From Thermus sediminis (GTDB taxonomy: Bacteria > Deinococcota > Deinococci > Deinococcales > Thermaceae), in assembly GCF_003426945.1 (NCBI RefSeq), contig NZ_QURO01000004.1, forward strand, positions 868,001 through 932,000: DNA of 64,000 nt, in the 5' to 3' direction. The notes beneath the pieces are model-generated. The model was not told where the DNA came from. It saw only the letters and a list, made by a program, of their open reading frames with translations, and searched no databases. Both the position numbers and the translations under genes were made by a program. Below are positions 1 through 64,000 of the stretch, piece after piece (positions within the stretch are counted from its first letter, which is position 1; each line of letters opens with the position of its first letter).

Positions 1-509
1 TCCCGCTGGCCGGTGCGGGCGTAGAAGAGCTTTTCGCCCAGGGCGTAGAGCTCCCGCTCCTGGGGGAAGAGGAGGCGCACCTGGACCCTTTGCCCCGTGG
101 ACTTGCTGGCAATGTAGAAGGCGATGGACACCACCTCGGAGCGCTTCACCTCTTCCGGCTTGAAGCCCTGGACCCGGGTCATGCAGGTCACGATGCGGCT
201 ATCCAGGTCCTCCACCCTTCCCGTGTCCAGGAAATAACGGGGAAGCCTGGCGGCCGCCCCCTCTAAGACCCCTTTGCCCAAGCCGAAGTCGCACTCGGCC
301 ATGGTCTTGCCCGAAGGGCCCTTGCGGTTGAAAAGCTCCTCCCCCTGGGCCACGATGAGCTCCGTGGGGAGGATCCCCGCGGTCTCCAGGAGGAGCTGCC
401 GCTGCCGCCTGGCCTCCTCCCGGGGGTCCGCCTCCTGGCCCAAAGCGGCCCCCAGGAGGAGGTTCGCCCCCAGGAGAAGGAATAGCAAGGCCTTCCACCG
501 CATCCGCAT
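1..509 (-). CDS. soxA: SoxA, sulfur-oxidation c-type cytochrome (C-terminus cut by window edge)
   Basis: SoxA is the cytochrome subunit of SoxAX, which couples thiosulfate to the SoxY carrier cysteine in the periplasm. Translation from ATG 509 (AGGTTGGGTT upstream, GGAGG core) gives an export signal, MRMRWKALLFLLLGANLLLG, then a SoxA-type N-terminal domain with AECDFGLGKG and IVTCMTRVQGF. These two cysteines are probably the disulfide of the degenerate first heme domain. No CxxCH is visible because the heme-binding C-terminal domain lies outside the window. It follows soxZ by 44 nt in the same operon. The other two minus frames here are uninterrupted only because of the high GC content and were discarded. 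Confidence 0.85.
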   Translation of the reverse strand, partial: MRMRWKALLFLLLGANLLLGAALGQEADPREEARRQRQLLLETAGILPTELIVAQGEELFNRKGPSGKTMAECDFGLGKGVLEGAAARLPRYFLDTGRVEDLDSRIVTCMTRVQGFKPEEVKRSEVVSIAFYIASKSTGQRVQVRLLFPQERELYALGEKLFYARTGQR

Positions 510-553
510 AACCCAACCTCCATAAAGGCGCCCGGCCTCCCGGGCGCCCGCGC

Positions 554-880
554 CTAGGCCAGCTCCAGCCTAACCGTGCCCTCGCCCGTGTCCCCGCCCG
601 TGTCCCTCAGCCTAACGGTGTAGGCGCCTGGCTTTTCGGCCTTGAACTTGAAGCCGTAGAGGGGGTTGGCGCTGATGGAGGGGCCGGGACGGACTTCGGC
701 CACCTTCTCCCCCTCAAAGAAGACCTCCACCTGGTTGATGTACCTGGCGGGGATCAGGTTGCCCCGCTCATCCCGGCGGGTGCCGGGCTCGTTGGGGTGC
801 TGGGCCACCGCCTGGAGCCGGAACTCCTCGCCCGCCTTGGGCCTAGCCGGGGTCAGCCGTACGATCACACGGATGCTCAT
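554..880 (-). CDS. soxZ: SoxZ, sulfur carrier complex subunit
   Basis: SoxZ is the structural partner of SoxY. The SoxYZ heterodimer carries sulfur intermediates covalently during periplasmic thiosulfate oxidation. The 108-aa protein has the family's immunoglobulin-like features: SIRVIVRL at the start, HPNEPGTRRDERGNLIPARYI in the middle (where SoxZ has its conserved H-P-M/N-E-x-G-x-R segment), and GAYTVRLRDTGGDTGEGTVRLEL at the end. There is no signal peptide, consistent with co-export alongside the Tat-dependent SoxY. It begins 12 nt after the soxY stop. Confidence 0.93.
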   Translation of the reverse strand: MSIRVIVRLTPARPKAGEEFRLQAVAQHPNEPGTRRDERGNLIPARYINQVEVFFEGEKVAEVRPGPSISANPLYGFKFKAEKPGAYTVRLRDTGGDTGEGTVRLELA

Positions 881-892
881 GCTCTACCTCCC

Positions 893-1345
893 TTAACCGC
901 ACCCGCCCACAGTGACCCGGGTGCTGGCCGAGGCCAAGAGGAACCTGCCGTCTTGGGTTTCCACCACCGCCCGCACCGCGCTGGTCTCTGCCAAGCGGAC
1001 CCGGGTAGCGTAATAGGGCAGGGCCTTCATGGGCATGAAGCTGGCCAGCCTAGGGGTGGGGTTCTTGTCGGCGAAGAGGTGGATGGCCTTCACCTCGCCC
1101 GGGGGCAGGTTGACCTCCACTTCCGCCGGCACGTTGGCCCCGCTTTCAGCGATGGTGGGCATGGTGACCTTCACCAGGTCCGAGGGGGTGAGGTCCCTAA
1201 AGCCCTTGCCCAGAGCCTCCTGCAAGGCCTTCTCCAGGTTGGCCAGGTCCTCGCCCTCGAGGCCTTGGGCCCTCACAGGAAGCCCCGAAAGGGCTACAGC
1301 CCCAAGGGCCATGCCGGTAGCCTTGAGAAACGCTCGCCTATCCAC
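893..1345 (-). CDS. soxY: SoxY, sulfur carrier subunit with Tat signal
   Basis: SoxY carries the sulfur substrate on a cysteine at the tip of a flexible C-terminal arm. The 150-aa product ends VTVGGCG, matching the family's terminal GGCGG-type carrier motif. The N-terminus, VDRRAFLKATGMALGAVALSG, carries a twin-arginine signal. GTG 1345 was chosen because AGGAGG sits five bases upstream and the Tat motif follows directly. GTG 1351 is an in-frame alternative. The gene overlaps the end of the upstream thioredoxin gene by 8 nt, indicating translational coupling. Confidence 0.93.
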   Translation of the reverse strand: MDRRAFLKATGMALGAVALSGLPVRAQGLEGEDLANLEKALQEALGKGFRDLTPSDLVKVTMPTIAESGANVPAEVEVNLPPGEVKAIHLFADKNPTPRLASFMPMKALPYYATRVRLAETSAVRAVVETQDGRFLLASASTRVTVGGCG

Positions 1346-1760
1346 ACGCACCTCCTTTGGCGCACATCCGGCGCAGCTCCTCCAAAAACTGCGCCCGCGG
1401 CCGGCTGCCAAAAAACCGGCCTACCTCTTCCCATGTCCCCCTGCGGTGGACAAGGAAGACGAAGCTGGGGACGCCCAGCACCCGGAAACGCCGGGCCAGA
1501 TTCTGCCCCTCGGGGATGGCGGTGCTCACGGAGGCCACCACGTAGCGGCCCCTTAAAAGGGCGTCCACCTGGGGGTCGGAGAGAACGAAGGTGTTCATCT
1601 GGTCGCAGTAGGGGCAGGCGGGGCTATGGAAGTAGACCAAAAGGAGCCGCCCATGGGCCTGGGCCAGGGCCTGGGCCTCGGAAAAGGGGTACCAACGGCC
1701 AAAGTCTGGGGCAGCCAGGGCCAAGCCCAGGGAGATGGCTAGGACGACCCATCTGCGCAT
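1338..1760 (-). CDS. Exported thioredoxin-like protein (SoxW-type)
   Basis: This 140-aa protein has a signal sequence (MRRWVVLAISLGLALA) and a thioredoxin fold with the active site SPACPYCDQM and cis-Pro loop RVLGVPSFVFLV. It is the first gene of the sox cluster. Periplasmic thioredoxins in sox operons (SoxW/SoxS type) keep the SoxY carrier cysteine reduced, so that role is inferred from position. A further in-frame ATG at 1778 would add six residues, but ATG 1760 gives the better signal peptide. Two further cysteines near the C-terminus (MCAKGGACG) are unusual and could form a second redox or metal site. Confidence 0.8.
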   Translation of the reverse strand: MRRWVVLAISLGLALAAPDFGRWYPFSEAQALAQAHGRLLLVYFHSPACPYCDQMNTFVLSDPQVDALLRGRYVVASVSTAIPEGQNLARRFRVLGVPSFVFLVHRRGTWEEVGRFFGSRPRAQFLEELRRMCAKGGACG

Positions 1761-1780
1761 GGTTGCCACCGCATACACCG

Positions 1781-1796
1781 CCTGGGTACACCCAGG
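1781..1796. promoter_or_regulatory. Perfect inverted repeat upstream of the sox operon start
   Basis: Seven-base arms CCTGGGT/ACCCAGG flank a 2-nt centre. The element lies between the sox promoter (-10 at 1806-1811) and the first start codons (1778/1760), so it would be in the 5' UTR or at an operator. The core contains TACACC, a hexamer that recurs at 1774-1779 and 1919-1924. Operator function is inferred. Confidence 0.45.
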
Positions 1797-1805
1797 GACA
1801 TTTGT

Positions 1806-1835
1806 ACTCTACCATCTGGGTTAGGGGAATGTCAA
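1806..1835 (-). promoter_or_regulatory. Sigma-70-type promoter of the sox operon
   Basis: Reading the minus strand, TTGACA (1835-1830) is followed by an 18-nt spacer and TAGAGT (1811-1806). The -35 is a perfect consensus. The start codon of the first gene lies about 45 nt downstream, leaving room for the palindrome at 1781-1796. Confidence 0.7.
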
Positions 1836-1918
1836 GGCCAAAGGTCCCCCGGGACACATTTTCGTGAGGACCTTATCAAGGCGTTCCGTCCCGTCCAAGG
1901 GCAAACGGTCCAAGCGTA

Positions 1919-1935
1919 TACACCCCTACGGTGTA
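1919..1935. promoter_or_regulatory. Inverted repeat TACACC-N5-GGTGTA
   Basis: Six-base inverted arms with a 5-nt spacer lie midway between the divergent sox and cytochrome c promoters. A second palindrome, TCCTTAAGGA, lies at 1941-1950. Both are plausible transcription-factor sites for the divergent region. The factor is unknown. Confidence 0.4.
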
Positions 1936-1968
1936 GCCGATCCTTAAGGAAGACTAAGGCTCCGCCCC

Positions 1969-1996
1969 TTGACGGGTAATGCCCGACCCCTATACC
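1969..1996 (+). promoter_or_regulatory. Promoter of the cytochrome c gene
   Basis: TTGACG (1969-1974), a 16-nt spacer and TATACC (1991-1996) stand 20 nt before the ATG at 2017, which has its own ribosome binding site, GGGAGG (2005-2010). Confidence 0.7.
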
Positions 1997-2016
1997 CTTA
2001 TTGCGGGAGGATAGAA

Positions 2017-2463
2017 ATGAGAAAGGGGATAGTGGCTCTTCTCCTTCTCGGCGGCCTGGCCCTGGCCCAGGCGGATGGGGCCAGGCTCTACGCCCAGTGC
2101 GCGGGGTGCCACCAGGCAAACGGGCAGGGCATCCCGGGGGCCTTCCCACCCCTGGCCGGGCATATGGCGGAGATCCTGGCCAAGCAGGGCGGGCGGGAGT
2201 ACCTCATCAGGACCCTCCTCTGGGGCCTCCAAGGCCCGATCGAGGTCAGAGGGGTGAGGTACAACGGGGTCATGCCCGCTTACAACCAGTGGAGGGACGA
2301 GGAAATCGCCGCCGTCCTCAACCACATCGCCACCGCCTGGGGGGATGACAAGAAGGTCCAGGGCTTCAGGCCCTTCACCGCAGAGGAGGTCAGGAGGCTC
2401 AGGGGGCAGAGGCTTACCCCCCAGCAGGTGCTGGAGGAAAGGAGGAGGCTGGGCCTGAGGTAA
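2017..2463 (+). CDS. Small exported monoheme cytochrome c
   Basis: The 148-aa protein starts MRKGIVALLLLGGLALAQA, a typical signal peptide, followed by LYAQCAGCHQANGQGIPGAFPPLAGH. CAGCH is the heme-attachment motif and PPLAGH is typical of the class I cytochrome c fold. The axial Met candidate is in YNGVMPAYNQW. It is divergent from the sox operon across a 250-bp regulatory region, so it may accept electrons from SoxAX. That link rests on location only. The C-terminal about 40 residues form a basic, charged tail. Confidence 0.88.
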   Translation: MRKGIVALLLLGGLALAQADGARLYAQCAGCHQANGQGIPGAFPPLAGHMAEILAKQGGREYLIRTLLWGLQGPIEVRGVRYNGVMPAYNQWRDEEIAAVLNHIATAWGDDKKVQGFRPFTAEEVRRLRGQRLTPQQVLEERRRLGLR

Positions 2464-2480
2464 CCGCCTGAGGCCCACCT

Positions 2481-2512
2481 GCCCCAGGGCTTGCCCCTGG
2501 GGCCTCTGCTTT
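2481..2512 (+). terminator. Rho-independent terminator after the cytochrome c gene
   Basis: A 9-bp GC stem (GCCCCAGGG/CCCTGGGGC, 2481-2489 and 2495-2503) has a 5-nt loop and is followed by CTCTGCTTT. The T-rich tail runs straight into the TTTAAT that precedes the next gene. Confidence 0.7.
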
Positions 2513-2515
2513 AAT
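2510..2515 (+). promoter_or_regulatory. -10 element for a leaderless GTG start
   Basis: TTTAAT (five of six to consensus) ends six bases before the GTG at 2522. There is no Shine-Dalgarno sequence, only six Gs between. The same spacing recurs before many genes in this window. No convincing -35 is visible because that position falls inside the terminator stem. Confidence 0.5.
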
Positions 2516-2521
2516 GGGGGG

Positions 2522-3472
2522 GTGCTGGCGCTCGCGGTGAGGAAGGCCTTCCCTGGGTTTCGGCTGGAGATAGCGCTGGAGGTCCAGGAAGGGGAGGTCC
2601 TAGCCCTCCTCGGCCCCTCGGGGAGCGGGAAGAGCACCCTCCTCAAGCTGGTGGCCGGCCTCCTCCAGCCGGATGCGGGGTCTGTCCGCTTCGGAGGGCT
2701 GGACCTCACCTCCTTGCCCCCGGAGAGGCGCAAGGTGGGCTTCCTCTTCCAGGACTACGCCCTCTTCCCCCACCTCACCGTGGCCGAGAACATCGCCTTC
2801 GGCCTCCTCGAGGCCCGCTGGCCCAAGGCGGCCCGGGAGGAGAGGGTAAAGGAGCTCCTCGCCCGCATGGAGCTCACCCCCCACGCCGGGAAGCGCCCCC
2901 AGGAGCTCTCCGGAGGGGAGCAGCAAAGGGTGGCCCTGGCCCGGGCCCTGGCCCCTAAGCCCCGCCTCCTCCTCCTGGACGAGCCCCTGGGGGCCTTGGA
3001 CCTGAGGCTTAGGGAGGAACTCCTCCTCTTCCTGCGCCGCACCTTGCGGGAGGAGGGGGTTACCGCGCTCCTCGTGACCCACGACCAAGAGGAGGCCTTC
3101 CTCCTGGCCCACCGGGTGGCCCTCCTGCGGGAGGGGCGGATCGTCCAAGTGGGGAGGCCTGAGGAGGTCTACGCCCACCCCAAGGACCCCTGGGCCGCCC
3201 GCTTCCTGGGGCACAAGAACCTCCTTTCCCCCGAGGAGAGCCAGGCCCTGGGCCTTCCTCCCAAGGCCCACCTCCTCCCGCCCAAGGCCCTCTCCCTGGG
3301 GGGGCCTTTGGAAGGCGTGGTGGAGGAGCGCCTCTTTTTCGGCCCCCGGGTGGGGCTTTGGGTGCGACTCGGGGGGGTGCGGCTTTACCTGGAGGCCCAA
3401 GAGGGCCCCAGGGAGGGGGAGAGGGTAGGCCTCCATCTGGACGCTTTCCAGGTGGTAACCTTGGAGGGATGA
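2522..3472 (+). CDS. ABC transporter ATP-binding protein with TOBE-like C-terminus
   Basis: This nucleotide-binding subunit of an importer has all motifs: Walker A GPSGSGKST (residues about 31-39), Q-loop FLFQDYALFPH, signature LSGGEQQR, Walker B LLLLDEP and H-loop LVTHD. About 80 residues follow the ATPase domain and look like the TOBE domain of iron, molybdate or spermidine/putrescine-type importers. The 316-aa length is longer than a bare ThiQ. No permease or binding protein is adjacent. It overlaps the thiamine pyrophosphokinase gene by ATGA, so thiamine or a precursor is a possible substrate, but that is inference. Confidence 0.9.
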   Translation: MLALAVRKAFPGFRLEIALEVQEGEVLALLGPSGSGKSTLLKLVAGLLQPDAGSVRFGGLDLTSLPPERRKVGFLFQDYALFPHLTVAENIAFGLLEARWPKAAREERVKELLARMELTPHAGKRPQELSGGEQQRVALARALAPKPRLLLLDEPLGALDLRLREELLLFLRRTLREEGVTALLVTHDQEEAFLLAHRVALLREGRIVQVGRPEEVYAHPKDPWAARFLGHKNLLSPEESQALGLPPKAHLLPPKALSLGGPLEGVVEERLFFGPRVGLWVRLGGVRLYLEAQEGPREGERVGLHLDAFQVVTLEG

Positions 3473-4080
3473 GGCTAGCCCTGCTCTTGGGAGGGCCCCT
3501 CTTGGTGACGGAGGGGCTTAAGGAAAGGCTTTTTGGCTTCCGCCTCTGGGCCGCAGACTCCGGGGCCCGCCACGCCCTAGCCCTGGGCCTGCCCCTGGAG
3601 TTATGGCTCGGGGACATGGACTCTAGCCCCTCCTGGCTCCAGGAGGCCCTTGCCGCCCCCCGGCTCCTCCTCCCCCAGGACAAAGACCAGACCGATGGGG
3701 AGGCCCTGATCCGGAAGGCCCTGGAGCTGGCTCCCGAGGAGGTCCTCCTCCTGGGGGCCATCGGGGGGCGGTTGGACCACACCCTGGCCCACCTGGAGCT
3801 CGCCTTCCTCCTGGCGGAGGGGGGCGCCCGGGTGGAGCTCACGGATGGCCTCACGCGCACCCTTCCCCTCTCACCTGGAGAACACGCCCTCCCCTTGGAG
3901 CCAGAAGCCCCCTTCAGCCTCCTCCCCTTCCCCGAGGCCACCTTGGCGGTGGAGGGAGCCCGGTGGGACCTCCCCCCCACCCGCCTCAAGGCCACCACCC
4001 GCACCCTGGAGAACCGGGCCCTGGGGCCCATCCGGGTCCGGGTGGCCGAGGGGCGGGCCCTCCTCCACCTCTTCCCTTGA
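3469..4080 (+). CDS. thiN: Thiamine pyrophosphokinase
   Basis: The enzyme converts thiamine and ATP to thiamine diphosphate and AMP in the cytoplasm. The 203-aa protein shows the family motifs: AADSGARHAL, WLGDMDS, LPQDKDQTDGE and LGAIGGRLDHTLAH, which bind Mg2+/ATP and thiamine. The C-terminal half is the beta-rich thiamine-binding domain, GPIRVRVAEGRALL. The ATG overlaps the upstream ABC gene's TGA. Its own TGA stop is part of the TTGACA of the following tRNA promoter. Confidence 0.9.
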   Translation: MRLALLLGGPLLVTEGLKERLFGFRLWAADSGARHALALGLPLELWLGDMDSSPSWLQEALAAPRLLLPQDKDQTDGEALIRKALELAPEEVLLLGAIGGRLDHTLAHLELAFLLAEGGARVELTDGLTRTLPLSPGEHALPLEPEAPFSLLPFPEATLAVEGARWDLPPTRLKATTRTLENRALGPIRVRVAEGRALLHLFP

Positions 4081-4105
4081 CAGAGGGGAAAGGGGCGGCT
4101 ACACT
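4077..4105 (+). promoter_or_regulatory. Promoter of tRNA-Lys, overlapping the thiN stop codon
   Basis: TTGACA (4077-4082), a 17-nt spacer and TACACT (4100-4105) make a near-consensus promoter. The TGA stop of thiN (4078-4080) is inside the -35 hexamer. The tRNA begins 14 nt after the -10. Confidence 0.8.
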
Positions 4106-4119
4106 GGCCTTTGGCGCTT

Positions 4120-4195
4120 GGGCCGCTAGCTCAACCGGTAGAGCAACCGACTCTTAATCGGTGGGTTACAGGTTCGAGTCCTGTGCGGCCCACCA
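4120..4195 (+). tRNA. tRNA-Lys (CUU)
   Basis: A complete cloverleaf is visible. The acceptor stem is GGGCCGC/GCGGCCC, the D arm is AGCTCAACCGGTAGAGC, and the anticodon stem ACCGA/TCGGT encloses loop CTCTTAA, giving anticodon CTT. The T arm contains GGTTCGAGTCC, and the discriminator A and CCA are encoded. The length is 76 nt. It is transcribed from its own promoter and followed by a hairpin terminator. Confidence 0.96.
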
Positions 4196-4200
4196 AGGGT

Positions 4201-4225
4201 CCCGGGGGAAACCCCTGGGGCTTTT
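4201..4225 (+). terminator. Terminator after tRNA-Lys
   Basis: An 8-bp stem, CCCGGGGG/CCCCTGGG (one G-T pair), with loop AAA is followed by GCTTTT. It starts 6 nt after the encoded CCA. Confidence 0.75.
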
Positions 4226-4228
4226 ATC

Positions 4229-5260
4229 ATGGAATCCGTGGACCTACCCAAAAACCCTCTGGACCTTATTTACTTGGATCTCCCCCAAGGAGAGCCGTGG
4301 GGCTACGCCATGGCGCATGGCCTTCTAAAAGCTCCTTGGGCCTGGCGGGCCCTTCGGCCCACCCCGGGGCTTTTGGATATAATACAACAAGACCTCGAGG
4401 CCCACTTCCTGGAGTTGGAGCGGCTGAGACAGGAAGTCCCCCTAGGAAGCCTGGGAGAGCGCCCCCCCTCCCCCCCGGAGGAAGGGGCCTTGGAAGCCCT
4501 TCTCAAGCGGGACCCCGAGGCCATGGTTCGGGTGCTCAAGGCCCATGGCCCCTGGCCCTACGCCCTCTACCGGGCCTTCCGCTTTGACGGAGAGGTGCGC
4601 CCCCTTTCCCAGCCTCGCCTTCCCCGGGAAGACGAGCTTGTGGGCTACGAAGACCAGCTGAGGGCCCTTCGGGAAAACGCCCGGCGCTTCCTGGAAGGGA
4701 AGCCCGCCCTTCACACCCTCCTCTACGGGGCCCGGGGCACGGGGAAGAGCACCGCCGCCAAAAGCCTTCTCCACCTGGAGGGGGTGCGGATGGTGGAGGT
4801 GGAGCTTAGGGCCCTGGGCCAGCTGGAAGGGCTTCTGGAAACCCTGGCTCCCCTTCCCCACCGCTTCTTCCTCTTCCTGGACGACCTCTCCTTGGACCCC
4901 AGGGACGAGGCCTTCCACCCCCTCAAGGCCCTCCTGGAGGGAAGCCTCGAGGGGCCCCCGGAAAACGTCCTCCTCCTCGCCACCTCCAACCGCCGCCACC
5001 TGGTGCGCCACCAGGGGGAAAACCCCCTTCCTGGGGCCGACCCCGCCTCGTGGGACGAGCTCCAGGACACCCTGGCCCTCGCCGAGCGCTTTGGGCTAGT
5101 GCTCACCTTCCCCCCCTTTGACAAGGCGCTTTACCTGAAGGCGGTGACCCACCACCTGGGCCGTCCCCTCACGGAAGAAGAGGAAAGGGAAGCCCTCCGC
5201 TTCGCCCTGAACCGGGGCTTCTCCGGGCGGGTGGCGAGGCAGTTCGCCCTAAGTCGTTGA
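4229..5260 (+). CDS. DUF815-type AAA+ ATPase
   Basis: The 343-aa protein has a P-loop GARGTGKSTAAK near residue 170, Walker B FFLFLDDLSL and a sensor-like LLLATSNRRHL. The central order LVGYEDQLRALRENARRFLEG ... HTLLYGARGTGKS matches DUF815 ATPases, whose function is not established. The start at ATG 4229 lies 3 nt past the T-run of the tRNA terminator and has no clear ribosome binding site, so a later start is possible. The TATAAT at 4378-4383 is inside the frame. The C-terminus, RQFALSR, ends exactly where the AT-rich insert begins. Confidence 0.75.
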   Translation: MESVDLPKNPLDLIYLDLPQGEPWGYAMAHGLLKAPWAWRALRPTPGLLDIIQQDLEAHFLELERLRQEVPLGSLGERPPSPPEEGALEALLKRDPEAMVRVLKAHGPWPYALYRAFRFDGEVRPLSQPRLPREDELVGYEDQLRALRENARRFLEGKPALHTLLYGARGTGKSTAAKSLLHLEGVRMVEVELRALGQLEGLLETLAPLPHRFFLFLDDLSLDPRDEAFHPLKALLEGSLEGPPENVLLLATSNRRHLVRHQGENPLPGADPASWDELQDTLALAERFGLVLTFPPFDKALYLKAVTHHLGRPLTEEEEREALRFALNRGFSGRVARQFALSR

Positions 5261-5286
5261 CAGAGATGTGCTGATTGTAATAACCT
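5257..5286 (+). promoter_or_regulatory. Promoter of the DUF262 gene, overlapping the upstream stop codon
   Basis: TTGACA (5257-5262, containing the TGA stop of the DUF815 gene), an 18-nt spacer and TAACCT (5281-5286) end six bases before the GTG at 5293. This implies a leaderless transcript. TAATAA at 5278-5283 is an alternative -10. Confidence 0.6.
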
Positions 5287-5292
5287 CGGTAT

Positions 5293-6978
5293 GTGCGGAC
5301 AGGCTCATTCCGTATAAACCAACTATTGAGAAAAGTCAAGGTCGGCCAGTTTAGGCTTCCTCAATTTCAGCGAGATTTCGTTTGGAATGAAGCCCAGGTT
5401 GCCTTACTTATTGATTCAATCGCCCGCAATTACCCCATTGGCTCCTTACTCCTGTTGGAGCCTAGCCCGGAAATTCGCCTAAGTACCAGGCCTCTCGAAG
5501 TTGCGGCAAGTGAAGTAGACACTTACTTTTCCCCCGAGACACCTTTAGAGGATGAGGTATTAGCCGATGCGCAAGAGTTGCTCATTTTAGATGGACAGCA
5601 GAGAATGACCTCTATCGTTCGTGTGCTGCTGAACCTCAACCCCTCAAAAACATATTGGTTTGATTTACACGATATTTACGATTCATTTCAAGAGGAAAGA
5701 TCGGATTGGATCAAAAAGACTTCAGGAAGGACAAAAGATACAACGCGCAATAATGGACGATGGATTCGAGCAGACCTGGTTATTGAAGGCGAGGAGCAAA
5801 AATATGTCATTAATTACTTTTTAGACTTTTTTGGCGATGAAAAGGAAAAGGCTATGCAGGCAATCCAAAAAGTTAGCCGAATATTCGAAACCATCCGCAA
5901 CTACGAAGTACCCTACATCCTCCTGGAAGGCCAGGAAGGCGTAGAAGCTATTTGTCGGATTTTTGAAACGATAAACTCAACGGGCACACGTCTAACCACC
6001 TTTGATTTGGCCGTTGCACGCTATTTTCCCAATCCAGATCTGCGTTACCTGTACGAAACTGCACGCACTTCACATCAGGTGCTCAGTGATTTTGATGTAG
6101 ACGGCGAGCGCATACTGCAAATAATTGTCCTCCTTGAAAAAAATACGGAGCCTTCTCGCGGTGAACAGCTTAGATTAACCAAAGAAGACATCCACAAGGA
6201 TTGGCACAAAGCGGTTGAGGCTTTAGTAAAGGCCATAAAATGGGCACAAAATGAGTGCGGGCTTGAACCAAGGTATTACGTCGGCGAAAGCCAGCTAGTA
6301 GCCCTTGCTGGAGTTTTGTCTGGTTTAGAACCTTCTGAACAAAAGGCGTTTCTCGCCCGAAAGGGAGATTTGCTTGTTCAATGGTTTTTTTCAAATGTCC
6401 TGCAAAGTGGCTTCCGGGCAACAAATTATAGAATCTTCACTCATTATAGAAGCCTACAAAAATTACTGGAAGAAGGCGAGATTCCTGCTGACGATATACC
6501 CACGGTCAAACTAGACCTTGACACCTTGATAAATTTGGCAAAAAGTGATAACCGTTATAAGGCTATTCTTGCTCTTTTGAGGCGCTCAATCATGGAAGAT
6601 TTTTACTCAGGGGCCAAAATAGAGTCTAGCAATTTGGAAATACACCATATATTTCCTAGATCCTTTGGAGCAAAAAAGAAGGTAGACTCCATAGCAAATT
6701 TGGTACCCCTGACTCGCGAAAGCAACCAACTGTTATCAAACAGAAACCCTTCCGAATACATAGCTGAACTTGGTAAGCGCACGAGCACATACAAAGCAAA
6801 CAAGCGCCTGGCTGGTGCCCTTTTCCCCGTACGCCTTACTCCAACGGGGGAGATCAATCCTCAAATCCTATCTGATGACCAGTATGAAATATTCCTACAG
6901 GAAAGAGGTAAGCTCATCCTTAAGAAAATCAAAGAAGTTGTGGGTCCGCACTTTAGCGATGACCCACTAGAAGAGTAG
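5293..6978 (+). CDS. GmrSD-like DUF262/HNH protein (candidate modification-dependent restriction or anti-phage nuclease)
   Basis: The 561-aa protein has an N-terminal DUF262 domain: FRINQLLRKV, GQFRLPQFQRDFVWNE and DSIARNYPIGSLLLLE, with the diagnostic LILDGQQRMTS near residue 97. The C-terminal region carries a DUF1524/HNH-like nuclease motif, LEIHHIFPRSF (about residue 448), followed by NLVPLTRESNQLLSNRNP. Known relatives are GmrSD, SspE and BrxU, which use a DUF262 NTP-sensing or hydrolysing domain with an HNH nuclease against modified or unmodified phage DNA. The gene is much richer in A and T than all neighbours, uses A/T third positions, and stands alone without methylase or partner genes, so it was almost certainly acquired. 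GTG 5293 is the only sensible start; ATG 5291 is in another frame and stops at once. Confidence 0.82.
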   Translation: MRTGSFRINQLLRKVKVGQFRLPQFQRDFVWNEAQVALLIDSIARNYPIGSLLLLEPSPEIRLSTRPLEVAASEVDTYFSPETPLEDEVLADAQELLILDGQQRMTSIVRVLLNLNPSKTYWFDLHDIYDSFQEERSDWIKKTSGRTKDTTRNNGRWIRADLVIEGEEQKYVINYFLDFFGDEKEKAMQAIQKVSRIFETIRNYEVPYILLEGQEGVEAICRIFETINSTGTRLTTFDLAVARYFPNPDLRYLYETARTSHQVLSDFDVDGERILQIIVLLEKNTEPSRGEQLRLTKEDIHKDWHKAVEALVKAIKWAQNECGLEPRYYVGESQLVALAGVLSGLEPSEQKAFLARKGDLLVQWFFSNVLQSGFRATNYRIFTHYRSLQKLLEEGEIPADDIPTVKLDLDTLINLAKSDNRYKAILALLRRSIMEDFYSGAKIESSNLEIHHIFPRSFGAKKKVDSIANLVPLTRESNQLLSNRNPSEYIAELGKRTSTYKANKRLAGALFPVRLTPTGEINPQILSDDQYEIFLQERGKLILKKIKEVVGPHFSDDPLEE

Positions 6979-7014
6979 TTTGCTTGCTTTCTACATCCTA
7001 GTCTTTCCCTTTGG

Positions 7015-8673
7015 TTATGAAGTTTTTAGTTTTCTAGAAAACCTCAAGGCCGCCTCCACGAACCCGGCGAAGGGCGGCGAGGGGCGCATGGGGCGGCTCT
7101 TGAACTCGGGGTGGCTCTGGAGGCCCAGGAAGAAGGGGTGGTCCTTGAGCTCGATGGCCTCCACCAGCCCCACCCCCCGGCTCTTCATCCCCGGGGTGGT
7201 GGCGGAGATGACGAGGCCCGCCCGCTCCAACTGGTCCACATAGAGGGGGTTCACCTCGTAGCGGTGGCGGTGCCGCTCCAAGGCCTCCTCCCGGCCATAG
7301 AGGCGGTGGAGGAGGGTGCCGGGCCTTATGCGCATGGGCCAGTCCCCCAGGCGCATGGTCCCTCCCAGGCCCTCCACCTCCAACTGCTCCGGCATGAGGT
7401 CAATCACGGGGTGGGGGGTGTAGGGGTCAAACTCCGTGGAGTTGGCCCCCCGGAGGCCCGCCACGTTCCGGGCGAACTCAATGACGGCGATCTGCAGACC
7501 TAGGCAGATCCCCAGGTAGGGGATCCCCTTCTCCCTGGCGTACTGGGCGGCCCGCACCTTGCCCTCAATCCCCCGCACGCCGAAGCCGCCGGGAACCAGA
7601 ATGCCCGCCACGTCCGCGAAGGCCTCGTCCAGGTCGGCCCCCTCCAGGCCCTCGGCGTCCACCCACTTCACCTCCACCCGGGCCCGGTTCTTGATCCCGG
7701 CGTGCTTCAGGGCCTCGAGGAGGGAGAGGTAGGCGTCCGGCATCCTCACGTACTTCCCGGCGATGGCGATGCGCACCGTGCGCTCCGGGTTCTTCAGGAC
7801 GCGCACCGCCTCCTGCCAGAAGGCCAGGTTGGGGAAGAGGGGCTCGAGGCCCAGGCCCCGCTCCACCGCCCGGCCCAGACCCTGCTCCTCGAGGAGGAGG
7901 GGGACCTCGTAGAGGTGCTCCACGTTGGGGCTAGAGAAGACATAGCCCGGGCGCACGTTGGTGAAAAGGGCCACCTTCCTCCTCACCTCCTCGGGCACGG
8001 GCTTTACCGAGCGGAGGACGATGGCGTCGGGCTGGATGCCCACGCCTCTCAGGGTGGCCACGGAGTGCTGCGTGGGCTTGGTCTTGAACTCCTCGCTGGT
8101 CTCCAGATAGGGGACCAGGGTCAGGTGGATGTAAAAGGTGTTTCCCTCCCCCTCGTCAAAGCGGAACTGGCGGATGGCCTCCAGGAAGGGGAGGCTCTCA
8201 ATGTCCCCCACCGTGCCCCCCACCTCCACCACGGCGATCTCCGCCCCCTGCTCCTCCGCCACCTTGCGGATCCGGTCCTTGATCTCGTCGGTGACGTGGG
8301 GGATGACCTGGACCGTCTGGGAGAGGTACTCCCCCCGGCGCTCCTTCTGGATCACGGAGAGGTAGACCTGGCCCGTGGTGAGGTTGTTGCCCCGGGATAG
8401 GTCCAGGTCCAAAAAGCGCTCGTAGTGGCCGATGTCCAAGTCGGTCTCGGCCCCGTCGGCGGTGACGAAGACCTCCCCGTGCTCGTAGGGGCGCATGGTC
8501 CCCGCATCCACGTTCACGTAGGGGTCAATCTTGATGGCCGTGACCCGGTAGCCCCGGGCCCTTAGGAGGGCCCCCAAGGAGGAGGTGAGGATCCCCTTCC
8601 CCAGGCTAGAGACCACACCCCCGGTGACGAACACGTACTTCCTAGGCTTAGAGCTTTCGGAAACCCCGTTCAC
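7015..8673 (-). CDS. pyrG: CTP synthase
   Basis: CTP synthase makes CTP from UTP, ATP and glutamine. The 552-aa protein has the synthetase domain ([46 protein letters not shown]) and the class I glutaminase domain (VPGGFGVRG, catalytic Cys in YLGICLGLQ, and the His-Glu pair in SHPEFKSRP). GTG 8673 is the start, and TAGGCT lies 8 nt upstream as a possible -10. The last eight sense codons (FSRKLKTS) are AT-rich, unlike the rest of the gene, suggesting the 3' end was rewritten when the adjacent foreign segment inserted. Confidence 0.97.
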
Positions 8674-8801
8674 GGGACTTCAGCCTACCACATCTGGCGG
8701 AAGGGGCGGGGTTTGTGGTAGTGTCTTCTTTGGCGTTCCTGCGGGGTCCCCCGATCCCCCAGCAAGGACGAAAGAGCGTTCTGCCTAGAAGGAGGGCCCT
8801 G

Positions 8802-9224
8802 GTGAAGACGTACGTGCCCAAAGAGATTGAACCCCGCTGGGTTCTCATAGACGCCGAGGGGAAGACCCTGGGCCGGCTGGCCACGGAGATCGCCACGCTC
8901 CTAAGGGGCAAGCACCGCCCCGACTGGACCCCCAACGTGGCCATGGGGGATTTCGTGGTGGTGGTCAATGCCGGCAAGATCCGCCTCACCGGCAAGAAGC
9001 CCAAGCAGAAGGTCTACACCCGCTATAGCGGCTACCAGGGAGGGCTCAAGGAGATCCCCGCCGAGAAGATGCTCTCCACCCACCCCGAGCGGGTGCTGGA
9101 GCACGCAGTGAGGGGCATGCTCCCCAAGGGGCCCCTGGGCCGCAGGCTCTTCAAGCGCCTCAAGGTCTACGCCGGGCCCACCCACCCCCACCAGGCCCAG
9201 AAGCCCGTGAAGCTGGAGGTCTAG
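8802..9224 (+). CDS. rplM: 50S ribosomal protein L13
   Basis: The 140-aa protein is L13: [28 protein letters not shown] and, later, [21 protein letters not shown], matching Thermus L13 in length. GTG 8802 is preceded by GAAGGAGGG. The frame remains open further upstream but does not resemble L13 there. The 128-bp gap to pyrG holds GC-rich dyads that may be a ribosomal leader, but I cannot assign a promoter in it. Confidence 0.96.
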
Positions 9225-9226
9225 CG

Positions 9227-9613
9227 ATGGAGCAATACTACGGCACCGGAAGGCGCAAGGAGGCGGTGGCCCGGGTTTTTCTAAGGCCCGGAAACGGTAA
9301 GGTCACGGTAAACGGCCAGGACTTCACGGATTACTTCCAGGGCATCGTGCGGGCGGTGGCGGCCCTGGAACCCCTCAGGGTGGTGGACGCCCTGGGCCGC
9401 TTTGACGCCTACATCACCGTGGCGGGAGGCGGCAAGAGCGGGCAGATCGACGCCATCAAGCTGGGCGTGGCCCGGGCGCTTCTCCGGTACAACCCCGACT
9501 ACCGGGCCAGGCTCAAGCCCCTGGGCCTCCTCACCCGGGACGCCCGCGTGGTGGAACGGAAGAAGTACGGCAAGCACAAGGCCCGCCGCGCCCCCCAGTA
9601 CTCCAAGCGCTAA
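9227..9613 (+). CDS. rpsI: 30S ribosomal protein S9
   Basis: The 128-aa S9 follows L13 by 2 nt, the standard rplM-rpsI operon. Family features are [39 protein letters not shown] and the basic tail [16 protein letters not shown], whose terminal Lys-Arg reaches the P-site tRNA. Its TAA stop overlaps the TAG of the convergent helicase gene by 4 bp. Confidence 0.97.
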
Positions 9614-12204
9614 ACCCCCTCCCCTGGGGCCTCCCCAGGGGAGATGTCCTTTAGGGCCATCTCCAGCTCCTCCGGAAGGAAGGGGTGGACCAGGGCGTGG
9701 CGCAGGTAGACCAGCCGGGCCTCGGCCTCCACCCCCCAGGCCTCCAACAGGGCCCGGCGGTAGAGGGCAAGCTGCAAGCGGTAGGCCTCGGGGCGGACCT
9801 CGTGGTCGGTCTTGTAGTCCTCCAGGTACCACCTGCCCCCCACCCGGTAGAGGCGGTCCAGGACCCCATACCAGACGGTACCCCGGAGGGGCAGGACCAG
9901 GGGCAGCTCGGCGTGGTCCTCCTCCCGCTCCTCCAAGGGGACGAGGGAGGGGCCCAGCATCCCCCGGTAGCGGCGGAGGAGGTCCTTGACCTCCTCCAAA
10001 AGCCTCCTCCTCTCCTCCCCGGCGAAGGGGAAGGCCACCTCCTGGAGGAGGAGCCCCGCCATGGCCCCCTCGTCCTCGGGGTCCAGGTGGCGGGCGATGG
10101 CGTAGTGGACCAGGGTGCCGAGGGCCCGGGGGAACTCGGGGAGGGCCTCCTTCTCTAGGGCCTCGGCCAGGGGCAGGGGTTCTTGGAGCTTCCGGTAGGC
10201 GCTAGGGGAGAGGACCGAGGGCAGGGGCCTTTTGGGAAAGGAGAGGTGGGCGTAGGGGGCGGGGACCGGGGGTGGGGGCGGATCGGGGGGAGGGGCAGGC
10301 GGGGGGAACGCCCCCACGTTGTGGTGGCGCACCAGGGGGTCCTGGCTCCCTGGGCCGATACCCAGGCCCACCATGGCCTCCACCCAAGGGGTTGGGCGAT
10401 CCGTGGCGCTTCCCGTGACCACGAGGACGTCCCTGGCCCGGGAGAGGGCCACGTAGAGGAGGCGGAGGGCCTCCTCCTCCTGGGCCCCTTTCAAGGTCCT
10501 CCGGACCTCGGCAAAGGCAGGGGCCCCCCCCAGGGCCACCTCGCCCCTCAGGCCCACCAGAAGGGGCTCTTCCTGGAACCTTTCCCCCCGGGAGAGGTCA
10601 AAGAGGGCCACCACAGGCCACTCCAGCCCCTTGGCCCCGTGGACGGTGAGGAGGTTTACCCCTTCGGCCCCCTCGGGAAGCTCGGAGGCTTCGGGGTCCC
10701 GGGCCCGTATCTGGAGCCAGTCCAGTAGAGTTTCGAGGTCGGGGAAGCGCTCCATGGCGGCCAGGAGGAGAAGGGTATCCACGTTGGCCCGGGCCCTGGG
10801 GGAAAGCCGCTTCAGGAAAGTCTCCTCCCGGGCCAGGCGCTTCAGGGCCTCCAAGGGGGGAAGCCCGGCCAACTGGCGAAGCTCTAGGAGCTTCTTCTGG
10901 ACCTCCTCGGGGAGGAGGGGGATGGGGTCAGGTTTCCCCAGCGCCCTCTCCACCTGGGCCAAATCCAGCCCCACCCAGGGCCCCCGTAGGAAGGCCAGGA
11001 GGGAGAGGCGCTCCTCGGGTCCCGGGGAGCCCTCCAGGAGGATGAGCCTCAGGGCGTGGTAGAGGTCCCGGACCTCGGGCCGGGTGAAGAAGCTCCGCCC
11101 CCGCCTGAGGCCGTAAGGCACCCCCCTGGCGCGGAAGGCCTCCTCCAGGTGGGGGAAGCTGGTCCGGCTTCGCACCAGGACGGCCATCCCCTGGAAGGGG
11201 TACCCCTCCTCCGCCAGAGCCAGAAGCCTCTGCGCCAGGAGGGCGGCCTCCGTCCGCCGCCGCTCCTCTAGGTCCTTCCCCCCCACCACCCAGTGGACCT
11301 CCACCCGGCCCTCCTCCTCCCGCACCACCTCCACCCCCACCCCTTCCCCCTCCCCGAAGAGGGCTACGAAGCGGTTCAGGAAGGCGGCCACCCTCCGGGC
11401 GTGGCGGTAGGTCCGGCCTAGGCGGCGCACCTCCTCCGCCCCCCCCATGGCCTCGCGGAAGACCTCCACCCGGGCGTTGCGGAAGAGGTAGATGGACTGC
11501 TTGGGGTCCCCCACGGCCACCACCTCCGCCCCCGCCTCCTCTAGCCCCCGGAAGAAGCGGCCCTGGAGGGGGCCCGTGTCCTGGTACTCGTCCAGGAGGA
11601 TGAAGGGAAACCGCTCCACCACCCGCCTCAGGGCCTCCCGGTTCTCCAGGAGGCGGAGGGCCAGGGCCTCGAGGTCCGAGGGGCCCAAGGCGGCCCAGGC
11701 CCGCCTCCGGTAGCCCTCGAGGGCCTCCTCAAAGAGGGCGAAGACCGCCTCGGCCCCAGGGAGGGGGTAAAGGCGCTCCGCCAGGGTCCGCTTCCGGTAA
11801 AGGGTGAGGAGAAGCCCATCCCAGCCCCCGTCCAGCCCCTTCAGGTAGAGGCGGCTTCGCACCTCCTCCAGGAAGAGGGCCTCGGCCAGGAGCTCGTCCA
11901 TGACGGCGAAGTCCGGGTCCAGGGAAAGGAGGGGGGCGGTGTGGCGCAGGGCCTCGGCCATGAAGCCGTGGATGGTGGTGAAAAGGGCCCCGTGCACCTC
12001 CCGTTTGGCCTCCTCCAGGTGGGGCATCCCCGCAAGCCCTAAGACCGCCTCCTGGGCCCGCCGCCTCAGCTCCTCCGCCGCCTTGCGGGTGAAGGTGAGG
12101 GCGGCGATGCGCCTCAGGGGTACCCCCCTTCGGAGAAGCCCCTCGAGCTCCTCCACCAGGGCCTGGGTCTTCCCCGTTCCCGCCGAGGCCACGTAGACCC
12201 TCAC
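9610..12204 (-). CDS. addA: AddA-like UvrD-family helicase/nuclease
   Basis: This is a double-strand-break repair helicase of superfamily 1 fused to a RecB-type nuclease, 864 aa. The helicase motifs in order are Walker [11 protein letters not shown] at the extreme N-terminus, [42 protein letters not shown], and [20 protein letters not shown]. The C-terminal nuclease has the active site VLDRLYR ... [10 protein letters not shown] and the QLALYRRAL helix. It starts with GTG overlapping the AddB-like gene's stop (GTGA), supporting an AddAB/AdnAB-type complex. It is shorter than the Bacillus AddA (over 1200 aa). Confidence 0.88.
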
Positions 12205-14420
12205 GTGGCCTCCTTTCGGCAGACGTCCTTAAAGCGGCAGCGGTAGCAGTAGCCCCCCGGCCTGGGGGGAAAGAGGCCCTCCTGCCAGAGGGCCCAAGCC
12301 TCCTCCAGCCTGGGTGCGATGGCCTCCAAGGGCCCGAGCCTATCTCCCTTGCGGAAGGGGCGCTTGCGGTAGGGGAAGGGGTCTCCCAGCCAGGGCCAAA
12401 CCCAGAGATGGACCGCCTCCACATCCTGCCGGGCGAGAAGGGCCTCCAGGGCCTTCCACTCCGTCCAGCGCCGCCCCAGGTCCGCCTCCTTCCCCTGGGG
12501 GAGAAGGCGGTAGAGGTGGACCTCCTTGCCCACCCGGCGCACCCCGTCCAGGCGCATCTCGTAGCGCCTGCCCCCCCAGGAACGGTAAAATTTCATCTCC
12601 CTCAGGCGCTCCCAATGGGCCAGGAGCCAGGGCCCCAGGTTCCCGTCCGCCTTCAGGGCCTCGGCCTCGGGGTCCTGGGCCAGGGCCTTGGCCAGAAGAG
12701 GCCAGCCCGAGGCTCCCTCCTCCCCCAAGGTGGTGAAACGCTCCAGGTAAGCCCTAAAGGGGCACTCCTCCAGGAAGCGGCGCAGGACCTCTAGGCTTGG
12801 AGGCCCCTCCGCCCGGGAGGGCAGGGGGGGGTGGAAGGGCAGGGGGTCCAGGGCCTCGAGGCGGCTAGAAGGGGGAAGGGCCCCGGGCCTTCTCCCTTCC
12901 TCTAGGGGCTCCAAGGGCCCCGAGGGCCCCGCCTCCGGGTAGAGGAGGAAGACCTCCTCCCCCCGGCTCGCCACCGCCTCCCGGAAGAGGGGGTCCAGGC
13001 CCCGAAGCCTCCGGGGCAACCCCCGGAGGAGGCCCCGCTCCCGGAGCTCCTCCAGGAGGAAGTAGTCCTCCCGCTCCCCCAGGGTGTACCGCCCGGCCAC
13101 CCATTCCAGGACGTAGGCCCTTTTGGCCCTAACCCCCATGGCCCTGAGGGGAGGGAGGACGGGAATGCCCTTCCCCACCTCGGGGGGCAGGGTCTCGTCC
13201 AGGAGGAGGCTCCGCCACCAGGGGAGGGGGTCGGCCCGGTCCACGCGGAGGGCCAGGCGGAGCCGGGCGAGAAAGGGCTCCTTGGGGGCTACCCCTAGCC
13301 TTTCCAAGACCTCCTCCCCCCAGGCCAGGGGGTCGGGGCCCGGGGTGCGGAGGGCCAAGAAGGCCCGCCACTCCTCCAAAAGCCCCTCCCGCTCGGCCAA
13401 AAGCTCCAGGGCCTCCTCCCCGGCGAGGCCCAGGCGCAGGGCCCGCCGCCCCAGGGTGGAAAAGCCCAGGGCCAGGAGGTCCCGGCCCGTGGGGTAGGGG
13501 GAGAGGAGGGCGAGGACCCTCTCCCCCGCCTCCGTCTCCGCCAGGGCCCGCTCCCGGCCGTCCTCCAGGGGGAGGCCGTACTCCTCCTTCAGGAGGAGAA
13601 GCCCGGGAATCCGGTCCTCCGGGGCCACGATGAGGACCTCCTCCGGCCCAAGCCCCTCGCCCCCCAGCGACCTAGGGGCCAGGGCCCGCTTTAGGGCCTT
13701 GAGGAGGTGGCGGCTCTCCTCCACGGGGTTGGCCAGGGCCCAGACCTCCCGCCTTAAGGGTCTCCGGGGAAGCTCCTTCCAAGGGGTGAGGCCCTCGGGG
13801 AGGACCTCGAGGGTGAGGAGGACGGGGACCCTCTGGGCCAGGCGGCGGAGGAAGCGGAGGTCCAGGGGGCCGAGCTCCCGGAAGCCGTCCACCACCACCA
13901 GATGGGGCCTAGGGAAGAGGCGCAAGGGGGCCCTCAGGGCCAGGTGGCGGAAGTCGTCGTAGTCCAGGCTCCCCCGCTTGCGGCGCTCGTAGGCCAGGTA
14001 GACCCGCCTGAGCCTCCCCGCCTCCCCCTCCTTGGGCAGGGCGAAGGGGGAGAGGCCGTGGCGCTTGAGCTCGGCGATGGCCCGGGCGAAGAGCCTGGCC
14101 CCCCCCGGGGAGACTCCGGGGCCCACGAGCTCCCTGAGGGCCTCCCCCACCAGGGCCACCCGCCCCGCCCCCGGCAGGAGGGGCCTAAGCCAGCCCGCCT
14201 CCGCCAGGACCCGGTAGTAGAGGGCCTGGAAGGAGAGGAACTCCAGGCCCAGGAAGGCCCCCCTCTCCCCCAGGAGGCGGTAGACGTAGGCCCTTTGGTG
14301 GGGAAGCCCCACCCAAAGCACCCGCCCCCGCCCCTTCAGGACCTCCAGGGCGAGCTCCAGGGCCAGGGTGGTCTTTCCCGAGGCGGGAGGGCCCAGGACG
14401 GGATGGAGGCCCGGCTTCAT
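12201..14420 (-). CDS. addB: AddB-like subunit with Fe-S cluster cysteines
   Basis: This is the partner of the downstream helicase/nuclease, 739 aa. It has an intact P-loop, LGPPASGKTTLALE (residues 9-22), and a C-terminal domain with the four-cysteine staple of AddB nucleases: one Cys in FLEECPFRAYLERF and three in YCYRCRFKDVC near the end. The nuclease core is odd. After RLDGVRRVGKEVHLYRLLP the expected (D/E)xK is missing, replaced around LYRL, so this nuclease may be inactive. A TAGAAT -10 lies nine bases before the ATG at 14420. Confidence 0.8.
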   Translation of the reverse strand: MKPGLHPVLGPPASGKTTLALELALEVLKGRGRVLWVGLPHQRAYVYRLLGERGAFLGLEFLSFQALYYRVLAEAGWLRPLLPGAGRVALVGEALRELVGPGVSPGGARLFARAIAELKRHGLSPFALPKEGEAGRLRRVYLAYERRKRGSLDYDDFRHLALRAPLRLFPRPHLVVVDGFRELGPLDLRFLRRLAQRVPVLLTLEVLPEGLTPWKELPRRPLRREVWALANPVEESRHLLKALKRALAPRSLGGEGLGPEEVLIVAPEDRIPGLLLLKEEYGLPLEDGRERALAETEAGERVLALLSPYPTGRDLLALGFSTLGRRALRLGLAGEEALELLAEREGLLEEWRAFLALRTPGPDPLAWGEEVLERLGVAPKEPFLARLRLALRVDRADPLPWWRSLLLDETLPPEVGKGIPVLPPLRAMGVRAKRAYVLEWVAGRYTLGEREDYFLLEELRERGLLRGLPRRLRGLDPLFREAVASRGEEVFLLYPEAGPSGPLEPLEEGRRPGALPPSSRLEALDPLPFHPPLPSRAEGPPSLEVLRRFLEECPFRAYLERFTTLGEEGASGWPLLAKALAQDPEAEALKADGNLGPWLLAHWERLREMKFYRSWGGRRYEMRLDGVRRVGKEVHLYRLLPQGKEADLGRRWTEWKALEALLARQDVEAVHLWVWPWLGDPFPYRKRPFRKGDRLGPLEAIAPRLEEAWALWQEGLFPPRPGGYCYRCRFKDVCRKEAT

Positions 14421-14454
14421 ACGAGAGGCATTCTACGCCTCCCGTGGGCCAGGG

Positions 14455-14877
14455 CTACTTGGGAAGGGCCTCTAGGGGCAGGTCCAGGGGGATGGGCTCC
14501 AGGTCCTCCGAAAGCCGGATCACCCCCACCACCCGGGCCCGGTGGAGGACGAAGCAGCGGTACTCCCCGGGGAGGACCACCACCCGCCGGGCCAGGGAAA
14601 GCTCCCTCAGGAAAGGCAAGGGGCGCCTGGCCAGGGGCCTTCCCCGGGGCGGCCCCAGATGGGGCATGGGCCTTCCCCGCTCTAGGGCGACGAGGAGCAG
14701 GGGCCTTTCCCGGCCCAGGAGGACCAAGGTGGCCCCCTCCTCCCGGTAGAGGCCCAGGACCTCGAGGCCCCGGAGGACCTGAAGGCACCCCAAGAGCGCC
14801 GCCTCCGCCCTAGGCACGGACCCCTCCCCCAAGGCCATGCTCAGGAGAAAGAGGAGGAGGGGTCCCGCCCTCTTCAC
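14455..14877 (-). CDS. Exported protein of unknown function
   Basis: The 140-aa protein has a signal peptide (MKRAGPLLLFLLSMALGEG) and a small mixed alpha/beta body, with ATLVLLGRERPLLLVALERGRP and VVVLPGEYRCFVLHRARVVGVIRLS. I recognise no family. GTG 14877 abuts the TAG of the preceding gene, so it is the last gene of the kinase operon that starts near 20.1 kb. A role in envelope signalling would be guesswork. Confidence 0.6.
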   Translation of the reverse strand: MKRAGPLLLFLLSMALGEGSVPRAEAALLGCLQVLRGLEVLGLYREEGATLVLLGRERPLLLVALERGRPMPHLGPPRGRPLARRPLPFLRELSLARRVVVLPGEYRCFVLHRARVVGVIRLSEDLEPIPLDLPLEALPK

Positions 14878-15459
14878 CTAGAACCCGCGCTCCGCGGAGA
14901 TCAGGGCCAAGGCCGCCTGGGAAAGGAGAAGGGCCCGCCCAGGCTCCGCCCCAAGCCTGTTCCTGGCCTCCAGGATGAGGCCCCTCACCAGGGGGTCCTG
15001 GCCGCGGTAGTAGTCCAGTTCCCTCTCCGCCCGGTCCACCCTGGCCTGGGCCCGCTCCCTCAGGCGGAGAACGGGGTCGGCCGCCCCCCTGCGGCGAGCA
15101 CCCTGGTCCCTCCAACCCCGGGGACGCTCGGGAACGAACCCCTGGCCAAGCCCCATCTGGGGCCCAGGCCTGGCGGGGACCTGGACCCTGGGTTCCCCTT
15201 GGGCCGCCCGGAAGAGGTAGAGGGCGGCCTGAGCCTCCCGGAAGGCCCGGAAGTAGGCCCTGGCTTCGTAGCTCCCCTCCGCCCGGGCCTTCACCTCCTG
15301 GGCCCAAGCGAGAAGCCTCTCCTCCCCCGTGGCGGCCTGGGCCAAGGCCTGAAGCCGGGCCAGGGCCGCAGCCGCCAGGGCCGCCTGCCGGTAGTCCACG
15401 CCCTGGGCCAGGGAGAGGCCTGCCGCTAAGACGAGCGTCCCGAAAAGCGCCTTCTTCAT
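14878..15459 (-). CDS. Exported helical protein of unknown function
   Basis: The 193-aa protein starts MKKALFGTLVLAAGLSLAQG, a signal peptide cleaved near AQG, followed by Ala/Leu/Arg-rich helices with regular charged spacing, separated by a Pro/Gly-rich linker near the middle. ATG 15459 was chosen because GGAGG stands 8 nt upstream. ATG 15465 and GTG 15468 are also in frame. It lies 23 nt downstream of the histidine kinase and may be the exported ligand or target of that system. No family recognised. Confidence 0.65.
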   Translation of the reverse strand: MKKALFGTLVLAAGLSLAQGVDYRQAALAAAALARLQALAQAATGEERLLAWAQEVKARAEGSYEARAYFRAFREAQAALYLFRAAQGEPRVQVPARPGPQMGLGQGFVPERPRGWRDQGARRRGAADPVLRLRERAQARVDRAERELDYYRGQDPLVRGLILEARNRLGAEPGRALLLSQAALALISAERGF

Positions 15460-15482
15460 CCCCATCACCTCCAGGGCCCAGG

Positions 15483-16787
15483 CTAGCCCCCTTCCCCAAA
15501 GGGCGCACCGGGGGAAACCTTAAGGGAGGCCAAAGGCAGGAAAAGCCCCACCGCCGCCCCGCCCCGGTTCTCCGCCCTGGCCTTTCCCCCGTGGAGGCGG
15601 GCCACCGCGGCCACCAGGGCCAGGCCCAGTCCCGTCCCCTTCCCGCCGTGGGCAAAGGGCTCCAGCGCCCAGGGGAGGAGGCTTTCCGGGAAGCCGGGGC
15701 CCGAGTCCACAAGCCAGAGCCAGACCCCCCCTCCCTCCCTCTCCAGAAAGGCCCGGACGGGAGGCTTTCCGTGGCGGCGGGCGTTTTCCAGAACGTTCTC
15801 CACCGCCAGGGCTAAGAGCTCCGGGTCCGCCAGGGCCCTCCCCTCCCCCTCCGCCTCCACCCCCATCTCCGCCAGAAAGGCCCTTAGGTCCAGGGGCTTG
15901 GGGCTGGAGGAAGCGGATTCCAGCTGGGAAAGGCGGAGAAGCCCGGAAAGCCTGGCCTCCAAGCGGGCCGCCTCCCTGAGGGCCCCCTCCAGGGCCCGGG
16001 GCTCGGGCTTCCGCCTCAAGACCTCCAGGTAGCCCTTGAGGGCGGCGAGGGGGGTGCGGAGCTCGTGGGAGGCGTGTTGGGCGAAGCGGCGGGCCAGGGC
16101 CTCCTTTTCGGAAAGCTCCCTAAGGAGACCGGCCACCCGGGCGAAGAGGGCGTTCAGGGCTCCCACCACGGGGCGGAGCTCCATCAGGGGAGGCTCGGGC
16201 AGGGGCCTCAGGTCCTCGGGGGAGCGAACCCTGAGGAGGCCCTCGAGGCGGGCGAGAGGCCGCAGGGCCCAGGCCAGGGCCAGGTAGGCCAGGAGGAGGA
16301 CCAGGAGGAAAAGCCCCCCGCCAAAGGCGGCGTAGCGGAAAAGAAGCCTCTCCCCCAGCCGGGAAACCCCTTCCAGGGGCACGGCGAGGCCAAAGCCCAG
16401 GCCTTCCCTGGGCAGGGCCACGTAAAGGGCCCCCCGCCACACCTCCTGGTAGGGCCGCCCCTCCTTGATGGCGGCAAAGAGAGCGTCGGACAGGGGCCAG
16501 GCCTCCACCTGGGTGAAGCGGGCCTCCTCCCCCCGGACCAAGAAGCCTACCCCGCCCCCGAAGGTCTGGCCCAGGCGAAAGAGCTCCAAAAGGAGGGCTT
16601 CCTCTTCCTCGGGAGCCTCCTCCCCAAGGAGGAAGAGCCGGGTAAAGAGGGCCCGCTTTAGGTCTTCCGCCGCCGCCTTTTCCGCCTCCTTCACGGAGGT
16701 GAAGGCCAAGGGGACGAGGAGGAGGAGGAGGGAAAGAAGGAGGAGGGCGAAGAGCCTCCCCCTAAGGGAGAAAAAGGCGGTAGCCAT
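15483..16787 (-). CDS. Sensor histidine kinase
   Basis: This 434-aa membrane kinase has an N-terminal TM helix (LFALLLLSLLLLLVPLAF), an extracytoplasmic domain of about 120 residues, a second TM helix (FGGGLFLLVLLLAYLALAWAL), a HAMP-like linker, H-box QHASHELRTPLAALKGYL, N-box ENVLENARRHG, G1 DSGPGFP and G2 GKGTGLGLAL. It overlaps the response regulator gene by 26 nt and is clearly its partner. The sensor domain does not match a fold I know. Confidence 0.92.
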   Translation of the reverse strand: MATAFFSLRGRLFALLLLSLLLLLVPLAFTSVKEAEKAAAEDLKRALFTRLFLLGEEAPEEEEALLLELFRLGQTFGGGVGFLVRGEEARFTQVEAWPLSDALFAAIKEGRPYQEVWRGALYVALPREGLGFGLAVPLEGVSRLGERLLFRYAAFGGGLFLLVLLLAYLALAWALRPLARLEGLLRVRSPEDLRPLPEPPLMELRPVVGALNALFARVAGLLRELSEKEALARRFAQHASHELRTPLAALKGYLEVLRRKPEPRALEGALREAARLEARLSGLLRLSQLESASSSPKPLDLRAFLAEMGVEAEGEGRALADPELLALAVENVLENARRHGKPPVRAFLEREGGGVWLWLVDSGPGFPESLLPWALEPFAHGGKGTGLGLALVAAVARLHGGKARAENRGGAAVGLFLPLASLKVSPGAPFGEGG

Positions 16788-17406
16788 AGCCGCGCACCGT
16801 CTGGATGGGGTTGGGCTCCCCCAAGGCCTTCCGGAGGAGGGAGAGGTGGACCTCCAGGGTGGCGGGCTCCACGGGCACCCCCCAGACCCTAACCATCAGG
16901 GCCTCCTTGGGGACCACCTCCTCCGGGGACTCCAAAAAGGCCTTGAGGAGGAGGAAGGCCTTAGGGGAAAGGCTAAGGCGCCTCTCCCCCCGGAAGGCCT
17001 CCATGCGCCTGGGGTAGAGGCGGAGGTCCTTGTAGGCCAGGACCTCCGCCTTGCGCCGGGTTCGGCGGTGGAGGGTCTCGAGGCGGGCCAGAAGCTCCGG
17101 GAGGCTATAGGGCTTCACCAGGTAGTCGTCCGCCCCCTCCCTTAGCCCCTTCACCCGCCACTCCACAGCGTCCAGGGCGGTCAGCATGAGGACGGGCACC
17201 TCCGAGCGGGCCCTTATCTCCTTAAGGAGGGCAAACCCGTCCCCTTCGGGCAGGAGGACGTCCAGGACCACGGCTTCCGCCCAGGGGAGGTGGGCCAGGG
17301 CCTCCTTGGGGCTTTCCGTGGCCTCCACCTCGTGACCCTCCAGGGAGAGGCCAAGCTCTAGGGCCTCCCGCACCCCGGGGTCATCTTCCACCAGAAGGAT
17401 CCTCAT
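16762..17406 (-). CDS. OmpR/PhoB-family response regulator
   Basis: The 214-aa protein has a receiver domain (MRILLVEDDPGV, phosphoacceptor Asp in AVVLDVLLPEGDG, Thr in LMLTALD, Lys in DDYLVKPYS) and a winged-helix DNA-binding domain ending TVRGYGYRLFLP. ATG 17406 overlaps the stop of the Ser/Thr kinase gene by ATGA. Its place between a Hanks kinase and a histidine kinase makes it a plausible point where the two phosphorylation systems meet. Confidence 0.94.
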   Translation of the reverse strand: MRILLVEDDPGVREALELGLSLEGHEVEATESPKEALAHLPWAEAVVLDVLLPEGDGFALLKEIRARSEVPVLMLTALDAVEWRVKGLREGADDYLVKPYSLPELLARLETLHRRTRRKAEVLAYKDLRLYPRRMEAFRGERRLSLSPKAFLLLKAFLESPEEVVPKEALMVRVWGVPVEPATLEVHLSLLRKALGEPNPIQTVRGYGYRLFLP

Positions 17407-19358
17407 GACGGGTTCTGCCAAAGGGAAAGGGCCCGCACCGGGGCGTAGGCCTCCAAGGGGGCAAGGGCCTCCCCCGTCTCCAGGTTGATGCGGTGGATGC
17501 GGCTAGACCCCCGCCGGACCGCATAGAGGATGCCGGAAAAGGGCAAAAGCTCCACCAGGCTCATGCGGTCCTCCCCCTCCAGAAGGGGCAGGGCAAAGGA
17601 GGCCAGAAGGGTCCCGGAGAGGTCCAAGGCCCGCACCTTGCCCGCCTCCACGTCGTAGAGGTAAAGCCTCTCCCCCTCCACCCCCACCCCGCCGAGGAGC
17701 CTAAGCTCCTCGCTTTCTTTGGAGCGCCGGAAGGCGTAGCGGGAGAGGTACCGCCCTTCCAGGGAAAGCCTCTGCACCTGGCGGTTGCCGTAGTCCAGGA
17801 CGAAGAGGAACCCACCGGAGGCCACCAGGGCCTTGGGGTCTTGGAAGGTGCCTCGGCCGGGCCCCTGGCCCCCGAAGCGCCCCTGGTACCGCCCCTCGAG
17901 GTCCAGAAGGCTGATGGTGGCCGTCTCCCCGTCCAGGACGAAGAGGATGCCATCGTTCACCGCCAGGCCTAAGGGGAAGAGAAACTCCCCCGGCTTCATC
18001 CCATAGGGCCCCGTGGAAAGGAGGAGCTCCCCCTCGGGGGAGAAGCGGTGGAGGAGCCTGGCCCCGTGCTCAAAGACCGAGACCCAGATACCCCCTTCCC
18101 CATCGGCGGCCACGGAGAGGGGCGGGGCGGGAAACTGGCCCGGGGCGGAGCCGATGCCGGAGAGGAGCCGGGCAGGGATGCCCTCCAGGTCCAGAAGGCG
18201 CACGGAACCCTTCTTGGCCTCCACCCCCACCGTGAGGTAGTGGGGGTGGGGCAGGCCCTTCTCCTCCTCCCAGGGGCCCTCGAGGCCCCGGATCACCTCC
18301 TCCAGGCTGGGGCGCTTGCCGGGGTCCTTTTCCAGCATCCTGAGGACCAGGTCGGAAAGGCCCTGGGGGATCTCCGGCCTGAGCTGCTTGGGAGGGGTGG
18401 GGACCTGGAAGATCTGCTGGTGGATCACGGTCTCATACCCCCCGGTGAAGGGGGGCTGGCCGGTCAGGGCCTCGTAGAGGACGATGCCCAAGGAGTAGAT
18501 GTCCGAGCGGTGGTCCAGCTTCTGCCCCTTGGCCTGCTCCGGGCTCATGTAGACGGGGGTGCCAATCCTGGCCCCGGTGATGGTGAGGCGGGTGAGCACC
18601 TTGCCCGCGGCGATGCCGAAGTCCATGAGGCGCACCCCCCTGGGGTCCACCCCGTCCTCCCGCAGGGCCCCCCTTAGGACCATGATGTTCCCCGGCTTGA
18701 TGTCCCGGTGGACGATGCCCTGGGCGTGGATGTGCCTGAGGGCCTCCGCTACCCGGGCCAGGATGGCCGCGGTCTGCCCCAGGCTCAGGCGCCGCTCCTC
18801 AATGAGCTTGTCCAGGCCCTCCCCCTCCAGAAACTCCATGGCGATGAAGTGAACCCCGTCCACCTGGCCGTGGTCGTAGACCTTGACGATGTTGGGGTGG
18901 TCCATCCGGGAAAGGACCTCCGCCTCCCGGTGGAAGCGGCGCACGAAGCGGGGGTCGCCCACAAACCGCTCCTGGGGCACCTTCAGGGCCACCAAGCGGC
19001 CCGTCTTCTTGTCCTTGGCCTTGTACACGGTGGCCATCCCCCCCACCCCCACCTTCTCCAGGATCTCGTAACGCTGGGAGAGGCTCTCCACCTCCTCCGT
19101 GGTCTTGGCCCGGGTGGGACGCCTCTCCTTGGATACCTTCCGCCTTCTCTCCCGGCGCCTGGGACCTAGGTAGACCCGGGGAGCCACCAGGACCCCTAGG
19201 AGGAGGAGAAGCCAGGGGAAAACCGCCTCCAATCCCACCCCCAAGGCCACCCCCGCCCCGGCGAGGAGGGCGAGGAGAAAGAAAATGGGCCAAGGGCCAA
19301 GGCGAACCGCCAAAAGGGCGGTAAGGAGGACCAGAAGCAGGGCGAGAAGGGAGACCAT
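17403..19358 (-). CDS. Hanks-type Ser/Thr kinase with C-terminal NHL-like beta-propeller
   Basis: The 651-aa protein begins with hydrophobic segments (residues about 2-70), then a basic linker, then a full kinase domain: GVGGMATVYKAKD, catalytic Lys in VALKVP, HRDIKPGNIM, MDFGIA and GTPVYMSPEQAKG. From about residue 370 to the end there are repeated blades of NHL/6-bladed type (GEFLFPLGLAVNDGILFVLD, GTFQDPKALVASGGFLFVLD). ATG 19358 overlaps the phosphatase stop by 1 nt. Kinase and propeller are on the same side of the membrane, which is unlike PASTA kinases with an outside sensor. The propeller may bind a cytoplasmic partner or substrate. Confidence 0.9.
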   Translation of the reverse strand: MVSLLALLLVLLTALLAVRLGPWPIFFLLALLAGAGVALGVGLEAVFPWLLLLLGVLVAPRVYLGPRRRERRRKVSKERRPTRAKTTEEVESLSQRYEILEKVGVGGMATVYKAKDKKTGRLVALKVPQERFVGDPRFVRRFHREAEVLSRMDHPNIVKVYDHGQVDGVHFIAMEFLEGEGLDKLIEERRLSLGQTAAILARVAEALRHIHAQGIVHRDIKPGNIMVLRGALREDGVDPRGVRLMDFGIAAGKVLTRLTITGARIGTPVYMSPEQAKGQKLDHRSDIYSLGIVLYEALTGQPPFTGGYETVIHQQIFQVPTPPKQLRPEIPQGLSDLVLRMLEKDPGKRPSLEEVIRGLEGPWEEEKGLPHPHYLTVGVEAKKGSVRLLDLEGIPARLLSGIGSAPGQFPAPPLSVAADGEGGIWVSVFEHGARLLHRFSPEGELLLSTGPYGMKPGEFLFPLGLAVNDGILFVLDGETATISLLDLEGRYQGRFGGQGPGRGTFQDPKALVASGGFLFVLDYGNRQVQRLSLEGRYLSRYAFRRSKESEELRLLGGVGVEGERLYLYDVEAGKVRALDLSGTLLASFALPLLEGEDRMSLVELLPFSGILYAVRRGSSRIHRINLETGEALAPLEAYAPVRALSLWQNPS

Positions 19359-20113
19359 CACTCTGCCCTCAAGGCCACGGCGGTCACGTTGTCGTCCCCG
19401 CCACGGCGCAAGGCCTCCGCCACCAAGGCCTCCAAGCTCCCCTGGAGGTCCCTGCCTAGACGCCACTCCTCCTCCGGGACCAGGCCGTAAAGCCCATCGG
19501 TGACCAGAAGCACCCCCTCCCCGGGGGGAAGGCGCACCTCCAGAAGGTCAAAGCGAGCCTCGGGGAGGCCCAGGGCCCGGGTGAGGACGTTGCGGTAGGG
19601 GTGGTGCTCCGCCTCAGTCTTGGTCAAGACGCCCTCCCTAAGGCGCTCCGCTACCCAGGAGTGGTCCTCGGTGAGGCGGCGGAGGCCCCCGGGACCGAAG
19701 AGGTAGGCCCGGGAGTCGCCGATGTGCCCCACCACCCCCTCCTTGAGCCAGTCCCCATAGAGCAAAGCGGTTAGGGTGCTGCCCATCCCTCGCCTCCCCG
19801 GTTTCTTCGCCTCCTGCTCCACCCGCCTCTGGGCCAGGGCCAAGGCCTTCTCCATGACCCGCTTCAGGCCCACAGCGGGGCGCCCGACCCTGAGGTATTC
19901 CGCATAGGCCTTGGCCGCCTCAGAGAGGGCCTCAATGGCCACCTTGCTGGCCCATTCCCCCGCCTCCATCCCCCCCATGCCATCGGCCACCGCCAAGAGG
20001 AAAAGGTTTCCCGGGGGCACATCAAGGCGGAGCACCCGGTGGAAGTCTTCGTTGTTCCGGCGGCGGCCCACGTGGGAGACAGCGGCCACCTGGAACCGGG
20101 GGGCGAGGCGCAT
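19358..20113 (-). CDS. PP2C-family Ser/Thr phosphatase
   Basis: The 251-aa metal-dependent phosphatase has the PP2C motifs: VSHVGRRRNNEDF, LLAVADGMGGMEAGEWAS, GMGSTLTALL, VVGHIGDSRAYLF, TDGLYGLV and GGDDNVTAVAL. It is the cognate partner of the kinase encoded directly downstream with a 1-nt overlap. ATG 20113 was chosen; ATG 20122 adds three residues. It is the first gene of the six-gene minus-strand signalling operon. Confidence 0.93.
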   Translation of the reverse strand: MRLAPRFQVAAVSHVGRRRNNEDFHRVLRLDVPPGNLFLLAVADGMGGMEAGEWASKVAIEALSEAAKAYAEYLRVGRPAVGLKRVMEKALALAQRRVEQEAKKPGRRGMGSTLTALLYGDWLKEGVVGHIGDSRAYLFGPGGLRRLTEDHSWVAERLREGVLTKTEAEHHPYRNVLTRALGLPEARFDLLEVRLPPGEGVLLVTDGLYGLVPEEEWRLGRDLQGSLEALVAEALRRGGDDNVTAVALRAE

Positions 20114-20124
20114 TGGCCCCATTG

Positions 20125-20130
20125 TATAGG
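20125..20130 (+). promoter_or_regulatory. -10 element before the 20139 gene
   Basis: TATAGG ends eight bases before the GTG at 20139, with no ribosome binding site between. This is consistent with a leaderless or nearly leaderless mRNA in the narrow divergent gap. No clear -35. Confidence 0.45.
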
Positions 20131-20138
20131 ATGGGAGC

Positions 20139-21857
20139 GTGGAGCGCCTCTCGGACCTGGTGGACCTCTATGAGTACCGGGTGGAGGACCTGGCCCAAGG
20201 CCGTGTCCCTAAGGGAGGGAAGAGGGCCCTCCTGGAGCTCCGGACCCTCCTGGTCCAGGTCCGGCTCCCGGGGCCCTTGGCCAAGCGCTTCCGCCAGGCG
20301 GATGCCCGCTTCCGGGCCCTAAGGGGAGGGAAAGCCGGGGGGGAGCCAACCCCCCTGGACCTCCCCACCCTCCTCCCCGAGGAGCCGGCACCCTCCGAGG
20401 AGGCCCAAGGCCAGGAAGCCCTACGCCTCCTCGCCTTCCGGGTCTGGCGTCTCTTCGCCGCCCGAGAGGTCAAGGCCCGGGCCAGGGACCTCCTCGTGGG
20501 CCGGAGGGAGGAGCTCCGCCTCATCCACGCCTTCTTGCAAAACTACCTAGAGTACCAGGAAAAGGAAGGGTTTGAGCGGGACTACAACCTCTCCCGCTTC
20601 GCCCCCACCTACCCCATCCCCCCCCTCTCGGAAAGCCTCATGGACCTGGAAGACCCCAAGGTGGCGGAAGCCCTTCTCCTGGAGTACCTGGAAACCGCCT
20701 TCCGCATCCCCCAGGACCTCCCTCTCCCTCCCGAGGAGACCAAAAGCTACGTGCGCCGCTTCCTGAACCGCCTCTTGGATTGGGAAGAGGCCTACGGCCT
20801 CCCTCCCAAGCGGGACCTCCTGGCCCTAAGGCGGGCCCTGGAGGAGGCCAGACACTTGGGGGCTAGCGAAAAGGAGATAGCCCGCCTGGAAGAGCGCCTG
20901 AGGAAAGAAGCCCAGGAGGAGAGGCGGCGGGAGCTCCTTTTGGAGGAGGAGAAGCGCCGCTTCCGGGTGGCGGGGGAGAAGGTCCTGGCCCTTCTCAACC
21001 TCCTTCCTACCCCCCAGGGGGAAACCCCTTGGCCCGAGATGCCCCCGCCCAGAGAGGTGCGGGAAAACCTGGCCACCCTGCGCCTGGCTCCAGGCCGCAT
21101 CCAGCTGGGCCCCCTAGTCCTCACCCTGAGCCAGGTGGAAGGAACGTGGCACCTGGGCCTCTTCGGGGAGGATCACCTCCTGGAGGAGACCTTGGTCCTT
21201 CCCTGGGAGGACCTCGAGGTCTGGGCGGTACGGGAAGGGGAGCTTCTCCACCTGAGGCTGGAAACGCGAAGCAGCCTCAGGCTCTACGAGCTCCTCTCCG
21301 AGGGGCGGGTCCTGACCCTGCTCCTCTCGCCAAAGAAGGACTACGCCTACCTCCGCCTCCTCCGCGCCCTCTCCTCCAGGCTCAAGGGGGAGTTCCGGCC
21401 CGAGGCCTTTGGCCCCCACCTGGCTGAGAAGTACCGCTTGGCGCCCAAGGAGGCCCTCCTGGATTTCGCCCGCAAGGGCCTGGAGCTCACCCAGAGGCGC
21501 CTGGGGGGCAACGACCCGGAACCCTTCCTCCGGGAGCTAGGCCGCGCCCTGGACCTAGAAGGGGAGGCCCACACCCTGGCCGAAGCCCTGAGGGGGTTCC
21601 TGGGCCGCCGCTCTCCCACCCGGGAAACCCTGGGGGGGGAGGTCCACTTCCTCTCCCTCTCCCCAGAACCCCTAAGCCTCAAGGTGGGAAACACCGTCCT
21701 CTTCCTGCGCCTAAGGGATGACGGAGCCTACGTGGGCCAGGCGGGAGAGGTGGCCAGGCGGCTTAGGGACCTCCTGGTCTACCCCTTGCCGGAGGGCGCC
21801 CTGGTCCTGGCCCGGGAGGGAAAGCGGCTGGCCTACCTGGTGACGGAAACGCCCTAA
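20139..21857 (+). CDS. Large soluble protein of unknown function, divergent from the PP2C/kinase operon
   Basis: I recognise no family in this 572-aa protein. It is Leu/Glu/Arg-rich, without signal peptide or TM helix. Residues about 100-210 are helical (QNYLEYQEKEGFERDYNLSRF). Residues about 225-280 form a strongly charged coiled coil (EARHLGASEKEIARLEERLR and following). The C-terminal half has beta-rich blocks such as IQLGPLVLTLSQVEGTWHLGL and SLSPEPLSLKVGNTVLFLRL. Only 25 bp separate it from the phosphatase start, so the two may share control and the protein could be a substrate or scaffold for the kinase system. That is inference. Confidence 0.75.
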   Translation: MERLSDLVDLYEYRVEDLAQGRVPKGGKRALLELRTLLVQVRLPGPLAKRFRQADARFRALRGGKAGGEPTPLDLPTLLPEEPAPSEEAQGQEALRLLAFRVWRLFAAREVKARARDLLVGRREELRLIHAFLQNYLEYQEKEGFERDYNLSRFAPTYPIPPLSESLMDLEDPKVAEALLLEYLETAFRIPQDLPLPPEETKSYVRRFLNRLLDWEEAYGLPPKRDLLALRRALEEARHLGASEKEIARLEERLRKEAQEERRRELLLEEEKRRFRVAGEKVLALLNLLPTPQGETPWPEMPPPREVRENLATLRLAPGRIQLGPLVLTLSQVEGTWHLGLFGEDHLLEETLVLPWEDLEVWAVREGELLHLRLETRSSLRLYELLSEGRVLTLLLSPKKDYAYLRLLRALSSRLKGEFRPEAFGPHLAEKYRLAPKEALLDFARKGLELTQRRLGGNDPEPFLRELGRALDLEGEAHTLAEALRGFLGRRSPTRETLGGEVHFLSLSPEPLSLKVGNTVLFLRLRDDGAYVGQAGEVARRLRDLLVYPLPEGALVLAREGKRLAYLVTETP

Positions 21858-21878
21858 CCCTAACGGCCTCCTTTTGGG

Positions 21879-21884
21879 TATAAT
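21879..21884 (+). promoter_or_regulatory. -10 element of the MFS gene
   Basis: A perfect TATAAT stands 17 nt before ATG 21902, with AAGGAGG (21892-21898) between. The -35 region is weak. Confidence 0.55.
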
Positions 21885-21901
21885 CCTGGATAAGGAGGCT
21901 T

Positions 21902-23107
21902 ATGAAAGTTCTAAGGCACAAGCCCTTTCTCCGCCTCATCCTCTCCTATCTGGTCTCCCAAGCTGGGAGCAAGGTCCACCGGGTAGCCCTCCTCGTCCTC
22001 GTCTACCTCCTCACGGAAAACGCCCTATGGGTGTCCCTGGTCCTGGGGGTGCAACTCCTCGGCACCGTGGTCTTCTCCCCCCTCCTCTCCGCCTGGGCGG
22101 ACACCCAGGACAGGAGGCGGCTTCTCATCTGGTCCGACCTCCTCCGCGCTCCCCTGGTGGCCCTGATCCCCCTTCTTGGGGCCAACAGCCTGCCCGCCCT
22201 TCTCCTTCTGGTCTTTGCCATAGAGCTCCTTCGCAACCTCCACGACCCCATCCAGAACGCCGTGGTCCCGGACCTGGTGCCCAAAGAGGAGGTGGACGAG
22301 GCCAACAGCCTGATCCTCCTCACCGACCGCCTCTCCGAGGTCCTCTTCGTAGGGGCAGCGGGGGTGTTGGTGGCCACGGTGGGCCCGCCCTTCGCCTTTT
22401 ACCTGAACGCGGCCACCTATCTGGTTGCGGGCCTCCTCCTCCTGGGCCTCCCCTCCTTGAGGCCGCACCGGCTGCCCAAGGCAGGCTACCTGGACCGGGT
22501 CAAGGAGGGCCTGGGCCACCTCGTGGGCCACCCCACCATAAGGCGGGCCGTGGGCACCCTCTTCGTCGCCGCCTGCTTTGGCTCGGTGGAAACAGCCCTG
22601 GGGGTGGTCCTGGCGATCAAGTGGCTCGGGGTGGGCTCCGCGGGCTTTGGCTTCATGGAGGCGGCCATGGCCTTAGGGGCCATCCTGGGGGGGCTGGCCA
22701 TGCCCTACCTCCTCAGGCGCTTCCCCCGGGAAAGGCTCTTCCTCTACGCCCTCCTCCTCTTCGGGGTCTTTGAGGCCTCCATCGGACTCTTCCCCGTCTT
22801 CGCCTGGGTGCTGGTGGCCTTCTTCCTGGCGGGGTTCCTCAACATGGCCTTCATCGTCCCGGCCCGTTCCATCCTCCAGCTCAACACCCCCCAGGAAATG
22901 CGGGGGCGGATCTTTGCCGCCTTCAGCGCGGTGATGAACGCCGCCGTGCTCACGGGCACCATGCTGGGAGGGGCCCTGGAAGGGGTCCTAGGGGCCCCCC
23001 TGGTCTTCCTCCTGGCAGGGGTCATGGTGAGCCTGGCCGCGGGCTACGCCCTCCTCACCGGGGGGATCCCCGCCCCCCAGGAAGGCCCCAGGACCACCCA
23101 GGCCTAA
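21902..23107 (+). CDS. MFS transporter, enterobactin-exporter/MdfA-like type
   Basis: The 401-aa integral membrane protein has about 11-12 hydrophobic segments. The cytoplasmic A-loop, [21 protein letters not shown], is in the usual loop 2-3 position for major facilitator drug or siderophore exporters, and [22 protein letters not shown] in the second half is typical of the MFS_3 group. The substrate is unknown. The start has a strong ribosome binding site (AAGGAGG). Its TAA overlaps the convergent hemB TAG by 4 bp. Confidence 0.87.
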
Positions 23108-24093
23108 GGGCCTAGCTCCTCCCTCAACCAGCGGGCCGCCTCCAGGGCGTAGTAGGTGAGGAGGCCTTGGGCCCCGGCCCGGCGGAGGGCGTAGAGGCTT
23201 TCCAGAACCGCCCGCCTTTCATCCAGCCATCCCCGGAGGGCCGCCGCCTTCAGCATGGCGTACTCCCCGGAGACCTGGTAGGCGAAGAGGGGCTTGGCGA
23301 AGCGGCCCTTGAGCTCCCGCAGGACGTCCAGATAGGGCAGGGCGGGCTTGACCATGAGGATGTCGGCCCCCTCGAGGTCGTCCAGGGCCGCCTCCCTCAG
23401 GGCGTCCCAGAGCCCCGCCCTGGGGTCCATCTGGTAGCCCGCGCGGTCCCCGAACTGGGGAGCGCTCCCCGCCGCCTCCCGGAAGGGGCCGTAGAAGGCG
23501 GAGGCGTACTTCACCGCGTAGGAGAGGATGGGCACGTGGGCGTACCCGGCCCCGTCCAAGGCCTCGCGGATGGCCCGCACCTGGCCGTCCATCATGGCGC
23601 TCGGGGCCACGGCGTCCGCCCCCGCCTGGGCCTGGGAGAGGGCGGTCCTGGCCAAGAGCGCCAAGGTGGCGTCGTTGTCCACGTAAAACCCCGAAGGGCC
23701 TTCCCGCACCACCCCGCAGTGGCCGTGGTCCGTGTACTCGCAGAGGCAGGTGTCCGCCATGACCAAAAGCCCGGGAACCTCCCGCTTGAGGAGGCGGATG
23801 GCCCGCTGCACCACCCCCTCCTCGGCGTAGGCCCCGCGGCCCAGGGGGTCCTTGGCCCCCTCTGGAAGCACCCCGAAGAGGATGACCCCGCCCAGGCCCG
23901 CCCCCAGGGCCTGCTCCCCCACCTTGGCTATCTCCGAAAGCGGGTGGCGGAAGACCCCGGGCATGGAGGGGACCTCTTCCCTTTCCCCACCCTCCTTCAC
24001 AAAGAGGGGGAGGATGAGGCGCTTTGGGGAGAGCTCCACCTCGGCCACCAGGGGCCTCAGGAGAGGGGAACGTAGCCTTCTTGGACGCTCCAT
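23104..24093 (-). CDS. hemB: Delta-aminolevulinic acid dehydratase (porphobilinogen synthase)
   Basis: HemB condenses two ALA molecules to porphobilinogen in heme synthesis. The 329-aa protein has the zinc-binding cluster [16 protein letters not shown] and both Schiff-base lysine regions, [15 protein letters not shown] and [16 protein letters not shown] 24093 follows TATAGT by 7 nt, suggesting leaderless translation. The zinc-type cysteines are all present, so it is a Zn rather than purely Mg enzyme. Confidence 0.96.
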
Positions 24094-24100
24094 GGCTTCC

Positions 24101-24108
24101 ACTATACT
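24101..24108. promoter_or_regulatory. Overlapping divergent -10 elements of hemB and ebfC
   Basis: ACTATACT reads TATACT (24103-24108) toward ebfC and TATAGT (24106-24101) toward hemB, so the two -10 boxes share four base pairs. RNA polymerase could occupy only one at a time. The ebfC side has a ribosome binding site (GAGGGGAGGGAG); the hemB side is leaderless. Confidence 0.55.
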
Positions 24109-24123
24109 CAGAGGGGAGGGAGC

Positions 24124-24441
24124 ATGAACCTGCAGAAGCTCTTGAAGGAGGCCCAAAAAGCCCAGAAGAAGGCCGCCGAGGTCCAGGAGCGCCTAGAGAA
24201 GATGACCGTGGTGGGCACGGCCCAGGGCCTGGTGGAGGTGGAGGCCAACGGCCACGGTAGGATCCTGGCCCTGCGCCTCAAGCCCGAGGCCCTAAGGACC
24301 TTCCAGGACGACCTCGAGGGCCTGGAGGACCTCCTCCTCGTGGCCATCCAGGACGCCCAGAAGAAGGCCCACGAGCTTTCGGAAAAGGAGATGGCCCGGG
24401 AGCTGGGCGGGGTGGGGGACATGCTGGGGAAGCTCCTCTAG
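24124..24441 (+). CDS. YbaB/EbfC nucleoid-associated protein
   Basis: The 105-aa protein matches the family: [26 protein letters not shown], the short beta core [19 protein letters not shown], and a C-terminal amphipathic helix. It forms dimers that bind DNA and normally sits just before recR, as here (3-nt gap). It probably acts in nucleoid organisation or with RecR in repair. Confidence 0.92.
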
Positions 24442-24444
24442 CCC

Positions 24445-25029
24445 ATGCGCTACCCCGAAAGCCTCCTCAAGCTCACCCGGGCCCTCTCCCGCCTTCCCGG
24501 CGTCGGCCCCAAGACCGCCCAGAGGCTAGCCCTCTTCCTAGTCTTCGGGAGAGAGGAGGCAGAGGGGCTTCGGGAAGCCCTGGAGGGGCTTGGGGCCATT
24601 GGGGTCTGCCGGGTCTGCGGCAACCTGGCGGAAGGGGAGGTCTGCCCCATCTGCCAGGACGAAGGGCGGGACCGCACCCTCCTCGCAGTAGTGGAAACCG
24701 TGGCCGACCTCTACGCCCTGGAGCGGAGCGGGGAGTTTTCCGGGGTCTACCACGTGCTAGGGGGAGCCCTGAACCCCCTGGAGGGCATAGGGCCCAAGGA
24801 CCTCAACCTGGAAGGCCTCTGGCCCAGGCTGGAGGGAGTGCGGGAGGTGATCCTAGCCACCTCCATGACCGTGGAGGGGGAGGCCACCGCGCTCTTCCTG
24901 GCCGAGGAGCTGAAGCGGCGGGGGGTGAGGGCCACCCGCCTGGCCTACGGCCTGCCCGTGGGGGGGAGCCTGGAGTACGTGGACGAGGTGACCCTGGGCC
25001 GGGCCTTAGAGGGGCGGAAGCCCCTCTAG
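24445..25029 (+). CDS. recR: Recombination mediator RecR
   Basis: RecR works with RecO and RecF to load RecA at gaps. The 194-aa protein has the N-terminal helix-hairpin-helix (LSRLPGVGPKTAQRLALFL), a zinc finger (VCRVCGNLAEGEVCPIC), a Toprim domain (LLAVVETVADLYALE through TSMTVEGEATALFL) and the Walker-B-like C-terminal GLPVGGSLEYVDEVTL. Confidence 0.96.
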   Translation: MRYPESLLKLTRALSRLPGVGPKTAQRLALFLVFGREEAEGLREALEGLGAIGVCRVCGNLAEGEVCPICQDEGRDRTLLAVVETVADLYALERSGEFSGVYHVLGGALNPLEGIGPKDLNLEGLWPRLEGVREVILATSMTVEGEATALFLAEELKRRGVRATRLAYGLPVGGSLEYVDEVTLGRALEGRKPL

Positions 25030-25102
25030 GCCATCACCGAGGTAGGGGAAAACGGGCAGGATGCCCAAGGAAGCCGCGGCCAAGCGCCCCCTTTAGGGGC
25101 TT

Positions 25103-25429
25103 TTGGACAAGGTGGAGGGGTCTTACGCCATCGGCAACCTCGAGGGCCTCCCGGTGGAAGGTGCCCAACGGCCCCGGGTGGACCTGGAGGCTGCCACCGC
25201 CGAGCACGCCGCCCCCTTGGGCCACGCCCGGGCCGTCTACGCCGGGACGCTGGGCGCCCCTAGGGCCCAAGGACTCCTGGTGGGGGGAAGCCCTGTGGTA
25301 GGCTATGCCCGGATGCTAGGAGAGGACCCCCTTCTCCTCCTGAGGCCAGAGGCCCACCTGGGCCAGGCCGGGCTCCAAGCAGCGCGGGTAGGGAGCACCC
25401 TATTGGAGGTCACGGGATGGCCTACCTAG
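25103..25429 (+). CDS. Roadblock/LC7-like protein 1 (weak start; possibly decayed)
   Basis: The 108-residue frame has a roadblock-like pattern: GSYAIGNLEGLPVEG (where these domains have a V-x-N-x-D-G-L-P-V strand), then AATAEHAAPLGHARAVYAGTLG, and LLVGGSPVVGYARMLGEDPLLLLRPEAHLGQAGLQAARV. The only start near the homologous region is TTG 25103 with a poor AGGGG. An ATG in the same frame at 25061 is followed by an in-frame TAG at 25094. It overlaps the next roadblock gene by 13 nt, which favours a translated gene. Either a TTG-start gene or one recently truncated by the TAG. Confidence 0.5.
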   Translation: MDKVEGSYAIGNLEGLPVEGAQRPRVDLEAATAEHAAPLGHARAVYAGTLGAPRAQGLLVGGSPVVGYARMLGEDPLLLLRPEAHLGQAGLQAARVGSTLLEVTGWPT

Positions 25430-25746
25430 AAAGCCTCGCCCCCTTTGGGGTAAAGCGGGCCGTCCTCACGGGCCTGGACGGCTTGGTTATAGAAGCCTTG
25501 GGCCGGGGAGCCCCCCCTGCCGAGACCCTGGCCGCGGAGCTGGCCTCGCTGGCCCGGCACATGGCCCCCCTGGCGGAGGCCCTGGAGGGGGAGGTGCGCC
25601 GGTTCACCCTCGCGACCGAGAACCACGAGGTCCTGGCCCTCAAGGTGGGGGAGTACCTCCTGGGGGCCGTGATCGAGCGGGGGATGGACCGGAAGGCCAT
25701 CGGCCAGGAGCTCTCCCGCATCGCCCTTGGGCTGCAGAACCTCTAG
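25417..25746 (+). CDS. Roadblock/LC7-like protein 2
   Basis: The 109-aa protein, with GGAGG 7 nt before ATG 25417, shows the roadblock fold pattern: VKRAVLTGLDGLVIEALGRG, a central helix LAAELASLARHMAPLAEALE, then LATENHEVLALKVGEYLLGAVIERG. Roadblock proteins bind small Ras-like GTPases of the MglA/Rab type or each other. No GTPase gene is adjacent. This is the second of three similar genes in a row. Confidence 0.72.
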   Translation: MAYLESLAPFGVKRAVLTGLDGLVIEALGRGAPPAETLAAELASLARHMAPLAEALEGEVRRFTLATENHEVLALKVGEYLLGAVIERGMDRKAIGQELSRIALGLQNL

Positions 25747-25757
25747 GAGTGCGTGGG

Positions 25758-26105
25758 ATGCGAGAAGCCCTCGAGGCGCTCAAAGCCACCAAAGGGGTCC
25801 ACGTGGCCGCCCTCCTCAGCGAGGATGGGTTCGTGGTGGAGGAGGTTCGGAAGGAGGGGGCCCCCGAGTCCAGCCTCCTTTCCGCCCGGGCAGCCACCGT
25901 TTTGGGTGCCGCCAAGGCCCTGGGCCAGACCCTGGGCCAGGTGGGGCCGGAGGAGGTCATGGTAGAGTACCCGGAGGGGGCGCTCCTCCTCGTGCCCCTG
26001 CCCGGCCATCACCTCCTCCTCCTCTTGGACGGGGTGAGGAGCCTTGGCCGGGTGCGGCTCACCTTGAAGCGGGTGCTGCCCCAGATCACGGAGGCCTTAA
26101 CATGA
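25758..26105 (+). CDS. Roadblock/LC7-like protein 3
   Basis: The 115-aa protein again has the pattern GVHVAALLSEDGFVVEEVRK, a central helix with ARAATVLGAAKALGQTLGQV, and EYPEGALLLVPLPGHHLLLLLDG. AGGAG precedes ATG 25758 by 8 nt; GTG 25749 is an alternative. It ends in an ATGA overlap with the DUF3467 gene. The three tandem copies are divergent in sequence, so they probably form hetero-oligomers and not redundant homodimers. Confidence 0.72.
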   Translation: MREALEALKATKGVHVAALLSEDGFVVEEVRKEGAPESSLLSARAATVLGAAKALGQTLGQVGPEEVMVEYPEGALLLVPLPGHHLLLLLDGVRSLGRVRLTLKRVLPQITEALT

Positions 26106-26368
26106 ACGAGATCAAGCTAGACATCCAAATCGACAAGGACACCGCCACCGGGCGCTACACCAACCTGGCCCTCATCGCCCACACCAAAAACGAATTCATC
26201 CTGGACTTTGCCCTCCTCCAGCCCCAGGGCGGGGCGCTGGTGGTGAGCCGCATCATCACCAGCCCCCAGCACGCCAAGGCCCTCCTCCGGAGCCTGGGGG
26301 AGAACGTGGCCCGGTACGAGGAGGCCTTTGGCCCTATACCCGAACCCGTAGCCGAGACCCAGGCCTAG
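26102..26368 (+). CDS. DUF3467 protein
   Basis: The 88-aa protein is typical of DUF3467: DIQIDKDTATGRYTNLALIAHTKNEFILDFALLQP, then RIITSPQHAKALLRSLGENVARYEEAFG. The biochemical role is unknown. It is translationally coupled (ATGA) to roadblock protein 3. Confidence 0.88.
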   Translation: MNEIKLDIQIDKDTATGRYTNLALIAHTKNEFILDFALLQPQGGALVVSRIITSPQHAKALLRSLGENVARYEEAFGPIPEPVAETQA

Positions 26369-26370
26369 CC

Positions 26371-26441
26371 CCGCCCTACCAGGACGGGAGGGCGGCCCTA
26401 GCCCACCCCCTTTGCTCCGGGGGCAGCTTGGGAACCCGGAG
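26371..26441. terminator. Two hairpins between convergent genes
   Basis: Hairpin 1 pairs CCGCCCT (26371-26377) with AGGGCGG (26389-26395). Hairpin 2 pairs CTCCGGG (26415-26421) with CCCGGAG (26435-26441). Both are 7-bp GC stems without a clear T-run, in the gap between the DUF3467 gene and the convergent peptidase gene. A bidirectional termination role is inferred. Confidence 0.4.
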
Positions 26442-26464
26442 TGCGGCGGAAGGCACAGGATCGG

Positions 26465-28270
26465 CTAGAGGTTTTCCCGCCACCAGTCCAGATACATCCT
26501 GAGCCGGGCCACCCGCCGGTCCGGCCTGCCGGAGCGGGAGAGCTCGTGCCCCTCCTCGGGCACCCGGAAAAACCTGGTCTTCACCCCCAGGTGGAGGAGG
26601 GCGGTGTACCAGGTCTCCCCCTGGTCTACGGGGCAGCGGTGGTCCCCTTCAGCGTGGATCACCAGGGTGGGGGCCTTTACCTGGCGCACCAGGCGCAGGG
26701 GGCTCTTCTCCCAAAGCGCTTCCGGGCGCTCCCAGGGCTTGGCGAAAAGCTCCAGGAAGGTGAAGCGGGGGCCGATGTCGCTGGCCCCGAAGAAGCTATA
26801 CCAGTTGCAGATGCTCCGGTCGGTGACCGCTGCCCGGAACCTCTCGGGATGGCGGGCGGTGAGCCAGTTGGTCATGTACCCCCCGTAGCTGCCCCCTGCT
26901 ACCCCCACCCTCCCCGGGTCCAGGGGGAAATGGGCCAGGACGTGGTCCAGGAAGCCCAGGAGGTCCCTTTCGTCCCTCTCGCCCCACGCCCCTTCGAGAA
27001 GGGCGAAGTCCTGGCCGTAACCCGTGGAGCCCCGGGGATTGCAGAAGGCCACAGCGTACCCCGCCTTTTGGAAGAGGGCGAACTCCAGCATGGGGGCCCG
27101 GCCAAAGGCGGTGTGGGGCCCCCCGTGGATGTAGAGGACCACGGGATGGGATCCCTCCCCCTCCGGCAGGAGAACCCAGCCCGGCACCCTATGCCCCTCG
27201 GGGCTTGGCCACTCGGTGTAAAGTGGCCCAGCTAGGGGGAGGAGGCCCTCGTTGGGGTCCAAGACCCCCAAGGGCCCCTCCAGCCGGGCCGGGCGGGTGA
27301 AGTCCTCCGTGAGGAGGAAGAGGCCCCTCTCGCCCTTGGCGAAGGCCAGGACGCTTCCCCCTGTGGGAAGGGCCTCGGCCTTCCCGTCCAGGCCCACCCG
27401 GTAGAGCCGGGCCTCCCCCTCTTCCGTGCGCACGATGTAGACCCCGTCCCCGCCCCACTTGGGTCCCTGGAAGTGGGTTCCAAAGCGCAGGTCCGCGTTG
27501 ATGGAGTTCCCCAGGCTCCCCTCAAAGAGGACCCGGGCCTCCCCCTCCCTCAGGTGGTGGAGCCTGGCCTCCGTCCCCCCGCCCCGCTCAAAGGCATGGC
27601 CTAGGAAGAAGAGCCCTTCCGGGCTCCACTCCAGGGCAAGGATGGGGCCCACGCCCCCATAGATCCTCTGCAGGCCGCCCTCCTCGAGACGGAAAAGGGT
27701 GTCCCGCCCCTCCATCTGGGCCTGCAGGTCCTCCGGCATCACCAGGTAAAGCCCCTCAGGGGCAAAGACCATCTCCTTGGGGGCGGGGTAGCGGGAAAGG
27801 AGGAGGCGCTTCTCCCCGTCCTTTAGGAGGTAGAGGGCCACCTGCCCCTCGGGAAGGAGGCCCTTGCCGTCAAACTTGAAGGGCCAGCCCTCGTAGACCC
27901 GGGGGGTTCCGGGTTTGGGCACCTCCTTCAGGGCCAGGAAGGCCACCTCGCCCTGGGGCCCCAGGGCGTAGTCCAGGACCCCGGCCGTCTCCGTGAGCCT
28001 TTCCGCCTCGCCCCCCCGGAGGTCTAACCGGAAGAGCTCCTGCACCTCCCCCACCTTGCGCAGGAAGTAGACGTAAGGGGCCTGGTAGCGGGGCTTCTTG
28101 GCCTCCTCCTGGGTGAGGAAGCGCAAGGTGCCGTCAAAGAGGGCGAGGCGGGAGCGGTACCGGGGCGGGTCGCCCTCCACGATGTCCGTCAAGAGAAAAA
28201 GGGGCAGGCCCTCGGGCCCCGGGATGAGGTCGGAAAGGAAACGAACCTTGTAGAGGAGTTCGGGTTCCAT
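26465..28270 (-). CDS. S9-family prolyl oligopeptidase (acylaminoacyl-peptidase type)
   Basis: This 601-aa serine peptidase has an N-terminal beta-propeller and a C-terminal alpha/beta hydrolase domain. The triad is Ser in GVAGGSYGGYMTNW, Asp in HAEGDHRCPVDQ and His in VPEEGHELSRSG; the oxyanion region is YIHGGPHTAFG. There is no signal peptide, so it is cytoplasmic. ATG 28270 was chosen over upstream in-frame starts because TATCAT ends six bases before it. Confidence 0.92.
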   Translation of the reverse strand: MEPELLYKVRFLSDLIPGPEGLPLFLLTDIVEGDPPRYRSRLALFDGTLRFLTQEEAKKPRYQAPYVYFLRKVGEVQELFRLDLRGGEAERLTETAGVLDYALGPQGEVAFLALKEVPKPGTPRVYEGWPFKFDGKGLLPEGQVALYLLKDGEKRLLLSRYPAPKEMVFAPEGLYLVMPEDLQAQMEGRDTLFRLEEGGLQRIYGGVGPILALEWSPEGLFFLGHAFERGGGTEARLHHLREGEARVLFEGSLGNSINADLRFGTHFQGPKWGGDGVYIVRTEEGEARLYRVGLDGKAEALPTGGSVLAFAKGERGLFLLTEDFTRPARLEGPLGVLDPNEGLLPLAGPLYTEWPSPEGHRVPGWVLLPEGEGSHPVVLYIHGGPHTAFGRAPMLEFALFQKAGYAVAFCNPRGSTGYGQDFALLEGAWGERDERDLLGFLDHVLAHFPLDPGRVGVAGGSYGGYMTNWLTARHPERFRAAVTDRSICNWYSFFGASDIGPRFTFLELFAKPWERPEALWEKSPLRLVRQVKAPTLVIHAEGDHRCPVDQGETWYTALLHLGVKTRFFRVPEEGHELSRSGRPDRRVARLRMYLDWWRENL

Positions 28271-28276
28271 GCTCCC

Positions 28277-28304
28277 ATGATACTGACCGGTCATTCGCTC
28301 GCAA
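28277..28304 (-). promoter_or_regulatory. Promoter of the S9 peptidase with palindrome in the spacer
   Basis: On the minus strand TTGCGA (28304-28299), a 16-nt spacer and TATCAT (28282-28277) end six bases before ATG 28270. The spacer contains the perfect 10-bp palindrome TGACCGGTCA (28284-28293), an ideal place for a repressor. Confidence 0.6.
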
Positions 28305-28321
28305 GGGGCGTGGGTTTCCGG

Positions 28322-28327
28322 TAAGCT
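28322..28327 (+). promoter_or_regulatory. -10 element of the Nif3-like gene
   Basis: TAAGCT ends six bases before GTG 28334 with no ribosome binding site between, so the transcript is probably leaderless. Confidence 0.5.
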
Positions 28328-28333
28328 GGCCCC

Positions 28334-29062
28334 GTGGACCGGGACGAGCTGGTGCGCTATCTGGATGCCTACCTGCGCCTTGGGGACTTCCCCCAGGACC
28401 CCTCCCTAAACGGCCTGCAGGTGGAGGGAAAGCCCGTGGTGACCAAGGTGGGGTCGGCGGTGGACGCGGGGGAGGCCATCTTCAAAAGGGCCCTGGAGGA
28501 GGGCGTGGACTTCCTTTTGGTCCACCACGGCCTTTTCTGGGGGAAGCCCTTCCCCATCGTGGGCCACCACAGGAGGCGGATTGAGCTCCTTTTCCGAGGG
28601 GGCATAAGCCTCTACGCCGCCCACCTTCCCCTAGACGCCCACCCCGAGGTGGGCAACAACTTCGTCCTGGCCCGGGAGCTGGGGCTCCTGGACCTCATGC
28701 CCTGGGACGTGGGGGTAAAGGGGCGGTTTCCCCTGCCCACCCCCCTCCTCCAGGTGGCCGACCGCCTGGGCCAGCTCACGGGGATGCAGCCCCTGGTCCA
28801 CCAGGGGGGGATGGACCGGGTGGAGACGGCCATCGTCGTGTCGGGCTCGGGCACGGGCCTCCTCCCCAAGGTGTATGCCGACCTCTTCGTCACCGGAGAG
28901 CCCAAGCACGCCGCCTTCCACGAGACCTTTGAGCGGGGATTAAACGTCATCTACGCGGGGCACTACGACACGGAGACCTTCGGGGTCAAGGCCCTAGCAA
29001 AGCATCTCCAGGAGCGCTTCGGCCTCCCCTGGGTCTTCCTGGACCACCCCACGGGGCTTTAG
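28334..29062 (+). CDS. Nif3-like dinuclear metal-centre protein (YqfO/YbgI family)
   Basis: The 242-aa protein has the metal-ligand motifs of the family: DFLLVHHGLFWGK, YAAHLPLDAHPEVGNN and VIYAGHYDTETFG. It is sometimes annotated as GTP cyclohydrolase I type 2, but this is not proven for the family. It is the first gene of a run with tmk and the DUF192 proteins; TAG and ATG of the next gene are adjacent. Confidence 0.9.
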   Translation: MDRDELVRYLDAYLRLGDFPQDPSLNGLQVEGKPVVTKVGSAVDAGEAIFKRALEEGVDFLLVHHGLFWGKPFPIVGHHRRRIELLFRGGISLYAAHLPLDAHPEVGNNFVLARELGLLDLMPWDVGVKGRFPLPTPLLQVADRLGQLTGMQPLVHQGGMDRVETAIVVSGSGTGLLPKVYADLFVTGEPKHAAFHETFERGLNVIYAGHYDTETFGVKALAKHLQERFGLPWVFLDHPTGL

Positions 29063-29660
<598 letters not shown>

Positions 29661-29666
29661 GGCCCT

Positions 29667-30182
29667 ATGGGCCTCCCGAACCTAGCCCCCGCGGGGCTGG
29701 CCCGCAAAGCCCTGCTCCTTGGCCTGCTGACCCTTGTGGCCCTAGGTCAAGGCCTGACCTTTCCCAGGAGCTCCCTCTACGTGGAGCAGGGGGGCAGGCG
29801 CCACCTCCTCAGGGTGGAGGTGGCCGACACCCCCGAGCGCCAAGCCCAGGGCCTCATGTTCCGCACAGCCCTGGCGGAGGACGAGGGCATGGTCTTCCTC
29901 TTTCCCTCCCCCACGGCGGGGGGCTTTTGGATGAAGAACACCCTGATCCCCCTCTCCATCGCCTTCTTTGACCGCCAGGGGATGATCCTCCGCATCCTGG
30001 ACATGGAGCCCTGCCGGGCCGACCCCTGCCCCGTCTACTACCCCGGGGTGGTCTACCAGGGGGCCCTGGAGGTCAACCAGGGCTGGTTCCGCCGCCGGGG
30101 CCTCACGGAGGGGGCCCGGGTGGGGGGTGAGGCCCTAAGGTTTTGGCCGAGAGCGTGGAGCGGAGCCCTTTCTTCCCCCTAG
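29667..30182 (+). CDS. Exported DUF192 protein
   Basis: The 171-aa protein has a signal peptide (ARKALLLGLLTLVALGQG) and a full DUF192 domain: VEVADTPERQAQGLMFRTALAEDEGMVFLF, FWMKNTLIPLSIAFFDRQG, YRGALEV-like YQGALEVNQGWF. DUF192 proteins are small periplasmic or surface proteins of unknown function. It overlaps a divergent paralogue by 28 nt. Confidence 0.88.
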   Translation: MGLPNLAPAGLARKALLLGLLTLVALGQGLTFPRSSLYVEQGGRRHLLRVEVADTPERQAQGLMFRTALAEDEGMVFLFPSPTAGGFWMKNTLIPLSIAFFDRQGMILRILDMEPCRADPCPVYYPGVVYQGALEVNQGWFRRRGLTEGARVGGEALRFWPRAWSGALSSP

Positions 30183-30616
30183 CGGCCTTCGTCCTCCTCA
30201 TCCTTCTTTCCGTCTTCTCCCTGCTGGGCCACCTCCTGGCAGCCCGGCGCCCCATGGGACCGCCTCCCCTCACGGGCATCCTGGTGGAGACGGCGGAAGG
30301 TCCCCGCCTCCTCCGGGGCCGCCTGGCCCGCTCCCCCCAGGCCTGGAGCCGGGGCCTGGGGGTGAGGGAGGAGGACCTCGAGGCCCTCCTCCACCTCTTC
30401 CCCCAGGCCACGGATGCCCCCTTCAGCGCCGAGGGGTACCGTTTCCCCGTGGTGGTGGCCTTTCTGGACGGGCAGGGATGGGTGCTCCGGGTGGTCCGCT
30501 TGGAACCCGGGGAAAGGTTCAGCCCTGGCACCGCCTACCGGGGAGTGCTGGAGGTGCGGGAGAAGATCCTGACCCTTGAGCCTGGGGACCGCGTGGTGGG
30601 ACCGAAAGCCCCCTAG
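30155..30616 (+). CDS. Membrane-anchored, degenerate DUF192 paralogue
   Basis: The 153-aa protein has an N-terminal TM anchor (FFPLAAFVLLILLSVFSLLGHLLAA) and a DUF192-like domain without the usual Met/Trp hallmark residues: SPQAWSRGLGVREEDLEALLHLFP, FPVVVAFLDGQGWVLRVVRLEPG, YRGVLEV. It aligns by eye with the preceding protein over its whole length, so it is a tandem duplicate that diverged. GTG 30155 is the likely start; TTG 30143 is possible. Confidence 0.7.
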   Translation: MERSPFFPLAAFVLLILLSVFSLLGHLLAARRPMGPPPLTGILVETAEGPRLLRGRLARSPQAWSRGLGVREEDLEALLHLFPQATDAPFSAEGYRFPVVVAFLDGQGWVLRVVRLEPGERFSPGTAYRGVLEVREKILTLEPGDRVVGPKAP

Positions 30617-30624
30617 GCGGGGAA

Positions 30625-30843
30625 CTACTCCTTGGTCCCGCCCTCTTCCGACTTCCCCGTATCCTTTTTCGCGTAGTCCTTCACGTGCCAGCCCGACCCC
30701 TTGAAGATGATGGCCGGGGGGGTGATGACCCGCTTGAGGGGTTCCCCTGTTTCCGGATGGGCCTTGAGGGGTTCGTCGTGGAAGCCCTGCTCGAACTCGT
30801 AGTAGTTTCCGCTCTCCAAGCCCTTGTACACGTAGACCGGCAT
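30625..30843 (-). CDS. FmdB-type small protein lacking the zinc-ribbon cysteines
   Basis: The 72-aa protein has the FmdB/zinc-ribbon frame: MPVYVYKGLESGNYYEFEQG, HDEPLKAHPETGEPLKRVIT and PAIIFKGSGWHVKDY. The family normally has CxxC pairs after Y-x-Y-x-C and before the VRR/KRV strand, but no cysteine is present here. It therefore cannot bind zinc in the usual way. A strong GGGAGGGAAGGG precedes ATG 30843. Confidence 0.78.
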   Translation of the reverse strand: MPVYVYKGLESGNYYEFEQGFHDEPLKAHPETGEPLKRVITPPAIIFKGSGWHVKDYAKKDTGKSEEGGTKE

Positions 30844-30863
30844 ACCCTTCCCTCCCTTAGACC

Positions 30864-30912
30864 AGTCTGACACTTGAGCCACTTGAGTGTCAAGCACCCC
30901 GGATGGTACCCT
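30864..30912. promoter_or_regulatory. Divergent promoters sharing an inverted repeat
   Basis: Leftward: TTGACA (30893-30888), an 18-nt spacer and CAGACT (30869-30864) for the FmdB-like gene. Rightward: TTGAGT (30883-30888), an 18-nt spacer and TACCCT (30907-30912), six bases before GTG 30919. Both -35 hexamers lie in an inverted repeat, TGACACT (30868-30874) and AGTGTCA (30886-30892), which also contains the direct repeat ACTTGAG. One bound regulator could control both genes. Confidence 0.55.
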
Positions 30913-30918
30913 CCCCCC

Positions 30919-31455
30919 GTGGACAAGCCCGCCCTCAGGCGCTGGGCCCGGGGGGTCTGGCACACCCTGGACCGGGAAGCCCTGGCGGCCCAGGTACTAG
31001 GAGCCCTCCTCCCCTGGCTCCGAAAGGGGGGTTTCGGGAATATTCTCCTATACCACCCGCTACCCTGCGAACTGGACCTCACCCCCTTGGTGGAGGGTTA
31101 CCCCGCCCGCTACTACCTGCCCAAGGTAGGGGGAGAAGGGCTCACCGTCCATCCCTTCGGCCCCTTGGCCCCGGGGCCCTTTGGCCTTCTGGAGCCTACC
31201 ACGGAGGCGGTGGACCCCAAGGTCCTGGACTTGGTCCTGGTGCCGGGCCTGGCCTTTGACCGGGAGGGTTTCCGCTTGGGCCGCGGCCGGGGCTACTACG
31301 ACCGCTTCTTGGCCTCGGTGGAGGCGGCGACCCTGGGGGCGGTGCCTCAGGCCCTCCTCCTCCCCCGCCTCCCCCGGGACCCTTGGGACGTACCCGTGGG
31401 GTTTCTCGCCACGGAGGAGGGGGTGCACCAGGCCCGGCGCCGGCGCACCCCGTGA
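30919..31455 (+). CDS. 5-formyltetrahydrofolate cyclo-ligase
   Basis: The enzyme converts 5-formyl-THF to 5,10-methenyl-THF using ATP. The 178-aa protein has the family motifs LLYHPLPCELDLTPL, LVLVPGLAFDREGFRLGRGRGYYDRFL and VPVGFLATEEGVH. GTG 30919 starts the basic N-terminus VDKPALRRWARG and is preceded by TACCCT with a 6-nt gap. Confidence 0.9.
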   Translation: MDKPALRRWARGVWHTLDREALAAQVLGALLPWLRKGGFGNILLYHPLPCELDLTPLVEGYPARYYLPKVGGEGLTVHPFGPLAPGPFGLLEPTTEAVDPKVLDLVLVPGLAFDREGFRLGRGRGYYDRFLASVEAATLGAVPQALLLPRLPRDPWDVPVGFLATEEGVHQARRRRTP

Positions 31456-31566
31456 ACCCCCCTACACATGGCAATGCGGAGAGCCTGGAGCCCCGGGAAT
31501 CCCCCCAAAGCCCCAAGGGCGCATGGGCCGCCCGGGAGCGGGTTCTCGGGCCGGAGATGGGGGCGG

Positions 31567-32094
31567 CTACAGAACCGGGAGCTCGGCCACAGTGGCCACC
31601 TCCAGGGAAGGGTTGCCCTGCCTGAAGGCGGCGATGCAGGCCACCACCTGCCCCCCGGTCCGGAGGACCATCCTGGCCATAGCCTTCATGGTCTCCCCGC
31701 TGGAAACCACATCGGAAACCAGGGTCACCCTCTGGTTGAGGAGCTTCTCGGCAAAGCGCCGGTCCAGCCAGAGCACCTCCCCTACCCCCAGGGTTAGGGT
31801 CTCCACCTCCTGGATGATGGGGTCCTCCATGTAGGGGCGGCGGCGCCTCCGGGCCACCACATAGGGGAGGCCCATCTCCTCGGCCAGCACGTGGGTCAGG
31901 GGGATGGGGCTGGTTTCGGTGGTGAAGAGGAGCTCGGTCTCCCGGGGCACCAGAGGACTCAGGGCCTGGGCCGCAGCCCGTACCAGCTCAGGGTCGCCCA
32001 GGAACTCCACCAGGGGGATGCGCCGCCCGGGAAGGGGCTCGATGAGGGGCACGTGCCGGGTGACGCCACCAATGCTGACAGGGTAGGTTTCCAC
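31567..32094 (-). CDS. Phosphoribosyltransferase-family protein, divergent copy
   Basis: The 175-aa PRTase-like protein has a PRPP loop VTLVSDVVSSGETMKAM in which the first of the two usual acidic residues (VDD) is Ser. This is unusual and could reduce catalysis. The N-terminus (ETYPVSIGGVTRHVPLIEP) matches the neighbour gene ([19 protein letters not shown]), so the pair arose by tandem duplication. GTG 32094 is preceded by AGGAGGG. The substrate is unknown; adenine-type PRTases are the closest in look. Confidence 0.82.
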   Translation of the reverse strand: METYPVSIGGVTRHVPLIEPLPGRRIPLVEFLGDPELVRAAAQALSPLVPRETELLFTTETSPIPLTHVLAEEMGLPYVVARRRRRPYMEDPIIQEVETLTLGVGEVLWLDRRFAEKLLNQRVTLVSDVVSSGETMKAMARMVLRTGGQVVACIAAFRQGNPSLEVATVAELPVL

Positions 32095-32103
32095 AATGCC
32101 CTC

Positions 32104-32640
32104 CTACTCTGGCTTGAAAAGGGGCAGGTGGCCCAGGGCGATCACGTCCTGGCGGGGGGTACCCTCGGTGAAAACGGCAAGGACGGCCACCACCTGGCCC
32201 CCCACGCTCTCCAAGAGCTCCCGAAGGCCCGCTAGGGTGGAGCCCGTGGAAACCACGTCGTCCACGATGGCCACCTTCCTTCCCCGGACCATGGGCAGAT
32301 CCGCCCCGTCCAACACCAAAAGCTGGGGCCTGCCCGTGGTGATGGAGAGCACCTGGCGGCTTATGGGGTTGATCATGTAGGGCTTCTCCGTCTTGCGGGC
32401 CACCACGTAGGGCTTTCCGGTGATTCGGGAAAGGGCATGGGCCAAGGGAACCGCTTTGACCTCAGGGGTGACCAGGGTTTCCGCCTCGGGGGGCAGGCGC
32501 TTGGCCAGCTCCTCCGCGGCGACCTCGGTGAGCTCGGTGTCGCCCAGGAGGTTCAAGAGGGCCACGGCCACGTCGGGTCCCACCTGAACGATGGGGAGCT
32601 CGCGCTTGACCCCAGCGATCTCCACAGGGTAGGTTCTCAC
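32104..32640 (-). CDS. Phosphoribosyltransferase, adenine PRTase-like
   Basis: The 178-aa protein has an intact PRPP-binding motif, [17 protein letters not shown], and the flexible-loop region [14 protein letters not shown]. This places it with adenine PRTases and PurR-like PRTase folds. GTG 32640 follows TAGACT by six bases, so the mRNA is probably leaderless. It is divergent from the DUF151 gene by 22 bp. Confidence 0.85.
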
Positions 32641-32646
32641 GCCGCT

Positions 32647-32656
32647 AGTCTATACT
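32647..32656. promoter_or_regulatory. Overlapping divergent -10 elements, both leaderless
   Basis: AGTCTATACT contains TAGACT on the minus strand (32652-32647) and TATACT on the plus strand (32651-32656), sharing two base pairs. Each lies exactly six bases from its start codon (GTG 32640 and ATG 32663). Confidence 0.6.
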
Positions 32657-32662
32657 TAAGCC

Positions 32663-33091
32663 ATGCTGGGCGCCAAGATTGAGACTCTGGGCGTGGACCC
32701 CCAGAACGGCAGCGTGGTGGTCCTGCTCAGGACGGAAAACGAGAAGCTTCTTCCCATCGTGATCGGCCCCCTGGAGGGCCACCACATCATGGTGGCCCTC
32801 CAGGGGGAAAAACCCCCCCGCCCCCTCACCCCAGACCTCCTCCTCTCCGTAATGGAGATGCTCCAGGCCAGGCTGAACCGGGTGGAGATCATCGACCTCA
32901 AAGAGGGCACCTTCTACGCCCGCCTCATCCTGGAACACCGAGGCATTGAGCTGGAAGTGGACGCCCGCCCCTCGGACGCCATGGCCCTGGCCCTGAGGGC
33001 CAAGGCCCCCATCCTGGTCGCCGAGGAGGTGGTGGAGCGGGCAGGGGTGGAGGAGGCCAGCCTCAAGCCCCAGGGAGCTGCGGAGGCCTAG
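32663..33091 (+). CDS. Bifunctional nuclease family protein (DUF151)
   Basis: The 142-aa protein has the DUF151 pattern: VVLLRTENEKLLPIVIGPLEGHHI, IIDLKEGTFYARLILEHRGIELEVDARPSDAMALALRAKAPILVAEEV. A Thermotoga homologue has a known structure, and plant relatives were reported as bifunctional nucleases; activity here is inferred. Its TAG overlaps the convergent HIT gene's TAG (CTAG). Confidence 0.9.
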   Translation: MLGAKIETLGVDPQNGSVVVLLRTENEKLLPIVIGPLEGHHIMVALQGEKPPRPLTPDLLLSVMEMLQARLNRVEIIDLKEGTFYARLILEHRGIELEVDARPSDAMALALRAKAPILVAEEVVERAGVEEASLKPQGAAEA

Positions 33092-33405
33092 CCACCCATG
33101 ACGTGGACGTGCACGTGGAAGACCTCCTGCCCCCCCTTCTCCCCCACGTGCACCTGGAGCTTGTACCCCTCTAGGCCCAAGACCCGCGCCACCCGGTTGG
33201 CGGTGCGGAAAAGGGCCCCCAGCTTCCCCTCCCCTTCCTCGTCGTCGGGGTAGTCGGAGAGCTTGGCGATGTGCTCCTTGGGCACCACCAGGACGTGGAC
33301 TGGGGCCTTAGGCCGGATGTCGTGGAAGGCCACGAAGCCCCCGTCCTCGTAGACCTTCCTTGAAGGAAGCTCCCCGGCGATGATGCGGCAGAAGACGCAG
33401 TCCAT
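33088..33405 (-). CDS. HIT-family hydrolase (HinT-like)
   Basis: The 105-aa protein has the histidine-triad motif HVHVHVMGG at the C-terminus and the N-terminal CVFCRIIAGELPSRKVYED of HinT proteins, which hydrolyse AMP-lysine or AMP-N conjugates. ATG 33405 is preceded by TAGAAT at a 6-nt gap. The two N-terminal cysteines could be half of a zinc site. Confidence 0.94.
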   Translation of the reverse strand: MDCVFCRIIAGELPSRKVYEDGGFVAFHDIRPKAPVHVLVVPKEHIAKLSDYPDDEEGEGKLGALFRTANRVARVLGLEGYKLQVHVGEKGGQEVFHVHVHVMGG

Positions 33406-33411
33406 GGGGCC

Positions 33412-33417
33412 ATTCTA
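33412..33417 (-). promoter_or_regulatory. -10 element of the HIT gene
   Basis: TAGAAT on the minus strand ends six bases before ATG 33405. It partly overlaps the stop codon of the upstream mtaB gene (TAG at 33417-33415). Confidence 0.5.
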
Positions 33418-34719
33418 GCGGGAAAGGGGCAGGTTGGGGGAGGCCGCCTCCTTAACCCCCACCACCCGCCCGAGAAGGGTGTACCCCTCTACCCCCCGCA
33501 CCTGGGCCAGAACGGTCTCCCCGGGGAGGGCCTCCCCCTCGAGGCGGGCCTCGTAGTAGTCCGGGGTGTGGCCCAGGAGGAGCCCCCCTTGCCGCCGCTC
33601 CACCAAGACCTCCACCTGGCTTCCCAGCTTGGGCCTTATCCTCTCCTCCGCCAGGCGCTGGGCTAAGGCGATGAGCTCTCGGATGCGGCGCTTCCTCACC
33701 TCCACGGGCACCTGGGGCATGGAGGCGGCCCGGGTCTTGGGCCTAGGGGTATAGGTGAAGGCGTGGACCCGGGTGGGCCTGAGCTCCTCCAGGAAGGCCA
33801 GGGTCTCCCCATGCTCCTCCTCGGTCTCCGTGGGCAGGCCCGCGATGACGTCCGTGGTGAGGGCGAAGCCGGGGATGAGCCCGTAGGCCCTTTGGACCAG
33901 GGCGCGGTAGTAGGCCTTGTCGTAGCGGCGGCCCATGAGCCTGAGGAGGCGGTCCGAGCCCGTCTGCAGGGAGAGGTGAAGGTGGGGGCGCACCCCGGGG
34001 GCGTAGCGGGCGATGACCCGAAGGAGCTCCTCCCCCGTGTCCTCGGGCTCAATGGAGGAGAGGCGCACCTTGGCCCCCAGGTGGTAGAGGTCCTCCACCA
34101 GGCCCGCAAGGCCCCGGGGGTGCCCCCGGTAGCTCCCCAGGCGCACCCCGGTGAGGACGATCTCCCGGATGCCCAGGCGGAGGAGGGCCTCGGCCTCGGC
34201 CAGGGCTTCCCGGTGGTCCCGGTGCCTTTCCTTACCCCTAAGCCGGGGAATGATGCAGTAAGCGCACCCCACCTGGCACCCGTCCTGGACCTTGAGGAAG
34301 GCCCGGACCCGGCTATTTAAAAGCCCCCTTTCCCCCGCCCCCCAGAACTCGTTGGGGGGAGTGGTGATGGGGTCCGAGGGCAGGCCAAAGTGCTCCAAGA
34401 TCACCCGGGGAAGCTCGGCCTTGCGGGCGTTGGGGACCACGGCGTCCGCCCCCAGGGCCTTCACCTCCTCCGGGGAAAGCTCGGCGTAGCACCCCGTGAC
34501 CACGATGAAGGCCTTTGGGTTATACCGCCTGGCCCGGCGGATCTCCTTGCGGGCGTCGGCCTCGGCGGTGGTGGTCACGGCGCAAGTATTGATGACCACA
34601 AGATCGGCCCCTTCCTCTGGGGGCACCACCTGAGGGTCCAAGGCCTTGAGGAAGCCCAGGAGGGCCTCGGTCTCCACCTGGTTCACCTTGCACCCCAGGG
34701 TGCGAAAGGCCGCCCGCAT
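33415..34719 (-). CDS. mtaB: tRNA threonylcarbamoyladenosine methylthiotransferase
   Basis: MtaB converts t6A37 to ms2t6A37 in ANN-reading tRNAs. The 434-aa protein has the UPF0004 domain with its three Fe-S cysteines (FRTLGCKVNQVE, VINTCAVTT, VTGCYAEL), a radical SAM site (DGCQVGCAYCIIPR) and a C-terminal TRAM domain (SQVEVLVERRQGG). ATG 34719 was chosen over ATG 34728 because a full promoter ends 7 nt before it, and it gives the expected MRAAFRTLGCKVNQ start. Confidence 0.94.
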   Translation of the reverse strand: MRAAFRTLGCKVNQVETEALLGFLKALDPQVVPPEEGADLVVINTCAVTTTAEADARKEIRRARRYNPKAFIVVTGCYAELSPEEVKALGADAVVPNARKAELPRVILEHFGLPSDPITTPPNEFWGAGERGLLNSRVRAFLKVQDGCQVGCAYCIIPRLRGKERHRDHREALAEAEALLRLGIREIVLTGVRLGSYRGHPRGLAGLVEDLYHLGAKVRLSSIEPEDTGEELLRVIARYAPGVRPHLHLSLQTGSDRLLRLMGRRYDKAYYRALVQRAYGLIPGFALTTDVIAGLPTETEEEHGETLAFLEELRPTRVHAFTYTPRPKTRAASMPQVPVEVRKRRIRELIALAQRLAEERIRPKLGSQVEVLVERRQGGLLLGHTPDYYEARLEGEALPGETVLAQVRGVEGYTLLGRVVGVKEAASPNLPLSR

Positions 34720-34726
34720 CCCTCCC

Positions 34727-34755
34727 ATTCTGGTAGGCTTAGGGAGCCCCGTCAA
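34727..34755 (-). promoter_or_regulatory. Promoter of mtaB
   Basis: TTGACG (34755-34750), a 17-nt spacer and CAGAAT (34732-34727) on the minus strand end seven bases before ATG 34719, predicting a leaderless or near-leaderless mRNA. Confidence 0.7.
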
Positions 34756-34770
34756 TGTGAGCACCCCCAC

Positions 34771-34800
34771 TTGTCCTAAAAGCCCAAGGGGTTGTAGCAT
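34771..34800 (+). promoter_or_regulatory. Promoter of the ribonucleotide reductase gene
   Basis: TTGTCC (34771-34776), an 18-nt spacer and TAGCAT (34795-34800) leave a 5' leader of about 35 nt with GGGAGGT before ATG 34843. The leader is too short for a cobalamin riboswitch. Confidence 0.65.
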
Positions 34801-34842
34801 TGGTTTTGCCAACCCCAAGATCTGGGGGAACGGGAGGTCATT

Positions 34843-37800
34843 ATGGAATGTTCTTTTTTTGACGAACACGCCCAGGCCATCGCCAAGAGGCAGTACCTCC
34901 AGCCCGGGGACGGGGACATCCTGGGCATGTTCCGCCGGGTGGCCCGGGAGATCGCCAAACCCGAGAAGCCCGGGGAAAGGGCTTTCTGGGAGGAGAAGTT
35001 CTACGAGCTCATGGCCTCTAAGCGCTTCTCCCCCGGCGGGCGCATCCTGGCGGGGGCGGGCACAGCCCACGGCAACCTCCTCAACTGCTTCGTCCAAGGG
35101 GCCACGGAAAACCCTCCGGAGAGCTTCGAGGGCATCATGGAGGTGGCCAAAAAGCTGGCCCTGGTCACCAAGGTGGGGGGCGGAAACGGGGTGAACCTGG
35201 ACCCCTACCGCTCCAAAGGGAGCCGAAGGCGCCGGCCCGTGCAGGGAGTGGCCTACCTCTCCGCCCAGCACAAGGACCTCGAGGACTTCCTCCGCGGCCT
35301 CATGCGCCCCCCCACCAACCCCGAGGGGGAAAAGGAAGAGATCGCCCTCAAGAACTTCACCCGGGTGGTCTATGGCCCCCTTTCCCCGGAGATGCGGGCC
35401 CTGGCGGAGCGCCACGGGGTCCTCGTGGTGAAGGAGCCCCCAGAGGAGCGCATCCTGGTCCCCGACGACATGGGGGGGATCGTGGAGGCGGCCAGGGAGG
35501 CCGCAGACCTGGCCCGCAAGGGCCTCACCGCCCACGTGGACTTCTCCCTCCTAAGGCCCGAAGGGGCCCCCATCCGGGGAAGCGGAGGGACGAGCTCCGG
35601 CCCGGTAAGCTTCCTCTACGAGATCTTTGACCACTTCCTGGAGTGGGCGGCCCTGGGGGCAGAGGAGGCGGGCCCGGTGGCCACCCTGCGCTACGTCTAC
35701 GCTCCGGTGCTCCGGGTGGTGAGGCAGGGAGGCACAAGGCGTGGTGCGGGGATGGCCACCCTGGCCATCGACCACCCCGACCTCCTGGACTTCCTCACCG
35801 CCAAGGACCTGGACCGGGAGAAGGCCGAGGGGGACATCTCCACCTTTAACATCTCTGTCCTGGTCACCGAAGCCTTCATGCGGGCCCTGGAAGGGGATGA
35901 GCTCTGGCCCGTGACCCCCGTGGAGGTCCCCGGCAAGTACTACCCCTATCCCCTGGAGAGCCCCTATACCGGAAAGATCCCCAAGCTCCCGGAGAGAGAG
36001 GACGGGGCCAAGCCCATCCCCCTCTACGGGGGCAGGGTGCCCGCCAAGTGGCTCTGGCACGAGATCGCCTGGCACGCCTGGGCCACGGGGGAGCCGGGCC
36101 TCCTCTTTGTGGACCGCATCAACGAGCTCTCGGCCTTGAAGGGGCTGGGGGAACGCTACCAGATTCGTTCCACCAACCCCTGCTTTGTGGGATCCACAAG
36201 AATCCCCACCGAACGGGGGCTCTTACCCATTGAGGAGCTCGCACGTGAAGGGGGAAGCTTCTACCTGGTCACAGACAACCGGGCTCCCTTTGGAGGCGTG
36301 GGCGCCCCTGTATCCACCCAGGGCACCGCGGTGCGGAAGGCTGTCCGGGCCTTCTTCACCGGCGTCAAGCCCGTAGTCCGCCTTCGCACCCGGGAGGGCC
36401 TCGAGGTCACCCTCACTCCAGACCACCTTCTCCTAACGCCGGAAGGCTACCGGGAAGCGGGAACGCTTAGGCCGGGCGAAAAGATCTTGGTGCAAAGCGG
36501 CGAGGGGCTCTTCCCCAAGGAGGAGAGCCTACCCGCCCCCGCTCTGGCCGTGGTCCAAGAGAGGGTGGCCACTGCGGGAAGCCGGGGAAGCCAAGGCCGT
36601 GCCGACGTCCGAGCCCAGTACCGCCACCTCCCCACCCACTGGAGCCGGGAGCTCGGGGTGGCCTTGGGCTGGCTCTTAGGGGACGGCTATCTGCGGGAGG
36701 ACGGGGTGGGCTTTTACTTCTCCCGGAAGGACTTCGCCGCCCTCGCTTGGCTTCCCGACCTCCTCCGGGACTGGTTTGGCCCGGGCACCCTCCAGGAAAC
36801 CCGTTCCAACACCTTTCACCTTCACTTCAACCGTATCCCCGCAGAGTTCTTCCAGGCTCTTGGGGTCAAGGCGATTAGGGCCACGGAGAAGCGGGTCCCA
36901 GAAAGCCTCTTCCGCGCCCCCCGGGAAGCGGTGGTGGGCTTCCTCCAAGGGCTCTTCAGCGCCGACGGTTCGGTGCAAATTAATGAAAAAAAGCAGGACG
37001 CCACCATCCGTCTAGCTTCCTCTAGCCCAGCCCTCCTTCAGGATGTTCAACTTCTCCTCCTCAACCTGGGGATTCTCGGGAAGATCCACAGGCGCCGAGA
37101 AGCCGCTACCAAGGCCTTACCTGACGGTAAGGGTGGTCTCAAACAGTACCCGGTGGCGCCCCAGTACGAGCTCATCTTGGGAGGCGAAAACCGGGATCGG
37201 TTCGCCGAGGCCGTAGGCTTCCTGCAAGAGGAAAAGCAGTCCAAGCTCCTGGCCTTCTTGCGTCACCGGCCCCGGGGAAGCTACCGCAAGCCCTTCCTGG
37301 CCACGGTAGCCAGCGTGGAACCTGCTGGGGAAGCTCCCGTCTACGACCTTACAGAGCCTGTGACCCACAGCCTCATAGCAAATGGAATCGTTGCCCACAA
37401 CTGTGGTGAAATCCCCCTCACCGTGGGGGAGCCTTGCGACCTGGGGGCCCTGAACCTCGCCGCCTACGTGCGGGACGGGGAGTTCAGGATGGAGGAGTTC
37501 CGCCGGGACGTGCGCACCGCCATCCGCTTCCTGGACAACGTCCTGGACGTGAACCGATTCGCCCTCAAGGACAACGAGGAGGCCGCCAAGAGCCTCCGCC
37601 GCCTGGGCCTCGGGGTCATGGGCCTGGCGGACGCCCTCATCCGGATGGGCCTCCCCTACGCCTCCGAGGAGGCCAGGGAAAAGGTCCACGAGATCATCTC
37701 CGCCATGCGGGAGGAGGCCATCCGGGCTTCGGAGGGGCTGGCAGAAGAAAGGGGCCCCTTCCCCCTGTACGAGGCGCACCGGGACCACTTCCAGGCCCTG

Positions 37801-38988
37801 GGGGTCCGCCGCCGGCGCAACGTGGCCCTCCTCACCGTGGCCCCCACGGGGACCACCAGCATGCTCATGGGGGTGTCCTCGGGGATCGAGCCCGTCTTCA
37901 GCCCCTTCGTCTGGCGCAGGATCGGCGGGGAGTACAAGCCCCTCCTCCATCCCCTTTTCGTGGAGCTCATGGAGGCCTACCCCCCGGCCCCCGGCTACGA
38001 GCGGGACGGGAAGTGGGACTGGGAGAAGATCGTGGAGGAGATCCAAAGGGATGGGCACGGCTCTGTGCAGAACCTCCCCTTCGTCCCCGAGCCCATCCGG
38101 AAGGTCTTCCAGTGCGCCCACGACATCCCGCCCTTAGACCACGTCCGGATGCAGGGGGCGGTGCAGCGGGCCTTTGACGCCGAGGGATACGCGGCTAACT
38201 CCATCTCAAAAACGATAAATCTTCCAAATAACGCTTCCGTTGAGGACGTGGAGGAAGCCTACGCCGAGGCCTACCGCACGGGGTGCAAGGGGATCACCGT
38301 CTACCGGGACGGCTCCCGGGAGTTCCAGGTGCTCACGGTGAGGAGGGAAACGGAGGAGAAGGAGGAGGCTAAGGAGAAGGTAAAGACTTCCCTGGCCAGG
38401 GCGGAGGTTTCCCGGGCTTCCCAGGAGCCCTCCTCCCCCCAGGCCGGGAAACCCCTCCACGAGCGCCCGGGCCGCCTCCTAGGCTTCACGGACATGGTCA
38501 AGCTCCTCACCCCGGAAGGGGCCAAGCGGAGCTTCCTGGTGACGGTGAACGTCCTAGAGGGGCACCCTGTGGAGGTCATCCTCACCTCAGGCAAGGCCGG
38601 GGACGAGGCCAACGCCGACTCCGAGGCCTTGGGCCGGGTGGTCTCCATCGCCCTCCAGTACGGGGTGCCCAAGGAGGCCCTCATCCGCACCCTGAGGGGC
38701 ATCAACGGCGGGCTTTACGGCACCTACCAGGGGAGGCTCGTGTCCAGCAAGGCCGACCTCATCGCCGTGGCCCTGGAGACGATCCCCGAGGAACTGAAGG
38801 GGCGAGGGGCGAGGGGCGAGGGTCAAGGGTCCCAGGCCCCAGAGGCCGAACCCCCTCTCCCCGCCCTCTCCGGAGGCGGGGTGGAGATCCTGGGAGCCAG
38901 CCCCTGCCCCGCCTGCGGGGAAAGGGCCTTGGTGCGAGAAGAGGGCTGCTGGAAGTGCCAGGTGTGCGGCTACAGCAAGTGCGGGTAA
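34843..38988 (+). CDS. nrdJ: Class II (B12-dependent) ribonucleotide reductase with intein
   Basis: This enzyme reduces ribonucleotides to deoxyribonucleotides with adenosylcobalamin. The 1381-aa precursor has a 446-aa N-extein, a 407-aa intein (36181-37401) and a 528-aa C-extein, giving a 974-aa mature protein. Visible motifs are the substrate-site Cys in HGNLLNCFVQ, FNISVLV, the NxCxE active site formed by NP+CGEIPL across the splice junction, and APTGTTSMLMGVSSGIEPVFSP. The C-terminus has a TSCPD-like domain and a zinc ribbon (CPACGERAL ... CWKCQVCGYSKCG). No separate nrdB-type subunit is nearby, in line with class II. A leader with GGGAGGT precedes the ATG. trpF begins inside its last codons. 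Confidence 0.95.
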   Translation: MECSFFDEHAQAIAKRQYLQPGDGDILGMFRRVAREIAKPEKPGERAFWEEKFYELMASKRFSPGGRILAGAGTAHGNLLNCFVQGATENPPESFEGIMEVAKKLALVTKVGGGNGVNLDPYRSKGSRRRRPVQGVAYLSAQHKDLEDFLRGLMRPPTNPEGEKEEIALKNFTRVVYGPLSPEMRALAERHGVLVVKEPPEERILVPDDMGGIVEAAREAADLARKGLTAHVDFSLLRPEGAPIRGSGGTSSGPVSFLYEIFDHFLEWAALGAEEAGPVATLRYVYAPVLRVVRQGGTRRGAGMATLAIDHPDLLDFLTAKDLDREKAEGDISTFNISVLVTEAFMRALEGDELWPVTPVEVPGKYYPYPLESPYTGKIPKLPEREDGAKPIPLYGGRVPAKWLWHEIAWHAWATGEPGLLFVDRINELSALKGLGERYQIRSTNPCFVGSTRIPTERGLLPIEELAREGGSFYLVTDNRAPFGGVGAPVSTQGTAVRKAVRAFFTGVKPVVRLRTREGLEVTLTPDHLLLTPEGYREAGTLRPGEKILVQSGEGLFPKEESLPAPALAVVQERVATAGSRGSQGRADVRAQYRHLPTHWSRELGVALGWLLGDGYLREDGVGFYFSRKDFAALAWLPDLLRDWFGPGTLQETRSNTFHLHFNRIPAEFFQALGVKAIRATEKRVPESLFRAPREAVVGFLQGLFSADGSVQINEKKQDATIRLASSSPALLQDVQLLLLNLGILGKIHRRREAATKALPDGKGGLKQYPVAPQYELILGGENRDRFAEAVGFLQEEKQSKLLAFLRHRPRGSYRKPFLATVASVEPAGEAPVYDLTEPVTHSLIANGIVAHNCGEIPLTVGEPCDLGALNLAAYVRDGEFRMEEFRRDVRTAIRFLDNVLDVNRFALKDNEEAAKSLRRLGLGVMGLADALIRMGLPYASEEAREKVHEIISAMREEAIRASEGLAEERGPFPLYEAHRDHFQALGVRRRRNVALLTVAPTGTTSMLMGVSSGIEPVFSPFVWRRIGGEYKPLLHPLFVELMEAYPPAPGYERDGKWDWEKIVEEIQRDGHGSVQNLPFVPEPIRKVFQCAHDIPPLDHVRMQGAVQRAFDAEGYAANSISKTINLPNNASVEDVEEAYAEAYRTGCKGITVYRDGSREFQVLTVRRETEEKEEAKEKVKTSLARAEVSRASQEPSSPQAGKPLHERPGRLLGFTDMVKLLTPEGAKRSFLVTVNVLEGHPVEVILTSGKAGDEANADSEALGRVVSIALQYGVPKEALIRTLRGINGGLYGTYQGRLVSSKADLIAVALETIPEELKGRGARGEGQGSQAPEAEPPLPALSGGGVEILGASPCPACGERALVREEGCWKCQVCGYSKCG
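36181..37401 (+). mobile_element. Intein with LAGLIDADG homing endonuclease, in nrdJ
   Basis: The intein starts with Cys1 (CFVGSTRIPTERGLLPIEEL, block A), has block B TLTPDHLLLTPEGYREAG and ends LIANGIVAHN followed by extein Cys. The terminal His-Asn and Cys+1 are all present, so it should splice. Two LAGLIDADG-type motifs, ALGWLLGDGYL and LQGLFSADGSV, keep their acidic residues, so the homing endonuclease may be active. The insertion lies at NP/CGE, inside the NxCxE catalytic motif, a known RIR1-type intein site. Codon usage is slightly less GC-biased than the exteins (for example AATTAATGAAAAAAAG near 36978). Confidence 0.95.
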
Positions 38989-39578
38989 AGATCTGCGGCC
39001 TGACCCGCCTCGAGGACGCCCTCCTGGCGGAATCCCTGGGAGCCTGGGCCCTGGGCTTCGTCCTGGCCCCGGGCTCCCGGAGGCGGGTGAGCCCAGAAGG
39101 GGCCCGGGAAATCGCCGAAGCCCTGGGGCCCTTCGTGGTGCGGGTGGGGGTCTTCCGGGACCAAGGCCCGGAAGAGGTCCTCCGCCTCATGGAAAGGGCC
39201 CACCTCCAGGTGGCCCAGCTCCACGGGCACGAGCCCCCGGAGTGGGCGGAGCGGGTGGGAGAGTTTTTCCCCGTCATCAAGGCCTTCTCCCTGGAAGGCC
39301 CCGCAAGGCCCGAGTGGGCCGACTACCCGGCGAGCGCCCTCCTCCTGGACAGCCGGAATCCGGGAAGCGGCCAGGGCTACCCCCGGGACTGGGCGAGGCC
39401 CCTCCTGGAAACGGGCAAGCGGGTCATCCTGGCCGGGGGGATCGGGCCTGGGAACCTAGAGGAGGTCCTGGCCCTAAGCCCCTACGGCGTGGACCTGGCG
39501 AGCGGGGTGGAGGAGGCCCCGGGAATCAAGAGCGAGGCCAAGCTAAGGGCCCTTTTCGCCCGTATGATGGGAGGGTGA
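38979..39578 (+). CDS. trpF: Phosphoribosylanthranilate isomerase
   Basis: TrpF carries out the Amadori rearrangement of PRA in tryptophan synthesis. The 199-aa TIM barrel has the catalytic Cys region VRVKICGLTRLEDA, LGFVLAPGSRR, AQLHGHE, the catalytic Asp region LLLDSRNPGSGQG, and the phosphate site LAGGIGPGN with GVDLASGVEEAPGIKS. GTG 38979 gives a 10-nt overlap with the RNR gene. It is separated from other trp genes. Confidence 0.92.
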   Translation: MRVKICGLTRLEDALLAESLGAWALGFVLAPGSRRRVSPEGAREIAEALGPFVVRVGVFRDQGPEEVLRLMERAHLQVAQLHGHEPPEWAERVGEFFPVIKAFSLEGPARPEWADYPASALLLDSRNPGSGQGYPRDWARPLLETGKRVILAGGIGPGNLEEVLALSPYGVDLASGVEEAPGIKSEAKLRALFARMMGG

Positions 39579-40366
39579 TCGGCAGGCACCACCCCTACCA
39601 TCCCCATCTCCTGGCCATGCTGGAGGCGGCCCGCCTGGCCCGGGGCATCCACCTCTACTACCTGGAAAAGGGCTTCACCCAGGGCACCAAGTCGGGGCCC
39701 ACGGACCTGGTGACCCAGGCGGACCGGGAGTCGGAGGAGGCCATCAAGGACCTTCTCCTAAGCCGCTTCCCCGAGGCGGGCTTTTTGGGCGAGGAGGGGG
39801 GAAGCGAGGGGAGTAGGGCCCTCCGCTTCATCGTGGACCCCTTGGACGGCACGGTGAACTACGCCCACGGCTTCCCCTTCTACGGGGTGTCCCTGGCCCT
39901 CGAGGCCGAGGGGGTCATCCAGGCGGGGGTGGTCATGGACACCGCCCGGGGGGAGGCCTTCTACGCCCTAAGGGGGGAAGGGGCCTACCTGGACGGAAGG
40001 CCCATCCGGGTCACGGAAAGGAGCGAGCTTCTAGGAAGCCTCCTGGCCACGGGCTTCCCCTACGACGTGGCCAAGGACCCCGAGAACCTCATCTACTTCG
40101 GGCGGGCCCTCAGGCGGGGCCTCCTCGTGCGCCGCCCCGGGGCCGCCGCCCTGGACCTGGCCTATGTGGCCGCGGGCCGGCTGGAGGGCTTCTGGGAGGT
40201 GAAGCTGAACCCCTGGGACGTGGCCGCGGGCTGGCTGTTGGTGGAGGAGGCGGGGGGCCGGGTGACGGACCTCGAGGGGAAGCCCTACCGCCTGGGCCAC
40301 CGCTACATCGTGGCCACCAACGGGAGGGTCCACGAGGCCCTCCTAAGGGTCCTCCTTACCGAGTAA
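39575..40366 (+). CDS. Inositol monophosphatase family protein
   Basis: The 263-aa phosphatase has the Mg2+-binding motifs of the family: LGEEGGSEG, IVDPLDGTVNYAHGFPFYGVS and the C-terminal LNPWDVAAGWLLVEEAGG. The substrate may be inositol phosphate, NADP or 3'-phosphoadenosine phosphate; the sequence alone does not decide. GTG 39575 overlaps the trpF TGA (GTGA). Confidence 0.9.
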   Translation: MIGRHHPYHPHLLAMLEAARLARGIHLYYLEKGFTQGTKSGPTDLVTQADRESEEAIKDLLLSRFPEAGFLGEEGGSEGSRALRFIVDPLDGTVNYAHGFPFYGVSLALEAEGVIQAGVVMDTARGEAFYALRGEGAYLDGRPIRVTERSELLGSLLATGFPYDVAKDPENLIYFGRALRRGLLVRRPGAAALDLAYVAAGRLEGFWEVKLNPWDVAAGWLLVEEAGGRVTDLEGKPYRLGHRYIVATNGRVHEALLRVLLTE

Positions 40367-40428
40367 ACGCCCCGAAACCCTCACCCACGGCCCTTAACCG
40401 GGGTAGGGCGCGAGGCCAAGCCTCCCCC

Positions 40429-40803
40429 TTAGAGCAACACCATCCCCACCTCCCGCCCCTCGGGGAGGAGGAAGGCCCGGAAGCCGTCGGTGCCGAAGAT
40501 CACGTAGGGCACCCGCCAGCGGGCCTCCTTGAGGTCCGTGGGGCTGGGGAAGGCCGGGCCCCGGGGATGGGAGTGGTAGATGGCCAGAAGCTCAAGGCCT
40601 TCCCTCTCCAGTTCCCTAAGGGCCCTCAGAAGGGCCAGGGGCTCCGCCAGGTAGCCGCTTAGGGGGTTCCGGTGGACGTTGGGCAAGGGGATGACCCTCT
40701 CCACCTCCCGCCTCCCCGCCCAAAGCCCCACCCCTTCCTTGGGGAACTCCCGCTTGAGGTGGTCCTCGGTGGCCTGAAGGAGCCCGCGCGGCACGTAGAG
40801 CAT
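40429..40803 (-). CDS. JAMM/MPN-domain metalloprotease (Mov34 family)
   Basis: The 124-aa protein has a full JAMM signature: Glu in KEGVGLWAGR, then IYHSHPRGPAFPSPTDL (HxH ... Ser ... Asp). Prokaryotic members cleave ubiquitin-like or sulfur-carrier fusions such as ThiS/MoaD-type proteins, but no ubiquitin-like gene is adjacent. ATG 40803 is the cleaner start; TTG 40812 with AAAGGGGG upstream is an alternative. It is divergent from the EF-G-2 gene. Confidence 0.88.
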   Translation of the reverse strand: MLYVPRGLLQATEDHLKREFPKEGVGLWAGRREVERVIPLPNVHRNPLSGYLAEPLALLRALRELEREGLELLAIYHSHPRGPAFPSPTDLKEARWRVPYVIFGTDGFRAFLLPEGREVGMVLL

Positions 40804-40828
40804 CCGGGACAATCGCCCCCTTTCTGGC

Positions 40829-40839
40829 CCTATACTATG
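40829..40839. promoter_or_regulatory. Overlapping divergent -10 elements (JAMM / EF-G-2)
   Basis: CCTATACTATG carries TATACT on the plus strand (40831-40836) and TATAGG or CATAGT on the minus strand. The EF-G-2 mRNA has a GAGGGAGGGA ribosome binding site; the JAMM side is less clear. Confidence 0.45.
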
Positions 40840-40859
40840 GGCACCAAGAGGGAGGGACC

Positions 40860-42839
40860 ATGATCCGAACCGTCACCCTGGTGGGCCACGCGCAAAGCGG
40901 CAAAACCACCCTAACGGAAGCCCTTCTCTACAAAACGGGGGCCAAGGACCGCATGGGCCGGGTGGAGGACGGCACCACCACCACGGACTACACCCCCGAG
41001 GCCAAGCTCCACCGCACCACGGTGCGCACCGGGATGGCCCCCTTGCGCCATAAGGAGCACCGCATCTTCCTCCTGGACGCCCCGGGCTACGGGGACTTCG
41101 TGGGGGAGATAAGGGGGGCCCTCGAGGCCGCCGACGCCGCTTTGGTGGCCGTTTCCGCGGAAAACGGGGTCCAGGTGGGCACGGAGAGGGCCTGGACCGT
41201 GGCCGAGCGCCTGGGCCTCCCCCGGATGGTGGTGGTCACCAAGCTGGACCGGGGCGGGGACTACTACGCCCTCCTCGAGGGCCTCCGGAGCACCTTAGGC
41301 CCCATCCTCCCCATAGACCTCCCCCTCTACGAGGGGAGCAGGTGGGTGGGGCTCGTTGACGTCTTCCACGGGAAGGCCTACCGCTGCCAAAACGGGGAAG
41401 AGGTGGAGGTCCCCATCCCCGAAGGGGAGCGGGAAAGGGCCCTCCGATTCCGGCAGGAGGTCTTGGAGGCCATCGTGGAGACGGACGAAACCCTCCTGGA
41501 GAAGTACCTGGAGGGGGAGGAGGTCTCGGGGGAGGCCCTGGAAAAGGCCTTCCACGAGGCGGTGCGGAGGGCCCTCCTCTACCCCGTGGCCCTGGCCTCG
41601 GGGCTCACCGGAATCGGGGTCCTGTCCCTTCTGGACCTGATCCTCGAGGCCTTCCCCTCCCCCGAGGAGCGCTTCGGGGACGGCCCCCCTCTGGCCAAGG
41701 TCTTCAAGGTCCAGGTGGACCCCTTCATGGGCCAGGTGGCCTACGTGCGCCTCTACCGGGGAAGGCTTAGGCCCGGGGACACCCTCCAGAGCGAAGCGGG
41801 GGGGATCCGCCTTCCCCACCTCTACGTCCCCATGGGGAAGGACCTCCTGGAGGTGGAGGAGGCGGAGGCGGGGTTCATCCTGGGCCTCCCCAAGGCGGAG
41901 AACCTCCACCGGGGCATGGTCCTCTGGCAGGGGGAGAGGCCCGAGAGCGAGGAGGTCCCCTTCGCCCGCCTCCCCGAGCCCAACGTGCCCGTGGCCATCC
42001 ACCCCAAGGGGCGCACGGACGAGGCCAAGCTGGGAGAGGCCTTAAGGAAGCTTTTGGAGGAGGACCCCAGCCTCAAGCTGGAGCGCCAGGAGGAGACGGG
42101 AGAGATGCTCCTTTGGGGCCATGGGGAGCTCCACCTCACCACCGCCAAGGAGCGCCTAGGGGACTATGGGGTGGAGGTGGGGTTCTCGGTGCCCAAGGTG
42201 CCCTACCGGGAAACCATCCGGAAGGTGGCCGAGGGCCAGGGCAAGTACAAGAAGCAGACCGGGGGGCACGGCCAGTACGGGGACGTCTGGCTCCGCCTGG
42301 AGCCCGCCCCGGAGTACGGCTTTGAGTGGCGGATCACGGGCGGGGTCATCCCCTCCAAGTACCAGGAGGCCATTGAGGAAGGGATCAAAGAGGCCGCCAA
42401 GAAGGGGGTCCTGGCGGGCTACCCGGTCATGGGCTTCAAGGCCATCGTCTACAACGGCTCCTACCACGAGGTGGACTCCAGCGACCTCGCCTTCCAGATC
42501 GCCGCCAGCATGGCCTTCAAGAAGGTGATGGAGCAGGCGAACCCTGTCCTCCTGGAACCCATCTACCAGATCAAGGTCCTGGCCCCCCAGGAGCGGGTGG
42601 GGGACATCCTCTCCGACCTCCAGGCCCGGCGGGGGCGGATCCTGGGTATGGAGCAGGGGGGGGCCCTGGCGGCGGTGCGGGCCGAGGTCCCCCTTTCCGA
42701 GGTCCTGGAGTACTACAAAACCCTCCCCAGCCTCACGGGCGGGGCCGGGGCTTACACCCTGGAGTTCAGCCACTACCAGGAGGTGCCCCCGCACCTGGCC
42801 CAGCGGATCGTAGGGGAGCGGAAGGCCCAGGAGGGCTAG
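40860..42839 (+). CDS. Elongation factor G-like protein EF-G-2
   Basis: The 659-aa translational GTPase corresponds to the EF-G-2 paralogue of Thermus. Domains: G (VGHAQSGKTTL, TTTTDYTPEAKLHRTT, LLDAPGYGDF, VVTKLDRGG), then II-V, with domain IV AEGQGKYKKQTGGHGQYGDVWL and domain V ILSDLQARRGRILGMEQ. The G3 motif reads DAPGY where EF-G has DTPGH, so the catalytic His is Tyr. Growth-phase or recycling roles are reported for EF-G-2-type paralogues in general; the role here is not known. Confidence 0.9.
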   Translation: MIRTVTLVGHAQSGKTTLTEALLYKTGAKDRMGRVEDGTTTTDYTPEAKLHRTTVRTGMAPLRHKEHRIFLLDAPGYGDFVGEIRGALEAADAALVAVSAENGVQVGTERAWTVAERLGLPRMVVVTKLDRGGDYYALLEGLRSTLGPILPIDLPLYEGSRWVGLVDVFHGKAYRCQNGEEVEVPIPEGERERALRFRQEVLEAIVETDETLLEKYLEGEEVSGEALEKAFHEAVRRALLYPVALASGLTGIGVLSLLDLILEAFPSPEERFGDGPPLAKVFKVQVDPFMGQVAYVRLYRGRLRPGDTLQSEAGGIRLPHLYVPMGKDLLEVEEAEAGFILGLPKAENLHRGMVLWQGERPESEEVPFARLPEPNVPVAIHPKGRTDEAKLGEALRKLLEEDPSLKLERQEETGEMLLWGHGELHLTTAKERLGDYGVEVGFSVPKVPYRETIRKVAEGQGKYKKQTGGHGQYGDVWLRLEPAPEYGFEWRITGGVIPSKYQEAIEEGIKEAAKKGVLAGYPVMGFKAIVYNGSYHEVDSSDLAFQIAASMAFKKVMEQANPVLLEPIYQIKVLAPQERVGDILSDLQARRGRILGMEQGGALAAVRAEVPLSEVLEYYKTLPSLTGGAGAYTLEFSHYQEVPPHLAQRIVGERKAQEG

Positions 42840-42840
42840 G

Positions 42841-43731
42841 GTGGCCCTGGAAGGCCTCAAGGAGGCCCTGGGCCGGGCCCTCTTCGGCCAGGAGGAGGTC
42901 ATCGAGGCCCTCCTGGCCACGGCCCTGGCCCGGGGACACGCCCTTCTGGAAGGGGTCCCGGGCCTGGGCAAGACCCTCTTGGCGGAAAGCTTCGCCCGGG
43001 CCAGCGGCCTAAGCTACAAGCGCATCCAGTTCACCCCCGACCTCCTGCCCCAGGACCTCACGGGAAGCGAGGTCTTCCGGGAGGGGCGCTTTGAGTTCGT
43101 GAAGGGGCCCATCTTCGCCCAGGTGGTCCTGGCGGACGAGGTAAACCGGGCCCCCCCCAAGGTCCAGTCGGCCCTCTTGGAGGCCATGCAGGAAAGGGCG
43201 GTGACCGCCGGCGGGGTGCGCCACCCCCTCCCCGAGCCCTTCTTCGTGGTGGCCACCCAGAACCCCCTGGAGCTTGAGGGCACCTACCCCCTCCCCGAGG
43301 CCCAGCTGGACCGCTTCGCCGCCCGGATCGTCTTCCGCCCCCCCAGGCGGGAGGTGTGGCTCAGGATCCTCACCGAGGAGCCCGGGGTCCCGGAGCCCCT
43401 GGAGGTGGACTTCCCCAGGGCCCAGGAGGAGGCGAGGGGAGTGCGGGTGGCCAAGGAGGCCTTGGAAGCCATCACCCACGTGGCCTTCCTCACCGCCGAA
43501 GACCCTAGGCTCCGCATGGGCCTCTCTCCCAGGGGGGCCAAGGCCTGGCTTTCCTTGGCCAAGGCCCTGGCCCACCTCCGGGGCAAGCCCCTGGTGGACT
43601 GGAAGGAGCTTAGGGACGCCGCTTTCCTCACCCTGCCCCACCGCCTCTTCCTCACCGAGGAGGCCCTCTACGAGGGGGAGAACCCGGAAGGGGTGCTGAA
43701 GGAAGCCTTGAAGAAAGGAGGAATACCGTGA
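42841..43731 (+). CDS. MoxR-family AAA+ ATPase
   Basis: The 296-aa MoxR ATPase has Walker A LLEGVPGLGKTLLAE, Walker B VVLADEVNRAPPKVQSALLEAMQE and sensor FFVVATQNPLELEGTYPLPEAQLDRF. MoxR proteins usually work with DUF58 and VWA-domain proteins encoded next door, but none is seen here. Instead it starts 1 nt after EF-G-2 and overlaps the PEP synthase gene by GTGA. Confidence 0.92.
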   Translation: MALEGLKEALGRALFGQEEVIEALLATALARGHALLEGVPGLGKTLLAESFARASGLSYKRIQFTPDLLPQDLTGSEVFREGRFEFVKGPIFAQVVLADEVNRAPPKVQSALLEAMQERAVTAGGVRHPLPEPFFVVATQNPLELEGTYPLPEAQLDRFAARIVFRPPRREVWLRILTEEPGVPEPLEVDFPRAQEEARGVRVAKEALEAITHVAFLTAEDPRLRMGLSPRGAKAWLSLAKALAHLRGKPLVDWKELRDAAFLTLPHRLFLTEEALYEGENPEGVLKEALKKGGIP

Positions 43732-46130
43732 AGTGGGTTCGGTTTTTCCACGAGGTGGGCCTCGAGGACGTCCCCCTGGTGGGGGGCAAGAACGCCTCCT
43801 TGGGGGAGATGATCCGGGAGCTCTCCCCTCTAGGGGTTAAGGTCCCCCCCGGCTTCGCCACCACCAGCGAGGCCTACTGGCACTTCCTGGAAGAAAATGG
43901 CCTAAAGGAGGCCATCGCCCGGGAGCTTTCCCAACTGGATGTGGAGGATGTCCAGGCCCTCACCCGGGCCAGCCGCCGCATCCGGAACCTCATCCTGAAG
44001 GGGGAGTACCCGGAAGACCTCCGGGAGGAGGTTCTCGCCGCCTACCAGCAGCTATCCCAGGAGGCGGGGGAGGAGGCCATCCCCGTGGCCGTGCGGAGTA
44101 GCGCCACCGCCGAGGACCTCCCCACCGCCAGCTTCGCCGGCCAGCAGGAGAGCTACCTCCACGTGCAGGGGGAGGAGGACCTCCTCCTCCACGTGAAGCG
44201 GGCCCTGGCCAGCCTCTTCACCGCCCGGGCCATCAGCTACCGGGCCCACAGGGGCTTTGACCACCTCAAGGTGGCCCTCTCCGTGGGGGTCCAGCGCATG
44301 GTGCGGGCGGACACCGGCGCAAGCGGGGTCATCTTCACCCTGGACCCGGACACGGGGCATAGGGGCTTCGTCTACCTCACCGCCATCTATGGCCTAGGGG
44401 AGAACATCGTCCAGGGGCGGGTGGTCCCGGACGGCTACTACGTCCACAAAGAGACCCTGCGCCAGGGCTTCAAGGCCCTGGTCTACCGGAAGCTCGGGGC
44501 CAAGGAGCTCATCCTGGCCTACGACCCCAAGGAGGGCCGCCTCAAAAACCGCCCCACGCCCCCTTACCTGAGGAACCGGTTCGCCCTGAAGGACGAGGAG
44601 GCCCTTCTCCTCGCCGACTGGTCCCTTCGCATTGAGGACCACTACACCAGGAAGCGGGGCGCCCCCACCCCCATGGACATCGAGTGGGCCAAGGACGGCC
44701 CCACGGGGGAGCTCTTCATCCTCCAGGCCCGGCCGGAAACCGTCCACTCGCAAAAGAGCCCCGTCCTCCGGGTGCACCGCCTCCTCGGGCGGGGGGAGGT
44801 TCTGGCCGAGGGCCTGGCCGTGGGGGAGGCCATCGCCCAGGGAAGGGCCCGGATCCTCAAGGACCCCAAGGAGATGGACCGCTTCGGGGAGGGGGAGGTC
44901 CTGGTCACGGAGACCACCAACCCCGACTGGGAACCCATCATGAAGAAGGCGGCGGCCATCGTCACCGAGCGGGGCGGGCGCACCTCCCATGCGGCCATCG
45001 TGGCCCGGGAGCTGGGGGTGCCCGCCATCGTGGGGGCGGTAGGGGCCACGGGGAGCCTCCCCGAGGGGGAGGAGGTCACGGTCTCCTGCGCCGAGGGGGA
45101 GGTGGGCAGGGTCTACCGGGGAAGGCTTCCCTATGAGGCGGAGGAGATCCACCCGGAAAGCCTCCCCAGGACCCGCACCCGGATCCTGGTGAACGTGGGC
45201 ACCCCGGAGGAGGCCCTAAGGGTTAGCCTCCTCCCCACGGAGGGGGTAGGGCTTTTGCGCATGGAGTTCGTCTTCGCCAGTCACGTGCGGGTCCACCCCC
45301 TGGCCCTCACCCGTTACGAGACCCTGCCCAAGGAGGTGCGCCGCCAGGTGGACGAGGCCACCGAGGGGTACGGGGACAAGCGGGCCTACTTCGTGGAGTG
45401 CCTCGCCGAGGGCATCGCCCTCATCGCCGCCGCCTTCTACCCCAGGCCCGTTCTCCTCCGCTTCTCCGACTTCAAGACCAACGAGTACGCCCGCCTCATC
45501 GGGGGGCACCTCTTTGAGCCCAAGGAGGAGAACCCCATGCTGGGCTGGCGGGGGGCGAGCCGCTACTACCACCCCGACTACAAGGAGGGCTTCTTGCTAG
45601 AGGTGGCGGCGGTCAAGCGGGTACGGGAGACGCTGGGCCTCAAGAACCTCATGGTCATGGTGCCCTTCTGCCGCACGCCCGAGGAGGGGGAGAAGGTCCT
45701 AGGGGTCATGGCGGAAGGGGGGCTCAGGCGGGGAGAAGATGGGCTCCAGGTCTACGTGATGGCCGAGATCCCTTCTAACGTCCTCGAGGCCGAGGCCTTC
45801 GCCGAGCTCTTCGATGGCTTCTCCATCGGCTCCAACGACCTCACCCAGCTGGCCCTTGGCCTGGACCGGGACTCGGAGCGGGTGGCCCACCTCTTTGACG
45901 AGCGGCGGGAGACGGTGAAGGCCCTCTGCGCCCTGCTCCTGGAGAAGGCCCACGCCAAGGGGAGGCCGGTGGGCATCTGCGGCCAGGCCCCCTCCGACTA
46001 CCCCGAGTTCGCCGCCTTCTTGGTGGAGAGGGGCATTGACTCCCTAAGCCTCAACCCCGACGCCCTCCTGCGCACGGTGAAGAAGGTGGCGGAGATAGAA
46101 AGCGCCCTCTCCCGGCATCCTGAGGCGTAG
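43728..46130 (+). CDS. ppsA: Phosphoenolpyruvate synthase
   Basis: PEP synthase makes PEP, AMP and Pi from pyruvate and ATP in gluconeogenesis. The 800-aa protein has the ATP-binding domain (VGGKNASLGEM, VAVRSSATAEDLPTASFAGQQE), the swivelling phospho-His domain (RGGRTSHAAIVARELGVPAIVG) and the PEP/pyruvate TIM barrel with the active-site Cys region PVGICGQAPSD. GTG 43728 overlaps the MoxR stop. Confidence 0.95.
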   Translation: MKWVRFFHEVGLEDVPLVGGKNASLGEMIRELSPLGVKVPPGFATTSEAYWHFLEENGLKEAIARELSQLDVEDVQALTRASRRIRNLILKGEYPEDLREEVLAAYQQLSQEAGEEAIPVAVRSSATAEDLPTASFAGQQESYLHVQGEEDLLLHVKRALASLFTARAISYRAHRGFDHLKVALSVGVQRMVRADTGASGVIFTLDPDTGHRGFVYLTAIYGLGENIVQGRVVPDGYYVHKETLRQGFKALVYRKLGAKELILAYDPKEGRLKNRPTPPYLRNRFALKDEEALLLADWSLRIEDHYTRKRGAPTPMDIEWAKDGPTGELFILQARPETVHSQKSPVLRVHRLLGRGEVLAEGLAVGEAIAQGRARILKDPKEMDRFGEGEVLVTETTNPDWEPIMKKAAAIVTERGGRTSHAAIVARELGVPAIVGAVGATGSLPEGEEVTVSCAEGEVGRVYRGRLPYEAEEIHPESLPRTRTRILVNVGTPEEALRVSLLPTEGVGLLRMEFVFASHVRVHPLALTRYETLPKEVRRQVDEATEGYGDKRAYFVECLAEGIALIAAAFYPRPVLLRFSDFKTNEYARLIGGHLFEPKEENPMLGWRGASRYYHPDYKEGFLLEVAAVKRVRETLGLKNLMVMVPFCRTPEEGEKVLGVMAEGGLRRGEDGLQVYVMAEIPSNVLEAEAFAELFDGFSIGSNDLTQLALGLDRDSERVAHLFDERRETVKALCALLLEKAHAKGRPVGICGQAPSDYPEFAAFLVERGIDSLSLNPDALLRTVKKVAEIESALSRHPEA

Positions 46131-46397
46131 CGCACAAGCCCCTTAACGCCTCAAGCCCCGCCCTTGGGGTGCCCCCCTGGTCCCTTTCGGGAGCCTGGCC
46201 CCTAAGGTCTGGCCCGCCCTCCTGGTCTCTGGCCCCACCGCCGCCCTGGGCCCGGTCTAGGGCTTGGCCCCTCTCGGGGTGGGGTTCCGCCTCCTCCTCA
46301 AGGCCCCCGGTGGCCCTACACCCCGGTCCACCTGGGACCGGGACCGGGCCGGCTTTCCGTCCTCTTCCTACCCAAGGTGCCGAGCCCCTACGCCTAA

Positions 46398-46413
46398 CTT
46401 TCTCATGAGAAAG
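46398..46413. promoter_or_regulatory. 16-bp perfect palindrome upstream of the response regulator
   Basis: CTTTCTCATGAGAAAG is perfectly symmetrical and AT-rich in a GC-rich region. It fills the space between the expected -35 and the -10 (TACCAT, 46419-46424), an ideal repressor position. Confidence 0.6.
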
Positions 46414-46418
46414 TGAGA

Positions 46419-46424
46419 TACCAT
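46419..46424 (+). promoter_or_regulatory. -10 element of the response-regulator gene
   Basis: TACCAT ends six bases before ATG 46431 and there is no separate ribosome binding site, so translation is probably leaderless. Confidence 0.5.
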
Positions 46425-46430
46425 GGGAGT

Positions 46431-47105
46431 ATGGAACCCCCCCTGATCCTGATCGTGGAGGACGAGAAGGACATCGCCCGCTTTATAGAGCTGGAGCTGC
46501 AGGCGGAGGGCTACCACACCGAGGTAGCCTACGATGGCATCACCGGGCTTTCCAAGTTTCGGGAGGTGAACCCCAACCTGGTCATCCTGGACCTCATGCT
46601 CCCGGTGATGGACGGGATTGAGGTGGCCAGGCGCATCCGCAAGACCTCCAACGTGCCCATCCTCATCCTCACCGCCAAGGACCGCGTTGAGGACAAGGTC
46701 CTGGGCCTGGACGCCGGGGCCGACGACTACCTGGTGAAGCCCTTCTCCATTGAGGAGCTCTTGGCCCGGGTCAGGGCCCACCTGCGCCGGGTGACCCCGG
46801 CCATCACCGGGGAGATCCGGGTGGCGGACCTCATCATCAACTTGGAGGGCCGGGAGGTCTTCCGTGGTGGCCGTCGGGTGGAGCTTTCCAACAAGGAGTT
46901 TGAGCTCCTGGAGCTCCTCGCCAAGAGCCCGGGCAAGGTCTTCACCCGCTACGAGATCGAGGAGAAGGTCTGGCCCGGCTACCAGGGCGGAAGCAACGTG
47001 GTGGACGTCTACATCGGCTACCTGCGCAAGAAGCTGGAGGTGGGTGGGGAGCGCCGCCTGATCCACACCGTGCGGGGCGTGGGGTACGTCTTAAGGGAGG
47101 ACTAG
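46431..47105 (+). CDS. OmpR/PhoB-family response regulator
   Basis: The 224-aa protein has receiver motifs [12 protein letters not shown], phosphoacceptor [19 protein letters not shown] and DDYLVKPFS, and a winged-helix output domain with [19 protein letters not shown] and [13 protein letters not shown]. It precedes its kinase by 4 nt. The signal is unknown. Because a perfect palindrome sits in its own promoter, autoregulation is possible. Confidence 0.94.
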
Positions 47106-47109
47106 GGCC

Positions 47110-48516
47110 CTGAGCCTGAGAAGCCGCATCACCCTCCTCACCGCAGGGCTCCTCCTCGCCACCCTCCTCCTCTTGGGCTTCGCCTTGGAGGGGCTTCTTA
47201 GGAGCTTCCTCTACCGCAACCTGCGGGCGGAGCTTTTGGAGGCCGGCAACCAGGTGGTCCGCCTCCTCAACCTGGGGGGGCAGGCCTTTCTGGAGGCTGG
47301 CCTTCCCCCGAGCCTCTACGCCGAGGTGCAGCTGGTGCTAGAGGAAGACCCCGCCCTCCTGGCCACGGAGGGGGGGATAAGCCTGCAGAAGAGCCCCGCC
47401 TTGGGAAACCAGCGCCTCCTCCTCCAGGAAGCGGACTACCAGGCCCTCCTGAAGGCGGGCGAGGTCTGGGCGACAGCGGAGCTTCCCCGGGAGGGCCCGC
47501 CCCTGCGCCTTTTAGTCTACGGCCGGGCGGTGGGGGTGGACCTAGGGGGGACGGTCTGGAAGGGGGTTCTCCTGGTAGGAAGGCCCACGGAGGACCTCGA
47601 GGCCACCCTGGGCCAGTTCGTCCGTATCTACGCGGGCACGGCCCTCCTCGTCCTCCTCGTCGCCCTCCTCCTGGCCCGAAGCCTGGTGGCCCGGGCCCTG
47701 GAGCCCTTAGAGTGGCTCGCCCGCCGGGCCGAGGCCATGCCCGACCGGCCTGAGCCCCTCCCCGAGCCCGAGGGGAAGGACGAGGTGGCCGCCTTGGTCA
47801 AGGCCCTGAACGGGATGATCGCCCGCATGCAGAAGGCCCTGGAGACCCAGACCCGCTTCCTCCAGGACGCCTCCCACGAGCTCAGGACCCCCGTCACCGC
47901 CATCCTGGGCCACGTGGGCTACCTCCTCCGGCGCACCCCCCTCGCGGAGGCCCAAAGGGAGAGCCTGGGGATCGTGAAGCGGGAGGCGGAGCGCATGGGC
48001 AAGCTGGTCTCGGACCTCCTGGACCTTTCCCAAAGCGGCACCTGGAGCATCGTACCTGCGCCCGTGCAGGTCCTGGACCTCCTGGAGGAGGTGAAGGAGG
48101 AGTTCGCCAAGAGCTTTGAGGGGGAGATCCTGGTGGAGGCCCCGGAGGGGCTTTACGTGCGGGGGGACCCCGACCGCCTCCACCAGGTCCTGGCCAACCT
48201 GGTCTCCAACGCCCTCAAGGCGGGGGCCAAGCGGGTGTGGCTTCGGGCCTTTGACCTGGGGGACAAGGCGGTGGTCCGAGTGGAGGACAACGGGGAAGGG
48301 ATTCCGCCGGAGCACCTCCCCCACCTCTTTGAGCGCTTCTACCGGGTGGACAAGGCCCGGGACCGGGAACGGGGGGGGTCGGGCCTTGGCCTTGCCATCG
48401 TGAAGGCCATCCTCGAGGCCCACGGGGGCGAGATCTGGGTGGAAAGCCAGGTGGGCCAGGGGACGGCCTTCAGCTTTTCCCTCCCCGCAAGCGGGCCACC
48501 GCCTCCTCCACGCTGA
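47110..48516 (+). CDS. Sensor histidine kinase with probable CTG start
   Basis: The kinase has TM1 (LLTAGLLLATLLLLGFAL), an extracytoplasmic domain, TM2 (IYAGTALLVLLVALLLARSLV), HAMP, H-box DASHELRTPVTAILGH, N-box LVSNALKAGAKR, G1 EDNGEGIPPEH and G2 GGSGLGLAIVKA. The frame reads through TM1 only if translation starts at CTG 47110 (LSLRSRITLLTA), 9 nt after GGGAGG and 4 nt after the regulator stop. No ATG or GTG exists upstream in frame. TTG 47173 would remove most of TM1. The 468-aa length assumes the CTG. Its 3' end overlaps the convergent DUF2089 gene by 47 nt. Confidence 0.85.
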   Translation: MSLRSRITLLTAGLLLATLLLLGFALEGLLRSFLYRNLRAELLEAGNQVVRLLNLGGQAFLEAGLPPSLYAEVQLVLEEDPALLATEGGISLQKSPALGNQRLLLQEADYQALLKAGEVWATAELPREGPPLRLLVYGRAVGVDLGGTVWKGVLLVGRPTEDLEATLGQFVRIYAGTALLVLLVALLLARSLVARALEPLEWLARRAEAMPDRPEPLPEPEGKDEVAALVKALNGMIARMQKALETQTRFLQDASHELRTPVTAILGHVGYLLRRTPLAEAQRESLGIVKREAERMGKLVSDLLDLSQSGTWSIVPAPVQVLDLLEEVKEEFAKSFEGEILVEAPEGLYVRGDPDRLHQVLANLVSNALKAGAKRVWLRAFDLGDKAVVRVEDNGEGIPPEHLPHLFERFYRVDKARDRERGGSGLGLAIVKAILEAHGGEIWVESQVGQGTAFSFSLPASGPPPPPR

Positions 48517-48823
48517 TCTCTCCCCGCCTTAGGGCCTCCAGGACCTGGAGGCGGTCCTCCCCCTCCTCCGCCTCGTAGCCCAAGGCCTTCAGGAGGGCAT
48601 CCAGCCTGGCCCGCACCGTGGGGTAGGAGACCCCCAGGATCCGCTCCACCTCCTTGAGGTTCCCCCTGGTCTTCACAAAGAGCCTGAGGAAGTCCAGGTG
48701 CTCCTTGGGCAAGAGGGCGAACTCGTTGGGGAGGAAGCGGCCCGAGACCTCGGTGCCGCAGGCCTCGCAGTAAAGGGTCTTCACGGAAAGGGGCCCCTCG
48801 CAGGCGGGGCAGCGCACGGGCAT
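48470..48823 (-). CDS. DUF2089 zinc-ribbon/HTH protein
   Basis: The 117-aa protein has a zinc ribbon (RCPACEGPL and YCEACGTEV), a helical segment LPKEHLDFLRLFVKTRGNLKEVERILGVSYPTVRARLDALL that is a DUF2089 helix-turn-helix, and a SHOCT-like tail (LRRGEISVEEAVARL). Members are likely transcription regulators of the adjacent SHOCT operon. ATG 48823 has GAGG 6 nt upstream; ATG 48838 is an alternative overlapping the previous stop. Confidence 0.82.
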   Translation of the reverse strand: MPVRCPACEGPLSVKTLYCEACGTEVSGRFLPNEFALLPKEHLDFLRLFVKTRGNLKEVERILGVSYPTVRARLDALLKALGYEAEEGEDRLQVLEALRRGEISVEEAVARLRGGKS

Positions 48824-48831
48824 GGGCTTCC

Positions 48832-49095
48832 TCACCATAGTCCCACCTTCACCCTCACGCCCTTGGCCTCCAGGAGGAGGAGGGGCAAGGGGGGAAGCCC
48901 CCGGAGGGCGAAAACCTCGAGGAGAGGTACCCTAGGCCCTGGCCTTCCCCGAAGGAGCCCCCGGGTCTCCCAGAGGAAGAGGAGGAGGAGAAGCCCCCAC
49001 TCCAGGAGGAAGAGGGGAAGGGCCAGGTAGAGGGGAAAGGGCCATGGACCCCGCACCGCCAGGTAGAGGAACCGGGGCCTGAGGGGCGGCCTCAC
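48832..49095 (-). CDS. Small membrane protein of unknown function
   Basis: The 87-aa protein is very hydrophobic, with one or two TM segments (WPFPLYLALPLFLLEWGLLLLLFLW) and a short cytoplasmic tail. GTG 49095 overlaps the SHOCT gene's stop (GTGA). It occupies the position of the small membrane components in yvl-type operons. Confidence 0.65.
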   Translation of the reverse strand: MRPPLRPRFLYLAVRGPWPFPLYLALPLFLLEWGLLLLLFLWETRGLLRGRPGPRVPLLEVFALRGLPPLPLLLLEAKGVRVKVGLW

Positions 49096-49460
49096 ACCAC
49101 CTCCACCAGGATCCTGACGGGCCCCTCCTCCTCCGCCTCTATCTCCACCAGCTTCCCCTCGGGCACCCCCTCCTTGAGGAGGGCCAGGAGGTCCTTGAGG
49201 TTCACCCCCTGGCGGCCCAGGGTGAGCTTGGCCTCCTCGGGGAGGAAGGACTCTAGGAGGGAGGCCAGAGCCAGGGGGAGGTTCAGGTGGACCTTCACGG
49301 GCCGCCCCTTCTCCTCCGCTTCCACCCGAACCTTGAGGAGCCGGGCGGGGGGCTTGGACCCTGGCCTGGCCCCTTCCAGGGCCGAAAGGAGGTCCATGGC
49401 CTCCTCTACCCCGATGCTTCCCGCCTGCAACATCTCCAGCACGCGCCTTTTCTCTTCCAT
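49092..49460 (-). CDS. SHOCT-like domain protein
   Basis: The 122-aa protein opens with the SHOCT-like module MEEKRRVLEMLQAGSIGVEEAMDLLSALE and is followed by a beta-strand rich region (KVRVEAEEKGRPVKVHLNLP) as in the YvlB group. ATG 49460 has AAAGGG 6 nt upstream. It shares its opening module with the next gene upstream. Confidence 0.78.
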   Translation of the reverse strand: MEEKRRVLEMLQAGSIGVEEAMDLLSALEGARPGSKPPARLLKVRVEAEEKGRPVKVHLNLPLALASLLESFLPEEAKLTLGRQGVNLKDLLALLKEGVPEGKLVEIEAEEEGPVRILVEVV

Positions 49461-49515
49461 CTCATACCCTTTCTTCCTGCCTGCCAGCTCAGAAAAGCCT
49501 CCCGGGAGCCTTCTT

Positions 49516-49558
49516 TCGGGGCCCCCATGCTGGCTTGGGCCAGCATGGGTGGTATCAC
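49516..49558. repeat. Dispersed hairpin repeat, copy 1
   Basis: A stem CATGCTGGC/GCCAGCATG with loop TTGG, flanked by TCGGGGCCCC on the left and GGTGGTAT on the right. The same element, with one loop change, occurs at 56808-56851. It lies between the SHOCT and DUF4097 genes and runs into the latter's stop codon. Confidence 0.75.
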
Positions 49559-50211
49559 GCCTCCACTTCCAGGTTGCTGGCGAAGGCCCTCACCCTAAGG
49601 GCCCCCTGCCCCTCCCCCAGCCGGTACCCGCCCGGCACCCGGGCCAAGGCCTCCCCGATCTCCACCCCGGAAAGCCGGGCTTCCACCTCCAGAACCAGGT
49701 CCGAGCCGGGGAGGAGGCGGAGCTCGGCGTTGGCCGCTTTGAGGTCCAGCCGGTGGCTCCCTTCCTTTAGGAGGAGGCTCGCCTCCAGGTTCCCCGCCAC
49801 CAGGCGGAGGTCCAGCCCAAGGAGCCCCTCCCCTTCCAGGTTGCACCCGTGGGCCACCCCCGCCAGGGCTACCTGGGAAAACTCCAGGTTGCTCCCCTCG
49901 GCCTCCAGGCGCACCGGGCTCCCCTCGGGGACCCAGAGCCGCCCCCTTTCCCTAAGGCCAAAGCGGAGAAGGTAGCCCTCCTCCTGGGCCACCAGGGCCC
50001 CGCCCTCTGCCCGGAGCGAGGCGAGGCCCTTCTCCCCCACCACCCTCACCTCCGCCCCCTGGGCCACCAGGCGGACCAGGGGAGGGGATGAGAAACCCTC
50101 CTCGGCCTGCTCCTCCTCCCGGTCCTCCAGAACCGCCAAAAGCTCCAGGGCCTCCTCGGGGCTCAGGACCCCTTCCCTGACCATCTCCAGGATGCGCCGC
50201 CTATCCTCCAT
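49555..50211 (-). CDS. SHOCT-like plus DUF4097-type protein (YvlB-like)
   Basis: The 218-aa protein starts with the SHOCT-like module MEDRRRILEMVREGVLSPEEALELLAVLE, then a long beta-helix-like region of the DUF4097 type with repeats such as PVRLEAEGSNLEFSQVALAG, LEGEGLLGLDLRLVAGNLEASLLL and HRLDLKAANAELRLLPG. This resembles YvlB of the Bacillus yvlABCD envelope-stress operon. It overlaps the upstream small gene by 11 nt. Confidence 0.8.
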   Translation of the reverse strand: MEDRRRILEMVREGVLSPEEALELLAVLEDREEEQAEEGFSSPPLVRLVAQGAEVRVVGEKGLASLRAEGGALVAQEEGYLLRFGLRERGRLWVPEGSPVRLEAEGSNLEFSQVALAGVAHGCNLEGEGLLGLDLRLVAGNLEASLLLKEGSHRLDLKAANAELRLLPGSDLVLEVEARLSGVEIGEALARVPGGYRLGEGQGALRVRAFASNLEVEA

Positions 50212-50398
50212 GGGCCGCCTCCTTCCCCCTCCAGGCCTCTTCCAGGGCGAGCCAGGCGGAAAGCTTTAGCAAAAGGCGGGCCAGCCGCCTGCGCCACCCC
50301 CGCCTCAGGGGCCGAAGGAGCCTTTCCCGTTCTGCCTCCTCCAGAAGGGCCTTCTGGTGAAGCCTCACCAGCTCCCTGTACTCCCAAGGACCCAGCAT
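50201..50398 (-). CDS. Small basic protein, first gene of the SHOCT operon
   Basis: The 65-aa protein starts MLGPWEYRELVRLHQKALLEEAERERLL, then a basic helix RPLRRGWRRRLARLLLKL. A strong ribosome binding site (GGAGGGGAGAGG) precedes ATG 50398. No family recognised; its placement suggests a regulatory or membrane-associating peptide. Confidence 0.65.
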   Translation of the reverse strand: MLGPWEYRELVRLHQKALLEEAERERLLRPLRRGWRRRLARLLLKLSAWLALEEAWRGKEAAHGG

Positions 50399-50418
50399 CC
50401 TCTCCCCTCCTTGGGTAA

Positions 50419-50448
50419 AGTGTAAACCAACTATTGCCATTCTGTCAA
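50419..50448 (-). promoter_or_regulatory. Promoter of the SHOCT/DUF4097 operon
   Basis: On the minus strand TTGACA (50448-50443), an 18-nt spacer and TACACT (50424-50419) lie 20 nt before ATG 50398. It is one of the best promoters in the window. The spacer is AT-rich. Confidence 0.78.
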
Positions 50449-50463
50449 GCCCTACTTGCCATT

Positions 50464-51216
50464 TTAGAAAGTGAGCCTCGAGGGGTGCCGGGACCCCAGG
50501 AAGGGGGCCCCCAAAAAGGCGAAGAGGAGAAGGGCGTAGGAAAGGAGAAGAAGCCCCGCCCGGGGAAATCCCTTAAGCCGCTCCTCTAGCAAGAAGTAAA
50601 AGGTCAGGGAAAGCCAACCCAAAAGGGCGGAGACCTCCTTGGGATCCAAGGCCAGGGGGCTCCCAAAGTACCCCCAGGCCCAGGCCATGCCGCTCCCCAG
50701 GCCCAGGGTGGCGGCCAGATACCCCACCCGCAGGTACCCCTGTTCCAGGCGCCTCAGGCTCCAGAGAGGGGCGTTTTCCACCGCCTTCTCCGGGGTCTGG
50801 CGCAGGCGCAGGTCCTGCAGGGCCCCCATCACCCCCGCCCCCACCCCTACCGCCAGGGCCAGGTAGGCCACCAGGAAGGCTCCCCCGTGGAGGAGGGTGA
50901 GGACGAGGGGGAGTTCTCCCCCGGGGTGGGGCAGGGCCTTGAGGGCGAAGAGGCCGAGGAGGAGGGCGAGGAAGAGGAGGTAGCGGCGCAAGGGGGCCAT
51001 CCAGGGCCGCTGGAGAAGGCTTTCCCCCCTGAGGGTAAGGAGCCCGCCCAAAAGGAGGGCGGGCTGGGCCGGCCCGGAGAACACCCCCTTGGCCAGGGCG
51101 TCCGCCAGAGCCGCGCCCAGGTAGAGGAGGGCTCCGGGGTGAAGGGCCCGGGGCCAGAAAAGGCCTAGGGCCAAGCCCACCACGCCCCCAAGGGCCAGAA
51201 GGCCGGCGAGGCTCAT
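50464..51216 (-). CDS. HemX/CcsA-like membrane protein
   Basis: The 250-aa membrane protein has about eight hydrophobic segments and the cytochrome c assembly/HemX-type pattern LTLLHGGAFLVAYLALAVGVGAGVM, and AWAWGYFGSPLALDPKEVSALLGWL (the WGxxW-like segment). In many Gram-positives and Thermus, hemX lies next to hemA and influences GluTR level or heme handling. ATG 51216 overlaps the hemA stop (ATGA). Confidence 0.83.
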   Translation of the reverse strand: MSLAGLLALGGVVGLALGLFWPRALHPGALLYLGAALADALAKGVFSGPAQPALLLGGLLTLRGESLLQRPWMAPLRRYLLFLALLLGLFALKALPHPGGELPLVLTLLHGGAFLVAYLALAVGVGAGVMGALQDLRLRQTPEKAVENAPLWSLRRLEQGYLRVGYLAATLGLGSGMAWAWGYFGSPLALDPKEVSALLGWLSLTFYFLLEERLKGFPRAGLLLLSYALLLFAFLGAPFLGSRHPSRLTF

Positions 51217-52391
51217 GGCCGGGAGAGCCGGAAGGCCAGGAGGGGGCAGTCCCTGGGGCAAGGAGGCCCCTGCAGGAGCTTCCTGGCCCCGAGCTTCACC
51301 GCGAGGATCCAGGGGTGGGCCCGGCGGCCCGCCTCCTCGTGCCAGAGGAGGGGGTCAGCATGGGGAAACTCCCCGGCCACCTCCCGGTACATCCGCTCCT
51401 CCAGGGCCCGGATGGCCTCCCGCACCCGGTGGCCCGCGTACCACTCCAGGTAGTCGGCGAGGGCCTTTTCCACCAAGGCCTCCACCTTGGGAACCTCCCC
51501 CTTCCTGGCCGCCATGTTCTTCTCCACCACCCGCTCCAGGTCGTCCAGGTTGTAGAGGTAGGCGTGGGGGAGGCGGCCCACCTTTGGGTCAATGTTCCGG
51601 GGGAGGGCGATGTCTATGAGGAAGAGGGGCTTGGCCCTTTTGGGCAGGTCCTCTGGGCCCACCAGGTAGCAGGGGGCGGCAGCGGAGGCCACCACTAGGT
51701 CCACCTCCTTTAGGACCTGGGGCAGGGCGGAAAGGGGGTAGGCCTCTCCACCAAAGCGCTCCGCCAGGGCCCTGGCCCGCTCCTCCGTGCGGTTTAGCAC
51801 CAGGATCCTGCCCACCCCCTGGGCCTTCAGGTGGGTAAGGAAGAGCTCCGCCATCTCCCCTGCCCCCAGCACGGCTACGGCCAGGCCGCCCAGGTCCCCG
51901 TAGACCGCCAGGGCCAGGTCCAAGGCGGCGTAGGCCACGCTCACCGCCCCAGCCCCGATCCCCGTCTCGCTCCTCGCCCGCTTGCCCAGGGCGATGGCCG
52001 ACTGGAAGGCCTTCTCCAGGAGGCTTTCCGTGGCCCCGTACTTACGGGCCAGGAAAAGGGCCTGCCGCACCTGGCCCAGGATCTGGGCCTCGCCCACCAC
52101 CAAGGAGTCCAGCCCGGCGGCCACCCGGAAGAGGTGGCGGAGGGACTCCACCCCCTCCTTCCGGTAGAGGTGGCGGGGCTCCACGCCCCTTTCCAGGAGA
52201 AACGCCTGGGCCCTTCCCGGGTCCCCCACCCCGTAAAGCTCCGTGCGGTTGCAGGTGGAGAGGACCACCCCCTTGCCCAAACGGGCCAGGGCCACGGGCA
52301 GGGCCACCAGAGGGTCCAGGGCTGCCCTTTCCCGCACCTCCACCGGGGCGGTCTTGTGGGAAAGGCCCACCAGATAGAGGGGTAGGGCCAT
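51213..52391 (-). CDS. hemA: Glutamyl-tRNA reductase
   Basis: GluTR reduces Glu-tRNA to glutamate-1-semialdehyde, the first step of the C5 tetrapyrrole route. The 392-aa protein has the catalytic Cys in VVLSTCNRTELYG, GLDSLVVGEAQILGQVRQAL, NADPH site VLGAGEMAELF and LIDIALPRNIDP. TATCCT lies 11 nt before ATG 52391 with GGAAGG between. Confidence 0.95.
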   Translation of the reverse strand: MALPLYLVGLSHKTAPVEVRERAALDPLVALPVALARLGKGVVLSTCNRTELYGVGDPGRAQAFLLERGVEPRHLYRKEGVESLRHLFRVAAGLDSLVVGEAQILGQVRQALFLARKYGATESLLEKAFQSAIALGKRARSETGIGAGAVSVAYAALDLALAVYGDLGGLAVAVLGAGEMAELFLTHLKAQGVGRILVLNRTEERARALAERFGGEAYPLSALPQVLKEVDLVVASAAAPCYLVGPEDLPKRAKPLFLIDIALPRNIDPKVGRLPHAYLYNLDDLERVVEKNMAARKGEVPKVEALVEKALADYLEWYAGHRVREAIRALEERMYREVAGEFPHADPLLWHEEAGRRAHPWILAVKLGARKLLQGPPCPRDCPLLAFRLSRP

Positions 52392-52434
52392 GGCCTTCCA
52401 GCAGGATACACCAGCGGGGTAGGGACATAAGCCC

Positions 52435-53112
52435 CTAGGGCCCCAGGGCCCCCAGGATGGCCTGGAAGAGCCCCCCTAGGCCTGGCGCCTCCGCCTCCCA
52501 TACTGGAAAGCCAAGCCCTAGGGCCTCCTTGGCGGTGCTGGGGCCGATGCAGGCGGCCTTGGGGCGCCTAGGGGTCCAGCGGGCGAAGGCCCTGGCTCCT
52601 GAGGGGCTGAAGAAGGCCACCACCTGCGCCTTCTCCAGTAAGGCCACTTCCCCCGGGGAAAGGACCCTTTCCCGGGTGGCGTAGACCTCCAGGCGCTCCA
52701 CGGGAATCCCCCGCGCCCCAAGGCCCCCCTCCAGGTCCCCCCCCGCCAGGTCCCCGGCCACGAAGAGGACCCCTCTGGCCTCCGGGAAGCCCTCCGCCAG
52801 GTCCTTGGCCGTGGCCCTGCCGGGGACGAAGGCCGGGGGAAGCCCGCCCTCCCTCAGGACCTCCGCCGTCCCCTCCCCTACCGCCGCCACCTGGAGGGGG
52901 GGCTTCCCCGCCCTCTCCCAAGCGAGGAGGAGGCGCCTCGCCCCCTCCTTGGAGGTCACGGCCACCCAGTCCGCCAGGGGGAGCTTCCCCGGAAGAAGGG
53001 CCAGCGCAGGGAGGTCCACCTGCTCCAAAAGGGCCACCTCCGCCGCCTCTATCCCCAAGGCGGCGAGCCTCTCTAAAAGCGCCCTATCCTTCCCCCTCGT
53101 GAGGAGCACCAC
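52435..53112 (-). CDS. hemD: Uroporphyrinogen-III synthase
   Basis: HemD closes hydroxymethylbilane to uroporphyrinogen III. The 225-aa two-domain protein has WVAVTSKEGARRLLLAWE, VAAVGEGTAEVLREGG, VEVYATRE-like LEVYATRER and VVAFFSPSGARAF ... ACIGPSTAKEALGLG, as in the family. It starts with GTG 53112 inside the end of the CMD gene (29-nt overlap). hemC is not in the window. Confidence 0.88.
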   Translation of the reverse strand: MVLLTRGKDRALLERLAALGIEAAEVALLEQVDLPALALLPGKLPLADWVAVTSKEGARRLLLAWERAGKPPLQVAAVGEGTAEVLREGGLPPAFVPGRATAKDLAEGFPEARGVLFVAGDLAGGDLEGGLGARGIPVERLEVYATRERVLSPGEVALLEKAQVVAFFSPSGARAFARWTPRRPKAACIGPSTAKEALGLGFPVWEAEAPGLGGLFQAILGALGP

Positions 53113-53449
53113 GGCCTTTTAGCACCTTGTGGAAGAGCTTCATGGCGGCCAAGGCCTGGGGAAAGCCCAGGAAGAGGGCGGACTGGAGGATGGTCTCCCG
53201 CACCTCCTCTTCCCTAGCCCCCACCCTGAGGGCCCCCTCCAGGTGGGTGGCGAGCTCCTTGGGGCTCCCCAGGGCGATGAGGGCGGTGATGGCGAGAAGC
53301 TCCCTCGTCTTCAGGTCCAGCCCCGGCCTCGCCAGGACCTCCTCGTAGGCGAAGTCCCGGATGTAGCGGAAGAGGTCAGGGTCCACCTCCTGGAGGCTCT
53401 TTTCCATGGCCTCCTGCCTCTCCCCCCAGATGGCCTTCCGCACGCTCAT
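53084..53449 (-). CDS. Carboxymuconolactone decarboxylase (AhpD-like) family protein
   Basis: The 121-aa protein matches CMD folds: LDLKTRELLAITALIALGSPKELATHLEGALRVGAREEEVRETILQSALFLGFPQALAAMKLF. The CxxC pair of AhpD is absent, so a peroxidase role is unlikely. In Thermus and elsewhere such genes can be close to heme genes; the function here is not known. Confidence 0.85.
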   Translation of the reverse strand: MSVRKAIWGERQEAMEKSLQEVDPDLFRYIRDFAYEEVLARPGLDLKTRELLAITALIALGSPKELATHLEGALRVGAREEEVRETILQSALFLGFPQALAAMKLFHKVLKGRGAPHEGEG

Positions 53450-54105
53450 GGGAGGTAGTCTAGCACCGCAGGGAGGCGGTGGAGGGCCTCGGGGTTCTCC
53501 CCCGTGGGGTCAAAGAGGAAGGCCCGCATCCCCGCCCCCCTGGCCCCCAGGAGGTCCGCCTCTGAGTCCCCCACGTGCACCGCCTCCTCCGGGGCCACCC
53601 CCAGGGCAGCCAAGGCCTCCTGGAAGAGCCTGGGATCGGGCTTGGCCACCCCGGAGAGGGCGCTCACGGCGAGGTGGTCAAAGTAGCGCCTTAGGCCCAC
53701 GACCTCGAGGATCTCCGGCAAGGAGGCGTCCCAGTTAGAGACCACGGCCAAGGGGTAGCCCCTCTCCTTGAGGGCCTTTAGGGTCTCCTCGGCCCCCGGG
53801 ACCAGGGGCCAGATGCGGGGATCGCTCCAGTTCTCCACGAACTCCTGGCTCAAGACCTCCGCATGCTCTCCGAGGCCCAGCCCCCAAAAAAGCCTCCGGT
53901 GGAACTCCCGCCAAAGGCCCAGGGCGCTCTCCAGGTCCCGGGCCAAGAGGTGGTGCTCCTCGTAGAAGCGAAAGGCCTCGAGGGCCGCCCGCCGCACGTC
54001 CCCCTGGGGCTTAAGGCCCCGTTCCTGCAAAAAGGGCAGGAGCCAGAAGCGGGGGCTCGCCAGGATCAGGGTGTTCCCCACGTCAAAGGTGAGGGCTCGG
54101 ATCAT
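53446..54105 (-). CDS. HAD-superfamily hydrolase
   Basis: The 219-aa HAD protein has motif I FDVGNTLI, where the second aspartate is replaced by Gly as in the DxGNT subgroup, motif II VVSNWD, Lys in SGVAKPDPRLF and motif IV VHVGDSEADLLGARGAG. ATG 54105 follows TAAACT by six bases. It is the first gene of the heme operon and overlaps the CMD gene by ATGA. The substrate is unknown. Confidence 0.87.
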   Translation of the reverse strand: MIRALTFDVGNTLILASPRFWLLPFLQERGLKPQGDVRRAALEAFRFYEEHHLLARDLESALGLWREFHRRLFWGLGLGEHAEVLSQEFVENWSDPRIWPLVPGAEETLKALKERGYPLAVVSNWDASLPEILEVVGLRRYFDHLAVSALSGVAKPDPRLFQEALAALGVAPEEAVHVGDSEADLLGARGAGMRAFLFDPTGENPEALHRLPAVLDYLP

Positions 54106-54111
54106 AAACCC

Positions 54112-54117
54112 AGTTTA
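54112..54117 (-). promoter_or_regulatory. -10 element of the HAD/heme operon
   Basis: TAAACT (minus strand) ends six bases before ATG 54105. The overlapping TATAAA is an alternative. No clear -35. Confidence 0.5.
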
Positions 54118-54350
54118 TACCAAGGCTCCCAACCCCACCCCCTTCCCCGGCTGGTAGCCGAGCCGCGCCCCCTACCCACGGGCAGAGGCAGGCCGGGCCC
54201 TCCCCACCCAGCTCTTCCCCTCCCAAGGGGAGCTTGCCCCGGGTGGAAAACTGCCAGGACGGCCTCTTCCGAGCAGAGCCTCCCCTCCCCCCAACCCCGG
54301 AGGGCTTCGGGGCTAGCTTTGCCCTGACCCTTCCCTAAGGCCTACTCCGC
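54118..54350. other. Intergenic region without gene
   Basis: This 230-bp GC-rich stretch lies between the HAD start and the end of the radical SAM gene, both on the minus strand. It contains several C/G-rich runs and stop-rich frames but no gene-like frame or RNA gene that I can identify. Confidence 0.45.
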
Positions 54351-55364
54351 CTAGGCCCAACCCCAGACACGGCCCACCCCCCGCCAGCGCCGGTCCAGCC
54401 GCCAAAGGCCCAGGGAGCGAGCCATGCGCCAGGCCGCCGCCATCTCCTCGGGCCCCACCTTGCGGCCGATCTCCCGGTAGCGGGGGTCCCCTTTGGCCTT
54501 CCAGGCGGGGTAGTACTGGTCCATGAGGTTCACGTAGGTGTCCCGGGAGAGCTCCGCCAGCCAGCGGAGGATGGCCTCGGTTTCCTCCAAAAGGCCCGGC
54601 ATCACCAGGTGGCGCACCAGGACCCCCCGCACCGCCAGGCCGTCCTCGTCCACCTTGAGCTCCCCCACCTGGCGGTGCATCTCGGCGATGGCCCGGCGGG
54701 CCGCCTCGGGGTAGTCGGGGGCGAGGAGGTACCTGCGGCTTGGCCCCGGGCTCCAGAGCTTGAAGTCCGGCATGTAGACGTCCACCAGGCCCTCCAGAAC
54801 CCCAAGGGACTCCAGGCTGTCGTAGGCGCTGGTGTTGTAGACCAGGGGCACCCTAAGGCCCATCTCCACGGCCAGGGGCAGGGCCTCCACCACCTGGGGC
54901 ACCACGTGCTCCGGGGTCACCAGGTTGATGTTGTGGCAGCCCATCTCCTGGAGCCGGACCATGAGCCGGGCCAGTTCCTTGGGGGTGAGTTCCTCCCCCT
55001 CCCCCATCTGGCTCACCTCAAAGTTCTGGCAGAAGACGCACCGCAGGTTGCACCAGGAGAAGAAGATGGTACCCGAGCCCCCCCAGCCCCGGAGGACATC
55101 CTCCTCGCCGAAGTGGGGGAAGGCGCTGGCCACCCGGGCATACCGGCCTGTGCGGCACACGCCGAAGGCGTTCTCCAGGCGGTTCACCCGGCAACCCCGG
55201 GGGCAGACCCGGCAGGGGGAGGCCAGGTGGGAGAGGGCCTCCTCCACCTTCTCCCGAAGGCGCCCCTCCTCAAAGGCCTTGAGGTAGGCGGGGGCAAAGT
55301 CCTTGCGGGGGATGAGGAACCGCCCGCCCCCGTGGACCTCCCGCGGAACCCCCCAGACCGCCAT
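54351..55364 (-). CDS. Radical SAM protein, PflX/PflA-like (COG1313 type)
   Basis: The 337-aa protein has the radical SAM cluster in WCNLRCVFCQNFEVSQ (CxxxCxxC) and an N-terminal extra cysteine group, SPCRVCPRGCRVNRLENAFGVCRTGR, typical of PflX-like proteins with an accessory Fe-S site. There is no pyruvate formate-lyase gene next to it, so it is an orphan activase-like protein. ATG 55364 has GGGGAGG at 6 nt; ATG 55370 is also possible. Frames extending further upstream run antisense into purB and are not real. Confidence 0.83.
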   Translation of the reverse strand: MAVWGVPREVHGGGRFLIPRKDFAPAYLKAFEEGRLREKVEEALSHLASPCRVCPRGCRVNRLENAFGVCRTGRYARVASAFPHFGEEDVLRGWGGSGTIFFSWCNLRCVFCQNFEVSQMGEGEELTPKELARLMVRLQEMGCHNINLVTPEHVVPQVVEALPLAVEMGLRVPLVYNTSAYDSLESLGVLEGLVDVYMPDFKLWSPGPSRRYLLAPDYPEAARRAIAEMHRQVGELKVDEDGLAVRGVLVRHLVMPGLLEETEAILRWLAELSRDTYVNLMDQYYPAWKAKGDPRYREIGRKVGPEEMAAAWRMARSLGLWRLDRRWRGVGRVWGWA

Positions 55365-55421
55365 CCCCATCCTCCCCTGGCCTCCTTCAGGGTACCGCAA
55401 AAGAAGGACCCCCGGGCCTGG

Positions 55422-55427
55422 TAGCCT
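55422..55427 (+). promoter_or_regulatory. -10 element of purB
   Basis: TAGCCT ends six bases before ATG 55434. The gap AAGGCC has no ribosome binding site, so translation is probably leaderless. Confidence 0.5.
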
Positions 55428-55433
55428 AAGGCC

Positions 55434-56744
55434 ATGATCGCCCGCTACCAGACGCCAGAGATGGCCGCCCTCTGGTCGGAGGAGAGCCGCTACCGCATGT
55501 GGGCCCTGGTGGAGGCCTACGCCCTCGAGGCCTGGGAGGCCCTGGGCCAGGTGCCCCGAGGTTTGGCGAAAAGGCTCTTGGAGAAGCTTGAGGAAAAGCC
55601 CCTCACCGAGGCCTTCGCCGGGAGGGTGGCCGAGATAGAGGCCTCCACCCGCCACGACCTCGTGGCCTTCACCCGGGCCCTCACCGAGTGGACCGGGGAC
55701 GAGGAGGTGGGCCGCTACCTCCACCTGGGCCTCACCAGCTCCGACATCGTGGACACGGCGCAAAACGCCCTGCTGGTCAAGGCCCTGGACCTGGTCCTAG
55801 AGGAGCTAAGGGGGGTGGAGGAGGCCCTAGAGCGCCTCGCCCTCCGCTACAGGCACACCCCCGCCATCGCCCGCACCCACGGGGTCCACGCCGAGCCCAC
55901 GGCCTTCGGCCTTCGCTTCCTCTCCTTCCTCGCCGCCTTCGCCCGGGACAAGGAGAGGCTAGGGCGGGCCAAGGAGACCATCGGCGTGGCCATGCTCTCG
56001 GGCTCCGTGGGCAACTACGCCCATGTCCCCCCGGAGGTGGAGGCCCACGTGGCGGGGAGGCTTGGCCTCCGCCCGGAGCCCGTCTCCACCCAGGTGGTCC
56101 CCCGGGACCGGCATGCCGAGGTCCTGGCGGCCCTGGCCATCCTGGGGGGGAACCTGGAGCGGGTGGCGGTGGAGCTAAGGCACCTCCAGCGCACGGAGGT
56201 CCTCGAGGTGGAGGAGCCCTTCCGGGAGGGGCAGACGGGGAGCTCCTCCATGCCCCACAAGAAAAACCCCGTGGGCCTGGAAAACCTCACCGGGGTGGCG
56301 AGGCTTCTCCGGGGCTACCTGGGGCCCGCCCTGGAGGACATCGCCCTTTGGCACGAGCGGGACATCTCCCACTCCTCTGTGGAACGGGTCATCCTCCCCG
56401 ACGCCACCACCCTGGCCCACTACGCCCTGAGGCGGCTTAGGGGGATCCTCTTGGGCCTGGTGGTCCACGAGGAGAACCTATGGCGGAACCTGGACCTCAC
56501 CCGGGGCCTGGTCTACTCCCAGGGGGTCCTAAACGCCCTCATCCAGAGGGGCCTCTCCCGGGACCAGGCCTACGCCATCGTCCAGCGGAACGCCCTAAGG
56601 AGCTGGGAGGAAAAGCGGCCCCTGGCCGAGCTTCTGGAGGAGGACCCGGAAAACCCCCTGAAGGGGGAGGCCCTCAAGGCCCTCTTTGACCCCGCCCCCT
56701 TCCTCCGGCACGTGGAGGCCATCTACGCCCGATTTGGCCTCTAA
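55434..56744 (+). CDS. purB: Adenylosuccinate lyase
   Basis: PurB acts twice in purine synthesis (SAICAR to AICAR and adenylosuccinate to AMP). The 436-aa protein has the conserved LTSSDIVDTAQ, ARTHGVHAEPTAFG with the catalytic His, the signature GSSSMPHKKNPV and HERDISHSSVERV. It lies apart from the main pur operon, 780 bp upstream of purC. Confidence 0.96.
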   Translation: MIARYQTPEMAALWSEESRYRMWALVEAYALEAWEALGQVPRGLAKRLLEKLEEKPLTEAFAGRVAEIEASTRHDLVAFTRALTEWTGDEEVGRYLHLGLTSSDIVDTAQNALLVKALDLVLEELRGVEEALERLALRYRHTPAIARTHGVHAEPTAFGLRFLSFLAAFARDKERLGRAKETIGVAMLSGSVGNYAHVPPEVEAHVAGRLGLRPEPVSTQVVPRDRHAEVLAALAILGGNLERVAVELRHLQRTEVLEVEEPFREGQTGSSSMPHKKNPVGLENLTGVARLLRGYLGPALEDIALWHERDISHSSVERVILPDATTLAHYALRRLRGILLGLVVHEENLWRNLDLTRGLVYSQGVLNALIQRGLSRDQAYAIVQRNALRSWEEKRPLAELLEEDPENPLKGEALKALFDPAPFLRHVEAIYARFGL

Positions 56745-56747
56745 GTA

Positions 56748-56775
56748 CCCCACCGCGGCTTTCGCCGCGGCGGGG
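56748..56775. repeat. Long hairpin after purB
   Basis: CCGCGGC (56753-56759), loop TTTC, GCCGCGG (56764-56770), extended outward by CCCC/GGGG across one mismatch. It begins 4 nt after the purB stop. No T-run follows, so it may be a repeat element or a stability hairpin as well as a terminator. Confidence 0.55.
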
Positions 56776-56807
56776 GCCCCAAAAGTTCCCCCACAGTCCT
56801 GATACCC

Positions 56808-56851
56808 TCGGGGCCCCCATGCTGGCTTGCGCCAGCATGGGGTGGTATGAC
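56808..56851. repeat. Dispersed hairpin repeat, copy 2
   Basis: Stem CATGCTGGC/GCCAGCATG with loop TTGC, flanked by TCGGGGCCCC and GGTGGTAT, the same as copy 1 at 49516-49558. Outside the stem, GATACC (56801-56806) and GGTAT(G)A (56844-56850) make a second, outer inverted repeat around the unit. Confidence 0.75.
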
Positions 56852-56892
56852 TTGGGCCTCCCATGTTGCGAAACCAAAGTGCGGGCACTTCG

Positions 56893-57456
56893 CTACCACA
56901 AAGGGGGGAGGTGAAGGCGGAAGCCCGGAAGCTCCGGCTCCAGGGAAACGGCCTCCACCCCTTGGAAGCGAAGAGGCTCCTCGTCGGGGCGGTAGACTTC
57001 CACCACCCGGGCGTAAGGGTCCACCAAAACCCCAAGCCGTGCCCCGTTCTTCAGGTAAAGGGCCATCTTGGACCTGAGCTCCTCCACGGCCTGGGAGGCG
57101 GAGCGAATCTCAAACACCGCCTTGGGCGCGATGGGGGGAAAACCCTCCCTTTCGGCCCCGGAAAGGGCCTCCCACACGGCCCGCTCCACGAAGGCGGCAT
57201 TAGGGGAAAGAATGGAGCCATCGGGCAAAAGGAAGCCCGTGGAGGAGTCCAAGACCACGCCCAAGCCCTTCTCCTCGTTCCAGCGGGCCAGCTGATAGGC
57301 CAGTTGCAAGCTCCTCCGGCCGCTCTCTCCTCCTGTGGGACTCACCCAAAGCCTCCCTTCCGGCGAACGCTCCAGCTGGTACCCGGGATTGAGCTCGGAA
57401 AGGCGGCGGAGTTCCGCCTCGGTGATGGGGTGCGCCAGGTTTAAGACCAGGGCCAT
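56893..57456 (-). CDS. Uma2/DUF820 family putative endonuclease
   Basis: The 187-aa protein has the Uma2 frame: LNPGYQLERSPEGRLWVSPTGG, LPDGSILSPNAAFVERAVWEAL, VFEIRSASQAVEELRSKMALYLKNGARLGVLVDP. The usual PD of the PD-(D/E)xK-like core is PN here. Family members are abundant in cyanobacteria and Deinococcus-Thermus and are of unknown role. It sits between two repeat copies and purC, on the opposite strand, and looks like an accessory gene. Confidence 0.83.
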   Translation of the reverse strand: MALVLNLAHPITEAELRRLSELNPGYQLERSPEGRLWVSPTGGESGRRSLQLAYQLARWNEEKGLGVVLDSSTGFLLPDGSILSPNAAFVERAVWEALSGAEREGFPPIAPKAVFEIRSASQAVEELRSKMALYLKNGARLGVLVDPYARVVEVYRPDEEPLRFQGVEAVSLEPELPGFRLHLPPLW

Positions 57457-57526
57457 GCCTGCCCCCATTGTGGCACAGAGGGGCTTAGAATGGGGAGAAG
57501 GGGCCAAGCGCCCATCCAGGAGACCC

Positions 57527-58213
57527 ATGGAAAAGCTCTACGAGGGCAAAGCCAAGATTCTCTACCCCGAGGGGGAAAACCTAAGGGTCTACTTCAAGGA
57601 CGAGGCCACCGCCTTCAATGCTCAGAAGAGGGGCCTGATCCCGGGCAAGGGGGTGGTGAACAACAAGGTCTCCGCCTTCCTCTTCCGCCACCTCGAGGCC
57701 CACGGGGTGAAGACCCACTTCCTGAAGGAGCTCTCCGACCGGGAGATGCTGGTGCGGCGGGTGGAGATCCTCCCCCTCGAGGTCATCCTCCGCTACCGGG
57801 CGGCGGGGAGCTTCGCCAGGCGCTACGGGGTGGAGGAAGGCACCCCCCTCCAGGCCCCCCTGGTGGAGTTCTCCCTCAAGAACGACGCCCTGGGGGACCC
57901 CTTGATCTGCGAGAACGCCATCCTGGCCTTAGGGCTTGCGGAAGAGGGCGAGCTGGAAAGGGTCAAGGCCACCGCCTTAAGGGTGGGGGAGCTCCTCAGG
58001 GGTTTCTTCGCCCAAAGGGGCCTGGACCTTTGGGACTTCAAGCTGGAGTTTGGCCGCTATGGGGGGGAGATCCTCCTGGCCGACGAGATCAGCCCCGACA
58101 CCATGCGGCTTCGGAAGGACGGGGAGCCCCTGGACAAGGACCGCTTCCGCAGGGACCTGGGCGGTGTGGAGGAGGCCTACCAGGAGGTGCTGAGGCGGGT
58201 TTTGGGGGGGTGA
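57527..58213 (+). CDS. purC: SAICAR synthetase
   Basis: PurC joins CAIR and aspartate. The 228-aa protein has EKLYEGKAKILYP, FKDEATAFNAQKRGLIPGKGVVNN, VEILPLEVILRYRAAGSFARRYG and LWDFKLEFGRYGGEILLADEISPDTMRL. ATG 57527 is preceded by CCAGGAGA. A TAGAAT (57485-57490) is a candidate -10 for the operon. It is the first of six genes. Confidence 0.95.
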   Translation: MEKLYEGKAKILYPEGENLRVYFKDEATAFNAQKRGLIPGKGVVNNKVSAFLFRHLEAHGVKTHFLKELSDREMLVRRVEILPLEVILRYRAAGSFARRYGVEEGTPLQAPLVEFSLKNDALGDPLICENAILALGLAEEGELERVKATALRVGELLRGFFAQRGLDLWDFKLEFGRYGGEILLADEISPDTMRLRKDGEPLDKDRFRRDLGGVEEAYQEVLRRVLGG

Positions 58214-58215
58214 GG

Positions 58216-58470
58216 ATGCCGAGATACCAGGCCACGTTGCTCATTGAGCTCAAGGAGGGAATCCTGGACCCCCAGGGCCGGGCGGTGGAAGGGGTCTTGA
58301 GGGACCTCGGCCACCCGGTGGAGGGCGTGCGGGTGGGGAAGGTGCTGGAGGTGGTCTTCCAGGAGGAGAATCTGCTAAAGGCCGAGGAAAGGGCCAAGGC
58401 CCTGGGCCAGCTCTTGGCCAACCCGGTGATGGAGACCTGGACCCTCGAGGCCCTAAAGGAAGTGCCATGA
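58216..58470 (+). CDS. purS: FGAM synthase subunit PurS
   Basis: The 84-aa PurS bridges PurL and PurQ in the three-part FGAM synthase. Features are YQATLLIELKEGILDPQGRAVEGVLRDLGHPVEGVRVGKVLEV, typical of the small ferredoxin-like fold. It is followed by an ATGA overlap into purQ. Confidence 0.94.
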   Translation: MPRYQATLLIELKEGILDPQGRAVEGVLRDLGHPVEGVRVGKVLEVVFQEENLLKAEERAKALGQLLANPVMETWTLEALKEVP

Positions 58471-59150
58471 GGTGGGCCATCGTCCGCTTTCCCGGCTCCA
58501 ACTGCGACGAGGACGCCCGCTTCGCCCTCAAGAAGGCGGGGATGGAGGCGGCGTTCGTCTGGCACACGGAGAAGGAGCTCAAGGGGTTTGACGGGGTCTT
58601 CCTCCCCGGGGGGTTTAGCTACGGGGACTACCTGCGCCCCGGGGCCCTGGCGGCCAAGAGCCCGGTCATGGAGGCCGTGCGCCGCTTTGCCGAGGAGGGC
58701 CGGTACGTGATCGGGGTCTGCAACGGCTTCCAGGTCCTCACCGAGGCGGGGATCCTCCCGGGGGCCCTCCTCGCCAACCTCAACCTCCACTTCACCTGCA
58801 AGGAGGTGGGAGTGCGGGTGGAGCGGGTGGACCTCCCCTTCACCCGGCTTTACGGGAAGGGGCAGGTCCTTAGGCTTCCCATCGCCCACGCGGAAGGCCG
58901 GTACTACGCCGACAGAGAAACCCTGGCCAGGCTTGAGGGGGAGGGCCTGGTGGTCTTCCGCTACGCCCCCCTAGGAGGGGAGGAGGACTACAACCCCAAC
59001 GGAAGCCTCCACGACATCGCCGGCATCGTGAACAAAAGGGGGAACGTCCTGGGGATGATGCCCCACCCCGAGCGGGCCGTGGACGAGGTCCTGGGGGGGA
59101 CCGACGGGCTCCCCTTCTTCCTGGGACTCGCGAAGGAGGTCGCGCGATGA
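58467..59150 (+). CDS. purQ: FGAM synthase glutaminase subunit PurQ
   Basis: The 227-aa class I amidotransferase has VRFPGSNCDEDA, the catalytic Cys in VIGVCNGFQVLTEAG, and the His/Glu pair in GMMPHPERA. It supplies ammonia to PurL. It overlaps purS and the next gene by ATGA. Confidence 0.96.
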   Translation: MRWAIVRFPGSNCDEDARFALKKAGMEAAFVWHTEKELKGFDGVFLPGGFSYGDYLRPGALAAKSPVMEAVRRFAEEGRYVIGVCNGFQVLTEAGILPGALLANLNLHFTCKEVGVRVERVDLPFTRLYGKGQVLRLPIAHAEGRYYADRETLARLEGEGLVVFRYAPLGGEEDYNPNGSLHDIAGIVNKRGNVLGMMPHPERAVDEVLGGTDGLPFFLGLAKEVAR

Positions 59151-59860
59151 AACCCAAAGCCATCACCTTTGACTTCTGGGGCACCCTCTTCACCGAGGGC
59201 CAGGCGTTCATGGAAAGGGTCATGCCCACCCGGTATGAGGTCCTCCTGGACGCCCTCTCCGAGGCGGGCCACCCCGCCGAGGAGGCCGAGGTGCGGGAGG
59301 CCTACCGCCAGGCCACCCTGGCCTTTGAGGAGGCCTGGAAGGCGGGAGAGCAGATGGGGGTCTACGACCGGGTGGCCCGCATCTTCGCCCTCCTCGGGGC
59401 CCCCCACGACCCCGGCCTCATCGCCCTCACCGCGAGAAGGCTGGAGGAGACCTCCCTCCTCGCCGACCTCGAGGCCCTCCCCGGGGTGGAGGTCCTGAAG
59501 GACCTGGCCAAGAGGTACCCCCTGGCCCTGGTCTCCGACACGGGGATGACCCCGGGCCGCCTCCTCCGGGAACACCTGAGGCGCCACGGCCTGGACGTTT
59601 TCCAGGCCTATAGCTTCTCCGACGAGACGGGCTTCGTGAAGCCCAGGCCCGAGGCCTTCCACGTGGCCCTCGAGGCCCTGGGGGTGGCCCCGGAGGAGGC
59701 CCTCCACGTGGGGGACCTGCCCCAGACGGACATCAAGGGGGCTTTTGGGGCGGGCTACCCCTTTGCGGTGCAGTACGTGGGCCTGAGGGAGGTGAACGGG
59801 GAGGTGCGGCCCACGGCCAAGGTCAAGGACCACCGGGAACTCCTTTCCCTCCTAGAGTGA
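59147..59860 (+). CDS. HAD-superfamily hydrolase inside the pur operon
   Basis: The 237-aa HAD protein has motif I FDFWGTLF, motif II LVSDTG, Lys in GFVKPRPEAF, and motif IV LHVGDLPQTDIKGAFGAG, with a helical cap of about 80 residues. Motif I lacks the second acidic residue at its usual place (DFW). It is coupled on both sides (ATGA with purQ, TGATG with purL), so it is expressed with the pathway. A nucleotide or sugar-phosphate clean-up role is possible but not shown. Confidence 0.88.
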   Translation: MKPKAITFDFWGTLFTEGQAFMERVMPTRYEVLLDALSEAGHPAEEAEVREAYRQATLAFEEAWKAGEQMGVYDRVARIFALLGAPHDPGLIALTARRLEETSLLADLEALPGVEVLKDLAKRYPLALVSDTGMTPGRLLREHLRRHGLDVFQAYSFSDETGFVKPRPEAFHVALEALGVAPEEALHVGDLPQTDIKGAFGAGYPFAVQYVGLREVNGEVRPTAKVKDHRELLSLLE

Positions 59861-62043
59861 TGGAAACCCTAGCCCAAGCGATCGGCATCCCCGAGGGGGA
59901 GTACCGGGAGATCCTGAGGCGCCTGGGGCGCGAGCCCAACCGGGTGGAGCTCCTCCTCTTCAAGGTGATGTGGAGCGAGCACTGCGCCTACAAGAACTCC
60001 CGCCCCCTCCTCAAGGAGCTCCCCAAGGAGGGGGAGGCGGTCCTCCAGGGGCCTGGGGAGAACGCCGGCGTGGTGCGGATCGGGGAAGGGTGGGCCGTGG
60101 CCTTCAAGATTGAGAGCCACAACCACCCCTCGGCGGTGGAGCCCTTCCAGGGGGCGGCCACCGGGGTGGGAGGGATCCTCCGGGACATCCTGAGCATGGG
60201 GGCGAGGCCCATCGCCCTCCTGGACTCCCTGCGCTTTGGCCCCCCCACGGGCCCAAGAAGCCGCTACCTCCTCAAGGGGGTGGTCTCCGGCATTGCCTTT
60301 TACGGCAACGCCATCGGGGTGCCCACCGTGGGGGGGGACCTCTACTTCCACGAGGGCTACGGGGAAAACCCCCTGGTGAACGCCATGTGCCTGGGCCTCC
60401 TGAGGGAGGAAAGCCTGAAGAGGAGCCGGGCCTCCCTGGGCCGGCCGGTCTACTACGCCGGGGCCAAGACGGGCCGGGACGGGATCGGGGGGGCGGCCTT
60501 CGCGAGCCGCGAGCTCAAGGAGGAGAAGGAGGAGGACCGCCCTGCGGTCCAGGTGGGGGACCCCTTCCTGGGCAAGCTCCTCCTGGAGGCCACCCTCGAG
60601 GCCATAGAAGGGGACCTGGTGGAGGGCGTCCAGGACATGGGGGCGGCGGGGCTCACCAGTAGCCTCGCCGAACTGGCCCACAAGTCGGGCCTGGGGGTGG
60701 AGCTCCACCTGGACTGGGTCCCCACCCGGGAAGGGGGCATGGCCCCCGAGGAGCTCCTCCTCTCGGAAAGCCAAGAGCGCATGGTCCTGGTGCCCCGGGA
60801 GGGGAAGGAGGCCGAGCTGGAGGCGGTCTTCCGGAGGTGGGGCCTGGACTGCGTCCTCGTGGCCAGGACCATCCCGGAGAAGGTCTTCCGGGTCCTCCAC
60901 CGGGGAGAGGTGGTGGCCGAACTCCCCACCGAGGCCCTGGCCGAGGCTCCCCTTTACGTGCGGGTGGGACGGGAGGACCCGGAGATCCGGGCCCTGAGGG
61001 AAACGCCCCTTCCCCCCCTAGAGGTGGACCCAAGGGAGGCCCTTCTAAGGCTCCTCGCCTCCCCCAACCTGGCGAGCCGGGAGGCCGTCTACGAGCGGTA
61101 CGACCACCAGGTGGGGACCCGCACCGCCCTCCTCCCGGGCCGGGGGGATGCCGCCGTCCTCTGGGTGAAGGGGACCCGCCTGGGCATCGCCGCCAAGGTG
61201 GACCAGAACCCCCGCTATAGCCGCCTCGCCCCGCGCCTAGGGGCCATGCACGCCCTGGCGGAGGCTGCGAGGAACGTTTCCGTGGTGGGGGCCAGGCCCC
61301 TCGCCTACACCGATGGCCTCAACCTGGGGAGCCCCGAGACCCCTGAGGGTTACTACGAGCTCCAGGAGACCATCCTGGGTCTAAAGGAGGCCAGCGGGGC
61401 CCTGGGGATCCCCGTGGTCTCTGGCAACGTCTCCCTTTACAACGAATCGGGGGGCAGGCGCATCCCCCCCACGGCCATGGTGGGGGTGGTGGGGGTCCTG
61501 GACGTGGAGAGGCGGGCGGAGATGGGCTTTAGGCGGCCGGGGGAGGCCATCCTCCTCATCGGGGAGGAAAGGGGCCATTTCGGGGGGAGCGAGGCCCTCT
61601 ACGTCCTCCTGGGCCTCGAGGCGGGAAGCCCCCCGCCCATTGACTGGGAGCGTGAGAGGAAAGCCCAGGAGGCCATCCGCAGGCTCATCGGGGAGGGCCT
61701 AGTGAAGACGGCCCACGACGTGGCCGAAGGGGGGCTTCTGGTGGCCCTGGCGGAGATGACCTTCCCCTACGGAGTAGGGGCCACGGTGGAAATAAGGGAA
61801 AGGGGCCTGGAGGCCCTCTTCGGCGAGGCCCCAAGCCGCATCCTCTTCACCGTGGCCAAGGAGGGCCTGCGGGAGGCCACCCTCCTCCTGGAGGCCATGG
61901 GCCTCCCCTACCGGGTCCTGGGGGAAACCGGGGGGAAGACCCTCACGGTCCTCACCCCCGAGGGGGTGCTAGAGTGGGGTGTGGAGGCGCTCAAGGCTGC
62001 CTGGAAGACCCCCTTGCAGGAGGTTTTGGATGGACAAGCCTAA
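59860..62043 (+). CDS. purL: FGAM synthase large subunit PurL
   Basis: The 727-aa small-type PurL works with PurS and PurQ. Motifs include VMWSEHCAYKNSRP, IESHNHPSAVEPFQGAATGVGGILRD, VGGDLYFHEGYGENPLVNAM, GAAGLTSSLAELA and GNVSLYNES. ATG 59860 overlaps the HAD gene's stop by 1 nt. It overlaps purF by 14 nt. Confidence 0.96.
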   Translation: METLAQAIGIPEGEYREILRRLGREPNRVELLLFKVMWSEHCAYKNSRPLLKELPKEGEAVLQGPGENAGVVRIGEGWAVAFKIESHNHPSAVEPFQGAATGVGGILRDILSMGARPIALLDSLRFGPPTGPRSRYLLKGVVSGIAFYGNAIGVPTVGGDLYFHEGYGENPLVNAMCLGLLREESLKRSRASLGRPVYYAGAKTGRDGIGGAAFASRELKEEKEEDRPAVQVGDPFLGKLLLEATLEAIEGDLVEGVQDMGAAGLTSSLAELAHKSGLGVELHLDWVPTREGGMAPEELLLSESQERMVLVPREGKEAELEAVFRRWGLDCVLVARTIPEKVFRVLHRGEVVAELPTEALAEAPLYVRVGREDPEIRALRETPLPPLEVDPREALLRLLASPNLASREAVYERYDHQVGTRTALLPGRGDAAVLWVKGTRLGIAAKVDQNPRYSRLAPRLGAMHALAEAARNVSVVGARPLAYTDGLNLGSPETPEGYYELQETILGLKEASGALGIPVVSGNVSLYNESGGRRIPPTAMVGVVGVLDVERRAEMGFRRPGEAILLIGEERGHFGGSEALYVLLGLEAGSPPPIDWERERKAQEAIRRLIGEGLVKTAHDVAEGGLLVALAEMTFPYGVGATVEIRERGLEALFGEAPSRILFTVAKEGLREATLLLEAMGLPYRVLGETGGKTLTVLTPEGVLEWGVEALKAAWKTPLQEVLDGQA

Positions 62044-63421
62044 AGAGGAGTGCGGAGTCCTAGGACTCTACAGCGAGACCCCTTTGGACGTAGCGGGGTT
62101 GCTGTACTTAGGCCTTCTCGCCCTCCAGCACCGGGGGCAGGAGGCTGCGGGGATCGCCGTCAGCGACGGCGAGGCCTTCGTGGTGGAGAAGGAGTTGGGC
62201 CTGGTGAACCAGATCTTCACCGAGGAGCGCCTCTCCCGCCTCCGCCTTCCCGGAGCCCGCCTGGGGATCGCCCACGCCCGCTACTCCACTACGGGCTCCA
62301 ACCTCCGCTTCAACGCCCAGCCCCTCACCGCCCGCACCGCCCACGGGGTCCTGGCCATCGCCCACAACGGCAACTTCGTGAACGCCAAACCCCTCAGGGA
62401 CCGCCTCCTCCTGGAGGGGGCCACCTTCCAGAGCACCACGGACACCGAGGTCATGCTCCTCCTCCTGGCCCGTCTGGGCCGCCTGCCCCTACCCCAGGCC
62501 GCGGCCGAGGCCATGAAGGCCCTGGAAGGGGGCTACTCCATCCTCCTCATGGACCGGAGGACGCTCCTTGCCCTCCGCGACCCCCACGGGGTGCGCCCCC
62601 TGGTCCTCGGGAAGGCCCCCTGGGGCTACGCCTTCGCCTCCGAGCCCCCGGCCCTCAACCTCCTCGGGGCCGAGTACGTGAGAGACGTGCGCCCCGGGGA
62701 GGTGGTCTGGGTGGAGGAGGGGAAGCTGAGGAGCCTCCAGGTCCTTCCCCCAGACCCCACCCCTTGCGCCTTTGAGTGGATCTACTTCGCCCGGCCCGAT
62801 AGCCTCCTGGACGGCATAGAGGCCTACCAGGCCCGGGTCCGCATGGGCGAGGAGCTCTTCCGGGAGGCCCCGGCGCAGGCGGACATCGTGGTCCCCGTGC
62901 CCGACTCCGGCATGGGGGCTGCGGTGGGCTACGCCAGGGCCTCTGGCCTCCCCCTGGAGTACGGCCTCTACAAGAACCCCTACGCCGGGCGCACCTTCAT
63001 CCAGCCCACCCAGGAGCTCAGGGACCTGAAGACCCGCCTCAAGCTCGCCCCCACCTCGGCGGTGAGGGGCAAGCGGGTGGTCCTCATCGACGACTCCATC
63101 GTCCGGGGCACCACCAGCAAGCGCATCGTGGGAATGCTGAGGGAGGCGGGGGCCAAGGAGGTCCACTTCCGCGTCAGTAGCCCCCCCATCCGCTTCCCCT
63201 GCTACTACGGCATAGACACCGCCGCCAGGAAGGAGCTCATCGCCGCGGAGAAGAGCGTGGAGGAGATCCGGGCCTACATCGGGGCCGACTCCTTGGCCTT
63301 CCTCTCCGAGGAAGGGGTCAGGCGGGCCATCAGGGGACCGGTTTGCCTGGCCTGCTTCAACGGCCGCTACCCCGCCGGAGTGCCCGTGGAGGGGGAAAAG
63401 CTCGCCCTAGAGCTGGGCTAG
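62030..63421 (+). CDS. purF: Amidophosphoribosyltransferase
   Basis: PurF makes phosphoribosylamine from PRPP and glutamine, the first committed step. The 463-aa precursor begins MDKPKEECGVLGLYS; after removal of the short propeptide the Cys is the N-terminal nucleophile. The PRTase part has VVLIDDSIVRGTTSKRIV. Cysteines in PCAFEWIYF, RFPCYYGID and VCLACFNGRYP fit the four ligands of the Bacillus-type [4Fe-4S] cluster. Confidence 0.96.
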   Translation: MDKPKEECGVLGLYSETPLDVAGLLYLGLLALQHRGQEAAGIAVSDGEAFVVEKELGLVNQIFTEERLSRLRLPGARLGIAHARYSTTGSNLRFNAQPLTARTAHGVLAIAHNGNFVNAKPLRDRLLLEGATFQSTTDTEVMLLLLARLGRLPLPQAAAEAMKALEGGYSILLMDRRTLLALRDPHGVRPLVLGKAPWGYAFASEPPALNLLGAEYVRDVRPGEVVWVEEGKLRSLQVLPPDPTPCAFEWIYFARPDSLLDGIEAYQARVRMGEELFREAPAQADIVVPVPDSGMGAAVGYARASGLPLEYGLYKNPYAGRTFIQPTQELRDLKTRLKLAPTSAVRGKRVVLIDDSIVRGTTSKRIVGMLREAGAKEVHFRVSSPPIRFPCYYGIDTAARKELIAAEKSVEEIRAYIGADSLAFLSEEGVRRAIRGPVCLACFNGRYPAGVPVEGEKLALELG

Positions 63422-64000
63422 AGGGCGGAAGCCTCCGCCTCGAGGCGGTCCAGGGCCCCGAGGCGGTCCTCCAGGGCCCGCAGGCGCTGGGCTAGGGCCT
63501 CGCACCGGTCCCGGTAGAGGGCCTGGAAGCGCTCCGCCCCCCGGGCAAGACCCGCCTCCAGGGCCTCCTCGAGGGCCCTCCGCACCGCAAGGAAAGCCTC
63601 CTCCAGCCGTTGGGAAAGGAGCCTCTTGCCCCTTTCCTTCCGCCTGGGCAGGATGGAGAGGGCCAGGAAGGCCACGAAAAAGCCCGCCAGAAGCCCCATC
63701 AGGTCCGCCAGGAGCCCTTTGAGGACCAGGACCAGGGCCGCTCCCAGGCCAAGCCCCCCCGCTCCCCCAGCCAGGGTGCGCACCACGGCTTCCTGGGCCA
63801 GGCCGGAGAGCCTCATGGCCTCCTCCTCGGGGTTGAACCGCCCGAGCGCCTCTTCGAGGGAGGCGAAGAGGGGTTCCTCCCCCCGGGGGAGCGGGCGGGC
63901 CTCCTTGAGATAGGCCAGGGCGTCCAGAAGGAGCTCCTCCTCCCTGCGGGCGAGCCACCGAAGGGCCTCCCCCACCGCCCGCTCCAGCCGGGCGCCCGCG
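63418..64000 (-). CDS. Dynamin-like protein, C-terminal part (5' end outside window)
   Basis: The frame is open from the window edge (AGARLERAVGEALRW ...) and ends TAG, overlapping the purF TAG by CTAG. It shows a helical stalk, then two adjacent TM-like segments, GGLGLGAALVLVLKGLLADLMGLLAGFFVAFLALS (about residues 80-115 of the visible part), then a basic stretch and a coiled coil to the end. This order is typical of bacterial dynamin-like GTPases (membrane paddle between stalk helices). The GTPase domain would be outside the window, so the call is provisional. Confidence 0.6.
   Translation of the reverse strand, partial: AGARLERAVGEALRWLARREEELLLDALAYLKEARPLPRGEEPLFASLEEALGRFNPEEEAMRLSGLAQEAVVRTLAGGAGGLGLGAALVLVLKGLLADLMGLLAGFFVAFLALSILPRRKERGKRLLSQRLEEAFLAVRRALEEALEAGLARGAERFQALYRDRCEALAQRLRALEDRLGALDRLEAEASAL

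Follow-up and report, generated by a model that had tools for sequence, protein, structure and literature searches.

The DUF262-HNH locus and its composition

The window, by which we mean the whole 64-kb stretch of Thermus sediminis DNA that was analysed, contains a chromosomal gene for a DUF262-HNH protein between a DUF815 ATPase gene and a convergent open reading frame that we take, from reading its sequence, to be pyrG (CTP synthase). An earlier note on this DNA described an AT-rich gene of about 1.7 kb in a GC-rich chromosome, and the measured composition agrees with that description. The gene has a GC content of 0.444 (GC3 0.436) against 0.679 for the whole window, with GC3 values of 0.80 for the DUF815 gene and 0.92 for pyrG, and the AT-rich DNA extends from about 5231-5261 to about 7030. 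Against a background of 464 kb of the same genome, made up of the window and 20 further stretches of 20 kb each, only five of 886 one-kb windows fell below 0.50 GC, two of them in this gene and three at one glycosyltransferase gene, so its low GC lies far beyond chance.

Table 1 Features of the DUF262-HNH locus, in window positions
Feature	Position	Strand	Remarks
tRNA-Lys	4120-4195		one gene away from the DUF262-HNH gene
DUF815 AAA ATPase gene (left flank)	4229..5260	+	Pfam 7.2e-61; in 27/27 Thermus genomes
Probable promoter	5257..5284	+	TTGACA 5257-5262, AATAAC 5279-5284; like layout in six orthologues
DUF262-HNH protein gene, BrxU/GmrSD-like	5293..6978	+	561 aa, intact ORF, GTG start
DUF262 (GmrSD_N) domain	5314..6027	+	residues 8-245; Pfam PF03235 3.3e-33, cut-off passed
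S42 codon	5416-5418	+	S42 invariant in 29 sequences
DGQQR motif	5590-5604	+	invariant in 29 sequences
HNH (beta-beta-alpha metal) nuclease core	6598..6750	+	residues 436-486; HNH_4 3.1e-6
HHIFP motif	6643-6657	+	within HNH core; N469 and N478 further along
pyrG, presumed (right flank)	7015..8673	-	convergent with the DUF262-HNH gene; adjoining in carriers and empties

The TTGACA box overlaps the stop codon of the DUF815 gene, the AATAAC box ends 8 nt upstream of the DUF262-HNH start codon, and a TTGAYM box starts 35-37 nt upstream of the start codon in all six Thermus copies of the gene. Judged by this layout, the transcript is probably leaderless and made from its own promoter, as the earlier note had claimed. 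A generic promoter scan, whose rule for the second hexamer is stricter, did not return the 5257-5284 promoter. The absence of a tRNA-end duplication was also confirmed: the 3' end of tRNA-Lys occurs once within the window with up to three mismatches allowed, and a tRNA-targeted island was rejected on the grounds of this unrepeated end and the intervening gene. Transposition with target duplication was likewise rejected, as no repeat of at least 12 bases brackets the gene.

The description of the gene as solitary proved correct as well. It provides the only DUF262 match in its genome, and PglZ (BREX) was found in none of the 27 Thermus genomes, this one included, although a BREX context is no requirement for a BrxU enzyme. 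No DndC-like match was obtained in this genome at E 0.001; across the 27 genomes none exceeded the cut-off, and weak matches occurred in eight, none of them carriers. A methylase search confined to C5 enzymes likewise gave no match in this genome at E 0.001. C5 methylases occur in 0 of 6 carriers and 2 of 21 non-carriers, which is the expected direction in numbers far too few to serve as evidence.

Domain architecture and likeness to BrxU

The protein joins a DUF262 domain, which by homology would be an NTP-binding sensor domain, to an HNH domain whose HNH_4 match passes its own cut-off, in agreement with its earlier assignment to the GmrSD/BrxU kind. The QR, DGQQR and FxxxN motifs, as defined in passages of PMC4619093 and PMC11411939, are all present, and Q26-R27, D100-R104, F224 and N228 do not vary across 29 sequences. 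The RLFDS-type nucleotide/dimer motif reads LIDS with an invariant S42, and the position of BrxU R38 is not conserved. GmrSD_C (DUF1524) scored 22.6 bits against a cut-off of 23; the motif is HHIFPR where the family has (E/D)HxxPQ, and H451, H452, P455, N469 and N478 are invariant among the 29 sequences. The structure prediction that had been proposed as a check of the HNH site places strands at 448-452 and 470-474, followed by a helix at 475-481. Kinship with Cas9/IscB was rejected, the match being confined to the HNH part and far under the cut-offs.

BrxU was the best solved relative by single-sequence search (9e-13). By profile the match reached 6.1e-36 and spanned the full length (profile 10-555 against chain 7-580), and by fold it gave a Foldseek value of 1.2e-15 and a Z of 18.4 with an rmsd of about 19 Å, a large value that would fit mobile domains. 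A fold search of viral proteins returned giant-virus and phage DUF262 proteins, none closer than BrxU. The best PADLOC models were HEC-05 in all six Thermus copies, and HEC-05 is equated with BrxU in a passage of PMC11411939. According to passages of PMC8565348, single mutants of BrxU at S42, Q101, R102, D474 and H475 lose both resistance and cleavage. Four of these five positions are identical here (S42, Q103, R104 and H452), and BrxU D474 aligns with H451. Because BrxU matches over its full length, the DUF262-HNH protein is a further member of a described enzyme type, and its earlier billing as the best candidate for an undescribed system does not hold, single-gene enzymes of the BrxU/HEC-05 type having been described.

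Distribution and exchange in Thermus

Comparison of the locus across Thermus placed the gene in 6 of 27 genomes, always between the DUF815 gene and pyrG and always with low GC. The refuting case named in the earlier note, a gene of normal GC occupying this locus throughout Thermus, therefore does not apply. In the remaining 21 genomes the DUF815 gene directly adjoins pyrG; the sequence of this junction varies between empties, no match to the gene was found at any of the 21, and the six existing copies are intact. Carriers are scattered on the flanking-gene tree, which requires six changes, at least five of them forced by starred branches. The history of gain and loss is uncertain because 7 of the 22 inner branches in the DUF815-pyrG tree are open forks, and the Tistrella and viral outgroups sit on branches too long for rooting the gene tree.

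One pair of carriers from two species (G035 and G037) documents a recent interspecies transfer of the gene. Their copies are 99.5% identical and agree at 220 of 221 shared 4-fold sites, whereas the flanks are only 85% (DUF815) and 93% (pyrG) identical, and the identical tract ends 45 bases inside pyrG. The gene was therefore exchanged with short flanking tracts. For a carrier (G031) and an empty genome (G044), the last 87 bases of the DUF815 gene were compared. The empty genome resembles its empty clade mates (0.94-0.98) and the carrier resembles no other genome above 0.92, a result that does not polarise gain versus loss; three further carrier/empty pairs are too diverged for placing the edges.

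Relatives outside the six orthologues sit at unrelated sites. A scan of 84,980 species, sensitive to close relatives alone, turned up three loci, each of them in Thermus. Neither the 407 plasmid records with a match nor the eight phage records with a match reached 60% identity, the best among the matches listed being 33.6% and 30.7%, respectively. Among the papers listed for Thermus with DUF262, type IV restriction or amelioration, none had a title or displayed abstract concerning this gene, and in the three papers containing both Thermus and DUF262 the displayed mentions of Thermus are confined to reference lists.

Low GC and the age of arrival

All six Thermus copies have 44-46% GC, while neighbouring genes have 78-97% GC at 4-fold sites. 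Silent sites are random (below z 2) in 10 of the 15 pairs of copies, those of the flanks are not, and the protein is under purifying selection. Composition therefore cannot date the arrival of the gene, since the six copies are equally AT-rich even though their silent sites are mostly saturated. For the same reason a low-GC island implying recent foreign DNA was not sustained, and one recent import out of an AT-rich donor was rejected as a general reading. A general AT-richness of DUF262 genes in Thermus was also rejected: others, sampled from six of the seven other Thermus genomes with one (G041 left out) and one T. thermophilus plasmid, have GC of 0.54-0.63 and GC3 of 0.65-0.85. AT-rich relatives do occur in other genera of the family (L008 and L009, 0.46 GC; L016, 0.50 GC).

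Either the gene has resided in Thermus and its GC has failed to drift to that of the genus, or the copies have come repeatedly from an unseen AT-rich pool. We consider it a tentative but real possibility, short of even odds, that the six copies are separate imports from such a pool rather than old residents. The randomised silent sites beside non-random flanks argue for import, as does the charged-minus-polar residue balance, which at 0.04-0.08 lies below that of the flanking proteins (0.12-0.16), so that by this measure the protein looks less thermophile-like; its IVYWREL fraction is 0.43-0.46 against 0.44-0.48 for the flanking proteins. Among the viral-contig relatives measured, 10 of 27 lie at least 10 GC points below their own surroundings. 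Against import, the identical site in all six requires flanking Thermus DNA, the plasmid and phage matches stay below 60% identity, and the species scan for close relatives gave Thermus loci alone. Gene distances moreover track flank distances (Mantel tests with G035 left out: protein r 0.64, 3/120; DNA r 0.56, 7/120).

Proposed function

We favour, with a probability of about 0.72, the reading that the product is a BrxU-like restriction enzyme of type IV (modification-dependent) made of a single protein, and that its gene is a patchy defence gene at a fixed site, exchanged by recombination. What the analysis itself establishes is the domains, the conservation of the active-site residues, the predicted fold, the occupation of one fixed site by scattered carriers, a recent transfer between two species, purifying selection and the low GC of every copy. 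By homology, we infer that the protein senses a modification, acts as a nuclease and serves against phages or plasmids. The N-terminal DUF262 domain would bind and hydrolyse NTP and recognise incoming DNA by a modification that it bears, while cutting would fall to the HNH domain at the C terminus; as the host would lack the mark, the enzyme would need no partner. The gene would be gained and lost at the DUF815-pyrG site by recombination through short flanking homology, with natural transformation presumably the simplest vehicle. Against the BrxU-like reading stand the departure of the HNH motif from the family consensus, with GmrSD_C just under its cut-off, and the lack of conservation at the R38 position, though R38A behaves as wild type in BrxU. 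Passages on Thermus phages, moreover, name none with modified DNA. The earlier interpretation thus stands as regards a solitary DUF262/HNH gene of the GmrSD/BrxU type with its own, probably leaderless promoter, and is wrong or too strong as regards an undescribed system and as regards an island, where this suggests recent foreign DNA.

The same fold might instead act mainly on plasmids, in a general conflict with foreign DNA. Passages of PMC8544851 describe PFLU4242 of Pseudomonas fluorescens as a solitary chromosomal DUF262-DUF1524 gene that causes plasmid cost and SOS induction and whose loss of function abolishes that cost. The present gene is likewise chromosomal and solitary with a two-domain single-gene architecture, a likeness of organisation. 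Against this reading, the genome comprises four contigs, so that further replicons may be living alongside the gene. We regard a mainly anti-plasmid role as unlikely.

The fixed site invites two more speculative readings. It is improbable, in our estimate, that the DUF815-pyrG junction serves as a dedicated site of exchange where the BrxU-like nuclease drives its own spread into empty alleles, a restriction-type enzyme homing with neither integrase nor att site; its DNA would then escape host GC pressure by living as an exchanged cassette and not within any single genome. Similarly improbable is a homing-like selfish element whose HNH domain would cut the empty junction and spread by gene conversion: a lone AT-rich HNH gene at one exact site, with scattered carriers and short exchanged tracts at both edges, would suit it, but conservation of the DUF262 active site is complete, relatives sit at unrelated sites, the junction is variable, and six intact copies face 21 empty junctions with no degenerating copy. 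A nickase that senses phosphorothioate, as SspE/DndI do, and works together with host DNA-sulfur modification is very improbable. DndI (9jfl) and SspE come next by fold and are among those that come next by profile, but BrxU scores far higher and DndC-like matches are missing from this genome and, beyond weak ones in non-carriers, from the others.

If the enzyme is as proposed, Thermus would offer a BrxU-type nuclease that is thermostable, possibly of use in cutting modified DNA, and a probe of the modifications carried by Thermus phages or plasmids. The locus is also a warning case, as low GC usually flags recent arrival and here six orthologues of 44-46% GC have largely turned over their silent sites. 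These copies are real replicates for asking what stops a defence gene from drifting to host composition.

Comparison with known systems

PFLU4242, likened by description, is known for plasmid cost and not for a fixed exchange site. TgvAB/GrwAB of Vibrio cholerae have one subunit of like architecture but are two-protein systems, in contrast to the single DUF262 match here. SspE/DndI, which sense phosphorothioate, share the fold and the N-terminal motifs, with a weaker match than BrxU and with DndC-like proteins not matched in this genome. GmrSD fusion enzymes such as Eco94GmrSD likewise combine DUF262 (GmrSD_N) and a His-Me nuclease with the QR, DGQQR and FxxxN motifs, whereas in the Thermus protein HNH_4 passes its cut-off and GmrSD_C narrowly fails. 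BrxU (HEC-05) of plasmid pEFER (PDB 7p9k/7p9m) differs in a DHIYP motif instead of HHIFP and in an identity of only about 18% in structural alignments, and the Thermus gene is AT-rich and lies at a fixed chromosomal site without adjoining BREX. The two share full-length homology, fold, a single-protein organisation with DUF262 followed by HNH, and the conserved S42, DGQQR and catalytic histidine.

Composition and site of the gene

The gene between the DUF815 ATPase gene and pyrG has a GTG start and an uninterrupted frame of 561 codons. Its GC of 0.444 and GC3 of 0.436 compare with a GC of 0.679 for the window and with GC3 values of 0.80 and 0.92 for DUF815 and pyrG, and the low-GC stretch extends from the short region 5' of the gene to ~50 bases past its stop codon. 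A 464-kb sample of the T. sediminis genome, made up of the window and 20 stretches of 20 kb each, had only five of 886 one-kb windows with a GC below 0.50; two of these fall in this gene, and the other three lie at a single glycosyltransferase gene. These results, with the Pfam matches, confirmed the earlier note's reading of an AT-rich DUF262/HNH gene in a GC-rich chromosome. The glycosyltransferase gene, the sole other clearly AT-rich gene of the sample, lies in what by eye is a polysaccharide-type gene cluster; an epimerase/decarboxylase-like frame at the same locus (L087) carries an apparent intein between RIFN and TYGPAM, also read by eye.

Coordinates of the gene, its protein features and other loci mentioned in the text
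Feature	Location	Coordinates	Remarks
DUF262-HNH gene	window	5293-6978 (+)	
GmrSD_N (DUF262)	protein	residues 8-245	Pfam, E 3.3e-33
HNH_4	protein	residues 436-486	Pfam, E 3.1e-6, over its cut-off
HEC-05, best stretch	protein	residues 5-108	PADLOC, 1.1e-30
Predicted strands	protein	residues 448-452 and 470-474	AlphaFold2 model
Predicted helix	protein	residues 475-481	AlphaFold2 model
Main alignment with Cas9 chains	protein	~residues 418-540	VIA-align with model
Family 2 glycosyltransferase	L087 (contig C4, ~803.5-804.7 kb)	3486-4652	GC 0.41
Sugar-nucleotide epimerase/decarboxylase-like frame	L087 (contig C4, ~807.1-809.4 kb)	7100-9424	774 aa
C5 DNA methylase and overlapping, convergent DNA-glycosylase-like frame	L062 (genome G044)	1390-2502 and 2377-3120	read by eye

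The DUF815 gene was present in all 27 Thermus genomes and a close orthologue of the DUF262-HNH gene in six, including T. arciformis, T. igniterrae and T. caliditerrae; the window copy is 70-77% identical to the other five. All six orthologues sit between DUF815 and pyrG, and in the 21 genomes without the gene these two adjoin tail to tail. The gap at the empty junction is a few-base overlap of matched ends in two genomes, 8-37 bases in 17 (one of them, G042, a fragmentary assembly) and about 110 and 120 bases in G025 and G027, both with a palindromic element. Read by eye, the elements at these two junctions (loci L046 and L025) have a common GGGGCCCC core and may represent a dispersed Thermus repeat. 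Other, different DUF262 genes lie elsewhere in seven further Thermus genomes and on one T. thermophilus plasmid (L007, L010-L012, L017-L020, L056, L076); a DUF262 match was found in 13 of the 27 genomes, exactly one per genome. The GC of these other genes is 0.54-0.63 and their GC3 0.65-0.85 (six of the seven genomes and the plasmid measured), while AT-rich DUF262 genes do occur in other genera of Thermaceae.

Each of the six copies has a TTGAYM box that starts 35-37 bases 5' of the start codon, overlapping the DUF815 stop codon in five, and a weaker -10 element that ends 6-8 bases ahead of the start codon. The best promoter scores were 10, 9, 9, 8, 10 and 8 of 12, and shuffled upstream regions reached 9 of 12 matches at that placement in 0.2-1.1% of cases; given these values, the putative promoters of G035 and G023 are supported by their common placement rather than by score. 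A generic promoter scan listed no site at the gene, and the region had one promoter-like site against 2.0 in shuffles. Read naturally, this placement would give a leaderless transcript.

Exchange between genomes

On a tree of the DUF815 and pyrG flanks (26 genomes, G042 omitted) the six carriers required six state changes, at least five of them forced by well-supported branches. Shuffled carrier labels required 5.6 on average, and the carriers are therefore not clustered at all. The copies of carriers G035 and G037 are 99.5% identical, with 220 of 221 common 4-fold sites identical, against 85.1% identity in DUF815 and 92.6% in pyrG. Their near-identical tract runs from 95 bases ahead of the DUF815 end (with one mismatch there) to 45 bases inside pyrG, an edge that is soft because pyrG differs by just 7%. 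Between carrier G031 and the empty G044, identity in the DUF815 flank is about 99% until ~150-200 bases short of the gene; in the pyrG flank it is about 97%, beginning ~50 bases out. Natural transformation is described for Thermus (PMC3235269, PMC4180962), and transformation with recombination within the flanks would be the simplest vehicle of spread.

Age of the gene

All six copies have a GC of 0.44-0.46 and a 4-fold-site GC of 0.43-0.48, compared with 0.78-0.90 for DUF815 and 0.92-0.97 for pyrG in the same genomes. For 10 of the 15 pairs of copies, identity at 4-fold sites of the gene departed from chance by less than 2 SD; z was 2.0-4.6 in four more, and the last is the near-identical G035/G037 pair. 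The flanks gave z values of 4.0-11.0 (DUF815) and 6.8-11.9 (pyrG). The protein is under purifying selection, since dN is limited to 0.11-0.28 while dS, the recent pair excepted, is saturated or above 3. On the side of long residence, with G035 omitted, distances between copies correlated with those of the flanks for the gene (Mantel r 0.56, reached in 7 of 120 permutations) and the protein (r 0.64, 3 of 120). Unrooted trees of the remaining five species also agree in topology, although the flank tree has two splits and one is weak (53/41). G023 is nearer to G000 and G028 in the gene than the flanks predict, and the trees conflict once G035 is included.

We favour, at a probability of roughly 0.57, a gene long resident in Thermus and exchanged within it. 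Repeated import from an AT-rich pool is a tenable though less probable explanation: it accounts for silent-site saturation and composition together, and is consistent with a protein charged-minus-polar excess of 0.04-0.08 versus 0.12-0.16 in the flanking proteins. However, it leaves the exact common site unexplained, and no such pool was found in a species scan for close relatives or in the plasmid and phage searches. The latter gave matches in 407 of 72,556 plasmids and 8 of 50,697 phage records, none at 60% identity (best listed, 33.6% and 30.7%, respectively). The nearest plasmid relative, from Tistrella mobilis, is likewise a single gene; a MazE-like regulator adjoins it, with no annotated restriction or methylase gene close by. 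More distant relatives on the three plasmids examined adjoin restriction, helicase or toxin-antitoxin genes. AT-richness may be common or recurrent in the family, because relatives on viral contigs (27 of 44 loci measured) average 7 GC points under their surroundings and lie at least 10 points under in 10 of the 27. Two such relatives, at L118 and L125, lie about 0.20 below.

Relationship to BrxU and probable function

The top PADLOC models were HEC-05, matched by all six Thermus copies and equated with BrxU in PMC11411939; GmrSD_C scored 22.6 bits against a Pfam cut-off of 23. In a single-sequence search of solved structures BrxU (7p9k) was the sole clear relative (9e-13). A profile of 29 sequences (the window copy, four other Thermus copies and 24 from viral contigs) matched BrxU at full length (6.1e-36) and, far more weakly, DndI (9jfl, 2e-9), the DUF262 protein 20yv (4e-9) and SspE (2e-5). 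The enzyme is thus a new member of the known GmrSD/BrxU type IV group, and not an undescribed system, for which the earlier note had made it the best candidate in the window. An AlphaFold2 model on this alignment (mean pLDDT 84.7, pTM 0.66) places strands and a helix around the HNH active-site residues. Foldseek ranked BrxU top (1.2e-15), followed by DndI and SspE, with Cas9 HNH domains lower. VIA-align gave BrxU a Z of 18.4 across 477-492 residues at an rmsd of ~19 A, so that BrxU and the model differ in relative domain placement.

Residues invariant in all 29 sequences include Q26, R27, S42, D100-R104 (DGQQR), F224 and N228 in the N-terminal part and H451, H452, P455, N469, N478 and R538 in the C-terminal part. 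The BrxU mutants S42A, S42D, Q101A, R102A, D474A and H475A are reported to lose phage resistance and DNA cleavage (PMC8565348), and by profile alignment their counterparts here are S42, Q103, R104, H451 and H452. Four of these five essential positions are identical; at the fifth, Asp (D474) is replaced by His (H451). The catalytic set of BrxU is given as DH-N-N-D in PMC12707154. In place of the canonical GmrD motif (E/D)HxxPQ of PMC4619093, the protein has HHIFPR.

What stands out is the evolution of the gene: a solitary, putative defence gene either occupies a single chromosomal junction or is cleanly missing from it, is swapped with short flanks, and is AT-rich yet not demonstrably young. 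By analogy with BrxU, described as acting on 5mC, 5hmC and glucosyl-5hmC DNA (PMC10952713), its role is most likely modification-dependent restriction by a single protein. If the enzyme depended on 5mC, C5 methylases would be expected to be absent from its hosts; they occur in none of the six carriers versus two of the 21 non-carriers, which is anecdote only. One of these methylases belongs to G044, the empty genome whose flanks closely match those of carrier G031. An anti-plasmid role would be a fair rival, because PFLU4242 of Pseudomonas, a DUF262-DUF1524 gene as solitary as the DUF262-HNH gene of the window, is described as the source of plasmid cost (PMC8544851).

Follow-up and report, generated by a model that had tools for sequence, protein, structure and literature searches.

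What kind of element interrupts the catalytic motif of the class II ribonucleotide reductase (RNR) NrdJ in Thermus sediminis, and how far does the cell depend on its removal? In the RNR family the cysteine of this motif bears the thiyl radical, and an earlier reading of a 64,000-nucleotide stretch of T. sediminis DNA (the window), made from the sequence alone, had placed an intein inside the NxCxE motif. Junctions and curated models bear this out to the base: T. sediminis nrdJ carries an intein precisely at its catalytic cysteine, with a match far beyond chance (Table 1).

The interrupted reductase and the anatomy of its intein

The host protein matches the NrdJ profile TIGR02504 with 622 bits (cut-off 400) as well as PF02867 and TSCPD (PF12637), and it has the NPC(G)E motif and C-terminal cysteines of a class II enzyme. 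The intein comprises residues 447-853 of the 1381-residue precursor, beginning with CFVGSTRIP and ending with SLIANGIVAHN. Its excision in silico yields ...IRSTNP-CGEIPLTVGEPCD, in which the host motif NP/CGE is whole again (here and below a slash marks an insertion point). The residues on either side of the break both align to the NPC of T. maritima NrdJ at position 322 (Cys322; PDB ID 1xje), and the +1 nucleophile of the intein is thus the radical cysteine of the enzyme. Because the intein parts Asn-Pro from this cysteine, there is strong reason to infer that NrdJ itself would be functional only once spliced, in line with the earlier argument that splicing is required to rebuild NPCGE.

A full set of splicing motifs and two LAGLIDADG motifs with acidic residues had likewise been reported, and alignment, Pfam and TIGR models recover all of them. 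Cys1, Thr79 and His82 of the TxxH block, His406-Asn407 and Cys+1 are in place, as are Asp389 and His396, and both halves of the intein show Hint homology. Intein_splicing (PF14890, 1.9e-9) and LAGLIDADG_3 (PF14528, 2.6e-22) score above their cut-offs, as do TIGR01445 and TIGR01443 for the N- and C-terminal intein regions, and both endonuclease aspartates, Asp168 and Asp262, are present. An AlphaFold2 model built with 23 relatives (mean pLDDT 89.6) has its top PDB fold matches among intein-endonucleases (TliVMA, 7qsu, E = 2e-22; PI-PfuI; PI-SceI), followed by I-DmoI, which matches the endonuclease part only. By its motifs, profiles and predicted fold, the element is a class 1 intein in which a LAGLIDADG homing endonuclease is nested. 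From the motifs observed we infer the usual chemistry: after translation the Hint domain would form a thioester at Cys1, Cys+1, also the radical cysteine, would attack it, and cyclization of Asn407 would leave the exteins joined as active NrdJ.

Table 1. Features of the T. sediminis nrdJ and nrdBA loci. Positions refer to the window unless another locus is named.
Feature	Position	Strand	Basis
nrdJ, class II (adenosylcobalamin-dependent) RNR precursor including the intein, 1381 aa	34843-38988	+	single open frame; TIGR02504, PF02867, TSCPD
N-extein, ending ...IRSTNP	34843-36180	+	
Empty site A (RQGG/TRRGAG)	35733/35734	+	junction comparison with Thermus nrdJ
Nine codons 5' of the insertion; codon choice tracks intein presence across Thermus	36154-36180	+	association tests
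Intein, site B, probable rir1-b allele, 407 aa	36181-37401	+	Pfam/TIGR matches, junctions, fold
Cys1, block A, first splicing nucleophile	36181-36183	+	invariant in 26-sequence alignment
Block B TPDH, residues 79-82 (Thr79, His82)	36415-36426	+	T79 and H82 invariant in 26-sequence alignment
First LAGLIDADG motif LGWLLGDG, catalytic Asp168	36664-36687	+	kept in 17 of 20 site-B inteins
Second LAGLIDADG motif FLQGLFSADG, catalytic Asp262	36940-36969	+	PF14528; D262 invariant in 26-sequence alignment
Blocks F and G, VYDLT...THSLIANGIVAHN, terminal His406-Asn407	37339-37401	+	TIGR01443; alignment
C-extein: barrel remainder, TSCPD domain, C-terminal CxxC region	37402-38985	+	
Cys+1 (TGT), catalytic thiyl-radical cysteine of NPCGE	37402-37404	+	aligned to 1xje residue 322
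Empty site C (SISK/TINLP)	38211/38212	+	junction comparison with Thermus nrdJ
AdoCbl riboswitch	L113:3810-3953		RF01482, 52.5 bits, gathering 50 (modest match)
Thioesterase-like frame, then nrdB-nrdA	L113:4428-7091; locus with riboswitch G000:C4:1909809-1913090		
nrdA, second large RNR subunit	L113:5409-7091 (G000:C4:1911408-1913090)		TIGR02510, 939 bits, cut-off 602

Inteins of Thermus nrdJ and their movement

All 27 Thermus genomes in our sample contain nrdJ, which has three insertion sites: A (RQGG/TRRGAG, 438 residues), B (NP/CGE, 404-410 residues) and C (SLSK/TINLP, 399-400 residues). They occur in all eight combinations. Seven genomes have none, three have A (in one of these, the fragmentary G020, the site was scored only from the gap), seven have B and two, near-identical to each other, have C; AB and AC are found once each, BC and ABC three times each. 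T. sediminis has B only, with no intein at sites A and C, as the sequence-only reading had it in noting one intein and empty sites elsewhere. The comparison among Thermus strains proposed there shows a patchy site B, occupied in 14 of the 27 genomes and intein-free in 13. Close relatives differ, G004 being AB and G018 having none. Site-B inteins are also found in five Meiothermus-type genomes and in another genus of the family (G071), and more diverged ones in Deinococcales (these last two group names being read from kinship and named contigs). A longer or nested B intein considered for Thermus sp. 2.9 (L039, 1776 nt) was discarded, as the junction-defined intein there has 407 residues. The nrdJ frame of G025 (L071, G025:C10:82900-90400) is broken 3' of the site-C intein, with the rest of the extein in another frame, a pseudogene or an assembly error.

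The state of site B changes at least seven times on the extein tree, and at least eight times for Thermus alone when the 80 codons round the site are left out. In the AU test, intein and extein data each reject the other's tree (p = 4e-45 and 2e-47). The inteins of G008 and G025 are 98.8% identical in nucleotide sequence, their exteins 80.0%; for G004 and G023 the values are 97.2% and 88.0%, and G004 and G008 show the opposite pattern (inteins 79.3%, genes 93.2%). In the intein tree, the sequence from Thermus G013 falls among the Meiothermus-type inteins, and the one from Meiothermus SKYB64 (G063) joins those of Thermus G021 and G024. Our search of viral contigs, phages and plasmids returned no carrier of the Thermus allele, only distant copies below 30% identity.

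Within Thermus, the endonuclease has the lowest median pairwise dN/dS (0.13), followed by the splicing part (0.18) and the extein (0.22); the endonuclease is kept by purifying selection, a low dN/dS being by itself no proof of endonuclease activity. The first catalytic aspartate, Asp168, is lost in G023 (GDG to GNG) and in G063 (GSG), and G059 has a degenerate copy with its endonuclease mostly lost or shrunken and both LAGLIDADG motifs gone.

The DNA next to the insertion carries a further trace. Across 26 Thermus nrdJ genes (14 carriers and 12 non-carriers), the six strongest of 716 codon-by-intein associations with B all fall at codons -9 to -1. Codon -3 is ACC in all 14 carriers and ACT or ACA in 9 of the 12 non-carriers, although these two account for only 5% of the Thr codons in the same genes. 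A Trp codon (TGG) at position -7 marks six of the 12 non-carriers and is absent from the carriers. This footprint is suggestive of co-conversion of the 5' flank or of target-site resistance, a grade that we do not exceed because an independent-pairs sign test, with at most three informative pairs, is not significant; for the same reason we rejected the association as proof of resistance alleles.

Tree conflict, near-identical inteins, selection and flank codons together form the sequence signature of a homing element, and the transferred and decaying copies are best read as stages of a homing cycle. Consistent with this evolutionary signature, the endonuclease would cleave, close to the junction, nrdJ alleles that lack the intein, and during repair the intein would be copied into the cut allele together with part of its 5' flank. 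As the target encodes the catalytic residue, its protein sequence is invariant, which should make imprecise loss and resistance mutations both difficult.

A second reductase and the dependence on splicing

The sequence-only reading had made DNA synthesis dependent on splicing. As stated, this is only partly supported: NrdJ itself would need splicing, but it is not the sole RNR of the cell. The T. sediminis genome has a class I nrdA, intein-free and complete-looking, with nrdB directly before it. NrdA contains what we take to be the catalytic NLCTE, the YY pair, the active-site cysteines and the C-terminal CRAC of a class I enzyme, and NrdB carries an ExExRHxxxY diiron/tyrosyl motif. Upstream of nrdB, at a distance of 475 nt, is an adenosylcobalamin (AdoCbl) riboswitch; a short thioesterase-like frame is all that separates the two, and cobalamin uptake and synthesis genes flank the locus. 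Just downstream of this cobalamin cluster is a strong TPP riboswitch (80 bits, L113:10394-10502). At the gathering threshold, a cobalamin riboswitch precedes nrdBA in 10 of 20 further Thermus loci. The nrdAB genes of Cutibacterium (Propionibacterium) acnes have an annotated cobalamin riboswitch as well, and nrdJ is thought to be the main RNR there when B12 suffices (PMC3848588).

We predict that the AdoCbl riboswitch represses nrdBA, assuming the OFF direction. Since the intein-free class I RNR lies behind this riboswitch, dependence on splicing in T. sediminis is probably conditional on B12. When B12 is plentiful, nrdBA would likely be off and NrdJ needed, and when B12 is scarce and air is present, NrdBA would likely do the work. 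A targeted search of the genome found no class III RNR, so that NrdJ should again be needed without oxygen. In T. sediminis, nrdBA would probably buffer the cost of the intein, splicing being obligatory for dNTP supply mainly while B12 is plentiful and nrdBA off.

For two other carriers, G005 and G010 (T. composti), we found neither NrdBA nor a second NrdJ. The intein-bearing NrdJ is the only RNR found, and dependence on splicing would be absolute. That they live on an interrupted NrdJ speaks well, if indirectly, for efficient splicing of site-B inteins. We saw no link between a backup RNR and carrying B, which occurs in NrdJ-only genomes and alongside one or two extra RNRs. Most Thermus genomes have a short (~590 aa) intein-free class II-like RNR with an NVCGE motif (L075-L078 and others), which is absent from T. 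sediminis, G005, G010, G014, G017 and G026. Five species share a near-identical nrdBA with a 713-aa open frame (G002:C47, G006:C32, G021:C10, G024:C21, G025:C22), in some cases beside another nrdA, possibly a mobile class I RNR of plasmid or phage origin.

The reading that we consider very likely is that of a mobile, mostly selfish class 1 intein, almost certainly rir1-b (see below), at the catalytic cysteine of nrdJ, with its cost probably buffered by nrdBA. Relatives with an inactivated or deleted endonuclease (G023, G063, G059) bring to mind a dead or decaying homing element, in which the endonuclease has ceased to cut and splicing is kept only for NrdJ's need. For T. sediminis this is unlikely, given that its copy retains both catalytic aspartates, that the endonuclease is constrained by selection no less strongly than the splicing domain, and that near-identical inteins were recently transferred within the clade. 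The presence of a second RNR could also mean that nrdJ is a pseudogene relic with a non-functional interruption and NrdBA the working enzyme. We find this barely credible for a fully open frame of 1381 residues with all splicing residues intact, an extein dN/dS of ~0.2 among B-carriers and a gene retained in every genome of the sample.

A regulatory intein would be one whose splicing is blocked by oxidation, metals or cold, NrdJ forming an inactive reserve while the intein-free NrdBA serves. The doubling of the radical cysteine as splicing nucleophile and the redundant RNR in the genome would suit such a role, as would the conditional splicing reported for the mycobacterial DnaB intein (PMC6195587) and the improved iron loading that the A. 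aeolicus R2 intein confers on its host (PMC8772380). We nevertheless regard it as very doubtful: patchy occurrence, close intein-free relatives (G004 against G018) and frequent transfer are what a selfish element would show, no special redox motif is seen except the shared cysteine, and an off state is hard to accommodate in the two genomes where the only RNR found is an NrdJ with the same intein. Highly improbable, in our estimate, is a B12- and redox-gated two-enzyme switch, in which the intein gates NrdJ maturation and the riboswitch-controlled class I RNR covers B12-poor or splicing-poor states. Were it real, oxidation would block both maturation and catalysis of NrdJ, and the buffer would make the parasite tolerated or even used.

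We retain the selfish, buffered intein as our reading. Taken alone, the site-B intein is ordinary for its kind; what makes it useful is its setting. Three inteins occur in every combination within a single thermophile gene, nrdJ of Thermus, in genomes that do or do not encode a backup RNR and in organisms of which many can be cultured, which amounts to a natural full factorial. This design makes it testable whether an intein costs or helps its host, and whether host redundancy buffers the invasion of a catalytic residue.

Relation to known inteins

RIR1 alleles of Thermus are already catalogued as rir1-b, rir1-g and rir1-m (PMC4071816): rir1-b is listed for T. thermophilus HB8 and T. igniterrae, with Bacillus also under this name, and rir1-g and rir1-m for T. 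thermophilus strains and T. aquaticus. These entries agree with the earlier statement that T. thermophilus strains carry RIR1 inteins, and they share host gene and genus with the T. sediminis intein. Site B is the same residue as that of the SPbeta BnrdE intein. Because Bacillus and T. thermophilus HB8 both stand under rir1-b and the SPbeta intein occupies the homologous residue, shared species and shared site make site B very probably the rir1-b allele. The site and its Thermus inteins are thus already known, and the T. sediminis copy is a further case; relative to the open-access literature, the pattern of eight combinations may be new, as may the footprint in the flank of site B.

Inteins at the homologous cysteine (NL/C...GN/C[ST]E) are found in SPbeta BnrdE, in an SPbeta-like Staphylococcus phage and in the nrdE of a Miltoncostaea plasmid. 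They share 27-28% similarity with site B over nearly their full length but differ in their class Ib NrdE host, in having a penultimate Gly in place of His, and in being phage- or plasmid-borne. The Meiothermus-type, Deinococcales and CPR inteins occupy the homologous site TNP/C...HN/CGE (HQ/C in some Deinococcales) in different hosts, with 63-69% identity to site B in Meiothermus-type genomes and 32-48% farther away; the G059 copy with its reduced endonuclease belongs to this set. Among the other Thermus inteins compared, the nearest to site B is that of the G019 class I nrdA (L079, G019:C2:234500-239500; 32.6%, E = 4e-24). It too sits at the homologous catalytic cysteine (NL/C...SN/CTE) but has a class I host, 366 residues and a terminal Ser-Asn. 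The T. sediminis genome itself has a second intein, of 425 residues, in the DNA polymerase III alpha gene dnaE (NK/C...HN/S; L074, G000:C4:1227000-1236500). The A. aeolicus R2 intein, for which experiments have demonstrated both splicing and improved iron loading of the host, resembles the site-B intein in splitting RNR catalytic residues and in making activity dependent on splicing, and differs in lying in the small subunit NrdB at a metal-ligand site (PMC8772380).
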